From Astrocystis sublimbata (lineage: Eukaryota > Ascomycota > Sordariomycetes > Xylariales > Xylariaceae), in assembly GCA_022453515.1 (NCBI GenBank), contig JAJNNY010000061.1:62001-126000 (forward strand): DNA of 64,000 nt, given 5' to 3'. The position numbers and the translations under genes were made by a program. Below are positions 1-64,000 of the stretch, one piece after another. A model generated the notes under the pieces. The model made no database searches. It saw nothing but the letters and a program-made list of their open reading frames with translations, and was not told where the DNA came from. Numbering within the stretch: position 1 is the first letter of the stretch; each line of letters starts with the position of its first letter.

Positions 1-436
1 AGCATAAGGATTTATGCGCGCAAAGTTATGCAGAGAAAACGAGGTACTTTCAAGAAGGCCGGTTTATCATGAAAACAGCCAGGTGGTTGCGAAATTCAAT
101 ACTTCAAGGTTCGAGTTGACTATTTAAGGTGCATTTAATAAAGAGTTATCTACTCTTATTGTATGTAACTACAGTAGTCTAGAACCTTGAAGTACCGAAT
201 CCTTCACAGAATTAATAGTGAACTATGGCGTCTTGAGAGAACCCAACTCCCGAGTCCAATCGCGGATCATTAAGAACCGCTCTCCCTCGAGCCTGCGCCA
301 ATGGCGCTTCTTCATATCGGCCATTCACAAGGCTGTAGATGAAGCCGCAGTATACTAGGTATCTAGCAAGGTAAGATCCCCCCCCCCCCTATCGACACTA
401 TGCCCAAGAGCTCCCTTGGCCTATTCATGTGCGCAA
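1..436. other. intergenic / decayed DNA at left edge
   Basis: No intact gene is visible. A 13-bp perfect inverted repeat (100-112 and 182-194) lies here. A C9-10 run occurs near 370-380, just after a donor-like GTAAG. This segment may hold the eroded 5' part of the kinase pseudogene that follows, but I could not read it convincingly. Confidence 0.4.
100..194. repeat. 13-bp perfect inverted repeat
   Basis: The arm at 100-112 (TACTTCAAGGTTC) is exactly reverse-complemented at 182-194, with 69 bases between. It lies in AT-rich sequence with no gene. It could be a relic of a small transposon or a chance hairpin. No target-site duplication is evident. Confidence 0.5.
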
Positions 437-841
437 CTTAGGAATCAGAACAATGATTCGTGCATCGTCAAGAGTATTCGTGGCCACTGGCGTTTACAGA
501 ACGAGGCCGAAATTCTTGAGCGACACCAGTCCAAGTCGTCGTTCATTCGCCCCCTTATCGACTAGATTCAGCAACCGGCCGATCCACCCTCTATCATTCT
601 GAGTTACTCAGACAGTGAGCTTCCACTCGCTGATAACGGATTCATCAGGCGAGTCCTGAAACTGGGCCCCCGGGACAGACTCACAGTGGAAGAGATTCTT
701 CAGGATGAAAGGTTTACTGAGGAAACAGACGACACTCGAGAATCGATCACGATAGAGCCGGAAAGAGAACCGGGGAAATCCACATTCAGACGTTCGGGCA
801 TCAATTCTCAGACTCCAAATTGGGCGAACTGGATCAACTGA
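437..841 (+). pseudogene. protein kinase pseudogene (internal deletion plus stop)
   Basis: One frame reads as fused pieces of a fungal protein kinase. The N-lobe part contains IVKSIRGHWRLQNEAEILER and then FIRPLID. A TAG at 563-565 follows, then IQQPADPPSIILSYSDSE. The reading then jumps straight into the C-terminal tail (PLADNGFIRRVLKL, PRDRLTVEEILQDERFTEE) and ends at TGA 839-841. The whole catalytic centre (HRD, DFG and APE motifs) that should lie between these parts is missing, so this is a deleted and disrupted copy. The family resemblance is recalled from a common class of ascomycete kinases; the deletion and the stop are seen directly. The 5' end is not defined. Confidence 0.7.
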
Positions 842-964
842 ACTGATCGAGAGCTTCCAATGCGGGGGGGGGGGCTCGTTGTTAACAAGGTATGTTTTAG
901 TCTCACCACAATCTACCCGGAAAACAGCACTGTCATATAGTATATTCCGACCACTGGTCCATCG

Positions 965-1582
965 TCATGTTCCCCTCACTGACGATCCCGTCGACACAGC
1001 CCGGCGGATGTGAGCCGTAGAAGCTGAGTGTTGGTCAACACTGTCTTCTTCCATGTTGCATAACACATATGCCAACTCCTCGAGCTTCTTCAGCAGAGCC
1101 GAGCATTCGTCATGCTTGTTTTGCAACGCGATAGTTCGAGCCTCAAGGGGTCTGCCCAGATGCCGAACCTCGCCTCGAAGCTCCTTTATAGCCGAGCCGT
1201 GGCGTTCCTGGGGTGTCTTCTGACACTTTTCCACCCTTTTTCGGAGTGCAGCATAATCGTCCTTCCAATGCACCATTGTTCTCGGTTTATGATCATTGGT
1301 TCCTTCGTCTGCCTTCGTTGTTGCTGTATCAGGTTGCTGCTGTTCCTTCAGTGTGGCGTTCTGGTTGGCAACACATTCGAGCTCTTTGCAGTGTTGGTGA
1401 CTCTCTTCGAGTTTCCCAGTAAGATCGGCATTCTTGGTCTTGAGATTCGTACATGCTTTTCTCAATTTTCCGTTCTCGACCTTGAGACTAGTGTTGTCAA
1501 TCGTCAATCTTTCGTTCTCCTGCTTTAGGGATTCGAGAACATCGGCCAAGTAGTTGTCGTCGCGCTCGCGGAGACCCTCCAT
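965..1582 (-). CDS. coiled-coil protein, unknown function
   Basis: An open frame of about 205 codons starts at the ATG at 1582 (the frame stays open further upstream but without an ATG). Residues 15-70 are rich in Glu, Lys, Leu and Asn with heptad-like spacing (LESLKQENERL, LKVENGKLRKA), which predicts a parallel coiled coil. A second helical, charged segment lies in the C-terminal half. There is no signal peptide, membrane segment or enzymatic motif. It sits beside a decayed kinase gene, so it may itself be a fragment or a lineage-specific gene. I do not recognise a family. Expression is unproven. Confidence 0.4.
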   Translation of the reverse strand: MEGLRERDDNYLADVLESLKQENERLTIDNTSLKVENGKLRKACTNLKTKNADLTGKLEESHQHCKELECVANQNATLKEQQQPDTATTKADEGTNDHKPRTMVHWKDDYAALRKRVEKCQKTPQERHGSAIKELRGEVRHLGRPLEARTIALQNKHDECSALLKKLEELAYVLCNMEEDSVDQHSASTAHIRRAVSTGSSVRGT

Positions 1583-1615
1583 CGTCGCATTGACTGTCCG
1601 TGGATATTCTCGCAA

Positions 1616-3034
1616 CGAAATATGACCCGCCGTACTATCTATATTCTCGACTGCTAATTATCACTGCCGTCAGTACTTGCTACACAGAGGAGTCTGAACG
1701 CTCATGATCCGAATGTTTGGGGATCTCAGGAGCAGAGAGATGCCTGTTGGAGTGATGCTTGAGCTTGTCTGGTGAAGTCTCGCCTGGCATGCCATTTCAG
1801 TCATGAGTTGACGTGCCACCAACCGCTTCTCGCGCCCAATGGGGTTCCTACATCTGCGCCCACTGTGTCACTGTGTGTGAGTAATCGCTGCTCGGTGCGT
1901 CATATCGTGATATGGGAATGAATATTTTTTAGGGCCCGTCACAATGACCAACTCACGGCCCGGGGATTAAAAGCAAAGGAGACGAAAACTGGCAAACGGG
2001 CGATACGTACAGGCCGTGTTTAGTATGGCCGATGCACTAGAAGCGAATTCATTATCGTATGAGGTGACTTGCAGAACTTTCCCCGGATTCCAGTACCGGT
2101 TGCTTGCGTCATGATCTGGCATCGTGATCTTAGAACCCTCCCGTGATGAGAATATGAGGAGAAACGACTGGGGAATAGCGAGATACAGCACGGTATTGGT
2201 TGGAAAGAGTCAACATTGGAAGTTAGGGCACCATCGCAAGCACCTAATATAGTAAGTGTTGTTCCCGAGATGTCTACGTAAGAATGAATGATCAAGAGGC
2301 CCTTTGATTCCAGAAAGTGTTTTAGAAAGTGTCCACGTAAATGTTGAGTTTGTCCAGAAAGCTGCAGACGGATCCAGCGCCTGGATGGCACCGAATATGA
2401 TTTTGAACTCCTGGCACTCGTCGGGAATTGATGCATTGCAGATCAAGATGGCCTTGAGCTGCATTGTCTCGGATGCCTGAGACCACATAAGCACCAAGCA
2501 GCAGAATGCCGAAACCTGGGCCAGAAAAGGATCAAGAGGAGGCGAACGGAAGCAGACCATGAGAGGTTGTAGTCATCTAGGCACATATGCGAAGTGCGTT
2601 GAAGTTTTGCCAATTCAGTTGTTTGGCAGTCCTTGAGGTAGCATGAGGATTGTGAGTAGATACTTGCTTATGTAAGAGTACGAGAGTCGTCTTCGGATTT
2701 TGATAGCATCTTACCATGCATGAAATGTGGTTTTCTCAATACTAGGTGGCGAGAGTTCAGCACCAAAGTTTATGTCTGATAAAAGTTGCTATATTCTTCA
2801 ATTTGTCCATATATCGTACCGCCAACCTTACAGAGACATACAAGAACGTGGATGCGTATATGATGACATACCCTGCGCCGTCCGATGCAGTTGCAAAAAC
2901 TTGCAAAACCAGAACGAAAAAAGTTTCTGGTCCACAATAGCCATCCATGCTTAGAAGCCAAATTGTCCGCCAAATGCCATGACTGATCGTACAACGTTGT
3001 CGTAAATGAAAATATTCTTGCCGACCGCGACATC
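1616..3034. other. gene-poor interval
   Basis: No convincing gene. Overlapping minus-strand open frames between about 1967 and 2560 shift frame repeatedly. One stretch could be a multi-exon or broken gene, but I found no recognisable domain or clean splice pair. Confidence 0.4.
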
Positions 3035-4225
3035 CTAGTCCTCCATGAGACCGAGCATGTCAAGCTCAGTCTTCACCAGTCTCTCAAACTCATCGCGATC
3101 AATGCCCGATGCCCTAGATAACATAAACAAGCTCTTTATGCTCCTGGAGACATGCTGCTTTACGCCGAAGTCGTTCTGCTCCTGACGCGCGGCGGCAGCC
3201 TCAAGCCTTTCCACCGACGCATTCGAGCCTGCGCTAGACCTTGACGCGGGTCTCGGCAAGGGATGAAGCAGGTGATCGCCGTTGCCCGAGGGCGGAGAGC
3301 TGGAGATTGGGGGGTCTGCTAAAGTCCACGAGCCGTTGATCCCGTTCTGTGCTTGTTCTCCTTCGCTGGTTTCGCCTTGCGTAGTATTGGTTGCTTTCGA
3401 CATAGGAGCCAAGCCAAGTGGCGGCGAGACATCTACGTTGACCTCCTCGTCGGGGTCATGGTTGTCCATTGCAGGTTGGACATCGTCGTATTGTGCATAG
3501 TAGTCAGCGTCGTTTGAAGCATTTGCGTTCCATGAATGCGTCATTTGTGGAGCTGGCGACCTCTTGGTAGCGGGTGTCTTGGTGCCTGGTGTCGCATCAT
3601 ATCTCGCCCAGTAGTCGTCATCGTCATCTTCGTCCTCTAAGCCCGTGCCCTGGACATTTTGCGGTTTCAATAACTCATTGGTTACTGAAATGGGGGCGAC
3701 TTTGGGTCGTTTTGACTCCCTGAACTGCGCCTCCGCTTCAGATATTGTCGAGACACCGCCAAACGATGAGAACGGCGACGATGTGTCTGGTACCGTGACC
3801 TCTCCGACCAACCAGCCCTCTACCCCTTCGTCAACTGTGCAATAAACAAGACGGAAGCCCAGTTCGAGTTCCTTGAGTACGATGAAAGCCTGCAGGGTCT
3901 CCTCGTCTATGCGTCGAAACCGTGTTTCTACGTCATAGTCCCAGTCGATCTCGATCTCGCCCGACACGGGGTGCGGCTCTAAGCGCTCCCCTTGGGCGAT
4001 TTCGGTCAACTTCGGAACCTTGGAGGTGTCATAACACAGCAGGCGAATCCATGGGTCGTTGGTAGAACTGAAAGACAGGAGCTGGACTCGCTGTCGTAGG
4101 ATTGGCGTGAGCAGAGGTAGGACGGACTCTGACGGCTGTAGGGAGACGGCAGCGGCCCGCAGTGATGGGATTAACGGACCGAGGGTCTCTTGAATATTTG
4201 GCGATTTCGGTGTGGGAGCCGCCAT
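3035..4225 (-). CDS. conserved-looking fungal protein of unknown function
   Basis: This is a single-exon frame of 396 aa starting with ATG in a good context. Residues 1-150 look folded: hydrophobic helices (LGPLIPSLRAAAVSLQ), then a mixed segment including WIRLLCYDTSKVPKL and FIVLKELELGFRLVYC. Residues 180-330 are low-complexity and acidic, with two similar motifs, DDDDDYWARYDAT and NDADYYAQYDDV. The last 45 residues form a predicted helical domain (HVSRSIKSLFMLSRASGID). There is no signal peptide or membrane helix. The order-disorder-order pattern suggests a scaffold or nuclear protein, but I cannot assign a function. Codon use resembles that of neighbouring genes. Confidence 0.75.
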   Translation of the reverse strand: MAAPTPKSPNIQETLGPLIPSLRAAAVSLQPSESVLPLLTPILRQRVQLLSFSSTNDPWIRLLCYDTSKVPKLTEIAQGERLEPHPVSGEIEIDWDYDVETRFRRIDEETLQAFIVLKELELGFRLVYCTVDEGVEGWLVGEVTVPDTSSPFSSFGGVSTISEAEAQFRESKRPKVAPISVTNELLKPQNVQGTGLEDEDDDDDYWARYDATPGTKTPATKRSPAPQMTHSWNANASNDADYYAQYDDVQPAMDNHDPDEEVNVDVSPPLGLAPMSKATNTTQGETSEGEQAQNGINGSWTLADPPISSSPPSGNGDHLLHPLPRPASRSSAGSNASVERLEAAAARQEQNDFGVKQHVSRSIKSLFMLSRASGIDRDEFERLVKTELDMLGLMED

Positions 4226-6441
4226 ACTGCTGAGCCTTGTAGATACAAGTTGGGGGCTCTTGTGAGAAGAAAAGAAGAAAAAATAATGAAGACAGCCCGG
4301 AGGTGTCGATAGATAATGTTATTGAAATGTTATTGAATAAGTTTACTTAATCCATCACATGCAATACATGCAATGACAGAATGAGATGGAAACACACTAG
4401 CTCGCGGCAGAAGCGATCTAGCGTCGACGCAGCTCCACCGGCACCTGCGTGTTTTGTTTCGGGGATCCCAACTTCCCAAAGTGAGGCGCAATCAGCTCCC
4501 AATAGCCCGTCGATGAGGCTTGCAGAGCAGAGACAAACAAACACAGCTAAATAAAACCACGCGTTTGAGGTGTTACAGTCTCAGCTGGACGAGATGCAGT
4601 TTTGTTGATATGTGTGTCTTGTATTAATCGGCTAGACACGATGCACCGGGCTGCTGGGGTTCGACGGATTTAATAAGGAAACAAAAAAGCCGTTCGGGTC
4701 CCGTGAGCTTCAGCCTGCCACGATGATCGAACGATGCTCGTATCGTTGCTGCAGGGTGATATCAACGACAGGCGGAGGACGGTGGTGTGTCGGTCAGCAG
4801 TCTGCACGCAACCGTTCTCTCGATGATGCAGGTACGACGGAGGTTCTCGGGAGGCGAGAGATTTTATAAAAGCGAGGCGAGGCGAGGCCACAGAGGTTCC
4901 TCAGCCGGGTTTCCTGCCTTACTTATACTTATACTGTATGCTTCTTCTTACCCTGCCTCATTACATATATAAGTACACTTTTGTTCTTTCGGGCGGGCGG
5001 AAGATTCGCAATGGAACAAGGAGGGGCACGCTAATAAAAATAATATACACGAGCGCAGGTGCACGATGCACGATGCACGATGCACTGGGGGTACGTAGGT
5101 GAGTGAGGCAGGCAATAAATACACTGGGCAGAGTTTGATCCAATCCAATGGATGCGATGCCTATGCGCCAATGCCACCTGCAGACCGTCAAATCATCGAT
5201 GGTTGTTTGTTGGTTTGTCGGTCGGGTCGGGAGGTGTGCCCTCACTTACACGCATCACGCATCACGTCTACATACCTACTATGTACGTCGGTCGACTCTC
5301 GAGTGACGCGATAACGCCCCTAAACTACCAATCTACCGGCAGTGCTACCCATAGTAGTAGTCTCCAGATGCAATGCACTACTGCATCTTTTAGAAAGATT
5401 CGATCTCGCCTTCTTGCCTGATCTGACACCCGTCAACCAGTCTTCTCTTTCACTATCGAGACTATCGAGACTACCTGTCCTCGCCTGTCTACCGTCGTGA
5501 GATCCGCCTAGCCTAGCCTGGCCCTAGGCTAGTCCCGGTCAATATCCCGGCCAAACTCGAAGACGATGGGAAAATAGTTCGGGTCGGGGGCAGAATTTGG
5601 GGGGCTCGAGGGGATGTTGCTGGCGACCAAGCCGAGACGAAAGGGTTGGGGAAAAGCGCTCGAAAGGGGGGGGATGCGATGCTGTACCCCAGGGCCTGCC
5701 CAGTAATGCCCAGGCCTGCCAGGGGGTTCGCCAGGGGTGCCAATGCGGGGAAACACCCACTTTACATGTCCCTAGTCGCTGCCGTCCTTGGCCTGCAGTA
5801 CTTTCTACCATGATGTTGTCTAATTGGCGGTGCATAACTGGCCCGAGCTGAAGTCGTATCGACTTTGACAGCCGGTCAGTCCCCAGTCCTCAGTTCCCAA
5901 ATTGGTGGGCATGATAGATATAGAGACACTAGGCAGCTGCTAGCCACCTATCCCTTTAAATTACGATTCGGCACCATCCGGCATGAATTAATCCGATTTC
6001 CCTACATTAACCCTACTAACAGATCTACACTGAAATTTGGTGGAAACTGTTAGTTAAGTGACCTTGCTTATCTGCAAACTGCTACCTTTTCTAATATACT
6101 TTAGATGCAATCCTTTTATTAGGTGCATAGACCTTGTCTAGTGCCTCTGGGCGAAATGGTGTTGAGTCGTAATTTAAAGGGATTGTGATAGATACTATAT
6201 GGATCACCATCGCTTTTGAGACGACTGGTAAATGGAAACTAGGAGTTGATTAGCATTGCGTATGTCCACGACTTAAAAAAAGATATCGCAGGACATTTTA
6301 CGCGTGCAGGTTTCCACAGCGTCACAATCAAGTGAGACACGTTCTGGACACAATGGTTTATACTACTAGAGGGTTACAGTTAAGGAATCAGCGACCGTCC
6401 ATGTACCTAGCAAGAAAGACTATCTTCAAAGTGCACTGAAC
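4226..6441. other. long intergenic region without a gene
   Basis: About 2.2 kb between two minus-strand genes. It contains a short tandem repeat at 5061-5085 and many stops in all frames. The plus-strand ORFs are short and show no family features. A GC-rich patch at 5590-5760 gives overlapping ORFs on both strands, typical of composition rather than coding. Confidence 0.5.
5061..5085. repeat. 7-bp tandem repeat (GCACGAT x3.6)
   Basis: GCACGAT is repeated three times perfectly and followed by GCAC, within the gene-free interval. It is a simple microsatellite and no function is implied. Confidence 0.9.
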
Positions 6442-7594
6442 TCAGTATTCTGCCAGCTTCATTGCAGGCTCCGGGTAACGGGTTCCTGCCACTGGGAATG
6501 ACGAGAGCACACGGTCAATCGCCTCGAAGTCAGTGTCACTGAGATCGACTTCTGTTGTGTTCTCACCTACTCTAGATGCGGAGCGGGCTCCAAATACCGG
6601 GATCAATGGTGGCACACCTGGCTTTGTGCTTTGCAGCTTGACCCAGTTCAAAGCAGGCTGAGCGGCGGTACACTTCTTCGACGTGGCAAGCTTGTTGATC
6701 TCATTGACAAGCTCTAGGTTCTTTTGAAAGTTTTCGGGCTGGAAGCGCGGGAAAAATCGATGATAGTCGTTAGGCGCCATGTCCGCAGGGCTTCTCAACT
6801 TGCCAGTTAGCATGCCAGCGCCGAGAGGTGAATGGGCTACTATGGCAATGTTGAGCTCATCGCACGTCTTTGCTACGCCGTTGTCGAAGATCTCTCGTGC
6901 CCAAAGGCTGACCTCCGCCTCGACCATGTCGATTTTGGTGACTGAAGCAGCACGACGGATAGACTCGGGGCCAACCTCGCTCATTTGGATACCCCCTATA
7001 GCACCTTCTGACACCAACTCGGCAAGTGTCTTGATCGTATCCACGAGTGGTACTTCCGAATCGATGCGGGCCATCCCGAAAATGTCGATTGTTTTCTTGC
7101 CGCCCAGGATTTCATTTGCGTTAGCCACATATTTGCGAATTGCCTCAGGTGAGCAATCGACGGAGAATGTCTGTTCAAAGGAATATTAGTGATTTATGGC
7201 CCTTCAATAATGGCTCATACTGGGCTAGAAGCATCATTGCTCTCTTAGTTACTTACTCTCATGTCAACAACCCCGCTCTTTATACAGATAACGACTTTAT
7301 CCGCGTCTTCTGGAAACGCGGTGAAGTATCTACCGAGTAGATGCAAGGAGTTATTCCCAGGAGTGCCGTAGAAGTCAGCCCCATTCCAGCAATTCACCCC
7401 AGCCGCAAGTGCCGTTCTCAGCAGCGCGAATGCATCTTCGTCGGATATGTTGGCGCCAGGCAACGTAAGGCCTATTTTGCACAGGATTTCTTAGCATAGC
7501 GAGCTCATGGAAACAGTGTCTAGTTTGGATTGTGGTACGTACGCATGAGCCCTAGGCCGTTGTTACTAACTTCTTTCCCTGCGAGAGACACCAT
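6442..7594 (-). CDS. aldo/keto reductase, pyridoxal reductase-like
   Basis: Exons on the minus strand are 7543-7594, 7257-7471 and 6442-7170, with GTACGT and GTAAGT donors. They join in frame to 331 aa, the usual size for NADPH-dependent pyridoxal reductases (vitamin B6 salvage, AKR8-type). The N-terminus has GLGLMR, then the catalytic Asp-Tyr segment NGADFYG and the Lys segment CIKSG. IVAHSPLGAGMLTG and VFGARSASRVGENT form the C-terminal half of the TIM barrel and the cofactor phosphate site. The position that holds His in many AKRs reads MARID, as in pyridoxal reductases I recall. The neighbour upstream is divergent, with about 270 bp between starts. A general AKR with another carbonyl substrate is possible. 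Confidence 0.82.
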
Positions 7595-7863
7595 GGCTGA
7601 TTAGTCTACTCCTGATTTCAAGATGAGACTATTAACGAAGAAGAGTATCGATTGACATGATGAGAAAAGAGAAGACTCCCATACAGTAGATAAGATTGAC
7701 CGGGCTGGTTTTGGAGCGTGGCATAATGCCTTCGCTCACCGTTGGACAATGACCACAGGCCAACTGAACATCATTTTTCCAGCCACGCACGGCTTTTCCT
7801 GCTAGGCAGACAAAGAAGAAGGGCTGGCAAAACTGCAGACGAACCCCGCCCGTTCTAGCCATC
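7595..7863. promoter_or_regulatory. shared divergent promoter region
   Basis: Only 269 bp separate the start codons of the aldo/keto reductase (-) and the beta-propeller protein (+), so both promoters must lie here. No specific binding site was identified. Confidence 0.5.
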
Positions 7864-8868
7864 ATGTTTCTTTGCCGTTTTCTCCCAATCCTCCGGCTTA
7901 TCCTCTGTCCATTCAAGATGACGCACGCAGCAGATGTCAGCAAGAACGGGCATCCCTACGAGGCTGACATTGTATTCCAGTTCCCAAATCGCACCTTCAT
8001 CGAGAATCTGCACGTCCTCCCCAATGGGGCAATTCTTTTCAGCACGCTGGTGTCCGGCGACCTCTATTTCCTAGACCCACAGTCGCACAACCCACGCCCC
8101 TTGCCCATCGCCAACCTAGATGGCAGCACTGGCCTTACGGGCATAGTGCCACTTGGCCGGGACCGCTTTGCTGTCACGGGAGGGATTCATTCGTCCTTCA
8201 GTTTTGTTCGGGGCTCTATGCGGTTGTATGTGGTGTCACTGTCGACCAAAGACCCGATCACAGCCAAAGTCATCGACACCATCCCTGTCCCAGACACGAG
8301 CATGCTAAACGGTATGGTTGTCTTACCCCGTCAACCCAACACTGTATTAAGCGCAGACTCGATCGATGGCCGCATTCTACGCATCAACACAGAAACCAAA
8401 GAAGTCACTGTTGCGTTTGCAGATGCCGCCATCGCCCCTGGTGGAAACGCGGGTGTTCCTTTCGGGGCGAACGGGCTAAAGCTGAGAGAAGACTACCTAT
8501 ACTTCACAAACTCGGCCCTGGGCACGTATTGCCGATACAGAATTGATGGTGCCGGTGACAAGATAGGCGACATTGAAGTCCTCGCCTCTCTCGGTTCAGT
8601 TGCTAATGTATCAAATGCATATGATGACTTTGATTTTGATGACCGCGGAAATGTATACATTGCTGTGCATTCGGCATCAGTCAATAAAGTGACACCGAAT
8701 GGTGAGCAGTCGTTGTTTGCTGGAGGCAGCAACGACACCACATTCCAGCAGCCCACATCGGTTGCTACAGCAGTAGATGGAAGATCAATATTTGTTACAA
8801 CTGGCGGCGCTGTCATTGGCAATAAAACCTATGGGGGACAAATCATCAATGTCAAGCTAGAGAACTAA
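7864..8868 (+). CDS. secreted SMP-30/gluconolactonase-like six-bladed beta-propeller
   Basis: A single exon encodes 334 aa. The first ~22 residues (hydrophobic, MFLCRFLPILRLILCPF) resemble a signal peptide. An internal Met at residue 19 is an alternative start that would make a cytosolic form. Repeated strand motifs follow: ENLHVLPNGAILFST, LYFLDPQ, TGIVPLGRDRFAVTGG, NGMVVLPRQPNTVLSADS, GRILRINTETKEV, ANGLKLREDYLYFTNS, DDFDFDDRGNVYIAV and PTSVATAVDGRSIFVTTGG. Together they indicate six blades. Fungal relatives range from lactonase-like proteins to propellers in secondary metabolism, including hetero-Diels-Alderases. No tailoring or backbone biosynthetic genes are next door apart from the divergent reductase, so the substrate is unknown. 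Confidence 0.75.
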   Translation: MFLCRFLPILRLILCPFKMTHAADVSKNGHPYEADIVFQFPNRTFIENLHVLPNGAILFSTLVSGDLYFLDPQSHNPRPLPIANLDGSTGLTGIVPLGRDRFAVTGGIHSSFSFVRGSMRLYVVSLSTKDPITAKVIDTIPVPDTSMLNGMVVLPRQPNTVLSADSIDGRILRINTETKEVTVAFADAAIAPGGNAGVPFGANGLKLREDYLYFTNSALGTYCRYRIDGAGDKIGDIEVLASLGSVANVSNAYDDFDFDDRGNVYIAVHSASVNKVTPNGEQSLFAGGSNDTTFQQPTSVATAVDGRSIFVTTGGAVIGNKTYGGQIINVKLEN

Positions 8869-8906
8869 GTGTTGATCATGATGTAGTGTTTGTAGGTCTT
8901 CATTGT

Positions 8907-8934
8907 TAGGTACCTAGGTAGGTAGGTAGGTACA
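8907..8934. repeat. TAGG/TACC dispersed motif
   Basis: Here (TAGG) units abut TACC units in a run of about 28 bp. Related motifs recur in intergenic DNA at 34204-34227, 45851-45868, 45936-45958, 56576-56610, 62523-62536 and 62948-62966. All copies I noticed lie outside coding sequence. Confidence 0.7.
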
Positions 8935-9364
8935 TATGAGTTTCTTTGTCAAGTTAAATCAAGCGTAATGTTGAAGTTTGTTTGACCATATCCATCCAAC
9001 TAACGCAGGCATTGGATGCTCCCGTCTAATCATAGACTATATATAAATCTCCTATCATGGATCTCGGCTCCCGTCCGTTGTGCCTCAAATTAGAAAGCTG
9101 AATGACATACGAAGCATCCATGGGGCGTGCTACTGCTACCGTAAATCAATCAGATGAAGGGGAGGGGCAACTGAAGTTAACTTTACCTGCAGGCTGGGTA
9201 AGCCAAGCCTTGAAACGCTTGGTTGGATTTTGGAAGGGTAGTATTTTGCAAAAAGTTACAAGGGTGTCAAACGCAGATGCGGTCAAGGCTTGCCATACAT
9301 CTAAGTACATACATCCACTTTTATCTGCTTTATAGTGGGTGTATCAATAATGAAGCTATTCGCA

Positions 9365-9382
9365 AGTGGATGTACATCCACT
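9365..9382. promoter_or_regulatory. 18-bp perfect palindrome
   Basis: AGTGGATGTACATCCACT is its own reverse complement. Related half sites (ACATCCACT, AGTGGGTGTA) occur at about 9310, 9333 and 9396. The cluster lies about 390 bp upstream of the TPC1 start. It may bind a dimeric regulator or be a relic of a repeat. Confidence 0.45.
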
Positions 9383-9770
9383 GGGGCTTTTTTGAAGTGG
9401 GTGTACATGGTCGTGCTCTCGGCACCTACAACGTAACTTGGAAACACGCATAGAATCGGTACAGTACCTACCTAGTACTAGGTGGACAGTCTCGTGCCAA
9501 TCATGGGAGCTTATGTCACCGTGCACTATCGGTCTTCATAGCGCCTGTTATCGGCCTTGGCATCCAGGTCGTCATCAAATGCCAACTTTCACCGACGGCG
9601 ACAGTCGCGACACGAGCAGCGCCGACGAGCAGCGCATTAATAATCCCCGCGCACTTTCCACATCGTAGCCAGTCGAGCCAGTCTGCCGTAGATCATCGCC
9701 ACAGACTGACAATCCGAACTCGAGCCTTTCAGATCCTTAGCCCGGATCCCCAAAGGGCCGTTACGGATGT

Positions 9771-10833
9771 ATGTCGCACTCCGGCCAACGCCTTCAGGAT
9801 GAGGTAAGCGCTGCTTCACACACACACACACAATGCAACATGGACAGGAGACCCAGACCCAGCTAACATGACGTTCGTTGCCTTGCAGGGCTCCCGACTG
9901 CAGGTCGTGCTGGCCGGGGCCACGGCCGGTCTGATCTCTCGCTTCGTCATCGCACCCCTCGACGTCGTCAAGATCCGGCTGCAGCTGCAATCCCACTCCC
10001 TCTCGGACCCTCTCTCCCACGCGCACATCCGCGGCTCGCCCGTGTACAAGGGCACCCTCCGGACCCTGCAGCACATCGTCAAGCATGAGGGCATCACGGG
10101 GCTCTGGAAGGGCAACGTGCCCGCCGAGCTGATGTACGTGTCGTACTCGGCCATCCAGTTCACCACCTACCGCTCCACCACCATGCTGCTGCACCGCCTG
10201 GCCGGCGGCGACGGCCACCTCCCGCACGCCGTCGAGTCCTTCATCAGCGGCGCCACCGCCGGCGCCACCGCCACAGCGACTACGTATCCCCTGGACCTGC
10301 TGCGCACGCGCTTCGCCGCCCAGGGCAACGACAAGGTCTACGTGTCGCTGCGCCGCGCCGTGCGCGACATCTACCGCGACGAGGGGCCGTCGGGTTTCTT
10401 CCGGGGCCTGGCGCCGGGCCTCGCGCAGATCGTGCCGCTCATGGGCATCTTCTTCGCCATATACGAGAGCGCGCGGCAGCCGCTCGGCCGGCTGGAGCTG
10501 CCGTGGGGCTCGGGGGATGCGACGGCCGGTGTTCTCGCGAGCGTCGTTGCGAAGACGGGCGTGTTCCCGCTCGATCTCGTCCGCAAGCGAATCCAGGTCC
10601 AGGGTCCCACGCGGAGCCGCTACGTGCACAGGAATATCCCGGAGTACAGGGGTACCGTGGCCTCCATCCGGCAAATTCTGAAGCAGGAGAGGATCAGAGG
10701 GCTATACAGGGGGCTGGCGGTCAGTCTGATGAAGGCGGCGCCGGCGAGCGCGGTCACGATGTGGACTTACGAAAGAGCCCTGAACTTCCTGATAGGCCAT
10801 GGGGTGTTCAGCTCGGCTGAAGCCACGGTTTAG
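9771..10833 (+). CDS. TPC1: mitochondrial thiamine pyrophosphate carrier
   Basis: Exon 1 is 9771-9803 ([11 protein letters not shown]) and exon 2 is 9889-10833, joined over an 85-nt intron that carries a CA repeat; the product is 325 aa. This is a mitochondrial carrier family member with three tandem repeats. The signature PxDxx(K/R) segments are [10 protein letters not shown] (residues ~37), [10 protein letters not shown] (~145) and [10 protein letters not shown] (~250), each on an odd-numbered membrane helix. The short N-terminus ending [10 protein letters not shown] is typical of fungal Tpc1. It imports thiamine pyrophosphate across the inner membrane for pyruvate and 2-oxoglutarate dehydrogenases. 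Assignment to TPC1 rather than another carrier rests on overall resemblance. It converges with the MICOS gene. Confidence 0.88.
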
Positions 10834-11242
10834 ATGCAGTGTATGATTGTACGAGACATGAGAGCGCATAGAACTGAGACATATTAGACCCCGGAGGCGA
10901 CGGACGGCTTTAGATCAGAAGGGCAAAAGGGGGTATACACAAATAGAGGGACTGGCTGCGCGGCCGCATAACACTGGATACCCAATAGACACTGGAGGAT
11001 CAATTCAAAGAATGCATTTGTCTATTCGACTCGTTGCGCTTTCTCATGACTTCCTTCACTATCGGTAATATTCGGTAGTCATGTTCATGTTCATGACACG
11101 ACTAATAATGCTTCTAAGCGAACAAAGGGAATCATATGCGTCTATTCAGTCGTCTATAGTACAGCCTAGTACAGCCTTTTTCTCCCCGTTGGAGGGTCGA
11201 ACATCGCTACCATTAGAGTCGAGTCATTCGATTAAGTTTCGA
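10834..11242. other. convergent intergenic region
   Basis: About 400 bp between the 3' ends of TPC1 and the MICOS subunit gene. It should contain both polyadenylation regions. No other feature is seen. Confidence 0.5.
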
Positions 11243-12221
11243 TTATTTCCCTTTCTTGACCCAATCCTCGACGGAATCACGGGCATCGTGGACCTTGTCC
11301 TCGACGTACGTCTTGCCGAGCTCAGTGTGGAGCTTGGTCATGTGCCACGCCCGCTCGATGCCCTCGCGGGTACGGAGGTGCGCATCAGCGACGGCGGGGA
11401 AGCGCTTCTCGTACTTCCATAGCAGGTCCGAGACGTTGGTCATGGTAACAGGGATGACGAGCCAGCCAGCGCCGACACCCAGGGCCAGGGGTAGGGAGGC
11501 GCGCACGAGGATGTTGCGGTTCCGCGACACGATGCTGCCGGCCATGGAGGCCACGAGGACGTAGACGAGGCCCGGCATCAGCTGCTCGCCGCTCTCGCGC
11601 GACGGGGCCAGCGACGCGACGGTGGAGGTGAAGGACTGCTCGAGGTGGAAGGCCTTGTTGATGGCGGCGTTGACGCCGTCCTCGGCCGAGACGGCCTGCT
11701 TGTACAGGAACAGGCGGGCCTTGCCGATCTGCTCGGCCAGCCGGTCGGTGGGCGTCGGCCCCCGCGACGAGACGGAGAGGATGCTGTGCTCCTTGGCGGT
11801 GGGCTCGGCGGGGAAGGGCTTCGCGGAGGAGGGGATGGTCTCGGATGCTGGCGAGGGCACGGGCGTGGTGCGCTTGGGGAGCGGTATGTCGTCGAAGTCG
11901 TCATATATGGGCTTCTTCCGGTACTGCAAGGGCAAGGCCAAGGCGCCGTGTTAGCAGGAGAGGGCATGGCATGGCATGGCTTGAGAGATGCTACGGCGGA
12001 GGGTGTGTGCGCACCGGAAGCAGCTCGCGCATCTGCTGCTGCTGTTGTTGTGGTGCTGGTGGTGCTTCGGCGAGCGCAACCGAGGGAATTAGAGCTCCTC
12101 CAACCAGAGTGGCAGCCATGAAAGGCGCGGCGACCCTCTGCCACGGCGAATTAGCATTGCATCATAAGAGAATAATCGTGTAAGATGACCTTACCCGTCG
12201 CAGCAGCACTCTCGCAGCCAT
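11243..12221 (-). CDS. MICOS complex subunit MIC26/MIC27 (apolipoprotein O-like)
   Basis: Exons are 12195-12221, 12015-12137 and 11243-11923, and give 276 aa. The first exon encodes only MAARVLLRR, the basic start of a mitochondrial presequence. The second encodes VAAPFMAATLVGGALIPSVA, a hydrophobic segment, and a Gln6 tract. Exon 3 holds the apolipoprotein-O-type region: residues ~110-160 with SAEDGVNAAINKAFHLEQSF, then two membrane segments (GLVYVLVASMAGSIV and ASLPLALGVGAGWLVIP) and a C-terminal amphipathic tail. The protein shapes cristae junctions in the inner membrane. I cannot decide between Mic26 and Mic27. It is head to head with OCT1. Confidence 0.85.
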
Positions 12222-12775
12222 GATGCCGACCAATTGACGTCGTGGGAGAGGGGGGGTGGAATTCGAGGGTCGTGAGGTCGTGAGAGATGGATTTCAGAAC
12301 TGCAGGTGGACTTCGCTCGCTTCGTCACTGGCGAGACTGCAGGTGGTTTAGCGCTGTCTGTACCTAAACTTGTACGTACCCCTGTCTCTTTTTTTCCTTC
12401 TCTGCTGCCGGTCAGTTCCGGAGGCTCGGGCAGGGAGGGCTCGGAGCAGGTTTCCCAGCGGCTTCCCCAGCTGTTTCCCCCAATGGGCCAGCGGACCAAC
12501 GGACCTAAGCCAAGCTAAGCCAACTTGGAGGCTAACCCAGCCAGGATACCTTACCAGGCGAGCAGGCGCAACTAACACAGCTCGCACTGCCCGTAACACA
12601 TGAAAAAGTTGACCCCACCAGACAACTTAAGACAATTGAACCTGCCAAATCCATCTTGTGCCGGTTGCGCATCTATCGATAAATCATATTAATGATGCAC
12701 TCATAACCCATCCTATCCCCCCCCCCCTCCCTTCACCATCCGTGATCTCTACTACCATACCATGCTTGCCACACC
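12222..12775. promoter_or_regulatory. bidirectional promoter of MICOS subunit and OCT1
   Basis: 554 bp separate the two divergent ATGs. A C10 run interrupted by T lies at about 12717-12732. A five-codon uORF (12762-12779) precedes OCT1. Both genes it serves encode mitochondrial proteins, so co-regulation is plausible but unproven. Confidence 0.6.
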
Positions 12776-12779
12776 ATGA
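12762..12779 (+). other. uORF overlapping the OCT1 start codon
   Basis: ATG CTT GCC ACA CCA TGA ends so that its TGA overlaps the OCT1 ATG in the sequence ATGA. If the transcript starts upstream of 12762, OCT1 translation would require leaky scanning or termination-reinitiation. Confidence 0.6.
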
Positions 12780-15202
12780 TAAAGGCCGTGCGATCTGGTC
12801 TGTGGACCTGTTCGGCATGCATTCGACACACTTCCCGATTACCACAGAGGCGCTGGCGCTCTGCAGTGTCCGATGCCGGTGTCGGTGTCAGTGTCAGTGT
12901 CAGTGTCTCCCATGACACAAATCGCATCCTCACCACGCCGCCCGTCGACCACGCCACCGCCGACTCGAAGCACGACGATGTTCTGCTGCGCCAGATATTC
13001 GACAACCCGCCTGCCTTTCGCGGCCTCGCGCAGCCCCTGATCCAGGGCGCAACCCGCCAGAATGTCGGCCTGTTCCGCAACAAGTACCTGACATCGCCCC
13101 AGGGTTTCCTGACCTTCGCCGACATCACCATAGCGAGGGCCTCTCGCCTCGTCGACAAGGTCACGAATGCCTCCACCACGGCCGAGTACAAGACCCTGGT
13201 CAGAGACCTCGACAGGCTGAGCGATTTGCTCTGTCGCGTGCTGGACGTCTCCGACTTCGTGCGCATCACACATCCCGATGTAAAGATCCAGGAGGCCGCA
13301 TCCGTCGCCTGGTCCAAGGTCTACATGTACATGAACCAGCTCAACACCTCAACTGCCCTCAGCGACCAGCTGGGCAAGGCCCTCGCGAGCCCCGAGATCA
13401 TGGCCAGCTGGAACGAGGAAGAGCAGACGGTAGCGCAGCTACTGCAACAAGACTTCAAGAAGTCGGCCATCCATCTCCCAAAAGAGTACCGGGATGCCTT
13501 TGTGGATGTGTCCCAGAGCATTAGCGAGCTAGGCGCCGATTTCGTCGATCGTATGGAGCCCGAGACGTCGCATCTCGAGCTGCCGAGCAGTCAGTTTCAG
13601 GGTTTGGATCCCCAAGTGGCCAGAAATATGGTCCGGCGTGGTACCCTTCACCTACCGACCATGTCTCCTATGGCGACAATGGCCTTGAGGAAAGTTCACG
13701 ACGACGAAACCAGGCGGTCCATCTATTGCGCCTCGCGTACGGCTTCCAAACGCTCGGTAGATACACTGGAAAACTTGCTGAAATTACGAGCGCGACTGGC
13801 TAGCCTAGCTGGATTTGAAAACTACGGACAGATGGCCCTCCAAGATAAGATGATGGCCAAGACCCCGGAATCAGCTCATCAATTTCTGCAAGCTCTATCC
13901 AAGCATAACTCCGCTTTTGTGGAAGCCGAGATTCGTGATCTCGTAAAGGAGAAATGCTCTAGGAAGGGTCACGCGAGCAGTACCTCACTCCAACCTTGGG
14001 ATAAAGACTACTACATGGAAGCTATACGTGGCACCATGAGATCGAAGCGGAAAACGGATGACTTCTTAGCAGCCTACTTCTCCCTCGGTACTGTCATGCA
14101 AGGTTTGTCGAGGCTTTTTAACCGACTATATGGTATCAGGTTAGTGCCTAGAGAAACACTACCTGGAGAGACATGGCATCCGGATGTGAGACGCTTAGAC
14201 GTCATTTCCGACACAGATGGCCATGTAGCTGTTCTGTATTGTGATTTATTCTACCGCGACGACAAGTCTCCCAACCCCGCCCATTTTACCGTGCGCTGCT
14301 CGCGGGAGATCTTAACCGACGAGATCCAGGAGACATGGGAGCAGAATGGGGCAGACGGACTCCCGACTTTCGAAACACCTTTGGAGGCGGCCAATGACGG
14401 CATGCATTTCTCTGATCGCTCAGGGTCTGTCAAACAACTGCCCACGATCGCCTTGGTATGCGACTTTCACCAAGACAGTGATGCGCGCACCCAGCCTGCA
14501 TTGCTAGATTACTATCAAGTGGAGACTCTCTTCCACGAGATGGGACATGCAATTCACTCTATCCTGGCTCGAACGTCCCTCCAAAATGTGGCTGGGACGC
14601 GGTGCGCGACCGACTTTGCAGAGCTTCCCTCGACGCTGATGGAGCATTTCTGCGCCGACCCCTCCGTTCTCGCCCTCTTTGCTAGACATTGGAAGACCGA
14701 CGAGCCGCTGCCGTATCAGATGGTAGCGGAGAGGCTGCATGTTTCCAACCGCTTCGAGGCATCGGACCGAGAAAATCAGATTATCCTCGCCATGCTGGAC
14801 CAGCAGTATCACTCATCGGCTGTGCGAGACGAAAAATTTGACTCCACGAAGGCCTACCACGATCTGCAGCGGAACTTTGGAAAGCTGCCGACGGACCCCC
14901 CAGGCACGAGGTGGCAGGGCTTCTTTGGACACCTCTTCGGATACGGCAGTACCTACTATAGTTACTTGTTCGACCAAGTCCTCTCCGAGCGCGTTTGGAG
15001 GGTCGTCTTTCAAGCAGGCCACCAAGGGGCCGCACTTGATAGGGAGAACGGTGAGCGTCTGAAGGAGAACCTCCTAAAGTGGGGAGGAAGTCGCGACCCA
15101 TGGAGATGTCTATCCGATGCTCTGCGTGACGAGCGCCTGATCGATGGAGACGAGAAGGCGATGCGCATTGTAGGCAGTTGGGGCATCAAGGATGATCTGT
15201 AG
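12776..15202 (+). CDS. OCT1: mitochondrial intermediate peptidase (M3 metallopeptidase)
   Basis: A single exon of 808 aa, within the usual 750-850 aa of fungal Oct1. The N-terminus is basic and hydroxylated (IRHTSRLPQRRWRSAVSD), consistent with a matrix presequence. The zinc site is HEMGH at residues 587-591 in LFHEMGHAIHS, with the third ligand expected in the following DFAELPSTLMEHF. The C-terminal FGHLFGYGSTYYSYLFDQV block is characteristic of the thimet oligopeptidase family. It removes an octapeptide from MPP-processed precursors in the matrix. Within the leader, a GTGTCA hexanucleotide repeat (12879-12907) encodes GVGVSVSVSVS. An overlapping uORF precedes it. Confidence 0.95.
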   Translation: MIKAVRSGLWTCSACIRHTSRLPQRRWRSAVSDAGVGVSVSVSVSHDTNRILTTPPVDHATADSKHDDVLLRQIFDNPPAFRGLAQPLIQGATRQNVGLFRNKYLTSPQGFLTFADITIARASRLVDKVTNASTTAEYKTLVRDLDRLSDLLCRVLDVSDFVRITHPDVKIQEAASVAWSKVYMYMNQLNTSTALSDQLGKALASPEIMASWNEEEQTVAQLLQQDFKKSAIHLPKEYRDAFVDVSQSISELGADFVDRMEPETSHLELPSSQFQGLDPQVARNMVRRGTLHLPTMSPMATMALRKVHDDETRRSIYCASRTASKRSVDTLENLLKLRARLASLAGFENYGQMALQDKMMAKTPESAHQFLQALSKHNSAFVEAEIRDLVKEKCSRKGHASSTSLQPWDKDYYMEAIRGTMRSKRKTDDFLAAYFSLGTVMQGLSRLFNRLYGIRLVPRETLPGETWHPDVRRLDVISDTDGHVAVLYCDLFYRDDKSPNPAHFTVRCSREILTDEIQETWEQNGADGLPTFETPLEAANDGMHFSDRSGSVKQLPTIALVCDFHQDSDARTQPALLDYYQVETLFHEMGHAIHSILARTSLQNVAGTRCATDFAELPSTLMEHFCADPSVLALFARHWKTDEPLPYQMVAERLHVSNRFEASDRENQIILAMLDQQYHSSAVRDEKFDSTKAYHDLQRNFGKLPTDPPGTRWQGFFGHLFGYGSTYYSYLFDQVLSERVWRVVFQAGHQGAALDRENGERLKENLLKWGGSRDPWRCLSDALRDERLIDGDEKAMRIVGSWGIKDDL
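12879..12907. repeat. hexanucleotide repeat in the OCT1 leader
   Basis: GTGTCA-type units repeat about four times and encode alternating Val and Ser just after the mitochondrial presequence, where length variation would be tolerated. Confidence 0.8.
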
Positions 15203-15517
15203 ACTTGACGTTGTATATCTTATTTACGTGTATCCATAGTGGCTGTACATAAGGTCGCCCACCTGTACATAAAGTATCCGAGGCACCAGCAGACTTGGAG
15301 CCATGCAATGACGTAGAATATACCCCTGGCTTGGTCTTTGGATACCTCGGCCGAGTATACGGCACATGATTTTCTCATTCATCTCGGTCCATCGTAGCTA
15401 ACCTAAGAAACAAGGAGCAATTTCTCCGGCACGACACTCAGCAGTAGGGCCATGTTTTGTTTCAAGAGAGCGTCTAGTATATGCGATTCGCATACTATTT
15501 TGGTGTAGTATCGAGGA
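15203..15517. other. convergent intergenic region with repeat copy A
   Basis: About 315 bp between the OCT1 and CysRS 3' ends. Bases 15421-15503 are one copy of a diverged repeat whose partner is at 18501-18584. Confidence 0.6.
15421..15503. repeat. diverged direct repeat, copy A
   Basis: It aligns with 18501-18584 in the same orientation. In the first 50 columns 42 bases match, and six of the eight differences are transitions. It sits immediately downstream of the CysRS stop codon. Confidence 0.75.
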
Positions 15518-18041
15518 TCAAATTGGGGGTGAAGATAAACGTATATCTTTGGTCGCCAGCCAATCCTCATGCCTCAGCTTCTGCTTTTCCCACTCTTTGA
15601 CTAGTTTCTTGCGCTTATTTTTGGATATCGCATTCCCCTCAGCATCTAGAGTAGGGATGCCGCTTTCATCCCATTCCGAGTACTCGACCGAGTCCTTGAA
15701 CATCACCAGGGGGTCAACCTTTGCGAGCTCGCGCAGCTCCTTCTCCCTCTCAGCCTCCCTGGCCTCCTGTTCTAGCTTGGCCTTCGCCTTTGCAGCACCA
15801 GCTGATTCCTGTTCTGCGCGCGCCTCTATGAGCAACTTGTCGAGGGGTCGTACCAGAGCAGGTTGGGAGTTATTGCGGTCCTCAAGATAAATGCCAAGGT
15901 TCCAGAGGTGTACATCGCGGAGCTGGTCGCATAAGGCGAGCAGATCCTTCGTCGGCGCTTGCTGGGCTGCAAGATCTTTGACGTTGGCACGGAAGTGCTG
16001 TAAAACTTGGTCGAATGTTTTGGAGGACTGATCCTCCGCCCTTGACGCCACTACTATAGTTTCATCGGCAAGCTTTGCTATAGCTGCATGGTCAACTGAG
16101 CCGGAACAAGCCAACGTTCGAACCTTGTCGCGCAAATCAGATACAGGATAGACATAAGGTTTTGCTATGGAGGAAATCTCGAGGCCCGACCAGCCTATGC
16201 GGTCCGGGTTGCTGAGACCTCCCTCAGGATCCAAGCCAAATATGGTAACAATGCGTGTTATCCATCGCGCAAGAAGGATGACGGTCTGGTCTGAAAGCGT
16301 CTCTGCCGAGTTAGACTCGGTCACAAGATCAGAAAGGATTCTCATGACAACTGAGGTGTTGAAAGAATCGCAAAGAGCTGAATCTACATCGGCTTTTCCC
16401 TTGTCGAGGGCGCTCAATAAGTGCTTGTCTTCAATACCAAGCTCTTGCGTTGCTGTAATCTTGGGACTGGAATGTCTCCATCTGTCTAGCTCTTTAGGAA
16501 AAAGTTATTGAGCTTGCCTTCCCAGCCGACGACAGCCTTCATCAACTCGTCTGTTACCTCGATACCGTCCTGCCAAGGCATAAGGAGGAAGCAAATTCGC
16601 AGAGACCGTGCAGACCATTCTTTTTGAAAAAGAACAGCCCTGATGGTAGTGAAGTTCTTGAGGCTCTTGCTCATCTTTAAGCCGCGAATCCTACCATCCG
16701 TTATTGCCTATGTACATAGCACGTAACCAACGAGCGGAGACTTTTACCTCAATTGCCCCATATGAATGAAGTAATTTACCCATTGTACTGGACAATCTGG
16801 CGTGAACCAGTAGGCTTCTGACTGTGCCAGTTCGTTATCATGGTGAGGAAACCGAAGATCAACGCCTCCCGAGTGAATATCCATCGTGCTGCCAATCACT
16901 TCGGAAGCCATTGCAGAACATTCGATATGCCATCCCGGCCGCCCACGACCCCACGGACTTGGCCAGGCTGGCTCGCCTGGCTTGCTGGCTTTCCACAGCG
17001 CGAAATGATTCTCGCTCCGCTTCATCGACTTTCCTTTAGACAGCGAGCCTTCACCGTCAGCCTGGAGGACACGGTCATTCTTGTTCCACGGTTCCAGTCG
17101 ACAGTAGGTGTGTCCAGCCTTCTCAAACGAGTCGATGTCGAAATATACGGAGCCGTCAGGGGTAGCGTAACCAAACCCATTCGCCACAATCTGCTCAACA
17201 AAGCGGACAATCGGGGCAACGTACTCAGTCACACGTGTTAGCTTGTTGGGCGGCAGGACATTCAGTGCAGTCATGTCGTCGAAGAACCGGCGTTCAAATT
17301 TTCGGGATAGCTCCAGGTATATATCATGGTTATTGGAGTCTACCTCCGCCCCATGCAAGGCATCAAAGTAAGGGAGCAAGATATCGGTCGTCTTTGCAAA
17401 AAATCAGGTAGGGTCCCCGGGGCTTGTAGGGCCTCGACAGCCGACCGTGCCGTTGCAATGTGCGCTCTCAACAGCAACTCCGTAACCGTGGGAGCTTGGC
17501 CCTGGTCTGCTGCCGCCTCGTCGGAGGGAGATGGAGGTTTGGCAATCTCGTTATATGCCTTCGCCACTGCCTCAGAAAACGTATCTGGGTTCGTATCCGA
17601 GGGCAGAGATGGAAGATTCTTGCCTATGTACTGCCGGAATGCCGCTTTGGCCTCTGCCAAAACCGAGTCGCTCACCGAGCCGTCCTGAGTGACATGCTCC
17701 TGCTTGAAGCGCGCAAGGAGGTACTTTTGGCGGGCTTGGAGGATGATCTTGTCGTCAATGTCGGTCGTGTTCATCACGAATTCCACATCGAAGCCGAAAT
17801 AGTCTTGCATGATGCGCCGTATGATATCGGTCGAAACGTAGTTCTTGGCATGACCCAGATGGGCATCTTCGTACACCGTCGGGCCACAGGCATACCACGT
17901 CACCACCTTCCCGGTGGGATCGGCTGGGACGAAGTCATCTTTGCCCCTCGTGAGGCTGTTGTATATCCTCAGTCGGGGCAGCGGGGCGCCGGGTCGGCTT
18001 GCGGTGGGATGCATGGCGGCTATGTAACTGTCGAAAGCCAT
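15518..18041 (-). CDS. cysteinyl-tRNA synthetase with two apparent frameshifts
   Basis: Class I synthetase charging tRNA-Cys. Visible motifs are the zinc/active-site CGPTVY and the HIGH-type [26 protein letters not shown], and KMSKS just after a 57-nt intron (16691-16747; GTAAAA...TAG). The C-terminal tail is Lys/Glu-rich. Exon segments are 16748-18041 and 15518-16690. Two breaks are seen. Around the A6 run 17398-17403, the frame must change between LPDFL and [10 protein letters not shown]. Around the A5 run 16499-16503, it must change between KLNNFF and [10 protein letters not shown]. Each is mended by one extra base, and the total is then an exact 823 codons. A 47-nt intron with a weak GTCGAG donor could explain the first, but not the second. 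Either sequence error or decay. Confidence 0.85.
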
Positions 18042-19599
18042 ATCACGCGTGCTTAGTGGTTCAAGGCTGAGATAGTTCAGATTTATAGACTATCAATCTG
18101 AAATTTGAAGAAACAAGAAGGCCCGTCGGCTTAGCAGTGTTATACGAATGTTACTGGTCGGAACCTAATTTGTTGTTGGTTCTAGCAAATTGAGTCACCA
18201 ATGACTCACCTCAGCAATTGCACCCGCTCAGTCCCTCTTTCCTCCGGGATATTATGAGTTAAGCTGGTAAAGCTCAAGTGATGTTGGTTTACGAATTGGA
18301 CCGATTGTTATAACATACAGACCGAATTCAGGATGGTAACAAGCCGATCAGCAAAGTGGAAGCTCAGCGGCCACAAAGAGCAGCACTTCCTCCACTGGCC
18401 AGAGGTACCCAGTCTCATTTAAAGGGCCTTAAATGCCTTTAAAGTATTAATATTACAATCACTACTTTGGGTACCTATTGAGATAGGAAATAAGTAGTGG
18501 TTGCTCCAGCACGACACTCAGCGGCATGACCATGTTTTGCTTCAAAAGAGGGTGTATAGTATATGCATTTCGCATGATCCTTTGGGCGTGAATGAAGTTC
18601 TCGAACTTGGCTTATCTGCCCAATGATGAAGTCTAGCTTAGATCTTTTCTGTATATAGACCTACCTAGTCCTCCCTCAGGTTGGGTTCTCAATAGCGTGT
18701 GTCTAGACCCTACAACGTATGTCCCCTGGGAGCTTGGCTCGAACGGGCTGAGGGTCAGGGGCGGGCCGTTCAGCTTACTAGGTGTTTTCGCTGGTCCAAT
18801 GTGAGAACACTTATAGTACCTCGCCTACCAACTAGGAAGCAAGTAAGCACTTCGTGGGAAAATACCATCCGTTTCTGGCGAACCGCTGGCATTGGTTTCC
18901 GATCTTGGATTATTCCTGTGCGGACTAGCCATTCAGGTGGCGAATGAGACGCGATGGGTTATGCTTTAGCATCAGTCTGGCTGACGGCTCAGCTTCTCTA
19001 GACTCTAGCCTTAGCATAGGTTAGGTAAGGCGCCTTGTTATCTTCAGTTTTTGTTTATTTCTTATACAGATGGATCGCGCTGGTGTCATTAAGTTGTTTC
19101 CATCCATGTTTAATTTAATACCACGTCCCAACTCGCAGGTCCAAAAGCATAAATAAAAAACGCCGTAGCTATCTTGCTTACTCTGTTGCTCCAAGTCAGA
19201 TTGCTTAGGCGATTGACGTTGCACACACTCAATATTGCGACGTCCGTCTTACCCGACCAACTCACACACCTTGCATCGCATTTTTATCGAGGTTATCAAT
19301 CATACACGACGGAAATCATAACTGAAGTTCTTCCGGATCCAGAAGCTTGGGTCAGTGAATATTGTGGACCAATACTCTTGACATGTTCGATCACGGCAAC
19401 GGTGTGAAATAGCCCTTGTCACCATCTCAAGACATCTAAATGGTCATCTTCTCTACACGCCAGCTCCCGAAGAGAAAAGAAAGCGAGAAAAGAGTCACTA
19501 TATCATATCTGATAAGCCCATCAGCACTTCAAGTGGTCTACCAGGGTAGAAAGAAAGCAAGAAGCGCAGAAAACAAATAACCTCCGATCGACTTACACA
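18042..19599. other. intergenic region with repeat copy B
   Basis: About 1.55 kb with no supported gene. Repeat copy B is at 18501-18584, and there are several AT-rich patches (e.g. 18421-18470). A plus-strand open frame at 18699-18947 has no recognisable features. The right end is the WSC-gene promoter and 5' UTR. Confidence 0.5.
18501..18584. repeat. diverged direct repeat, copy B
   Basis: Partner of 15421-15503, same orientation, with a 1-2 base indel after column 50. It lies about 460 bp upstream of the CysRS start codon, so the two copies bracket that gene. Confidence 0.75.
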
Positions 19600-20238
19600 A
19601 TGTTACGCCAACTCCCTCACCCGCTCGTCTCCCTCCTCCTGACCCTCACAACCCTCCTTCCCTCAACAGCCGCCCAGTCCTCTACTCACACATCCACTTC
19701 CACATCCACCACCTCCTCATCCTCAACCTCACCGTCATCGCACCCAACCCTAGCCATCGGCTCCGCCGACAACACAATTTACGCCTACGCCGGCTGTTTC
19801 AACGAGTCCGCAGGCCTGCCCAACACAACAGGCCTGCGCGCCCTCGACGGGCCGTCCGAGGTCAAAGAAGGCGAGATGACCGTGGCCTTGTGCCTCGCCT
19901 TCTGCGCGCAGGGCGACCCGCAGCAGAACCACGTGGCGGCGTACCGCTACGCCGGACTCGAGTACTCGCGCGAGTGCTGGTGCGGCGACGAGCTGAACCC
20001 GCTCGTGACGCAGCTGAAGGACGGCGCGTGCGACTTCCCGTGCGACGGCGACAAGACGACGGCGTGTGGCGGCCAGCTGAAGCTGAGCCTGTACAATGTC
20101 ACCTCGGAGAAGGCGTTGACGGAGGGCAGCGGCGGCGATAAGAACGGCGCGATGAGTTGGGGCAGGGATGGTGCGTGGAATGCGATGCTTGTTGGTTCTA
20201 TGGTCTCGGTCATGGGTTTGGCCTTAGGCAGCTTGTGA
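19600..20238 (+). CDS. WSC-domain GPI-anchored cell-wall protein
   Basis: 212 aa, one exon. A signal peptide (LVSLLLTLTTLLPSTAAQ) is followed by a Ser/Thr-rich linker likely to be O-mannosylated (residues 26-48). One WSC carbohydrate-binding domain spans ~60-165. Its eight Cys follow the usual spacing: YAGCF, CLAFC, CWCG, CDFPC and a final TACGG. The C-terminus ends in a hydrophobic stretch (NAMLVGSMVSVMGLALGSL) without a basic cytoplasmic tail. This points to a GPI anchor rather than a Wsc1-type stress sensor with a transmembrane helix and signalling tail. Likely location is the outer plasma membrane or wall. The ligand is unknown. Confidence 0.85.
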   Translation: MLRQLPHPLVSLLLTLTTLLPSTAAQSSTHTSTSTSTTSSSSTSPSSHPTLAIGSADNTIYAYAGCFNESAGLPNTTGLRALDGPSEVKEGEMTVALCLAFCAQGDPQQNHVAAYRYAGLEYSRECWCGDELNPLVTQLKDGACDFPCDGDKTTACGGQLKLSLYNVTSEKALTEGSGGDKNGAMSWGRDGAWNAMLVGSMVSVMGLALGSL

Positions 20239-20512
20239 GAAGAGGGAGATTTCGCAGATGCACATGTGTAGAGTGGGTGTAAAATGGGCAGCCCAGGGGC
20301 CGGCGTATATAACTCAATAGGTATTAATAATACAGCAGTTCCAAAAGTTTCATGAAGTGAAGGTTTTTGGTGCCTGTTGCAAAGGTCCAGGGGCGAGAGG
20401 GTTGGGCCTGGGCCACATTATTCGAATCTATCACTCATGTTTTTCTCATTGTATTCGTCTTACTCATGCAACCTAAGCAACAGTTCTGGATGCTCGAATC
20501 GGACCACTTGCT

Positions 20513-23500
20513 TTATATATTCAGAGGACCAAGGCCCCTCGACCGGACCGCATGGTGAGAGCCCTGCTTAATTTCATCGATCGCGACGCGCCAAGCTTTC
20601 TCCCGACTTGGTTGCGACTCGTCTTCATCAATGAGGAAGTCCAACCACTTGATCAACTTCTGAGCCTTGTCCATGTCTCTTTCCTCCGTGATGAGCTTGA
20701 CAAGGTATTTCACAAACATGTCGACGTCTCTTTGATGCGGCCCTTCCTCGCTAGTCGCGTGATACCACACATTCAACGTATTCCTGACCTCCAAGAGCGT
20801 GGTCCCTTTCGCTCCCGCGAATGATACCTTGGGCGGCGGTGGAGGAAAGTACAGTCTTGTCTGACCGCCAGGTAAAGGATCCTCCTCCTCACCATCTTGA
20901 TCCCGCTTGGGGTTGAGCTTGATATCCAAGCCTAGCGCGCGGGCTTTACGTCGTCGGTGATCAGCGACAATTTCCTGGCGTACATCTTCGGGAAGTTCTG
21001 CCAGGAACACGGGATCAAGCTCTTCCACTTCTTCCACCATCGCATCATCGGATTTGCTGTGTTGAAAGAGGCTGGTCTGCACGATCTTGGCACCCACATC
21101 AGCAAGCCGTTCCTTTCCGCGAGGACCACGACGCTTTACAGGCGTTTTGGGTTTGCCCAGCTTGACCGTGCGATCCTTTCGTGGCGATTGAGGCAACAGT
21201 GTTTGTCCCTGTGATGGTCTATGTTGATGCTGATAAGAGCTCAATATTTCTGCCTTCATGTCCTCTGGGAGAGCATGAAAGACTTCGGGGTCGAATTCGG
21301 GTGGGATTTCGTCAACGAGTGCTGGGCTCTGCGTTCTTGATTTTGCCATAAATTCGTCTCGTACTTCAGAGCTACTCCTAGAACGGCCTTGGGCTAGTAG
21401 TTTGCTTCGAATATCGTGGGGTAACGCTTCAAGCACTGCAGGGTCGGGGTCGGATGGCAAGATGAATTGCGTTCCTCCAAGGTTGAGGGTGTTCTGAGCC
21501 CTCGCATCTTTATTACCGGCTCGAGCTATCGTCAAGGCTGGGTGCGGACCATGGTACTTGGGCTTTCTTGGGGTCACTGGTCCATCGATAATGGGGTCTG
21601 GTATGAAATGGCGACCTTGGGGTGAGCTTGGAGGCCCAACCTCGCTTCTAATTTCCTGTATACCTTCCTGGATGGGATCCGCAATAGCCTTCTTGGCCGA
21701 GCCTGGGGGTTTGAACGGTCCAAAACTCAATCTCTTCTGACTTCCATCAAATCCCATAGGGCCAGCTTTTATAGGTTCGAGTTTCGTTAGCTGGACTCCC
21801 AACCCACGCAAGTCACCAGGGCTAAAGTTGTAGGTCCGGAGAACCGAGACCGCCTCTTTGCCCAGAGCCTGGTGATTATTGACTGCAACGCCGAACGAGA
21901 CACTTTTATTGAACGTGTCGCATTTCCCATGGCCTAAATGTTTGGGCGGGTCGAGAGGCGCGTCCACAGCGCGCCGCATGATTTTCAACGTGAGTTGTTT
22001 GCCTTTAACCTGTTCGTTTAGCAATCGCTTCTCCAGCTCTTTGCATAGGTTGAACACAAACTCCTCGGCTTCTTCCTGGCTGATGAATCGAATGCCCCAA
22101 TTGACCTCAGCAGAGACGGATTTTCGTATAGGCTGTTCTCCGACCTCGGTTTTATCAATCCCCCGAGCATAATCCCAGAGCTTCCCCCCAGTCTTCGGTC
22201 CAAGAGTGCTGACCAAACGCTCTTTGGGAGTTTGTCTTATATCATCAACAAATTTTACCCCTATTTCCTCAAGCTTGCCAGCTGTGCTAAATGCAACGCC
22301 TGGCAGATCGTCTACTTTAAGTTTTGCCAGAAAGCTTTGTGTCTCCTCTGGCTTGATTTGATATTGCCCTGCTGGCTTCGCTTTCCTGAGTGCCACTTTG
22401 GCCAGTAGTATATTGCCTCCAATACCCACCGAAACAGCGCATCCCGTCTTTGCTTTGATCTGATCTCGTAGCGACGTCGCGATATGATCAGCTTTCTCTT
22501 GCTCCCGCCATATGCTCCCTTCGTCTATTCCCGAGCCATCAGATCCGACAGCAGAGAGTATGATCGTGGTTGCGTCAACCAAGGCCTCATCAATGCTGAC
22601 ACTCTGCACCACACCCCCGACTTCTAATATGCACTCGTAGAATGTGTTGCTTGCATCTTCGTAGGCTGGGAAATCATATGGCAGGACCTTGAGTTCAGGA
22701 CAAAGCTCCCTGGCTCGCTTCATCCACATGCCATTCTTAACACCAAATTGCCTCGCTGGGTAGTTACAGCTGGCAATCTCCGACCCATCTCCTGGGCTGT
22801 GTGCAACTGCGGCAGGCTTGTCGAGGAAGCCGTTCGCTTTCTTGAGCGACACAGCGCAAAAAAAGCTATCGAAATCCACATGGAGAATATATCGTCGCGC
22901 GCCTGGTTTCCTTGCTGGTTTTTTCTGCTGGCTCTTCTCGGCCGCGAGTCTCTGCATCTTTGACTTTAGCTCAGCCTTCCAAGTCGATAGATGATGGAGG
23001 CGGCTTTCGGAGTAGTACTGCCTTAGGAAATCGGGGTTCGCGCTAGACGATTTCTTCATTCGAGGGTCCTGAAGCAGTATTGCGTTATGTTCCTCAGAGG
23101 TGAGCGCTTGCGCTTTGCGTTCTTCTGCGGGCAATAAGGGTTCAGCCTCATCTTCGTCAGGCCCGCTGTGAGCACCAAACTGAGTTCTCGCAGTAGTTTC
23201 GGGGGTGGCGCACTGTATCTTGGATTGATCCAAGTTATGGTGCTCTAGTATGTTATCATTGAATGGTTCCGGTGTGTCACTCAGATTGCGTTCGGCATCA
23301 GTCAAGTTGGTTTGTCCAGACTCGTCCATATCGTGACGGTGCATGAAAGTATCTGCCGCCACTCCGAGTCGGGTAGGAGTACTGGATGAACTTCCAGCAA
23401 ATCCTTTGAGCTGGGATGTATAGAAGCTAGCATTCGTCTGCTCGCGATACACAGATAGGGGCGACTGTTGCGTGCGAGCTTGTGATGAGATTCCTTTCCC

Positions 23501-24042
23501 ATCAAACTTGAGAGTCTTTTGCCTGGGGGTCTCCTCGATGACACGGTAGTCAGTCCAAGGCAAGAGTTTTCCGGCTGTGATAGAATCAGCCACCCAAGCG
23601 GGCTTTACTATCCTGTACTTATTGAATTCGACCGCTTTCTTGGGTGGGAAGCTCGACGCAATAATGTGAGTGGCCATGGTCTTAGAGTCAAGATATTGGA
23701 GGAAAGCGGCCCCATGTAGAACGAGGTCACGGTGAAGGCTTCGGCAAGTCAGCTGAAATGATTCCATTCTCGAGATCGCCATCCGTTGACCCACACTTGA
23801 AGGGGCGGTTGCGTGTAGCCGCTTACATGAGCGACAACGCCCTTGAAAATCTGTGGCTTGTCTCCCGTCCTAGCCCTCAGCTCCGCATCGAGATTCTGGA
23901 GCTTGATCTTCTTGCGGCGAAAGTAGTCGGGAAAGCCGCCAAAAGCGCTTGCCTCGTATTCCTCGCCAGTCTCATCTTCGAAAGTATGACTCTCTATGCG
24001 CTTCCGCACAGCGTTTGAGTTGCTCTCAAGTCGACTTCCCAT
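20513..24042 (-). CDS. REV1: DNA repair polymerase Rev1 (translesion deoxycytidyl transferase)
   Basis: Exon 1 is 23797-24042 and exon 2 is 20513-23752. The 44-nt intron (GTGTGG...TTTCAG) lies inside the BRCT domain, joining GYTQPPLQ to LTCRSLHRDL; the product is about 1161 aa. The BRCT domain spans ~65-155 (THIIASSFPPKKAVEF, YRIVKPAWVADSI). The Y-family polymerase core starts near 370 with HVDFDSFFCAVSLKK and contains the catalytic SIDEALVD. Three ubiquitin-binding UBM motifs follow, each with a LP core: LEALPHDIR, FHALPEDMK and LAELPEDVR. The C-terminal helical domain recruits other translesion polymerases. It acts in the nucleus in DNA damage tolerance. Exact splice sites are inferred. Confidence 0.92.
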
Positions 24043-24616
24043 CTTCAAGCATCAGAGATGCACCTAAGCGCATCGCAGCCCATCAATAGTTTCAGAAGGT
24101 TCATAGCTGAGCGTACTCAACAGCAGTCCTCAGGTTGAAAAGCTGATCTTTCCCATCTGTTTTTGACCTAACCCATTGCATACCATACGAGCAAAGAGGG
24201 ATATGTCCCAGAATGGCAAAAGTAATGGAGGCGGAATGAAGGTTGCTTATAACACTCCCCACCTCTCTCATCTCTCTGTATGTGTGGAGGTAGCGATTGT
24301 GACTGGGGTACCTCTCGACGCGAGGAGCCACCACTTAACGCGTTCCTACTCCAGGCAGTCACGTCATCTCGTGACCAATTGCCCCGGCCCCACTAAGACG
24401 TGTGCCCAGTGTTGGCAGCACAAGCAGCCGACCTACACAGGCACCTAATAGCCTACAGCATTTGCCTTAATGTACCTAGATAGGTACCTACTGTGTACCG
24501 AGCTATCCTTGTTGCGACAGACAGATTGATTCCACATACAATACATCCCACATCATCACCGCCCATGTGATTCCAACACAAAGCTTCGTTAGCTGGGCTG
24601 GAAACTCGATTTAGAC
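24043..24616. promoter_or_regulatory. bidirectional promoter region (REV1 / RED)
   Basis: 574 bp between divergent start codons. A TAGG/TACC motif lies near 24473-24492. No specific factor site was identified. Confidence 0.5.
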
Positions 24617-26282
24617 ATGAACAACGAACAGTTTCGTCGTCTGGTCGCTGCAGACGCGGCCAAGACACCGGCTGGTAACAGCAATGGCGCATCCTCGACA
24701 CCCTCACGACAAGTCGCGCTGGGATCTCGCCAGAAATCGAGTATACCGATGACACCGTAAGTCCACGTACGAATACCTAACGGATCATATCTGACTAAAA
24801 GCAAGGCGCTCGGTAGCAGGACTCCATAAAAACGACTTCGCACGCCAGTTGGCAGAACGGAACAAGCCCGAACAAAAAGACAAGAAGTTCCGCTCGTTTG
24901 CCCCTAAGGGCTCCAAATTAGCCCAAGGCTACGTCGACCGCACACAGGCCAGGCAAGCCGAGGAGGAAGACGACCGAGCGACGAGACTGAAAGCCCTCGA
25001 GGAAGCATTCAAGAAGGAAGAGATCGACCAACAGACATTTGACGCTGTGCGAGCCCAAATCGCTGGTGGCGACCTGTCAAGCACTCACCTCGTCAAGGGT
25101 CTGGACTTCAAGCTGCTCGAGCGAATACGAAAGGGCGAAGATGTCTATCGCGAAAACGAAACGCAAGCCGAAGTGAAAGGGGAAGGACAAGGAGAGGACG
25201 AGGAGAAGGAGACACCAGAGGACGATGATGACGAGCTTGAACGCTTACAGGAGGAGGACTTAGCAGCAGTGAAGAGGGAAGCAACAGCGAAGAAAGGACA
25301 ATTATCGACGGCGCCCATGAACCCTTCGAGAAAGAGGACTCGAGACGAGATTTTAGCTGACATGAAGGCGGCAAGGGATGCTGCAAAAGCCAAAGCTCAA
25401 GCGGAGTCGGCCCTGGGTGACAAGTTCAGAAAGATTGGCATTAAAAAATCCGGAACGAGGATAGAGCGCGATGGCAAAGGCCGGGAAGTCATGATCATAG
25501 TCGACGAGGATGGCAACGAAAAGCGCAAAGTACGCAAGACCGGCTACAACGAGTCGTCGCAAAAGCAAAGCGACTTGATGACGCCGGATCCTAAGGTGAA
25601 GCCACTTGGCATGGAAGTCCCAGACATTTACAAGCCCAAGGTCGAGGAACCGGAAGAAGAAGATGACATCAATATTTTCGATGACATTGATGATGACTAC
25701 GATCCACTCGCGGGCATAGGCGACGACTCGGAAGATGATGAAAATGATGCGGAGACGTCCGCCGAGAAAGTAAACGCAACAGATGCAGATGTGCCCGATT
25801 CAAAGAAGATGCCACCGCCCCCGCGACCAGGGCAGGCCACAGAACCACGGAACTATTTCAAGGATTCGAAGACCGCTCTTGCGTCAACTAAAAAGTTGGA
25901 AGCGCCATCCATGTCAGATCCAGCGATCCAAGCTGCCTTCTTGAAGGCAGCGTCTCTTCATGCTATTGCCAAGCACTCAGAAGATGATGATGGCGAGGCA
26001 AAGGCTAAAGCGGAGCGACGCCGTAAGATGCTAGAGAATAGCGACCGCGATCTTGAAGATATGGATATGGGTTTTGGTACAAGTAGATTTGAGGATGACG
26101 CGGACCTCGAGGAACAAAGAGTCAAGCTCTCGGAATGGGGACACGACGGCGAGGACGATGGGCAAGGCGGAGGTGGTGGCTCGAAGCGCAAGAGGGGGAG
26201 AGGCCCAAAGAAACGAAAGGGAGATGTCAACAATGCAGCTGATGTTCTGCGCGAGATGGAGAGGCAGAAAGCTGCCAAGTAA
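24617..26282 (+). CDS. RED/IK-type spliceosomal protein
   Basis: Exon 1 is 24617-24756 and exon 2 is 24806-26282, with a 49-nt intron (GTAAGT...GCAAG); product 538 aa. The N-terminal RED-like domain (residues ~45-170) includes LHKNDFARQLAERNK, FAPKGSKLAQGYVDR and LVKGLDFKLLERIRKGED, the signature for IK/RED proteins. The rest is charged and low-complexity: an acidic block (EEEDDINIFDDIDDDYDPL), a Pro-rich link and the C-terminal KRKRGRGPKKRKGD nuclear-localisation-like region. From family knowledge, RED works with SMU1 in activated spliceosomes and has also been linked to the spindle checkpoint. It is divergent from REV1. Confidence 0.85.
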
Positions 26283-26987
26283 CCAACATCATGTAGGCTG
26301 ACAGCGACTTCTTCATTGGTAAAGACAGACGCAATGCGTACATTGATCACATCTATCATCAGACCTGGTCTGTTTGATTCTGCAATGGCTTGGCTATATA
26401 GCCATCTGAAGAGTAAAACATGTAGTCATTCACTGCCAGTTTGGGATCGGGGGGCCAATAGGAATGAGCCAATGCAGCATTCAGGATCGGCTAATGACCC
26501 CCTGTAACTCATCACTTGAAGTCTTGTCAACCACTTACCTCAAGCCTTACAACACCTTCTGATACACTCGGTGGTTATGTTCATATTGTTGTCTTGGGCA
26601 AACCTCGGTGTGGTTCACTGATAGAGCGGAATGCTCCGATTGCCTCTCCACCAGGAAAATGAATTGCTAAGCAGTGCCTCATGTAGGACAAATAAGCAGC
26701 ACAGCTGACCAGATTAGGCCCACACCGCGCAAAGCATCGGCTCGCAACCTAATTTCAATGCCTATACTTCTGAGAGGTAATGAAGAACAAGGACAAGGAA
26801 CGATCTGACCTTGATCACCTAGGTGGGTTGCAATATCTAGCCAAAACATCTGCGGACCCCCTTAGCAAAGCAAGAGTCTTCAATCTACTCCAATCTACTT
26901 CAACCCTCACTTTCGTACGAGCCTTCTCTCCTCCTCGCGTCCACGACTCGAGTAGGAAACCGTGCACCGTTGCTGAAACATTAAACT
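26283..26987. other. intergenic, URH1 upstream region
   Basis: About 700 bp with no gene. It includes a palindromic GGCTATATAGCC at about 26390-26401. It is presumably the 3' region of RED followed by the URH1 promoter. Confidence 0.5.
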
Positions 26988-28476
26988 ATGTCGGACCCCG
27001 TCCCTTTATGGTTGGATTGTGATCCAGGTCACGATGTAAGTATTTCAAATTCATTTACTTATAAATCTTCAGTTCCTCAACGTCGTAGTCTCTACGTTTG
27101 TCTTGTCTCACCTCATTTGGCCAGCAGCGCATCGGTGGCCACAATGATGCCGAGGCACTATAGCCAGCCGCCAGCCGCCAGCCCAATCTCTGCATGTGAT
27201 CACGCCGACATACCATTATGGAATCCTCAACATCATCCGGCTAACCAACGCTGATTCAGGATGTCTTCGCTATTCTCATGGGTGCCTACCACCCGGGCAT
27301 CCGCCTGTTGGGGATAAGCACAGTCTACGGCAATGCGCCCTTGCAGAAGACAACCAACAATGCACTCTCCGTGCTCTCCGCCATCGGAATGGACGAGGCC
27401 GTGAAGGTGTACCCCGGGGCAGCCAAGGCGCTGCACCGGGAAGCCGTCCACGCGGTCGCGATCCACGGAGAGTCCGGGCTCGACGGGACCGAGCTGCTGC
27501 CGCCGCCGGCGCTGTCTGCCCTCGACACCACCACACCCGTGGTCGAGGCCATGGCGAATGCGCTGCGCGCGTGCAAGCCAGGGACGGCGTGGGTTGTGGC
27601 CACCGGTGCGCTGACCAATGTTGCGTCACTGTTCGCCGCCCACCCGGACCTCAAGGCCCATATCGCGGGTCTGAGCATGATGGGCGGAAGTGTCGGTGGC
27701 GGGTTCACGGCCGCCGTCATGGGCCGCGTGGGCGACGTCGACCGCGTGGGAAACTACTCGCAGTGGGCCGAGTTCAATGTCCTCATCGACCCTGAGGCCG
27801 CGGCTGCGCTGCTGCATGACCCTATTCTGGCGCCCAAATCGACCCTCATACCCCTAGATCTCACACATCTCGTGCTGGCAACGAAAGAGGTGCAGGATCT
27901 ACTATTGACAGGCACTTACACGTCGACTGTGGCAGAGGCAGCAGAGGAGGTGCATGACAAAGAGGCCAAGGCCAAGTCTACATTGCGGCAGATGCTAGTC
28001 GAGTTGCTCATGTTCTTCGCGGAGACGTATCGGTGAGTTTGAAAACCCGCACATCCTTTCTTCACTTCATATAGAGCAGAGCAGAGCAGCATAGAGCGAC
28101 CGCCATGAACTAACCAAGATCCAGCGACGCCTTCGGCATCGTCGAAGGCCCGCCACTACACGACCCGCTCGCAGTGGCGGCCATCTTAGCAGGGACCACT
28201 CACGAGATCCCCTTCTATGACTTTGATCCGAAGGAAACATCGGGCTCGAGCAAGCAGGAAAGATTCGAAGTCCGCGTCGTGACGGAAGGAACGATGGAGG
28301 ACGCGACAGACAGGGGTGCGCAAACGGGTCGCACAATTGCGCGTTTGCTGCCGCCTGGCGAAGAGGGCGTCCGCATCCCTCGCGGGGTGGATATCAAATT
28401 GTTTTGGAAGGTGATCGAGGAGTGCATCCAGAAGGCCGACGAGATGAATGCGAAGAACGCTGGCGTCACAGCATAG
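26988..28476 (+). CDS. URH1: inosine/uridine-preferring nucleoside hydrolase
   Basis: Exons are 26988-27035, 27260-28032 and 28125-28476; product 390 aa. Exon 1 ends inside the calcium-binding signature, so splicing joins LDCDPGHD to DVFAILMGAYHP and creates the family's DxDPGxDD motif at residues 10-17. Further family blocks are LLGISTVYGNAPLQKTTNN, WVVATGALTNVASLF, SMMGGSVGGG, NVLIDPEAAAALL and HDPLAVAAIL (final catalytic His and metal Asp). It hydrolyses the N-glycosidic bond of uridine and other nucleosides in pyrimidine/nicotinamide riboside salvage. The 224-nt first intron is long for this window. The second intron (92 nt) contains AGAGC repeats. Confidence 0.92.
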
Positions 28477-28921
28477 AGCCCAATCAGCGACATTCTGGGA
28501 GCTTGTACCTACATAGTGAAGCGACAAAGGTGTGTATCAAGCCTTGAGAAACTGGAAGTATGAGAGAGACTGGGCGGTATGCCTGAGAAAGGGCAGACGT
28601 ACTCGGTGGTTGGCTGGGCTCTACTTGACATCTACTAGAAGGCGGGACTCTTCTGGATTAGACGAAATGGTCGGGCTCACAAGGTAGGCATAGCCGGGAT
28701 GGGACATGGCGATATGCTACGATGACGAATGGTCTGGTCATTTTACGCATCTACGGGACTTTCGATAAAACTATGCTTGATCAGATCAAGAATCAGTTCA
28801 CTACTAGATATGCCAGACGTCACTAGGGTATCTATATACGATGCTCCTTCGTGCCCCGTATGTCCCCTTTTTATACAGTGCGTGCCGATAATCCCTGAAA
28901 TGTTGATTCCAGTCTTGAAGC
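28477..28921. other. convergent intergenic region
   Basis: About 445 bp between the 3' ends of URH1 and the 2OG-oxygenase-like gene. No feature recognised. Confidence 0.5.
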
Positions 28922-31900
28922 CTAATCGTCCTCCGTAGTGAGATCAATCGTCTCAATTTTCTTTCGCTTCGTACCAGCTACAGGATATTGGATTTCGGCG
29001 CGAGACACAAGTCTTGATGGGATACTGACGGATTCACTGCTCGTCACAGTTGGGTTGGAAGTAGCCGAGGTAATCTGATTGTGTAATGTCCCAGGATGAT
29101 CGAGGAAACTCATTGTCGCAATACCCTCATACTTCTCTGCTAGGATAGTCCTGAGTTTCTCGGTGTCGAAAGCCCCGAGGGAACCCTCTGCCTTCCGTTT
29201 CCGTGTTGCTCGACGAGTTCGCACCCCTTCGGTTATCCCATCTTCTATTTTGGAGAAGACGTAATGAGGCTTGCCAATGAATTTACAGTCGGTGCGAGTA
29301 TCGGTGAACTTGTCGAGGACATGAGCGAGTCGTCCAAAAATAAATTGATTAAAAGTGCGACTCTTCTGAGCCGGGTCGAGAAGGAATAGGTTTAACTGGC
29401 TACAGTCATCGCAGGAACAAGGTACTGGTGTTCGGACTAGACTGGGATCCGGAAGCGCCTTGCCCACGTAGCTCAGGAGAAAAGATTCGAGAATATCCTG
29501 ATAGAGCTGCTGCCAACTACGATCGGAGATGGAGAAACCAAGCTCTTCGCTATTCCGCAGCAAAGGCTGGAGCAATGGTACCCAAAGGTTTTCGAAACTG
29601 GCCGGGGTGATGAACTTCACCTCGGCGGCAAGCTTCTTGAAGAATATCTCGCGCTGTTCTGCAAGGGACGGCTGGAAAAGGGTTACCGCGAAATGCTCTA
29701 ATGCTTGATAAGGAATGACAAATTTCACCGGGGATTGAGAGTTTCGATTTTTGCGGGCTCGTTTGTTGTCTTGAATTTCTTCGTCTGCGTACGCATATGC
29801 ACTGTCCGTCGCCAGTAGGCGGATCGATATGTTCCGCACTATCAACTGGACGAGGTTCTCGTATATCGCTTGCGAGTCGGCTAATTCGATCTCATTGCGC
29901 GGCATATCCTCGCTCCAACCTTGCATAAACCCAAGCATGAAGTCTGTTCTTTCACCACAGGTTCCTACGAGCTTAGGGACAATGCTAGGATACTGGTTGG
30001 TTTCAAAGTCATAAAATGGTCGATTTAGCACTGACCTTGATTTCAGAATCTCCAAACTGCCGTCTGCGCATAGAGCAATTTGGTACAGCGCAAGCCCGTC
30101 TTCGTATAAGCGACTCAATCCCCAGTCGCATGAACCAATAGTCTTCGTAGGCGAATTTGTCATCAACCTGAGCAGGCCATCATTTTGGCCAACATCCGTC
30201 TGAAAGGCATTGATGACCTGATATTGGCCACTGAGTGATTTTCGGGTTTTGATGATAGTGGAAAACCTGATATATGTAAAGTGAGTATTGGGCATACAAC
30301 CGGACCCTTTAAGTTTCTCACCCTTGATCTAGACGCTCGAGTGATATTGCAGATGATTCGTATTGTGTTCTCGACCAGCTCAAGACTGCTGCTGGGATCG
30401 AAGGTGTGGCACGAGTGATCCAGTCCATAAGTTCCGATCCACAATGAATCATGGCAAGCTTATAAACTCGCTCGGCAAGGGCTGTATAACCAGCCCAGTC
30501 CAATGGATAGGGGGTTTCCGTCTTCTTGAGCATATGCAACAACCCATCTAGTGCCGAAGCGCTATTTGAGGACTGGCATTTATCAATATAGTAATTTATA
30601 ATCCCCAAAGGCCTAGGATCAGTGCTGTGGCCAAACCTATCGCAACCGCTTGCAGCGAAAAAGGGTATTAGTGCTTTTGGGGGCACAATGATCAGTACCT
30701 TGTAAAAGTCAGCATTTTGGGGGCCATTTTGTGTGCAAGTATAAGACAAGTATCCTACCGATGCTCCGTTATAACGAGACACAAAGTCTTCGCTTTTTAT
30801 CTCGTCACCGGAATGTCCAACTGAGGCATAATCATGCATTATCCTATCTTCGTCAACCTCAAGCGAGGATAGAACCTCGTTCCCTTTTGAGTCGCACACG
30901 TGCTCTGCCTTCAAAGTTCCAGAATCTTCCCCATCATTTTCAAGAGCACAGAAAGCATCATACTTATCCCAGTGCCCGTAATATTCTTCTGTTTCATCGT
31001 CCATGTCGTTCTCCGAATCAATGCCAAGGGCTTGGGAAGCATCGTATGTCTCTACGTCTTCTGCGTCCGTGCCAGCCTCGAGCTCAAGCTTAGCATAAAA
31101 TATGTGGAAGTCCAGATCATGAGATACATGAAGGAGCTGCTCTAGACAGGCTTTGTCTCGAGCCTCAAGTATGATAGAAGACATATTGGTTCCCGTGTAG
31201 TTATCATCAAGAGCATAGATGAGGGGCCTCAATTCGGCCGAGCTATCGATACTTGTCCATGATTTTAAGACGCTGTGCAGCGGTTCACACCCTACCTCAG
31301 GGCTCTCCAAAGGCTTCTCGAGCGGAACAGTCGTTACCAGATTGTAGGTCAGTGCCCAGCGATACCCAGATTCGAGTGATGACATCTCATATGATGCATC
31401 AGAACACCTAGAAGGCTCATGAGTTTACGATGGCACTTACCCCTAGCGTTGTTCAAGATTGAGCACATACCAATATACACCAGTCATATCGTGCTTTTAA
31501 GTACTGAAAGTTTCTTCTTTATCGAGGTAACTTACGATCACATCACCTCCTTGGTGTTGAGATGGCAGGCTTATCACAAGGGTCCCGAATTTATGCGGGA
31601 TGCCATCGGAGCTAGGACCATGAGCAGTGTGATTCAGACAAGAGGGGATGCACTCACAGCGCGTTTCCTTTGAACACAGCACCCTTTCCCCAAATCGACA
31701 GCTTTTGTACTATTGTACTTACATATTAACTAATACACTATTGAAGGAAGTCAATTGAAACCAATAATACAAGAGGAGACGCACAATCCGCGCGAAGCAC
31801 ACGACGGCTGACACCCATCGTCTTCGAAATGGCCATCAACAGACTTTGTAGCGATTCATTCCATTGCTTCTGTGCCGTGATTGTGAGGTTCTGAGGATCA

Positions 31901-32154
31901 AGCTCCCACACATTATCCTGCGTAGCTGCTTCGTCCTCGGCAGAAACAGGACGCGCCGCCGAGATTATCTGGCTAGCTTGTTCATCCGACAGCGGAAGAC
32001 GTATCTTCCCCACGCCATTCACAGCTATTTCAGGATCCAAAGGAACTATCTCATTCCAGCCGGCAAAATTGTGATGTGTTGCGATACCGTCCAGCGCGTC
32101 GCGCAAGCGGTCTTTCGAGAAGGCCGTTGAAGCATGCGGGTCTGAGGTAGACAT
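28922..32154 (-). CDS. 2OG-Fe(II) oxygenase-fold protein, apparently without iron ligands
   Basis: Proposed exons: 31785-32154, 31658-31709, 31471-31611, 30322-31407 and 28922-30266 (998 codons). The N-terminal ~270 residues match a fungal prolyl-hydroxylase-like family: LSDEQASQIISAARP, WELDPQNL, SIWGKGAVFK, KFGTLVISLPSQHQGGDVIV, and SGYRWALTYNL with the 2OG-binding Arg. The expected iron ligands HxD and His read GNALSDG and SDASYEM, so none is visible. An in-frame TAA lies at 31497-31499. It would be removed if a 42-nt GTAAGT...AAAG segment (31494-31535) is an intron, at the cost of a conserved strand. The long C-terminal region is helical, with a basic RTRRATRKRKAEG and a final KRKKIETIDLTTEDD reminiscent of a SUMO-interacting motif. 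It is a pseudoenzyme or a decaying gene. Confidence 0.6.
31497..31499 (-). other. in-frame TAA in the 2OG-oxygenase-like gene
   Basis: The reading frame is open on both sides and homologous sequence continues past it (ETFST, stop, then KHDMTGVYW spliced to CSDASYEM). Either a real nonsense codon or part of a 42-nt intron. Confidence 0.6.
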
Positions 32155-33222
32155 ATTGTCGAAATCTCACTCACAGCGTGGAATACAAAACATAGGTACA
32201 TAAAGACGGAATATAAGTATATCTTGAGTTTCCCGATGGAATATGTATCCTGAATAAAGTCTCTACGTGACGCGAATCGTAACACAATTTGAAGAGCTGA
32301 GCAATCGAAGTGGGGCAGAACCGTTTCATATACTTTCAAATACTATTTCAAGAAATTGAGGTGACGGCCAATGGTAATGGTGTTCTCTTTTCTTTTTCAT
32401 GTCCTCTTTCTATCTTGCACTCATCTAGAAACACTCGCGCTCATGGGGACACGACTGCTCACTTCAACGGTAAAGCTGTTGAGCAGCGCTTTCGACGGTT
32501 ACATGGATAAGATGGAGGTCTTCAATGGTGGCCTGTGCAGACTCGTTAAGTTCCTCGTGGGGGAAAGATTAGGGGTCGCTGGCCTGGTAAGGGACCAGGG
32601 TAGACTGAAGATAGGTAGGTATCTTGTCCAGCTTGTACAGTATCCCAGACTAATTAACTACATAGCTAGTGTTGAGAGGGACACAAATAAATTGTGAGTT
32701 TCGACTTTACGCATCCAAGGTCTTTCTGTGTCGCCCTGGAGTTATCTTCGGAATTTTCAATTTTCATTGTTCTGTTCAAATGCGGCGGCAGTAATTGCCT
32801 TCTTTAGGTCTACCGTATGAACAATTTAAGCCCTTGGATAGTTTGCCCCGCGACCCATCCGTATTATACCACATCACTGAATCAACTAGGTACCAGCTGC
32901 CATTTTCTCCTAGTTGTAAAGCCCGTATTGACAGGGCTGCGGCGATGGTGTCGGCATATTAAAGTTGCGTATCTTCAGTCCCGGAAGGGACACGCGACAG
33001 CTAGCGACCTTTGAACATTGCCGTTTCTAGTGTGGCAGATCCTCGAAGGGCAGACGCCCAAGTAACAGGAGGGCGATGGGTGGATGTACGGTGCAAAATG
33101 ACGATTCCACGTCAATCCCACATGTGATTTGCCTCGATGGCAAATCTGCCGCTTGATTTAGAGTGCCGAAGGTTAAGGCTGTGTACCCTGTAGAGCAAAT
33201 TCTCAAGACAGGTGTTGTTCGT
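32155..33222. other. intergenic region
   Basis: About 1.07 kb between two minus-strand genes. The plus-strand ORF at 32371-32697 shows no family features and atypical composition. Nothing else is recognised. Confidence 0.5.
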
Positions 33223-33825
33223 TCAGCTCTCGCTTGGCGCTTTGGTACTGGCATTGGCATCGGTGGCCTTGGGCTCGCCATCAGCATCAAAGCCTAGAGC
33301 CTCGAGCTCCCGGATGAGCTCGTTGATCTTAATAACTTTAGCAATCTGCTCCGGTAGCAGAGACTCTCCGCCCTCCTTCTTGTTCTTCAGGTCCTTGGCT
33401 TGCTTGAGCTTCTTCTTCAGATTGCGTGCTTTCTTTTCCTTCTCAGCTTCGGGGTCGACTTCTTCTTCGGGCTTCGTCTCGGTGGAAGGCGCAGCATTGT
33501 CGTCGCCAGCGCCGGGGGCTTCGTTGGCCGACTTGGCCTTCTTCCTAGCTTCCCGGCGTTTGGCGTTCTTATTGCTCGCGGCGGAGGGTGCTTCCGGTTT
33601 CGCTTCCTTCCAACCCTCGGCACCGGGTATGCCACCCTTGCCGCGATTGCGGAAGTCTTCGGCGGTGCGGTTCTTGTAGAGTTCGACGTCCTCAGGCGGA
33701 CGGTATCCGGGCTTGATCTTGATGGCTTTTCTGGTGGTGCCGTCGGCGCGCATAGACTCGGGGATCTGTCGCTCGCCGCTGGTCTCGTCGGTGACGATGC
33801 CCGACCGAGAGGGTTGGGAAGGCAT
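33223..33825 (-). CDS. PYM/WIBG homologue, exon-junction-complex disassembly factor
   Basis: A single exon of 200 aa from the ATG at 33825 (the frame extends upstream without an ATG). The N-terminal Mago-binding domain is clear: SGIVTDETSGERQIPESMR, TTRKAIKIKPGYRPPEDV and ELYKNRTAEDF. The middle is Lys/Ala/Glu-rich and highly charged with KRREARKKAK-like basic clusters. The C-terminus (LLPEQIAKVIKINELIRELEALGF) is a predicted helix resembling the C-terminal segment of PYM proteins. PYM binds the Y14-Mago pair and the small ribosomal subunit and strips exon-junction complexes during translation. Length agrees with the family (about 200 aa). Confidence 0.85.
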   Translation of the reverse strand: MPSQPSRSGIVTDETSGERQIPESMRADGTTRKAIKIKPGYRPPEDVELYKNRTAEDFRNRGKGGIPGAEGWKEAKPEAPSAASNKNAKRREARKKAKSANEAPGAGDDNAAPSTETKPEEEVDPEAEKEKKARNLKKKLKQAKDLKNKKEGGESLLPEQIAKVIKINELIRELEALGFDADGEPKATDANASTKAPSES

Positions 33826-34576
33826 TGTGTGGCAATTCAGAGGTCTTCTCGGCAAACGCTATGTCCCTATATCATGAAGCCCGCGCCGGCGACATGAGTT
33901 CGCGCTGGCCGAAAATCGGCGGTCAGGATCGTTGGCTCAAATAAAACGTGAATGTCCTGGCGAAGGAGAATCGGGAGTTAAATCACGAGAGAGAGAGAGC
34001 ACTTACCCAATGCGTTTACCTACTCCCGTCCGCACATGTACTTATATAGTTGAATCTGCTTGTTCGCCTACCTAGGTCGGGGCGGGATGTGACGAACACT
34101 CCCCCACTCTAGAAGATGCCCTCCAGGCGCCCAGGGTACCACGGGCAGCTCGCCAGGCACCCAGGGTTTTGTGCGTCGCATGCCTCCCACCTGCTAACCT
34201 TTAGGAGGTATTTAGGTAGGTACCTACATGTACCCCACCGGAGGTGCACTACCAGCACCTTACCTAAGCCCAGCGTGGTGACCATTGACCACTCCATTAG
34301 CCACTGAGTGGGCGAGTTCGCAAGGTCGACGAAGTGGGCCGAGGCGAGCTTGTTTGAACCAATCACAGTCAGCCTTTTTCCAAATTCTTGGCGACACTCA
34401 CTCGGTCCTGCGGTCGGTCGGTCGGTCGGGTTGCACCGCTGCGCAGCCTCACAAAATCGTCCGTCAACCCGTCAACTCCCAGACTACCTCCCCCGGTCCA
34501 AGCACAGTTCCATCGCACGTCGCGAGACCACCTCTTCGCCCAATTCCAACCATTGATCAAGCCCAACACCGCCATC
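33826..34576. promoter_or_regulatory. divergent promoter region (PYM / QCR9)
   Basis: 751 bp between divergent starts. It contains a GA microsatellite near 33990, a TAGG/TACC motif at 34204-34227 and five GGTC units at 34411-34430 close to the QCR9 start. Confidence 0.5.
34411..34430. repeat. (CGGT)n microsatellite in the QCR9 5' region
   Basis: Five near-perfect CGGT/GGTC units about 150 bp upstream of the QCR9 ATG. Confidence 0.85.
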
Positions 34577-35010
34577 ATGGTAAGTCCGGCCTCTGCAGTC
34601 CAGATGCCAATGCAATGCACGGCTCGTCACTGACTAATCGCGCAATTGACAGTCGTCTCCTTTTTACAAGCAAGTCCACCCTGGTCTCTACTCGACGCAA
34701 CTCGACTTGCTGACCTGACGTCCGTGCAGCGTTCTCTTCCGCCGGAACTACCAGATGCTGGGCGTAGTGTTCGCCTCGGCTTTCGTTTTCGAGATGTACG
34801 TTTGGTAAAACATGGTGCGAGCAAGATGTGCGATTATTGACGGGGATCCAGGGCGTACGACACCGGCATGAACAAGGTCTGGGACTCAATAAACAGAGGC
34901 GTGAGTTGCATTGAATTTCGACTGTCCACGGACGGAAAGACAGCTGACACCGAGGATCACAGCGACAATGGAAGGACATCCGTCACAAGTACGTCGAAGA
35001 TGAGGAATAA
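34577..35010 (+). CDS. QCR9: cytochrome bc1 complex subunit 9
   Basis: Five exons (34577-34579, 34653-34669, 34730-34795, 34852-34900, 34963-35010) encode just 60 aa. Exon 1 is only the ATG. The second intron (34670-34729) has a GC-AG pair with a GCAAGT donor; using it gives the family-typical YNVLFRRNYQMLG. Other introns have GTAAGT, GTACGT and GTGAGT donors. The protein has one transmembrane helix (MLGVVFASAFVFEMAYD) followed by a charged tail, WDSINRGRQWKDIRHKY, as in Qcr9/UQCR10. It is a small inner-membrane subunit of respiratory complex III. No gene-length ORF reveals it, so automated annotation could miss it. Confidence 0.93.
34670..34729 (+). other. GC-AG intron of QCR9
   Basis: The donor is AA|GCAAGT and the acceptor is GTGCAG|C. 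No GT donor in the vicinity restores the Qcr9 reading frame and its conserved YNVLFRRN sequence. Confidence 0.85.
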
Positions 35011-35967
35011 GCTGTGGTCGACCGAAGAATACCGAGGCGAGAAGACGAGACAAGGACACAGCGAGACAGCTTCGAACACCACATGACGAGCAAGATGACG
35101 GCCCTGCGAAGTGCATGACCATAGACTTGTACAATATCAATAAAGCGAGACTGTCTCTTTTGTGTCGGAGTCGGTCAATCGTGCAATTATACCAGTGATC
35201 AATCATCGTACTGCTCGTGCATCCTCACGCATCGCCCTGCTCAACCGTCCAGAGCACGACTCTGCCAGGTTTGAGCATTCTTGGTGTCTCCTTTCATCCG
35301 AAGTCTATTGAGAGGAAACGCTATCACGACCAGCCAAAAAAGACCCTCACATACACCAGCGGGTTATTGAAGACGGCGCAGCTACAGTTAGGGATATACG
35401 ATAACACAACAGCGGGCGCGATATCATCTTATATATTATAGGTACCTCAAGTGAGTTCAGACCGACCATTGATACTGGCGAGATTGGTGCTAGTAAACTA
35501 CATAGCATGAGGTGACTTAGCCAGTAGTTGGAACTACTATGTAAGTACCTAAGCATTTAGGTAAGCAGACAGAAGGTCCACGCGCTGTCTCGGCAGTGGG
35601 TTTTGTATGTAAGCGAGTGAAGGTAAGGGAAGCCGGAGTAGCCGCCGTGACAACCGCCGTGACGCAACTCTGATTGCTGATAAGGAACCAACCAACGTCG
35701 GAGCTGTCCATGGGTATGCAACGAATGCAGCACCCCCCACCATCCATCCACCTTACCCTCCACGGCACCCCGCCGAGCTCGCCCGAGCCCGCCATGCCCG
35801 CCTAGGTAACACACTTCCAGCCATCAAAGCCCACACCCAACTTAAACCAACTTACACACCACACCCACCATCCACCACACAGCGAACGACTCATTCAGTC
35901 CCGGGCCCATCCAACCGGCCGTCGTCCTTTGAATCAAACATGGTCAAATGAAATTCGCTTCATCATC
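35011..35967. other. intergenic region upstream of UBR1
   Basis: About 960 bp with no gene. The last 150 bp are pyrimidine/CACC-rich, typical of a fungal promoter and 5' UTR. A three-codon uORF (35940-35951, ATG GTC AAA TGA) precedes UBR1. Confidence 0.5.
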
Positions 35968-38900
35968 ATGGACAGCACTATGTCTACCCAGGAGCTGCAG
36001 CTCTGCGAGCTCTTCAGACAGCTGCCCAGGCACCATGGCTACCGCTACGGGGATGCTGCCTGTCGTGAACTGTTGTATAGCCTTTTCTGGTCCATGGCAG
36101 GGGGGCGGCCCGATTACGTGCGCCTGTTCTTCCCCGACGGCAGGCTCACCAAGAAGGGTCCTCTGAAGCTCCGAGAGGCCCAAGGCGCCATGGAGGGTGC
36201 CGAGTACACCGAGTCCGCCCGGGGCAAGGCATGCGGCCACATCTTCCGGGTAGGCGAGGCCACGTACGGCTGCAGGACCTGTAGCACCGACGACACCTGC
36301 TGTCTATGCAGCAAATGCTTCGACGCCACCGATCATACCGGCCACATGGTGCGCATCTCCATCTCCCCCGGCAACAGTGGCTGTTGTGACTGCGGCGACC
36401 CCGAGGCCTGGAAGCTGCCCATGTTCTGCACCATACACAGCGAGCATGATCAAGACCGAGCCAAGGGAAAGGGGAAGGAGACTGACGCCTCGCTTCCCGC
36501 CGATCTCGCCAACAACATCCGCATCACCATCTCGAGGGTCATCGATTTCATCTGCGACGTCATCTCCTGCGCCCCTGAGCAGCTGCGCCACCCCAAAACC
36601 AAAGAGTCCATACAACGCGACGAGAAAGAGTCTCGCCTTAAGTCTACATACAACGGCGGCGACATCGACTCGCCCGAAGAATTCGCCCTATTGCTGTGGA
36701 ACGATGAGAAACATACTGTGACAGAGGTTCAGGATCAGGTCGCCCGGGCTTGTAGCACTACTCTGGATGAAGGATACCAGAGAGCCATCGAAACCGACTC
36801 GATCGGTAGAAGCATACTGAAATACGATACCGATATAAAGAGGCTCCTGAGATGTGCCGCCATTCTCGAGCAGATCAAGATCACCGTCACCATCAGGTCC
36901 TCGCGCGATACATTTCGAGAACAAATGTGTGGCACCATGATTGAGTGGTTGAACGATATCGCCGGCTGCTCTGTAGGTAACGATAGCGACATCTTGAGAA
37001 ACGTCGTTTGCGAAGAGTTGCTCAACCCCTGGCGCATGGGTAGTGCTGGCAGTCATGCTATGCCCGGCAAAGATGGCCTTCAAGATGAGGACAAAATGAG
37101 TCTTGACCCCCTCGAAACTCATTCCGCCACTATCCTCATCCGGCAAGCAAGGATATTCGCGGATAGACGAACACTCGCTGATCTCCTCGACTCCGACGGC
37201 GATAATGAGGACGAAGACGAAGATATGGACGAGGGTAACCAGACTCCATCTAGTGAGGAAGAGGAAGATGAGGATGAGGACGATGCCGATGATGATGATG
37301 ACGACGACGAAGACGACGTGATGATGGTGGATGCTCGTCCTGGGACAACCACAGGTGAGGGGAGCCACGTCACGGATTGGATCGGACCGACCGTTGCTTC
37401 TCTCGAGGAAGAGGAGGCCACCTTGGCAGGTTATCCGCCTCCTCCGCCTCCGCCACCCGTACCAAGGCGTGTCGCCCGGGACAGGGATCTCACACCATCC
37501 GACTCGGACACCGCGGAGCCCCTTATTGCGCCAACAGTCTATGCTAAAGCTATGAACCTGGACATCCCGAAAACACTTGGTCTGGCCAAGTCAGATGGAA
37601 ATAAACCCCCCAGACCAGGGAGATATTGGGTCGAGACACCTGCCGCCTACACTGAGCGCGATAACTTGCATCCGTTCGAGGACGTCTTCCAGCGTGTACG
37701 TCTGGATTGGCTAGTGCTTTTCGATCTTCGAATGTGGAAGAAAGTGCGGAATGATCTTCGTGCTCTCTACATCTCTACCGTGGTCACAATACCCGAGTTC
37801 AAGAGAATTCTGGGGTTGCGGTTCGCCGCGCTATACACCACGTTAGCACAGCTATATCTCATCGGCGACCGCGAGCCAGAACAGTCAATCATCAACATTT
37901 CACTACAAATGCTAACAACACCATCCATTACCGCCGAGGTGGTAGAGAGGGGCAACTTCTTGACAACACTCATGGCCATTGTCTATACTTTCCTATCCAC
38001 GCGGCAAGTCGGTCACCCTTTCGACGTGGCATCTAATGCAGTCCTTGGATTCGATACTGGATCGGTCACTAATAGGCGAATGTATCACTTCTACGTAGAT
38101 CTGAAATACCTTTTAGGCTCTCTCCATGTTCAAGAGCGCATGCGAACAGAGGAAAGATACCTGCTTCAATTCCTTGACCTGGTGAAACTACATCAGGGAA
38201 TTTGTCCGAACGTGCGCGCTGTAGGCGAACATGTGGAATATGAGACCGATAGCTGGATCGGTGCGTCCTTGATGACGAGAGAGATCAATAAGCTCTGTCG
38301 TCTTTTATCGGGCTCGTTTCGATACCTCCCTGAGCAGGACTCTCAATACCTGTCTAGGGCCATCAGGCTTACTGCCAAGCTTGTCATAATCAATTCAGTT
38401 GGAGCTGAGCGAACTCGGTTCACCCAGTCAGAGATCAAAGATGAGGTTCGCTTCAAAACGCTTACCGATTTTGAGTTCGCAGGAGAAGGCACCCAGTACG
38501 ACGTCGTCAAGTTCGTCGTGGAGGAGCAACCGATCAGCTTTCATCATGCGCTGCATTCCACGCTATCATGGCTGGTTGAATGTGGAAAGCATATGTCCAT
38601 CGATCAACTGAGATCTGTCCTGAGTTTCACCTCGCAAGAACTGAAAATGAAGCCCAGGTCCATGGGACGCAAATCGTTACCGAAGAAGGACTACCAACCC
38701 GAGGATTACTTGATGGCCGCATTTGACTTTCCACTGCGTGTGTGTACATGGCTTGCCCAGATCAAGGCTGGCATGTGGGTTCGCAACGGGATCAGCCTCC
38801 GGCACCAGGCCATGACCTATCGAACTATAGTCACACGAGATGTCACCCACGCACGAGACATATTTCTACTCCAGACTGCCATGGTAGTCTGCAACCCTGG

Positions 38901-41900
38901 GCGTGTCCTCGCTTCCATCGTAGACCGCTTTGGAATGGATAAATGGGTAAAGGGGTTCTACGAAATGACTACTGCTGCGCAAGATGCCACCCAACACCTC
39001 GATGTCGTGGAAGACATGATACATCTCTTGATTGTATTGTTGAGTGATCGCACCGCCCTTATACCAACCTCGGATGAGCAACAGACGCATCTGATGGGGC
39101 TGCACCGTGATATCACTCACATCCTCTGCTTCCGACCCCTTTCTTTCAATGAGATCTCGGCCAAGTTACCAGAGAAATTCCAGGAACTTGAAGATTTTCA
39201 CAAAGTCCTCGACGAGGTCGCTACATTCAAACACCCCGAGGGTGTTTCGGACGTCGGAACTTTCGAACTGAAACCGCAATTCATCGAAGACATTGACCCT
39301 TACGTAGCCCACTACAACAAGAACCAACGAGAAGAGTCGGAAACAGCCTATCGTAAATGGATGGCAAAGAAAACGGGAAAACCGATTGAAGAGATCGTGT
39401 TTGAGCCCAACCTCAAGCCAATCGAAACAGGTGCCTTTATGGGGCTTGCTGAATTTACATCAACGGGCATGTTTGGACAGATCATATACTTTGCTCTGCT
39501 ATATCCGCTTGTTTCTGCACGTTTCACTCCCAAAGTGCCTTCTACACGGGTTGAGACATTCTTGCAGGTCGTCCTACACTTAATGCTCATTGCTATTGTT
39601 GAAGACAAATCAGATGAAAGCGACTCGCTTGATTCGAGTTCCTTCATCCGTATTGCTTTAACAACGCAAGCCCGTGGTAACTTCCTGTCGGAGTCCCCGG
39701 CTGCGAAAACAATAGTTTCTCTCCTGGACCTCTTGTCCGCCAAGGAAGAGTACAAAGCCTGTCATCCGAAAATTGCCCTCATACTCAAACGGATGAGACA
39801 GAGATCTCCACAACATTTCGACACCGCTTACACGCGGTTAGGAATACCCTTGGATCGTATCGACACCGCATCGCCAGCTAACCTGCAGAATGACGAGGAA
39901 GAGCGGGAGAAGAAGAAAAAAGCCGCCCAAGATCGCCAAGCGAAAGTCATGGCCCAATTCCAGCAACAGCAAAAGAACTTCTTAGAGATGCAGGGTGATG
40001 TAGACTGGGGAGAGGAGGACCTAGAAGATCTCGAAGACGCCGAACCTTTGGAGGAGCGTAAGAACTTCTGGAAGTACCCAACAGGCACTTGTATTCTGTG
40101 CCAAGAAGAGACTGACGATGGGCGCCTTTATGGCACGTTTGCTCTGTTTACCGAAAGTCACATTCTACGGCAAACGGACTTTCAAGACCCCGATTTTGTC
40201 AGAGAAGCGGCCAACACATCGGCTAATTTAGACAGGTCTGCGGATGAGGTCCGCCCGTTTGGTCTGGCGCATGAAAACAGAATGCTGGTCGAAAAAGTCA
40301 ATTCCTCTGGACAGAATTTTATGGCTGAAAGGCAAGGTATTGGAAAAGGGTTCCCAGCCAAACTCTGCCGGTCTGGTCCTGTCTCCGTAGGTTGTGGTCA
40401 TATCATGCACTTTAGTTGCTTTGACACATATATGGATGCCACCGTTCGGAGACACGGACATCAGATCGCCCGCCATCATCCAGAGTCCCTTGACCGGTTG
40501 GAATTTGTTTGCCCACTGTGTAAAGCTCTTGGGAACGCATTCTTACCTATCACATGGGATGGCAAGGAGGAATCATACCCGGGTATACTGCAAAGTGGTA
40601 ACGACTTTAATACCTTTGTTGACCAACATGTCAACGAACATTACGCCGCGGGTAGACAGAAGCTACAGGCTCATACCAGTATATTTTCAAACTACTTACG
40701 GATGAAAATGCCCGACACCTTGATGGACCTCACAAGAGAACGTTTACGGGAGTCCAGCACGGCTCATTCAACGCCGTCAAGTACTCCGTTCGGAGACATG
40801 TTCACAAACTCTTCTATGTCCACACCAGGATCGAGCGTTCGGTCCCGATCACCCCCGGAGGGGCGAACAGCCAATTCAGAACTCACGCTCGTTTATCAGC
40901 GGTTACGGGACACATTGCGAAAGAACAAACTCATCTCTGGGTCTGGAAGCGATAGTGTCGACGAAGATCTGTCTGGGAGCCACATACTAGCACGAGCTGT
41001 CGGATTTTCTATATCCGCTGCGGAAATTCAGCAACGAGGCGTCGAAGCCCAGTACGGCATGTCCTTGATCGAAAAGATGCCTGAACAGCTATTGATCCAA
41101 CTCCGAATCTTGTCAGAGACAGTTTCGTCCTATATATCAGTGGGCGGCCTCAAACACGGCGGCAATAATCGAGTCGAATCAGAGTTTCGGCAAAGCTGCC
41201 AGACTCAACATTGTCAACTCTTCCCACAGCAGTATATGGACAGGGATCGCTATGCACCACTTCTAGACCAGGACCCCTTCATATTTTTATGTGAGACCAT
41301 GTTCGGACTGTCAGTTGCGGAAAGCATCGATCCTATGCATCTAGTCCGCCTCTGTTACCTTGCCGAGATTGTCAAGGTGGCATTCCATATCTCGAAGAAC
41401 ATTCCACCTTCAAGATGGCTCGAAAATATGGGCAGCCGTAATACAGATGACCCTGCCATGAACAACTTTGCGGATTTCTGCGGCCACATCAACATGACCA
41501 GCATGAATGTCAGCACCAACTTCGGGGAAACACCAAGTGCCTCTCCAAACATGGGGTTTGACCAGCCTGCGCTAGATGGACTGTCAAACCTCCATTCCTT
41601 CATCAGAAAATACGCCCTCGTCTTCCTCAGGAAAACTACAACCCTACTCCACGTTCACCACGGCGTGGACTTTAACAGTCACATCTCGCCGGACCCGGAA
41701 GCCGACGAACTCACTAGACTTACGACTGCCCTCAGGCTGCCCTCTTTCGACGAGATGTGCACCGTGCTGACACCCCTCGGTAGCCAGTTTGGCTGGACTC
41801 GGAATGCGGCCGCAATGATCGATGCCTGGATCACACACAAGTTTGAGTGGAAAGCACATCCTACGATGCCTGCGAATGAAGCATGTGCTTTATCTGCGTC

Positions 41901-42482
41901 GGCGCAGCTAAGTCATCCAGGTATATATGAACTCGTTGGACTGCCCAGAAATTACGACACGCTCATTGAGGAGTGCGCAAAGCGACGGTGCCCCAAGACG
42001 GGCAAAGATCTGGGTGATCCGATGCTATGCCTCATGTGTGGGGATATATTCTGTGGGCAGACCATGTGTTGCCAGGCTCCCGAAGATCCGGAGCCGGGTC
42101 CAAACAGGCCCGTGATTCGAATCGGAGGAGCCCAGCAGCACATGCGATACAAGTAAGTCGCAAGTATGCCCAATTGTGCACGTTACAAATCACTAACATA
42201 ATATCTCTTCGTAGATGCCAAGGAAACATTGGGCTATTCATCAATGTCCGGAAGTGTTGCATTTTCTATCTGCATCGCGTATCGGGTAGTTTCAGCAATG
42301 CGCCATACATCGATAAATACGGAGAGACAGACGTCGGGCTACGCCACGCACGCCAGCTGTTCCTCAGCCAGAAACGATACGACTTGATGATCCGTAACAT
42401 GTGGCTCAGCCACGGTGTCCCGAGCTACATCAGCCGTAAACTCGAAGCCGATATCAATAACGGAGGATGGGAGACGATTTGA
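35968..42482 (+). CDS. UBR1: E3 ubiquitin ligase of the N-degron pathway
   Basis: Exon 1 is 35968-42152 and exon 2 is 42215-42482; product 2150 aa, the family's normal size. The UBR box at residues ~89-155 has the Cys/His zinc pattern CGHIF, CRTCSTDDTCCLCSKCF, DHTGH and CCDCGDPEAWK, and binds basic N-termini. A ClpS-like domain (~245-275, FALLLWNDEKHTVTEVQ) binds bulky hydrophobic N-termini. An acidic tract (EDEDDADDDDDDDEDD) and a Pro-rich stretch follow. The RING-H2 (CILCQEE ... CGHIMHFSCFDTY ... CPLCKALG) lies near 1380-1530. The C-terminal Cys-rich autoinhibitory domain contains CPKTGKDL, CLMCGDIFCGQTMCC and the exon-2 part CQGNIGLFINVRKCCIFYLH. The start was chosen because the upstream extension lacks an in-frame ATG. 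Confidence 0.95.
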
Positions 42483-43505
42483 TGATGGGATGATTCTTAT
42501 CCATACACTGTTGATGGCTTCGTCAGAACCGACGTCAATAGCATGGGCAACAGCATGCATGGGTGCGAATGGCGGTGGTTCAAGCATGTAATGTACAGAC
42601 CTTGAAGGTTTCATCGGGGATGACCGGGTTGCGTGCATATTTAGAACTCGACTTCAATGTGATGATGACTTGTACCATTTAGCACATATGATCCCCTAGG
42701 AGTTACTTGTTTTCTACAGCTACCCGCATGATTAGTGAATGACCAGATCAGATCAGGCGCGTCGTGTTACGTATGGACACTTCTTCCTCCTACAAATTGC
42801 ATTTCTCTTCAATTCGAGAACCCTTGTTGTAGTTGATCTTTTGCGTAAACTATTCGAATCGCTATCATATCGCAAAGCCTTACGCGAGCCGGCATGGAAC
42901 CGCTGGGTCGTAAGCGAATTTCCAACCTTCTCGCAGAATCCAGCTCACAAGCTGGATCGGGCAAACGAAGGAGGCTTGGTCCATTTGCTAACGAACGTAA
43001 GTACATGTCTTATACTAGGGTATATAGGAATGATTATTGATCCATAAAGGGTAAGATGTGACTGAAACAATATGTCCTATTCACCTATCGATGCGCATGA
43101 TACATCTCACGCCGGGCCTTCTGGCGACGGAGCGTCTACCTGTGCAGGCTCTCAATCTTTCGCCGCCACCGCACGTGAGCAATTGGAGACACAGGGTTAC
43201 AAAACAACACCCACATTGCCATATGATGGCAGCTCGAATGACCTTCATGGGCATTGGGTCACACTCGCTCTGAGTTGCATGGTTATGTTGAATAGGCACA
43301 TAGCAGTTCTTCATTGGGCTAGGCCCCTGAATTCCCGGTCCTTCATGACATTATGGTTGAGGCCAGGGAAATGCGACGTCATGCCTGAAGCGTGACAGAA
43401 TGGGTTCAAAAGCATGCGTCATGATATTAGTCACTTGGTGTCTTCCGAAGAGAGTGTACAGGATGAACAGTTACTTTAAGTATCTAACTGTCAGAAGAAG
43501 ACGAC
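42483..43505. other. convergent intergenic region
   Basis: About 1 kb between the UBR1 and WD40-gene 3' ends. The short ORFs have no recognisable features. Confidence 0.5.
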
Positions 43506-45152
43506 TCATGTCTCCATTTTGATTGCTTTAGTATCTTTAGTATCTTCTTCAATATCTTCATTTTTGGCCGGCGGATCGGTGACCATGAGATCACCCAGGG
43601 CCTCATTCACGCTCGCCACGCCGTTGACCTCCTTCGCCACCGGACTTTGGTGTTTGTACACCCTGATCTTGCCGTCGTGGCCCGCACTCACCATGGCGTC
43701 CCCGTGCACGTCGACCCAGAAGCAGACGCCGTCGTGGCCCTGGATGCGCTGCACGACCTCCTTGCTCTTGACGTCCCACAGCACGATCTCGCCGTCCTCG
43801 CTCGGCGCCGCGATGAAGGGCTCGCCGTCGACGGACCCGAAACACCCCCCTATGCTGTACCCCACGTTCTTGTGGCCCGAGTATGTCTTCTTGACGGTAC
43901 CGGAGACGTAGTCCCAGAGACGCAGACACGAGTCCATGCTGAAGGCCAGGACGTAGCGGCCGTTGGGCGCGAAACAGACCGAGGTGATGGGCGGGTTGTC
44001 CTCGTGGACCAGTGTGCGCAGGCACTGTCCGGTTGATGTGTCCCATATACGTCTGGAACAAGATCGGTCAATGCACTGAGATTATTACACCCCAAAGGGT
44101 AAAAGTAAAAGGACTGGATCGAGTCTCATTCGAACTTACGTTAACCCGTCGGTGCTACAGCTCACGACCAAAGTGCCGTCCTGGCAAAAGTCAATCCCGC
44201 TCACTGGGTCACTATGCGCCGGCAGACTCCGCATCAGCCTCCCGGCCCGCACGTCCCACAGAAACACGGCCTCGTCGTAACTTCCGCTGGCGAGGATGTT
44301 TCCCTTGGGCGAGAAGGCGAGGGAGTAGACGTAGCTGTGGTGGCCGAGCAGCGGCTTCGCCTTCATGGGCCGCCCCGTGACACGGTCCCAGAGCCGGATG
44401 GCCTTGTCGTCGGACCCCGAGGCCAGCGTCCTAGAATCGGGCGACCAGGCGAGGGCCGAGACGCCGGCGATGTGCCCGACGAGGGTGTCCATGTGCCGCC
44501 CCGTGCTGGCGTCCCATATGCGGATGGTGGCGTCGGCTGACGCCGAGGCGATCCACCGGCCGTCGGGCGATATGCGGACCTGTGAGATGGGCTTCTGGTG
44601 GCCGGCGAGCAGCATGCGCGGGGTGTAGTGCGGTCGCACGGGCTGGCGGGCCGGAGGCGTGGAGTCGTCGCCGTGCCCTTCGCGGTCGTCGCTGTCGCGG
44701 CCGAGAGGGGTGTCGCGGGGTGTAGGCGAGATAGAGTCGCGGACAGGGGCGCGTGACGGCGACCTCGTCGATGATGGGTCGGAGGCTGAGCGCGACCGCG
44801 ACCGCGACCGTGACGGTGACCTCGTCCTTGATCGCGGGCTCGAGGGGGAGCGGCTGTGGCGCGAACGGTCGCTGGAGGAGTATTCCTCGTCGCGCTTTGC
44901 ATTTCGGTTTCGATTTTGATGACGACTTGGTTCTCGGCTTGTTTCCTCGTCGTCGTTGTCGCCGTCGCCACTGCGGGCTGAGCTGTCCTGTGACTTTTCG
45001 CGTATGGACACACGCAGTGTGCCCTTCCCGTCAGCTTGGCCGTCCTGCGGCTCGAGACTCCCGAGGCGGGGCGAGGCGTCGGCGCTCTCGTCCTGTAATT
45101 TGCGGCGCTTGGAGGGCGGACCAGCAATGGCTGGCATGTTGGCCTCGGCCAT
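43506..45152 (-). CDS. WD40 protein, COMPASS subunit Swd3/WDR5-like
   Basis: Exon 1 is 44140-45152 and exon 2 is 43506-44052 (87-nt intron, GTAAGT...TTCCAG); product 519 aa. The first ~190 residues are disordered and basic with an Arg-Ser-rich stretch (SPSRSRSRSRSASD). Seven WD40 repeats follow, e.g. GHQKPISQVRISPDGRWIAS, ADATIRIWDA, GHIAGVSALAWSPDSRTLAS, DDKAIRLWD, YDEAVFLWDV, MDSCLRLWDY and DGEIVLWDVKSKEVV. The intron falls inside the fourth/fifth blade, between STDGLT and RIWDTSTGQC. The family reads unmodified Arg of histone H3 and scaffolds the H3K4 methyltransferase complex in the nucleus. The RS-rich N-terminus is longer than in yeast Swd3. Other WD40 roles cannot be excluded. Confidence 0.8.
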
Positions 45153-47022
45153 AGCTGAGCTACGGTATTGCCGTGTTGCCTGCCGTGTTGCGGTCTGGCT
45201 GGCTGGCTCTGTCTACTCGGTACTTATGAGGTATTGGTGCGCTTGCGTCGTATGCAAACCTTGAAGGGTTAGGCGGTGTGTTATAAAAAAAAATAGTGTG
45301 TGAAGGTAGGTCAGGTATCGTGAATGTGTCGTCGGTCCCAATGCCTTGCCTGCCCGATAAGTTGCCAGGCTAACGCTCCGGCATCGCACACCAAAATATC
45401 TGTAGATGCAGTCATTCTGGGCTCGCTGCAATGACAACAGATCGGCAGCAGGCAGTCCACGAGATCGATGTGGGGGCTGGCCCCTAATGTACAAACCCGC
45501 CTTTGCATGGGCACCACCGGCCCCAGCTACCTGAGATACTGCATATATGCATATGTGCATATGTACTTACTTGATGTCTTGTGACCGATGCAGGTATCTA
45601 CCTACAGGCGCCTGCTCCCACCAGGTCTCTCTCAATCTGGCCATGGCTGGCCACACCCCGGCATGCCCGGACACTTACTTGCCTGGATGCAAAAGAATTC
45701 AACATGGGAGAGGCGAACGCGAGGGAAACACCACAAATCAATCCCCCCAGGCGACCAGGCCCCCAGGTCTTGCCGAGTCTTATTTGCATATGGGCCCGGC
45801 AAACGTGCAGTACGACCTACCTAACTGGGTCAGTCCTGGGGGCCGAGGGGGCCTAGGTAGGTACCTAAGCCTCGGGGCATTGTAATTTGCGTACTACTAT
45901 GTAGTACTCGTAGACACTCGACGACACTAGAGGACTAGGTACCGACCTAGGTGCTAGGTCAGGTCCCTAGCCGCACCCTCTGGTCTGGTCTAATATCGCG
46001 GCCCGCCTCTCACTCGCCTCTCACCGTCTGTCTGCCCGTGTTTTGGCTTTTGACAGAACTTGGCGTTCGATCTCTACTCAAGTAGGTAACATATGGTGGG
46101 TGATAATGGCTGCAGATCCTCCCATTCCCACCGCAATCTCCCATAGTGGTTGCATTGCATATACAGGAGGCGTGCGTGCACCGGTCGGCACAGGCGGGAC
46201 TGCCATCATCACACATGGGCTATGCCTCACTCGTCACCGTCCATTCGAGGCTCGAGCCATTCTCGCCAATCTCGCCATTCTCCCCTCTTCCGTCCCCTCC
46301 CTCGCCTCCTACGAGCATGACAAGGCTCCCTCGGCTCCATAACCATGGCAACATTAGGCCTAGCTGCACAGGTGACAGGCCCGAAACCGTCACTTCATTT
46401 TAAACATACAGAAACGATAATCGTCTGGTTCGCAACAGGCAGGTCTCCCTCAGTCCTACATAGGCATAGTGTAACCTCACCACCTGAGATATCGAATCCT
46501 TCAGGCTTCGGTGCGAACGAGCCTCCATGCAATCCGTATATGGCGTTATATTCTATCTATCTTTCTCTTTCTCTCTCTCTCTCTTTCCATGTTCAATGCT
46601 GTCATGCTGATATTCACCCGTCCAATTGCGTGTACCGTGTATGTACGTGTGCCACCGACAACGTGTGTGTGCATCTAACGAAACCGGTTGGTCTTACTTG
46701 GGTACCTAAGACTTACATCTAATTTACAGACTCCACTAACCTTCAACCAGTGACGATCGCGTGAGGCATCGTGTATCTTCTTAATACTGCGTCTTATACA
46801 TCAACCTGCCAAGCCCAATTTGTAGCCATTGGCTCATAGGCCTCATAGTCTACCAATTTTGTTACAGGTTTCCCTTTAAGATTACCGTATCATGCTCGTT
46901 GGCGTCTTGACGGGAAATCTCCGCCTTTTCGAATTTCATCAACCTCCTCGCCAGACTCATATCGCTCCGAGTTCAACTTTTCGGCGCTGGCTCAGATCGT
47001 GCTCAGTCAGAGCTTGACCACC
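45153..47022. promoter_or_regulatory. long divergent intergenic region
   Basis: 1.87 kb between the WD40 gene (-) and the Isc1-like gene (+). It has TAGG/TACC motifs at 45851-45868 and 45936-45958 and a CT microsatellite at 46560-46590. No coding sequence is recognised. Confidence 0.5.
46560..46590. repeat. CT-rich microsatellite
   Basis: A run of CT dinucleotides with a few TTT interruptions about 440 bp upstream of the Isc1-like gene. CT tracts are common in fungal promoters and 5' UTRs. Confidence 0.85.
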
Positions 47023-49231
47023 ATGGACGAACTACCCATCGAGCTCAATGTCATCACCTTGAATTGCTGGGGTCGGAAGCGAGGAACACCCCACCGCGCA
47101 GAGCGTATGACGGCCATCGGGCGCTACTTGGCAACCACAGAGCCGGTACCACATATTGTCGCCTTACAGGAATGTTTCGAGCACGACGACTACCTCGCCA
47201 TAAGGCAGGAAACACGCTTCACCTTGCCCTTTGGAAAGCTGTACCATAGCGGACCCTCTAGTTGCGGGCTTGTCATCCTATCAAGATGGCCCATCGAAGA
47301 AAGCAGCAGTACGTGGCTTCCCGGCATTCCCGTGAAATGTTAGAAAATGTGCAAGGCAAATAATGCCTGGGGAGTGTGGCGGTCCCCGTCCGATTCTACG
47401 CAGCGCAGCGAGATCAGTGCATCCCATGATAAATATAGCTCCTAACTTCAAGTGTGACAGTGGTGCCTTTCTCGTTATGTGGTCGGCCGGCCAGACTATT
47501 GAGAGGCGACTTCTCTGCTGGAGCCCAAGGTATCGCGTGCGCACGGATTCGCTACGGTGAAGGTGAAGAGGATGTGGTCGAGGTTTTCAACACAAATGTA
47601 ATTGAGAACCATAGCGCACCGCTTGACTCATTCGAAGCAGCTAACCGTTTTACAGGTAGATTCCACCTATGGCGAGCCTTCGCAGAATAGCAGTTACATG
47701 GTCCATCGTCTGTCGCAAGCGTGGCAAATCGCAAAGCTTGTTCGCAATGCCTCTGAACGCGGTCATCTTGCCGTCGTGCTTGCAGGCTTAGATACTGCGC
47801 CTTTCTCCCTGCCGTACCGTTTGTTGACCTCGCATGCTACTATTCGGGACGCATGGCGTGTAATGTATCCAGACAGCTCATTAGGTCCACCATCCAATGG
47901 GTTGGAGCGAGCTCGCGGCCGTCCTACTCCCAGTATGCATTGTTCAATTTTCTCATCCGCCGTCTCGGTCCTCTCTTGATTTCTTTTCATATACCAAAAC
48001 AGGCCTTTCAAGTCCCCTTCATGTACACCGGCATTCTAACACGCAACCTCTCATAGCGGCGGCATTCAACGTCACAGACAACGGAGTGACAAGCAACAGC
48101 CCGTACAACACCTGGTCATGGTCGTCTTCAGAAAAGAGAGCGTTACATTCAGGGAAGCGGCCTATGCTGATCTCCCCTGAGGCGCCGGATGAAGATGGGC
48201 AACGGGTCGACTACATCTTTTTCTCGAGGGGCGGCAACCCGCACGCCTACCCTACTGATCTGAGTGAGATCCTCAGCGCGCACAACACCTATACAGATGA
48301 TGGCGTCGGGATGAGCGCATCGCCGCCCGGCTGGGTGGTCAAGGACACGCGTGTGGGGCTCATGGCTCGTCATCCAGATTTCGGATGCAGCCTCAGCGAT
48401 CACTTCTCCGTTAACGCAAGTCTGATTCTCCACACGCCAACGCCACATCACAGACGCCGTCGGCAACAGTCCAGGTCCAGATCTCGGTCCAGATCCCCAT
48501 CTCCCACACGGGAACCCACCGCTCTTCCAAGCGGCGCATCGATCATGAATCCCACCAAGAAGCCAGGCACCGTGACCCAGATCCAGCCCCATCGCGGCGG
48601 CACATCTACACCCAGCACGCACAACAGCCGCTCGCTCATCCGGCCGAAAGGGGGGAAGCGCGAAAGAGAAAGAGAAAGAGGCAGGCCCGTCACACCGCAC
48701 AGCTTCACGTCCACCGAGGCCGGGATAACCACCATCGGCGCCCGTGCAACAGCCATCGAGCAGGGGACATATCTCCCCTCCCCGACCGCATCTTCGTTCA
48801 GACGCAGCTCCCGCGACCGTGCCGCCTGGGACTACCAACTCTCGAATCTCGAGCTCGGCACCCCGCCACGGCTACCGCTACCCGCCTACGACGAGATCCT
48901 GCACGTTATTTCACGGCACGCCGCGTACGCGCACCGGCAGCGGCAGCTCGGAGTAGCGCACTTCGCGTTCTGGTGCGCGGTTCTCGTGGGTAGCGCCGTC
49001 GGGATCTGGTTCCTACCAGACGGCAAGGGCGCTTTCGGGCTGCTGGTGGGCAGCAGCCTCGGTCTCGTCGCGGGCGTCGCCTCGTTGCTGCTTTCTTTGC
49101 TCTTCTACGCCGCTGAGCTGAATAAGTTGAGCGAGTTCGAGTGGGAGATCCTGAACGCGAAAGCAGTGATGAGTGGGATGGTCCCGGACGCGCTTGCGCA
49201 CCAGGGGATTGATGCCGAGATGAAATGGTGA
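47023..49231 (+). CDS. inositol phosphosphingolipid phospholipase C-like (Isc1 family), active site altered
   Basis: Exons 47023-47308, 47461-47597, 47656-47932 and 48057-49231 give 624 aa. The neutral sphingomyelinase/DNase I fold is seen in VITLNCWG, IVALQECFEHDDY, SSCGLVILSRWPIEESS, GIACARIRYG, DYIFFSRGG and CSLSDHFSVNASL. The acceptor at 47460 was chosen because it restores the family's ESSM...GRP segment. The expected GDFN motif, which supplies catalytic Asp and Asn, reads AGLDTAPFSL, and the family's HTHAPY segment reads NVDSTY. The C-terminal third has an Arg/Ser-rich linker (RSRSRSRSPSPT) and two transmembrane helices (HFAFWCAVLVGSAVGIWFL, LGLVAGVASLLLSLLFY). Known Isc1 releases ceramide from inositol phosphosphingolipids at ER/mitochondrial membranes. 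This copy may be inactive or have a different chemistry. Confidence 0.85.
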
Positions 49232-49721
49232 CGATGGTTTGGATGGACACAGTCTGTTGCTGTTGTTGTCTATTGCAGACCTTGATGCCTATAATGACGT
49301 TATGACAAAGCGAATCACACGTGCCCCACGATACCATGCGTATGCGAATGTAGTTCAGGAGCTGGAGTTTCAAAGGAATATGCGAATTACATTTTGAGTC
49401 CGGAATATTAATATCAATGATACCCTTGCACGCGGATCAGAAAGATGAGGCTTTGGTTTCTTTCTAGGTACATAGGGCATTTATGATACCAATTACTCGA
49501 CTATAGGATGATTCGACGTGAGGCTATTGATACCGCTCTAACCTTGATTCTTGTCACATTGTGACTTTTCTCCTTTTCCTTTTTTTCTTTCAATGAAGCA
49601 ACAAAGTCTCACCGCCCAGTCCTCTCAAATAGTTTGTCGTTTTCTTCCCTCCATAGACCACCGACCTAGCACTGAAGCATCTCCGAGCTGTGAGTTCCGT
49701 AGGGTACCGCGGCGTGTTGCA
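49232..49721. other. convergent intergenic region
   Basis: About 490 bp between 3' ends. AT-rich, no feature recognised. Confidence 0.5.
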
Positions 49722-52700
49722 TCACCACACATTCCCATTCCTCGAATCCTGAGGCGAAGCTCCCCATGCCGTCACGTGGGCAGCTTCACCAGGCCTACAA
49801 TTCACGAGCCCGCCGTCGACTGCCCCCCACGGATTCGTCACGCCCAAGTTCACCCCAGAATCAGCTGCTCCTCCAGCTTGCAGCCAGCCATATCGCTTCC
49901 CGCCATGCAAGTACACGCCCGGAGCCTCCGGAGCCGACGAGATCGACACCCTGTCCACCGACGACACAAGCGTCGCATCAACATCCATGGCGCGATTAAA
50001 CGTATACCCCAAAAAAGCCGTCTGCTTGCGGATCTTCAGAACCGTCGCCTTCGTGTTGCGGTCACGGAGCAGACGGTCCCGCGGCCGTTTCCGCTCGCGC
50101 CGGCCGAACGTGCGCACAAACGTCTTCATCTGCTCCGCAAGCAACGCCGCATGCGTAGCTGGAGACTGGGTTGGAAAGGACGCCGTCGATGTTAATAGAT
50201 TACTACTAGCTATTGCTAGAGCATGTATGTCTCGGTCCATGCGTTTCAGGCGTATCGAGTCATAGGGCACGGCCACGAACTGCGCAAGCATGTTGCGAGT
50301 GTGCCGCGGGAAGACGGCTAGATCAACCTGCATGGCCGCCATCTTCTGCGAGCTGCGGCGGATTGCCGTCTGCGGGTGTGCATTATGGCCGAAACAATCA
50401 GCCTGGGGCATTGGTGTTGCGAATTGGCCTTGTTGGCTAGTCGTAGCAGAGTTGTTCGCCACAAGCGGATTTACTTCAAGAGCTGCTGCTGTGGGTGGGA
50501 AGTCCGAGCCCTTCGTCTCCGTGTTGTTATCGTCTGAGTCCTCGCTGTCTGAATCGGACCAATCCGAGATGGGCTCCTCTTCATCGAAATAGCGCGTGTC
50601 CTCCATGTCGGCGATGCGCGGCACAAAGGGCGGCGTGATGAGGTGTAGCTGGTCCCAGGGTATGTCACGGAACCACTTGTGCGCTTTGATATCCTCGGCA
50701 TCGTGCGGATAGACCGAGCGATCCTTGATGGCTTTTGCCCGTAGTCTGGCGCGGCTCGTGCAGGCCGGCTCTGCTGACCCCTGAGTTCGATACCGCTTCG
50801 ATGAGAGACGGTTTTCTCGGACACACACCAAGTTCGCGATGAGGTCCATGCACCGTCTTGAAACCGCAGGTCGCGGCGGGAAAGCGAACGTCTGCTCGTG
50901 GTTGACGATGTTTCGCTTCGTCTGCTGCCGCCCGCCCTCCTCCGATAGGAAGGGTGTGTGGCCGTAGAGACACTCGTATAAGATGACACCGAGGCTCCAC
51001 TAGTCGCATCTGGCGTCGTAGTCGCCTTCACGGATGACCTCAGGCGCCATGTACTGGCTCGTACCGACGCACGACCGAGCCGCCGTGCGATTACCACAGC
51101 GGTTGCGCCAGTTGAGGAGCGGCTCGTCGCGCAAAGTTAAGGCCATGCCAGAGCCCGCCGGCTCTGGTTGGCGCTCATGCTTCTGCATGGCATGTGTGAC
51201 ACCCTGGGCCCATTTCATCGAGCCTTGGAGGCCCTCTGCGCGATCGGCCGCATCGCCTTCCACCGACAGTCCGAGCTTTTGAAGCAGACTGTAGCGCTGA
51301 GTGTGGTAGTAGCCGGTGTCGTGGGACCAGTGGCCGTCAAAGGCCAATCCGAAGTCAGAAATCTTGAGGTGTCCGGAGGCCGAGACCAGAAAATTGTCCG
51401 GCTTGATATCGCGGTGTATGCAACGCAGCGAGTGCGCCTCCTCGATGCAAAGAATCATCTCGGCCGCGTAGAATTTGGCCACGGGCTCGCTCAGGATATT
51501 CTCACGGATGAGCAGCCCGAGAAAATCTCCGCCTGGCATGTAATCCATGACAAGATAAAGATTTGCAGCATCCTGAAAGCTTGAGATGAGCGGGACAATC
51601 CTATGTCTCTCGTTAGTATGCTTGACCAGGCGGGCCAGGGTGGCTGGCTCGGGTTCTGTTATTTTACCATCGCGATCCTTCAGAGGCAACTAGAAAGTCT
51701 CTCTCGGCTCGTAGGTGTCCTTCCTGACTTGTCCTCAGCATTGCTGACTTACGAATCACCTTCATGGCATACACCTGGCCGCGTTGCTGGTGACCCTTGT
51801 GCATTTGTTTCTCACGGACGAGTCTGACGACGCCGAAGCTTCCTTTGCCCAGGATTTTAAGAACTTCATAGTCGCCAGCCAAGTCGCTATGTTCGTCATT
51901 CGTGGCACCAAGGCTTCTAGAAGCCAATACACGACTTTGACGGAGATGGTTCGTCTCGTGCTGATAAAACAGAGCTCGCCGCACATCTTTCTCAGTCTGG
52001 CTTAGGCCAAGGTCGTGGCCAAGCTCGCATTCCAAGTACCTTCGGCGAAGCGAACGAGGAGAGGGTTTGTTCATCTTCTCGTTAAAGTATGTTTCAAGGT
52101 ATATCTTGGCGGCTGCGGCCTTCTCGACAGTCACAATAGTGGGTGATGGTGGTTCTATCACCCTCTCTTGGATCGTAGCCAGGCCAGGGTCCGCAATTGC
52201 CTCGGGTTGTTTGTGGTGTACTATGCTCGTGGACCTCTGCTCCACCGGATCGATGTCTCTGCCAGACACCTTTGATTCGAAGGAGGTTGCTGGCGTAGTA
52301 TTGGCATCGTTGGTCGGGCCGGAAGACTTGCCGCTTGAATTTGTATTGCTATTCGATGTTGATGTAGACAGAAGGGCGGGAGCACTAGCTGGCATGATCT
52401 TGTCCGATGTCCTCTCCACTGAGCGAAAGGACGGCCTCGACTTCTTTTTCACACGATGGATTATGGTGACGGGCCCACCAAACGGGTGGCTCAGGAAAGG
52501 AAGAGACATCTTCCCAAAGAGTTGACGTCGTTTAGATAACTTCTCGCTGAGCGGAGGCGACTGAGACAGCCATACCGGCGACTCTCTTCCCGAATGGACT
52601 GATGCTGTTTTCCGGAGTCAGTTGACCAGGGCACATACAAGCTAGTTGGTGCAGAAGGACAACATACGGCTCCGGGTCAGTGTCTGCAAAAGCGATATGA

Positions 52701-52815
52701 ATGAGCCTTGACGCTTGGTCTTCCGAGGTCGCTCAAATCTCTCGCCGGTTGAGAATGGGGAGGGCGACGAGGTGGCTACAGACGATACCCCATCCTCGAG
52801 TACGAGTGTCGCCAT
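49722..52815 (-). CDS. NDR-like AGC kinase, PUK1/STK-21 orthologue candidate, with recoded TAG
   Basis: Exons 52668-52815, 51668-52604 and 49722-51600 give 987 codons counting one internal TAG. An NDR-type N-terminal region (YFNEKMNKPSPRSLRRRYLE) precedes the kinase domain (~290-690): GKGSFGVVRLV, YAMKVIRKS, HRDIKPDNFLV, DFGLAF, a ~75-residue insertion typical of NDR kinases, then TSQYMAPEVI. Next comes DARCD, TAG (51000-51002, codon 562), WSLGVILYECLYGHTPF. The frame is unbroken before and after for hundreds of codons, ending in the AGC tail and KRPRDRLL ... LKIRKQTAFLGYTF. The stop replaces the first Trp of DWW. In Fusarium PUK1 (recalled), stops at this motif are edited to UGG in perithecia. 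Expected role is late sexual development. Without editing the product would be a kinase-dead truncation. Confidence 0.88.
51000..51002 (-). other. candidate A-to-I mRNA editing site (UAG to UGG, Trp562)
   Basis: The coding-strand context is GCGACTAGTGGAGC. The 5' neighbour of the target A is U, the preference known for fungal sexual-stage editing. On the coding strand, GACGCC (51020-51015) can pair with GGTGTC (50993-50988), one G-U pair included. This leaves a 21-nt loop with the target A at its eleventh, central position. Editing would restore the invariant DWW motif. Confidence 0.7.
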
Positions 52816-53876
52816 GATGCTGGTGGCTGCAAGACTTCGGCTGGAAAGGACGGATGAGCATCGATAATAGTGCCAATACCACGGGCGACGCCAGCCAGCA
52901 ACTGGAAGCTTGTCCCTCGACCTTGAAGAAGGATGGATTCTGCTAAGTAGGCCTTTTCAAAACATGTTTAGCAGCACGTCATCCAACCGGTGGCGCTGCT
53001 TAGCCACGCCCAGACAAGAGACTGGTAGAGGCTGGTTCTTTCGATGGGTATGATCATTTGGAAGAGCCAGGTCCAGAGCCCTTAGTGCGTGGAGAGGCGG
53101 GTTGTGAAGATTGTTTCGCTTTTCTGTACGGTACCATTGTGTAACAGCTCATCATCGCACCATCACATCATCGCACCATCACATCATCGCAGCTGCCATC
53201 CACTTGGATACCGGTAGTTGGAGGAAACAGCAACGGAAACGGGGTGCTTGCTATCTGCGGAAGCGCCTTCCGCCTCCACCCACGGGGTGTCATGTACATA
53301 ACAAAGGCTAGGTACTTACCTGTGTAGGCAGGAGTCATCTAGAAATACCTAGTAGTCATCGTACACGAATGACTGGCATCGTTTAGTGCTTTGGTGTCCG
53401 GTCATTGCCGCATATCCCTGTCACTTCATGTGTAGAAAGCGCGATAGTATCTAAGATTATTCATTCATTTCTCAGGTATCGCAACTACCATATGGAACAT
53501 AACGTAGGTACGCACTAGGTATATGCCCCCTTATCTTGGGGAATTAGGAAACTGTGTCGCCGAAAACAATTTTTGGTTACGCCATTGATGCAATGCAGAT
53601 CTCGTCATCCTCCACGACGTCTGCTTCCCACATCTGATGAAGACGGCATCCTCGTAAAAAAAGACACACACAAGTCAGAGACCCAACAGCGCCACAATCC
53701 TCGCGAACCGTCGTCAAACTCATCTCAGAGATGCTCAGTACCGGTCGGAGGGGACAAAGTCGATACCCAAGTAGGTAGAGAGTACAGCCAGGTCGGTATC
53801 AGCGGACTGATAGCCAATGAACACCAACCGAGATTAGGGGATCAAGCCCAATGGATAGTATCTCGCAATGGTCCGT
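52816..53876. other. upstream region of the kinase gene
   Basis: About 1.06 kb. A 16-bp tandem repeat lies at 53151-53191, about 340 bp upstream of the kinase start. No gene recognised. Confidence 0.5.
53151..53191. repeat. 16-bp tandem repeat (x2.6)
   Basis: ATCATCGCACCATCAC occurs twice in perfect tandem and is followed by nine bases of a third copy, upstream of the kinase gene. Confidence 0.9.
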
Positions 53877-55506
53877 TTATTTAATGCCGAGCAGCTTGAT
53901 GTCGAACACCAACTGACTGTTGGCAGGAATACCGGCCACGCCCTTGCTGCCGTAGGCGAGGTGAGCAGGAATAGTGAGGCGGCGTTCACCACCAACCGAC
54001 ATTCCCTGAACACCAATATCCCATCCCTTGATCACTTCCCCGGAGCCGACCTTGAAGCTAAAGGGCTTGCCCTTCTTGTTGGCTTTATGAGAAGTTAGCC
54101 ATAGACCCGAAATATCACGAAAGGGAGTCACCTACAGTCAAAGACCTTGCCATCGGTCAGTTTACCGATGTATCGCACCTCAACCCTGTTGCCCTTCTTT
54201 ACAACCCGGCCGGAACCAATCTTGCGGTCGTCCTGCGTGACGCCTCCAACCACCTTGACACCCAAGGTAGCACCACCCTTCTCGGCGGCGGTAGAGCCGG
54301 TGGGACCTTGCTCGAGATTCTTGGCAAACTGGACCTTCTTATCGCCCTTGGTGGGAGTCTCTTTAGCAGCCTCGTCCTTAGCCACAGGCTCGCCCTTGTT
54401 GTTCTTGAGCTTCTTCTGCTGTTTCTTGCTCAGCTTGCCCTCCTCGGCCGAGTTAGCCTTGGCAATCATGGCGTCTAAGCCTTCAGCCTCCTCCTCGGCG
54501 GGGCGCTTGTTCTTTCCCTTCTTCGAGGCAACCAACGCAGGAGCTTCCTCGTCGTCTGATTCGACCTCCGTGATACGAGGGTCTGAGATATCATCGAGAT
54601 CATCGGCCTCGGAATCGTCGTCAGAATCGTACTCGTCCATACCATCAATGCCCTCAGGCAGATCAAAGTCGTCCTCGTCCTCGCCCTCAGAGTCGCTAAG
54701 ATCGTCGACGTCGACAATGTAGTTTCCGGTGAGGTGGATGGCGTGCGTCCCCTTGACAACGAAGAAGACCTGTTCCTCAGGACCAATGGTGATGTCCAGG
54801 GTTTGTTGGTAGTTCTTGAAGGAGTGTCAGTACGCAGGAGCAAGTGATGATGGGGAGGGGCTGACCTACACGCTCGGTGTCTAGTGTGCAAATAACCAGC
54901 TCCTCAATGTCGTCGTCGTCGTCGTCGTCGTCGGAAACGCTCTCGTCGTCGTCATCCTCGTCGGAAGTTGCAGGCTCCTTGCCTTTCCTGGCTTTGCCAG
55001 CTTTACCGTTGGGCTTGGCATCCTCCATCTCCTCATCATCGTCTTCCTCGTTGGCAGCAGCGATAAGCTTCTTAAGCGCCTCGACCTTAGCCTTCTTCGA
55101 CTTGGCCTTATCGCTGGGACCGCCATTTGGCTCATCATCATCCTCGTCGGAGTCAGATTCAGAGTCATCCCCAACCATCATCTGGCGCAGGTCGTCGACA
55201 TCCATGCCGTCGTCGAGGATGACGCGCTTGCGGACGAGCTTCAGGGTAGAGCGGGGGACGCTGGGAATGTTTCCATCCTCATCGGCCTCGGGAGGTTCAG
55301 TAGGGTCCAGGGCGGCCATGGTAATGCGATACTGAGAAAGAGGGCTGTATAAGTACTGTACTGGGTGGCTATTGGCGAGCGCCGACATGAGGGGAGGAAA
55401 GGCTACTCACGCAAGCATCCGGCATGCTATCCTCTAGCATGGCCGGGACCAAGACCCCTAGAGGCGGGACCTCGAGCCCATAGAGAGCGACTGGTGTCAT
55501 GGACAT
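53877..55506 (-). CDS. nucleolar FKBP-type peptidyl-prolyl isomerase (FKBP39/Fpr3-Fpr4 type)
   Basis: Exons 55411-55506, 54870-55331, 54136-54814 and 53877-54082 give 480 aa. The N-terminal nucleoplasmin-like fold is recognisable: [31 protein letters not shown] and [20 protein letters not shown]. Two long acidic tracts (DSDEDDDE and [12 protein letters not shown]) bind histones in this family. A Lys/Glu-rich segment carries KKGKNKR and [15 protein letters not shown]. The C-terminal FKBP domain has [36 protein letters not shown] and [13 protein letters not shown]. The last intron splits the FKBP domain. It is a proline isomerase and histone chaperone acting in chromatin and the nucleolus. It cannot be assigned to Fpr3 or Fpr4 specifically. 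Confidence 0.92.
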
Positions 55507-56575
55507 GTTGGCTGGTTGTGCAGCAATTGGCTTGCTCTGGGGTGCTTCGACAGGGCAGAAGAGCGCAGTCTGCGAGAACAAATGACTGGCAAGACCCGAG
55601 ACGATTGACTAGGCGACCGATGTGGGATTGCTGAGCCAAGGGTGGGATAGGATGTTGGGGGAGGGGGGGTGAAGTGGTCGCAACTCGGATTGGGATGAAG
55701 GTGAAGAGATAGAGTTGACGGCTCGCGCTCAGAACTTTTTTTTCTACCAGAGGCAGACGCAGCAGCAGCCGAGAAAAAAAATATGGTTGGCGGCCTGGTC
55801 GCGCATCCCACACCCCCCACTTTCCCCAAAAGCCCACTAGATGATCCACTCAAGGCCAACTTACCCAAGCTCACTCCCGCTAATGCACCTGCTGACTCCG
55901 CCTAGGTACACCTACTTAGGTCCATTCCGCTCGCTACGAGTCTCCTCGTTGCGCCGCAACCTTTCTATCACGCGCGACGTGCGATTGTACTTCACCACCT
56001 GCAGGTTCTGGTTCACCTTAGCTTCTTTACCTTCTAGCGTGCCTGAGTTCGTGGACAAGCAGCTTGCCCGGGCCTTTTACACAGAGTCTTGGCAATTCTC
56101 ATACCTACCTAGTAAGAATGTACTATTTGGTGCTGCAATTATTACTTAAGGTATCGTTCGTCAACCAGAACCTGGGCTTTACCATGACCTTGTCTACGAC
56201 CCCGGTTACCTTACCTGGCTTGACATGTACTTCCCAATGCATCAGGGCCTCTTACAACCTAACACACAGACAACATAACTTCCAAGTCTGGGCGGCCGTT
56301 GCTAGTCTCGAAAGCATGCGACATTAGAATTATTCAAATCGCTGTGAAGGGTGAATGAAGGTGGTGCTAGAGGTATTTGGAACCTTGCTGACCTCGCCGA
56401 CTTCCCACAGCATTGCAGACACGCTCAACAAGGTCGGTGAAGGACCCTGTTGAAAGCCTGCTTGTCTAGCACCCCAGTCCACGTACCTAGGTAGTTGAAG
56501 CAAGCAACGGTCGTCTGTTCATGAGTCGACCTAGGGTTCCACTTTGCCTGAATCTGATCTTTGCATATACTACTT

Positions 56576-56610
56576 GCCTAGGTAGCTTGTCTAGGTAGCT
56601 TGCTTAGGTG
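56576..56610. repeat. CTAGGTAGCTTG tandem copies
   Basis: CTAGGTAGCTTG occurs twice in near tandem and degrades into CTTAGGTG. It is a member of the dispersed TAGG motif set. Confidence 0.75.
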
Positions 56611-57147
56611 CCTTATCTAAACTTAGCCAGATCGATGTGAGTTTTCCAGAAACATTAACTGGAACTACAACTATGTAAGATCAGTGATTGGTTCAATGAT
56701 ATCTCCTACAAGGTTGGACAGCAGTGCTGTCAAGAACGATACATTAGGTAGGGAATGCGGAGGGCTGTCCTGATTATCTAAATCCCAGATCCATGCTGCC
56801 AAGATTGACCCAAGAGATTCATTGAAGCGAAGGTGAACTGCATATGAATACAACAATTGTACAAAGACAACCTGATTGGATATAACGTTATAACGTTATT
56901 GATGCATCTGGCAAGTATTTTTGTGTCCGAAACTAATCAAGCTGAGGAGGCGAGTCATGACCCTCGAGACCCTCGTCCGTCATTAAGGTGTCTTTTCACA
57001 TCACGCATTGGCCTTAACCGCACTCGCTGCAACCAGATCTGCAATATGTTTCTCCAGATTCGTTCCTGCATCAAATTCCGCGTCAGCAAAGTGCTCTATA
57101 TTCCTACAATGCCAAACATGAGAAGGAAAAGGGGAGTGACGGAAAGG

Positions 57148-57148
57148 T

Positions 57149-57179
<31 letters not shown>
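57148..57179. repeat. GATA/GA microsatellite
   Basis: [24 protein letters not shown] run just downstream of the DJ-1/PfpI stop codon, probably in its 3' UTR. Confidence 0.9.
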
Positions 57180-57192
57180 TGGGTGGGTAATA

Positions 57193-58158
57193 TTAACCTT
57201 TGAGATACTTCTGATCCCGATCTCCAACCTCCAGCCCCTCACAGGCGATCTCGACAATTGGCCGAGGAAAGTACTTGGGCGAGGCGCGAGCATACGCCGC
57301 GACGAGGTCGTTGCCGTTTGTCACGCCACCTATCACATTCGTCAGCTTGAATCTCCCATCACTGGAGACGAAAGGCATGGAATAGAGACGAATAAAAGGG
57401 GGGTGCTATACCACTCGACCAAAAGTTGCCGTCCTGCACCCATCGCAGTTCGTCACCTCTCAACATCTTCGGCTCGAACCCCTTCTGCTTGATCAGCTCT
57501 TGCATCCCTCGAGGGCCGCAGACCTCTCTCCCCTTCAAGAGCCCGGCCGCGCCGCAGACCATGATTCCGGAGCAGACTGCGATATTGAGTTAGCTGACGT
57601 TGTGTTTGGAGCTGATGAAGGGGACTACAGGAGCGACGGGCTTTACGACTCTGGCATTTGACGGGAAACGAAGACTACCAAGATTCCCAAGAGTCGTAAA
57701 GTGAGTATTCAGATACATGGGGTCAAGATTCACTCACCGCTTAGAATATCCACGCCCTCCGTGGCGCCCTGCTGACGCAACCATTCGATCGCGCCCTTAT
57801 CGAAGTTGGCCGCAGGATCAGGGCCCGGCACAACGACGATATTGAGCTTCCCAGGTGCGACTTCAGGGTCGCTATAGTGATTTGTCGCGACAACGGCCTG
57901 GTTCGATGTCATAGGGATGCTTTCTCCCGCTTGCACTGAGCCGATGTAGTGTATCTCAACCGAGGGTGCATTGTCGATGATAACTTTGGGCGTAAGATGT
58001 CCTAGCAACGACACATATTCGTAGCTCATCGATCCAAAAATATCTACCGCCGCTGCGTCGAGCAGTTGGCAACCTGCGGGAATGAAGACGCCAATACGTA
58101 TGACCTGGCGACCGTCCGTCGCGCGAGACACCTTATTAACATCCTTAAAGATAGACAT
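57193..58158 (-). CDS. DJ-1/PfpI family protein
   Basis: Exons 57738-58158, 57412-57576 and 57193-57329 give 240 aa, the family's normal size. The class I glutamine-amidotransferase-like fold is seen in RIGVFIPAGCQLLDAAAVDIFG, LNIVVVPGPDP and the nucleophile-elbow Cys at residue 142, formed across the first splice junction (ILS|VCSGIMVCGAAGLLKGR). Later blocks are LRWVQDGNFWSSGG and GVTNGNDLVAAYARA. Members include glyoxalase III, isonitrile hydratase-like proteins, chaperones and stress proteins, so the substrate is unknown. The first intron (161 nt) is longer than average for the window. Donors are GTGAGT and GTATAG. Confidence 0.85.
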
Positions 58159-59356
58159 GGTTTTTTTGTAAAGGTTTGAGGATGATTCTGCAGCTTGAGA
58201 TATCTCTGGATACTAGCAGCTACTTGAATTGAGAAGGATCGAAGAGAGATGTGATAATAGATATATAGAGGCGTAGACGAATCTGAATAAAGACTGGTTA
58301 TATTTGCAATTGAATGAACTTTGCTACTCTATATATTTATACTTCAGTTCTGCTTCGCTGAGCGCATCAAGTTGCTCACCACAAACATACGTCTATTCGA
58401 AGCTCAAAAGCGTATTCTCCGAGGTAAGCCGGTGTTAGAGAGAGGCCCAGCGTAGATCGCATGCACAACGGTGGGCTTCAGTTGTACTCGAATGCCACCC
58501 AGCACTAGGCACTAAGTCCGGCCATGGCCGGATCTAATACGTCGCGACAATTAAGGTTGTATTGATGGCGAGTTTATTGTCATGAAAAGCCGGGATATTC
58601 ATATGCCGAACAAGAAAGCGCGAACCGCGACGATATGCTATGCCGTGGACAGCTTAGAGTTCATGGAGATCACCTTTAAAAGGCGACGGTGAAAGGAGTG
58701 AAGAGCTTGTTTGTTGCAAGTCACTATTGCATAGGATACAGACTGAACGGGATTTTACAATCGATTGATATCGTGAGCAATACGACATTATCATTGGTTG
58801 CTTAGCTGTAATGCCTAACAACTACTTCTGACTTCCGGCCTTTGCTCCCCAGGCTGGAAGTGCTGTTCAGGCCTATGTACATCGTAATTAGGTATTATCG
58901 AGCTACGTTTTGCTTCTTGACTGGGCTGCTGTGGCATTGCAAACCCTGTCTTAGCTGGGCTAGCCCGCCCCCGAATCGGACTGAACGCTTCCCTCGCAAA
59001 TGCGAAGCAGGGGCTCGAATTGAGCCAGTTGTTTCTTTCTTTAGACCTCCTCCCCGTTTAAACGAATGCAAGCAGGAAAAATCCCCAAACCCTTCGCTGT
59101 GCTCCAAGAACTCCGAGGGCCCGGTAAAATTGATCCCATATCTAAAATGCCAGTGCCGGTGCCATGCATATCACGTCAAGTCCTCTATTTGCACACGCTA
59201 CAAAAAGCGGTGGTTCAAAACTCCAAACGCTTGGCGTCTGACAAGTCCCAAGGGGATATTGTAAGTCGAAAGAAGAAGCTCATGTGGATTGGCTGAACGA
59301 CAAGCGGAAAGCCGGACCAAATAAGGATGATTAAAGGTTTAAAAACGTCGTGTGCT
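58159..59356. other. intergenic region
   Basis: About 1.2 kb, the promoter of the DJ-1/PfpI gene and the 3' side of the glycosyltransferase gene. A plus-strand open frame at 58842-59264 has no recognisable domain. Confidence 0.5.
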
Positions 59357-61574
59357 CTATGATAGAACTTCTGCGATAAATGATTTTGCTCTTTGCCGTG
59401 TCACCTTCTTGCTGACCGTATATACTAGATCATGGGTGACAAAATGCATGAGTTGAGCCTGGGCGGAGGGTATTGAGCCATAGAGCGGCGCAACAAGTGG
59501 GAACGTGAGGTAGTCGAAAAAGTTGGCTCTCAGGCTTCGGTGAGAGAAGCACATGCCCTTAGCCAAACCTGCTTCTTGCATCTCCCTCTCGCGAGTAGTC
59601 GCACCGATCTTGTGGAAGCGCTCATATAGAAACAGGAGAAGTACACATTCCACAAGACCAACAGTGCGAAGAACCTTGCAGATTTGGAAGATCCAGTCCA
59701 CGTTATGAGGGTCGGAGCCACCTTCGGTAACAGCCATATATAGAGTCGAGGTGATTACCAATATGGTCATCTGAAGGGGTAGGAAATGAGCCTCGAACAG
59801 ACGATGCGCAAGGAGAAATGTACGCTGCCAGTCAGGTTCCTTAATGCTCTCTGTGGTCACTTCAGAATAGATGCCACTCTCGAGGGGCTGCTCCGGATCT
59901 ATATCAAAATGGTTCTTGATGTAGGAATCGTTGGGGTGTTGACTGGTACGTGTTAGTGACTGGGACTCGTTTGACGAACTGAGAAAGCAAGAGCATGGCT
60001 TACAGTGCAAGGTGGAGGGGGCGAAATGCTCTTGTTGTGTGCTTGCGTTCCTGCCATAGCTCGACGAACTTTCGCATGGCAAAGCCAACATCCAGAGCTC
60101 CCCACATGTGCCGCAAAGCTTGGCTGTAACGTGCCGACATGTCGTTAGCAATTCGGCGTACACCCTCACCACCATCTCCCTTCACGTTACTTTGACTGAC
60201 AGGACTGTGAATGGTCCTGACAGTCAAATTGCCGTTGAGTGCGAAGAAACACTTCAGGTACATGTGTAGATCTTCACCGATCGCTTCCGAGTCGCAATCC
60301 CAGCCGCCGACTCTGTCGACCAGCTGCAAGGGGAGAGAATAAACCGAGGTTGGAGGGGCGATGGATGAGCCACGGTATAAACCAGACATGCCCGCAGCGC
60401 CCCACAGGATGTCTGCAACTCGCACCAAAGACGGGACTTCATGGGCGTTGCGATCGAATATAATAGGTGCCGAGTATAGTGTAGTGGTTGCGGTTACAGG
60501 GTTTGATGTATGCATATTTGTAAGCAAAGCGAAATAATTGGAGGAAAGGTGGCTGTCGGCTGTACGTTGAAAAATGTTAGTATTCACATTGTTCAATACT
60601 TCCACTGGAGATAATAGTCTACCTACCGTCGATTCCGGTGATGATGACATCCTTCCTCAGGCTAAGAGGGTACTTTTCGCTCAGTTTACGCCCTGCCCAA
60701 GCCATGTTGCTTCCTTTTCCAGGCGATTCGCCCGGGATATCAGGTGGGTGCAGGGTGAAGTCGATGGATCTGAACTTCTTAGCGAATTCCTGGAGGATCG
60801 TCATAGCCTTGACTTCGACGTTGGGCTCTCGCTGCTCCATTGCTAGATATACCTTCTCGACTGTCAGCTTGCTAGAACCCGAAAACAATACAGCGACCCG
60901 CCCACAGCCGTAATGACCATAAACATATCCCCAGAACTCAAGACTGATTTACTCACATCGTAGGTGTCGCGTGCGAATGGGTGTGACGCCATTACATCCA
61001 GCGTTTCCCGAAGGGTATCCATCTCCTCCTTGTAGTTGGGAATGATGATCGCATGGATCACACGGTCACCGTTCTCAACATCAGTGACAAACTCAGCCTC
61101 AGTATCACCTGCCTCGCTAGTCGCAGTGGAGGTGGTGGAAGGCAATTCTTTGGAGGAGGTCAAGGTCTCTGAGCTTGAGAGGGAAGTGAACGATGCTCGA
61201 CGGCGGTGCGCCAACTTGTATTCCTTCAGCGATTTGCTGCTGGCCGTTCTCTCTAGGCAGCGGGATATGTCGAAAATGGACCACATAGAACGTATGGGGA
61301 ACGACGAGACCAGAATATGAATTGTTAAACAATAATAAGCGAAGATCAATGTGAAGAAGCCACCTCCGACGTATGAGGTGGGCGTGGTGAAAGAATTGCG
61401 AGATGGTCGGCTGAGTGAATCGCCTTCAGCTCGAGGTGTCCCGGCCCACGGCAACCTCCAGGTGAATCCTGTCGCGGCTGCTTCCCGAGTTATGACATAG
61501 TATGCTAGCAGGACGACGAAGACCATAGCAAGGCCCGGCGCCCGCCTCGTGACCCAGGTGAAGAAGGCCGACAT
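59357..61574 (-). CDS. multi-pass membrane glycosyltransferase, family 2-like
   Basis: Exons 60957-61574, 60627-60852, 60004-60559 and 59357-59942 give 661 aa. Two N-terminal membrane helices (GLAMVFVVLLAYYVI and FFTLIFAYYCLTIHILV) precede the GT-A domain, with HAIIIPNYKEEMDTLRETL and the DxD-type motif TGIDADSHLSSNYF, formed across a splice junction. Downstream are GEDLHMYLKCFFAL (acceptor-site ED) and RYSQALRHMWGALDVG, which corresponds to the QxxRW-type motif of processive GT2 enzymes with His in place of Trp. The C-terminal third has more hydrophobic segments (LPLQMTILVITSTLYMA, VLLLFLYERF). The sugar donor and product are unknown. A surface polysaccharide role is an inference from the family. 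The start is the first ATG in an open frame. Confidence 0.82.
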
Positions 61575-64000
61575 GGCAGCGTTGAATGTAGCTGCAATCG
61601 ACCGAATCAAAGTGCAAATCGAGAAGCGCAAACAGCGCACGAAGCCTTGGCCAACAAGAGAAGGACTGTGGAATCAACTGGAAGAAAGGAGGGACAGAAT
61701 CGACCGCCGCGGTCAGGTTGGCAGGGCAAGATAACAGAGCAACGAAGTTTGAAGGGAACTTGCACTCGAAGCGCGTTGGAAGTCAATGCGCCCACGAAGC
61801 TAGTCTGCTGCCATACACGATTTGGGGATAGAGTCGAGACGGCGGATTATTGGGATGAAAAAGAAAAGGGTATGGGATGATAGCAGAAAGAAATGCCTAG
61901 TGCCAGTAGGTAACAGTAGAAGTGAGACAGACCGTGGGCTCAATGGACGGGTGGATGGGTGGACGGGCTGGACGGGCTGGACGGATTGGGGGGCGCGCAA
62001 CGCGGAATTGCAGAGGGAGTACACAGCGAAGGCGAAGATAATTGTAAGTAATACTTCGAAAAGGGGAGCCCTGTTTTTTTTCTTTAGTACGGGGGGGTAA
62101 TGAAATTAAAAGAGAAATTAGCAGCCATTCAGGGAGCGGTCCGGTACGCAAGGACGAGGAAGCCCTGGGCAGGCCAGGCAGCTAATAATACAGCTTACAG
62201 GGGAGAAGGCGGGGTGCTACCGCTTGCGCACTAGAGCCATCGAGCTCTGAGGGCAGCGCGGGCAGCACGCTCGGCACGAGGCAGGCTAGCAGGGGCGGTG
62301 GAAGTAGGAGAGTAGGTACCCAGGTCCACTGTGGCAGTGAAGGCGCATACACAAGTACCTCCAGAGGTCTAGAGTTGTGCATCGCGATCCTGTAAGGTTG
62401 GCTGTGCCTCCTTGCTGCCTTAGCTTCCATAAGTACATGCCGTACCTAATGAAAGCTAGGTAGGCTCGGTAAGGTATACGATCCGTACGGAAAACCTAAG
62501 CAAGTAGAGAATATTGCTCTGCTGGTAGGTACCTCACCTCGTTGAGAACCCGTCCACTCCTTCGATTAAGGTTAGCTTCTGCGTCTTTGTTACCAAGCGT
62601 AGCCTTAAGGTTAACAAGCTTAACATTAGGGTTGAGTTACGCTCATTGGACTTGTCTCAAATATCTAGTTTCATCCACCCTTTACCCTTTCCCAAGTCTT
62701 TTACTGTCGTTGTCAAACGATGCGCGGGGAATATTGGGATGCCTCTGAGTTTGGAGATAAGTCGTAGTTCAACAGAGCAGATACCAGGAGTTCACCTTAC
62801 AGTAACACGCTTTGTGAACAACACAAAGTAGGAAATATGATCGTTCTACACTCATTGCTTACCTCGTTTTTAGGCAACAGCAATAGCCAGGCACGCAGCT
62901 TCCATCTACTATGCAACTTATTGTGCCCTGGTGGTTTGAAACTTCAACTACCTAAGTACCTAGTACTATTCGGCAACCGAGGCTACCTGGTGCTCACCTC
63001 AGCGCCTTGTATTTGTCGACACTACTATACAAAGACAGCCTTGTGGCTTCAGATCTATTCGTACATCTACTACCTAATTTATCATCAGGTTCAAGTTCTA
63101 AAGTATAAATGTCAGTTACCAGTTGCTAATATTGAAGCCCTGGTTGGCAATGGAGTAAGCCTCAATACTGATCCATGGTTCCAACAGGACGACGACAAGC
63201 TCAATTAGAGTTCCATCTGGATTTCGTGTCCACCGGCGGCGTGGTTGTTTTCTGTCGTGTCTGCATTGCAATCACACTACCCCCAATATAAACCTGAGAG
63301 CAACAATGATAAGTATTATGAGTAAAAACCTACTTAGGTATCTGTAACGAACTCACATACCTCAGTTTTTATCTACATCGCTACCTAACTATAATATGTA
63401 CTAAGTAGCTAGGCGTGAGCTAAATTAAGCATTGGGAGAGAATACACACACACAATTGGGCTCCCGCATGACGACACCGTCGAACACTAACAAATAATCG
63501 CGCTGCCCAGTGCTTACCTACCTGCAGTAGGCATCCAGCACAGGCTGGTTACATTGTGAAGGAGCAGCGCAGCACAGGTGGCGTCGCATTGCAGCGCCAT
63601 CAATCAGATGTTCCGCGCATCTAGGCCAGCGGGACCCTTGAGCTCGCCAGCCAAGCTCGCGTCTTCTCCATTTCGTCATTTGCCTGCGCCCAGACTGTCT
63701 AATGCAAGTGCTGCAGGACTAGAACACCACCCTAGAAGAGCTGCATTGCGCCTTGACTGGTTCGTGCCCTCCATCGCATCGAGGTAGACATCATAGCCGT
63801 GTCTTGGAGTCGGCAGAGGGATTCCGGGGCAGATAGCGATTCTAGTATCGTTGCTTGTTGCCTGGAGTGATCAACCACCACAAAACGCGGGGACACCGCA
63901 CTTTCAGACAGCCCTTGCCGAATGTATCATGCTTAAAATGACCCTAGACCAGCTTTGAGAAGAAGGCGAAGGCGGGGCGGCGATGGTCCATGAACGACCT
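61575..64000. other. gene-free right end of window
   Basis: About 2.4 kb. It has a 9-bp tandem repeat at 61962-61984, a G-run near 62093, TAGG/TACC motifs at 62455-62475, 62523-62536 and 62948-62966, and a CA repeat near 63447. ORFs of 60-123 codons on both strands show no family features. Confidence 0.5.
61962..61984. repeat. 9-bp tandem repeat (GACGGGCTG x2.6)
   Basis: GACGGGCTG occurs twice in tandem and is followed by GACGG, in the region upstream of the glycosyltransferase gene. Confidence 0.85.

Follow-up and report, generated by a model that had tools for sequence, protein, structure and literature searches.

How can a gene encode a full-length protein kinase when a stop codon lies within its catalytic domain? 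The question is raised by a gene on the minus strand of a 64,000-nucleotide stretch of the Astrocystis sublimbata genome, hereafter the window. Based on the reading frame, splice signals and an alignment of full-length homologues, the gene (52815 to 49722) was modeled as a PUK1/STK-21-type NDR kinase of 987 codons plus TGA with two introns. Exon 1 (52815-52668) starts with the ATG at 52815 and is followed by an intron of 63 nt (52667-52605) with a GTATGT donor, a CTGAC branch-like site and a CAG acceptor. Exon 2 (52604-51668) encodes the N-terminal region and the start of the kinase domain. The second intron (51667-51601; 67 nt) has a GTAAAA donor, a CTAAC branch-like site and a TAG acceptor, and exon 3 (51600-49722) encodes the remaining kinase domain, the AGC tail and the hydrophobic motif. 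An earlier note on this DNA had given 49722-51600 as the kinase frame; this interval is open save for one TAG, as claimed, but it covers the last exon only.

That TAG (51002-51000) is codon 562 and the sole internal stop of the kinase frame in the gene model. It occupies the first Trp position of the DWW motif, and the TGG of the second Trp follows directly (50999-50997), which confirms the arrangement described in the note. The minus-strand translation reads D-*-W-S-L-G-V at this point, and the 425 codons after the TAG contain no further stop. The kinase motifs on both sides were said to be intact, and the alignment bears this out. Upstream of the TAG, GKGSFG, the ATP-site Lys, HRD (catalytic-loop motif, residues 424-426; 51416-51408), DFG and APE are preserved. 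Downstream, the C-lobe is followed by AHKWFRDIPW (50684-50655), which is conserved in Xylariomycetidae and which we take to be a segment of the AGC tail, and by AFLGYTFNR (50018-49992), presumably the NDR-type hydrophobic motif (motif coordinates were calculated from the gene model). With the catalytic motifs, the AGC tail and the hydrophobic motif all intact, the gene encodes an NDR/AGC kinase domain. When the part of the kinase before the stop is compared with solved structures, the best matches are CBK1 of Saccharomyces and STK38 of humans, two NDR kinases encoded by ordinary genes that are not known to contain an internal stop. The kinase piece downstream of the TAG, scored alone, reaches 29 bits, just below the Pfam cut-off of 31.7. 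A genome search with the DNA of 50400-51600 gave a single match in the 42.6-Mb assembly.

In-frame TAGs in other kinases of the genome served as a control, which covered 122 of the 232 kinase candidates. Such a TAG was found at 18 other kinase places, 17 of which fit an intron or exon edge, and none of the 18 lies at a DWW Trp (contexts were judged by eye). The exception is a kinase-like gene (L037; G000:C162:44075-44857) with its in-frame TAG in the motif ATYMA*GPQGV, away from any obvious intron; this TAG may represent either a further corrected stop or a nonsense change of recent date. Several kinase hits occur as pairs of identical score (G000:C114:432779-433588 and C114:466363-467172; C121 and C163; C13 and C88), and the two C114 sequences are identical. 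The paired hits suggest duplicated or redundant stretches in the assembly.

Family placement and known edited kinases

Xylaria species head the homologue list (best 120 of 1832), with full-length identities of up to 74%. A gene tree of 147 kinase rows was built by a quick method with no bootstrap and with the DWW region left out. On one side of a branch with an SH-aLRT of 100 it places 118 rows, among them the window protein and the Neurospora crassa protein P0125 but zero Leotiomycetes; the window protein lies within an 11-row Xylaria set (SH-aLRT 99), and the source is accordingly likely to be Xylaria or a close relative. Judging from its species, similarity and skipped site, P0125 appears to be NCU03242 (STK-21), while Fusarium graminearum PUK1 is absent from the proteins in the tree. 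The grouping with Sordariomycetes rows including P0125 supports the earlier claim that the window gene is a PUK1/STK-21 orthologue, which we regard as likely.

Stops at this motif are known to be edited in other fungi. In N. crassa perithecia, UAG UGG of STK-21 (NCU03242) is changed to UGG UGG (PMC4817773). STK-21 belongs to the same kinase family and has its stop at the same codon as the window gene, and the P0125 model likewise skips the site; its editing was shown by RNA-seq, in a different subclass of Sordariomycetes, whereas editing in the window is a prediction. F. graminearum PUK1 (FGRRES_01058) also has a stop at the first Trp, but as a tandem UAG UAG in contrast to the TAG TGG of the window. 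The Fusarium verticillioides orthologue FVEG_01191, edited in perithecia, has one stop located at the second Trp (UGG UAG), a mirror image of the state in the window; in Magnaporthe oryzae and Claviceps paspali both codons are TGG (PMC4817773). The PUK1 kinase is required for the formation and release of ascospores in F. graminearum (PMC4817773, PMC11156358), and in both F. graminearum and N. crassa the kinase is reported to matter for ascus and ascospore development (PMC4817773, PMC7306014).

The single TAG followed by TGG had been put forward as a state distinct from that of PUK1. The difference from UAG UAG holds, but the state is not new, as it is already published for Neurospora STK-21 (UAGUGG; PMC4817773). 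What seems new is the footprint across Xylariomycetidae and the presence of DYW kinases one codon step from TAG, both described below. The label "stop-loss" has to be replaced, since the published term is premature-stop correction (PSC) and stop-loss is reserved for the normal stop (PMC11156358). The literature searched, the coverage of which was incomplete, with key papers lying outside it, yielded no account of A-to-I editing in Xylariales; editing has been called a common feature of Sordariomycetes (PMC11087585).

The DWW codons in related gene models

A total of 146 kinase models were aligned, i.e., the distinct proteins from the best 120 of 1832 and the best 120 of 3365 matches, with more than one entry for some species. 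Orders were assigned mostly from genus names alone, and the name Xylariomycetidae is used because Pestalotiopsis and some others belong to Amphisphaeriales. Here, the footprint of a skipped DWW was read from the relatives' protein models. Of the 72 listed Xylariomycetidae models, all from the first list, 69 lack a segment containing DWW or its first Trp but stay in the kinase frame beyond it; a few of the 69 are partial or have longer gaps. Counted by window residues, gaps occupy 96% of these 72 models at 550-559, 65% at 560-569, 29% at 570-579 and 19% at 540-549, and at most 6% in all remaining ten-residue blocks between 300 and 699. Naively, the chance that one stop among 987 codons falls on the codon edited in Neurospora is about 1 in 987. 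Because, in addition, 69 of the 72 listed models avoid the same codons, the location of the TAG at the DWW codon is not due to chance.

The comparison of orthologues at this codon, as proposed in the earlier note and carried out on protein models, is not uniform. The 69 skipping models agree with the expectation, but DWW is encoded in the other three, from Rosellinia (P0010), Nemania FL0916 (P0015) and Pestalotiopsis fici (P0055), and the stop is therefore not indispensable. Outside this group, skipping was observed in none of the listed models of Leotiomycetes (0/27), Magnaporthales (0/6) and Diaporthales (0/6), and in all six of Hypocreales. The 22 listed Sordariales models comprise 15 that skip, four with DYW and three with DWW, and seven other models (P0081, P0083, P0102, P0104, P0111, P0128, P0131) comprise two that skip and five with DWW.

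Exactly at the second Trp is where 22 of the 69 skipped models restart. Such a restart needs AG right before the TGG; a preceding TAG provides it, a preceding TGG does not. The skipped site in the relatives thus probably reflects gene finders avoiding a stop, i.e., TAG. Two controls match the published states, as the N. crassa model P0125 (TAG) is skipped and that of Pyricularia oryzae, P0108 (TGG TGG), is intact. Gaps can have other causes, since the Thozetella model P0128 has a gap directly after a DWW that is present. The model of Claviceps africana, P0145, is skipped; this is a different species from C. paspali, for which the TGG TGG was published. The footprint suggests that dozens of kinase models in the databases contain a spurious intron across the catalytic domain.

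A strict pattern for the hydrophobic motif, found in 29 of the 69 skipped models, was discarded as too narrow, because 70 of the 72 models have the motif's F and G when aligned. P0081 comes from a contig of 4,057 bases with an open frame of 982 residues that encodes DWW and is closest to Cercophora-type Sordariales; the contig may be a transcript that was assembled and possibly edited.

Proposed editing and its alternatives

Sexual-stage A-to-I editing of UAG to UGG in the kinase transcript is the best explanation of these observations and, in our judgment, a very probable one. Editing, its stage specificity and a role in ascus or ascospore development are proposed on the model of F. graminearum and N. 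crassa. Translation of the unedited mRNA would stop after residue 561 and omit the remaining C-lobe together with the AGC tail and hydrophobic motif; the 561-residue product would likely be a dead kinase. In the fruiting body, the Tad2-Tad3 deaminase and its cofactor Ame1 would deaminate A51001, which has U at -1, in a predicted hairpin loop. The edited UGG would then restore Trp 562 and give the full-length kinase in sexual tissue only.

The known editing preference is for U at -1 and a purine at +1 and +3 (PMC11156358), and A51001, the predicted target, has U at -1 and G at both +1 and +3 (TAG TGG, 51002-50997). RNA folding predicts a minus-strand hairpin (51017-50985) in which A51001 is the second base of a 4-nt apical loop, UAGU. 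The hairpin-loop probability of this base is 0.91-1.0 with flanks of 15 to 40 nt. It is located in the minimum-energy hairpin loop at six of six lengths, and the hairpin is missing from the centroid of the longest (141 nt). The probability for A51001 is reached by 13/82, 6/82, 12/82, 10/81 and 4/80 of the gene's remaining UA sites when the flanks are 15, 20, 25, 30 and 40 nt, respectively, and the stability of the hairpin is unexceptional (z of -1.8 to +0.45). The predicted loop position gives mild support only to editing.

A real intron, constitutive or stage-specific, might instead remove the TAG, just as the automated models of the relatives have it. The omission of the site from the 69 listed Xylariomycetidae models speaks for such an intron, which we nevertheless consider improbable, and the PSC site of FgBUD14 in F. 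graminearum is known to be both edited and alternatively spliced (PMC11156358). Our scan covered in-frame GT..AG pairs of 45-120 nt that span the TAG. Among the ten such pairs, just one, a 78-nt candidate (51072-50995), has a GTRNGT donor. A YTRAY branch-like site is lacking between every donor and the acceptors; each of the gene's two introns, by contrast, contains such a site. Furthermore, the boundaries of the skipped segment are inconsistent between the relatives' models, which delete the stretch leading to DWW, and the analogous intron of PUK1 was found by cDNA to be an annotation artefact (PMC4817773, PMC7306014). On the splice signals of these in-frame pairs, a real intron across the TAG was rejected.

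A fixed nonsense mutation, leaving either a pseudogene or a gene of which only the short 561-residue form is made, is about as improbable as the intron. The change from TGG to TAG is that expected from RIP or from ordinary C-to-T on the opposite strand, the frame does end after residue 561 if there is no editing, and the window row sits on a long branch in the kinase tree (0.23 versus a sister-species median of 0.084), indicating faster change. However, at the kinase columns conserved in at least 97% of Xylariomycetidae, the window protein departs at 0/138 before the stop and 0/49 after it. The AGC tail and the hydrophobic motif are kept, the downstream codons are free of other stops, and the same footprint extends across the listed Xylariomycetidae. 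Three departures of the window at conserved columns were observed outside the kinase domain. Among kinase positions conserved in the sister species, 13/213 are changed in the window upstream of the stop and 7/95 downstream; nine of the ten sisters have zero to two such changes, and P0006 has 15/181 upstream. The base composition is GC3 0.615 and TA/AT 0.55 upstream of the stop, and GC3 0.671 and TA/AT 0.54 downstream. No RIP signature was detected in the kinase gene, over which TA/AT is 0.59 and (CA+TG)/(AC+GT) is 1.22, and a RIP-inactivated pseudogene was ruled out by these dinucleotide indices together with the lack of another internal stop. Decay specific to this gene, as the long branch could imply, is unsupported: the Ame1 candidate (see below) is similarly diverged, thus fast change is not peculiar to the kinase, and the conserved kinase columns are untouched.

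Ribosomal read-through, by which an amino acid would be inserted at the UAG with the RNA unchanged, is very unlikely. The four listed Sordariales models with Tyr at this position (DYW) suggest that another residue is tolerated, so that a read-through product could work. Contexts of efficient read-through are of the CUA type after the stop, but here UGG follows. Moreover, in F. graminearum perithecia more than 99% of PUK1 reads are edited at one or more of the two As and 90% at both (PMC4817773), and non-editable alleles fail to complement, according to a review (PMC7306014). An assembly or sequencing error can practically be dismissed, as the one assembly seen for this fungus is joined by 69 of the 72 listed models, all from other genomes, in avoiding the same codons.

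Possible age of the stop and candidate editing genes

The ancestral state of the DWW codons was estimated from the listed models. For the Sordariomycetes node, 11 changes are needed if the node was in the skip state versus 12 if it was WW, and the codon-step costs are 11 versus 13. Adding the change from the WW outgroup turns 11 versus 12 into a tie, and a class-wide origin of the stop is only weakly favored and nearly undecided. For the Xylariomycetidae node, the skip state takes two steps versus four, and the models clearly point to an ancestor of Xylariomycetidae in that state.

DYW instead of DWW is found in P0132, P0134, P0135 and P0142, from Cladorrhinum, Podospora fimiseda and Triangularia (Sordariales). 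A single base change turns TAG into either Tyr codon (TAT or TAC), whereas TGG needs two, and thus these kinases probably passed through TAG. One reading, to which we give slightly less than even credence, is that the TAG is an ancient, selectively kept stop switch, already carried by the ancestor of Xylariomycetidae and perhaps by that of all Sordariomycetes. It would have persisted while the subclass diversified because only editing yields the sexual-stage kinase, with exits via TGG or TAT/TAC, and the DYW of Podosporaceae would be a protein fossil of the TAG. The stop would then have arisen at about the time when Ame1 gained its mRNA-editing ability. With the window gene, the classic edited stop of Fusarium and Neurospora would be extended to a Xylaria-like genome and, through gene models, to most listed Xylariomycetidae. 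The coexistence of stop, Trp and probably Tyr states in one family would offer a test of selection versus a neutral ratchet for restorative editing.

The mRNA-editing machinery is composed of Tad2, Tad3 and the DUF726 protein Ame1, in which residues MV500-501, E546, R548 and D589 matter for contact with Tad3 and the nucleophile Ser is dispensable (PMC11087585). In the genome, the Tad2-like gene L016 has HAE and PCVMC, and the Tad3-like gene L022 has HAA in place of HAE along with PCVMC (motifs by eye); FgTad3 has V where L022 has the last A of HAA (PMC11087585). Among the four DUF726 genes, L012 (G000:C108:489687-490205) is of the Ame1 type, its M-V falling within one residue of where it is expected, and the three paralogous genes have SQ, RN and LD at this slot. 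Relative to the nucleophile position, where Gly replaces Ser, L012 has E at +15, R at +17, D at +58 and H at +98. A one-base frameshift in this candidate was ruled out, as the relatives continue in the original frame.

Among the matches listed, the nearest relatives of L012 are Xylaria DUF726 proteins (up to 76%). Its identity to six Xylaria rows is 0.77-0.81, and that of the six among themselves is 0.87-0.96. Of the first 84 of the 120 listed relatives (P0147-P0230, for the most part Xylariomycetidae), 76 carry MV and 83 carry E/R; among the other 36, five carry MV and 31 carry KN, KA, SY or other pairs. The nucleophile slot in P0147-P0230 is Gly in 46, Ser in 37 and Thr in one of the 84 rows, the Gly rows being mostly Xylariaceae; loss of the hydrolase nucleophile is common in Ame1-type proteins.

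A search of the genome for a MAT alpha-box, run with no positive control, found nothing. HMG-box hits were observed, as were DNA methylase (RID) hits, which were considered as a possible second PSC gene. P0153, labelled Lasiodiplodia mahajangana (Dothideomycetes), matches the Ame1 query at 69% over 99% and is placed among Xylaria and Nemania rows, a record that is probably misnamed.
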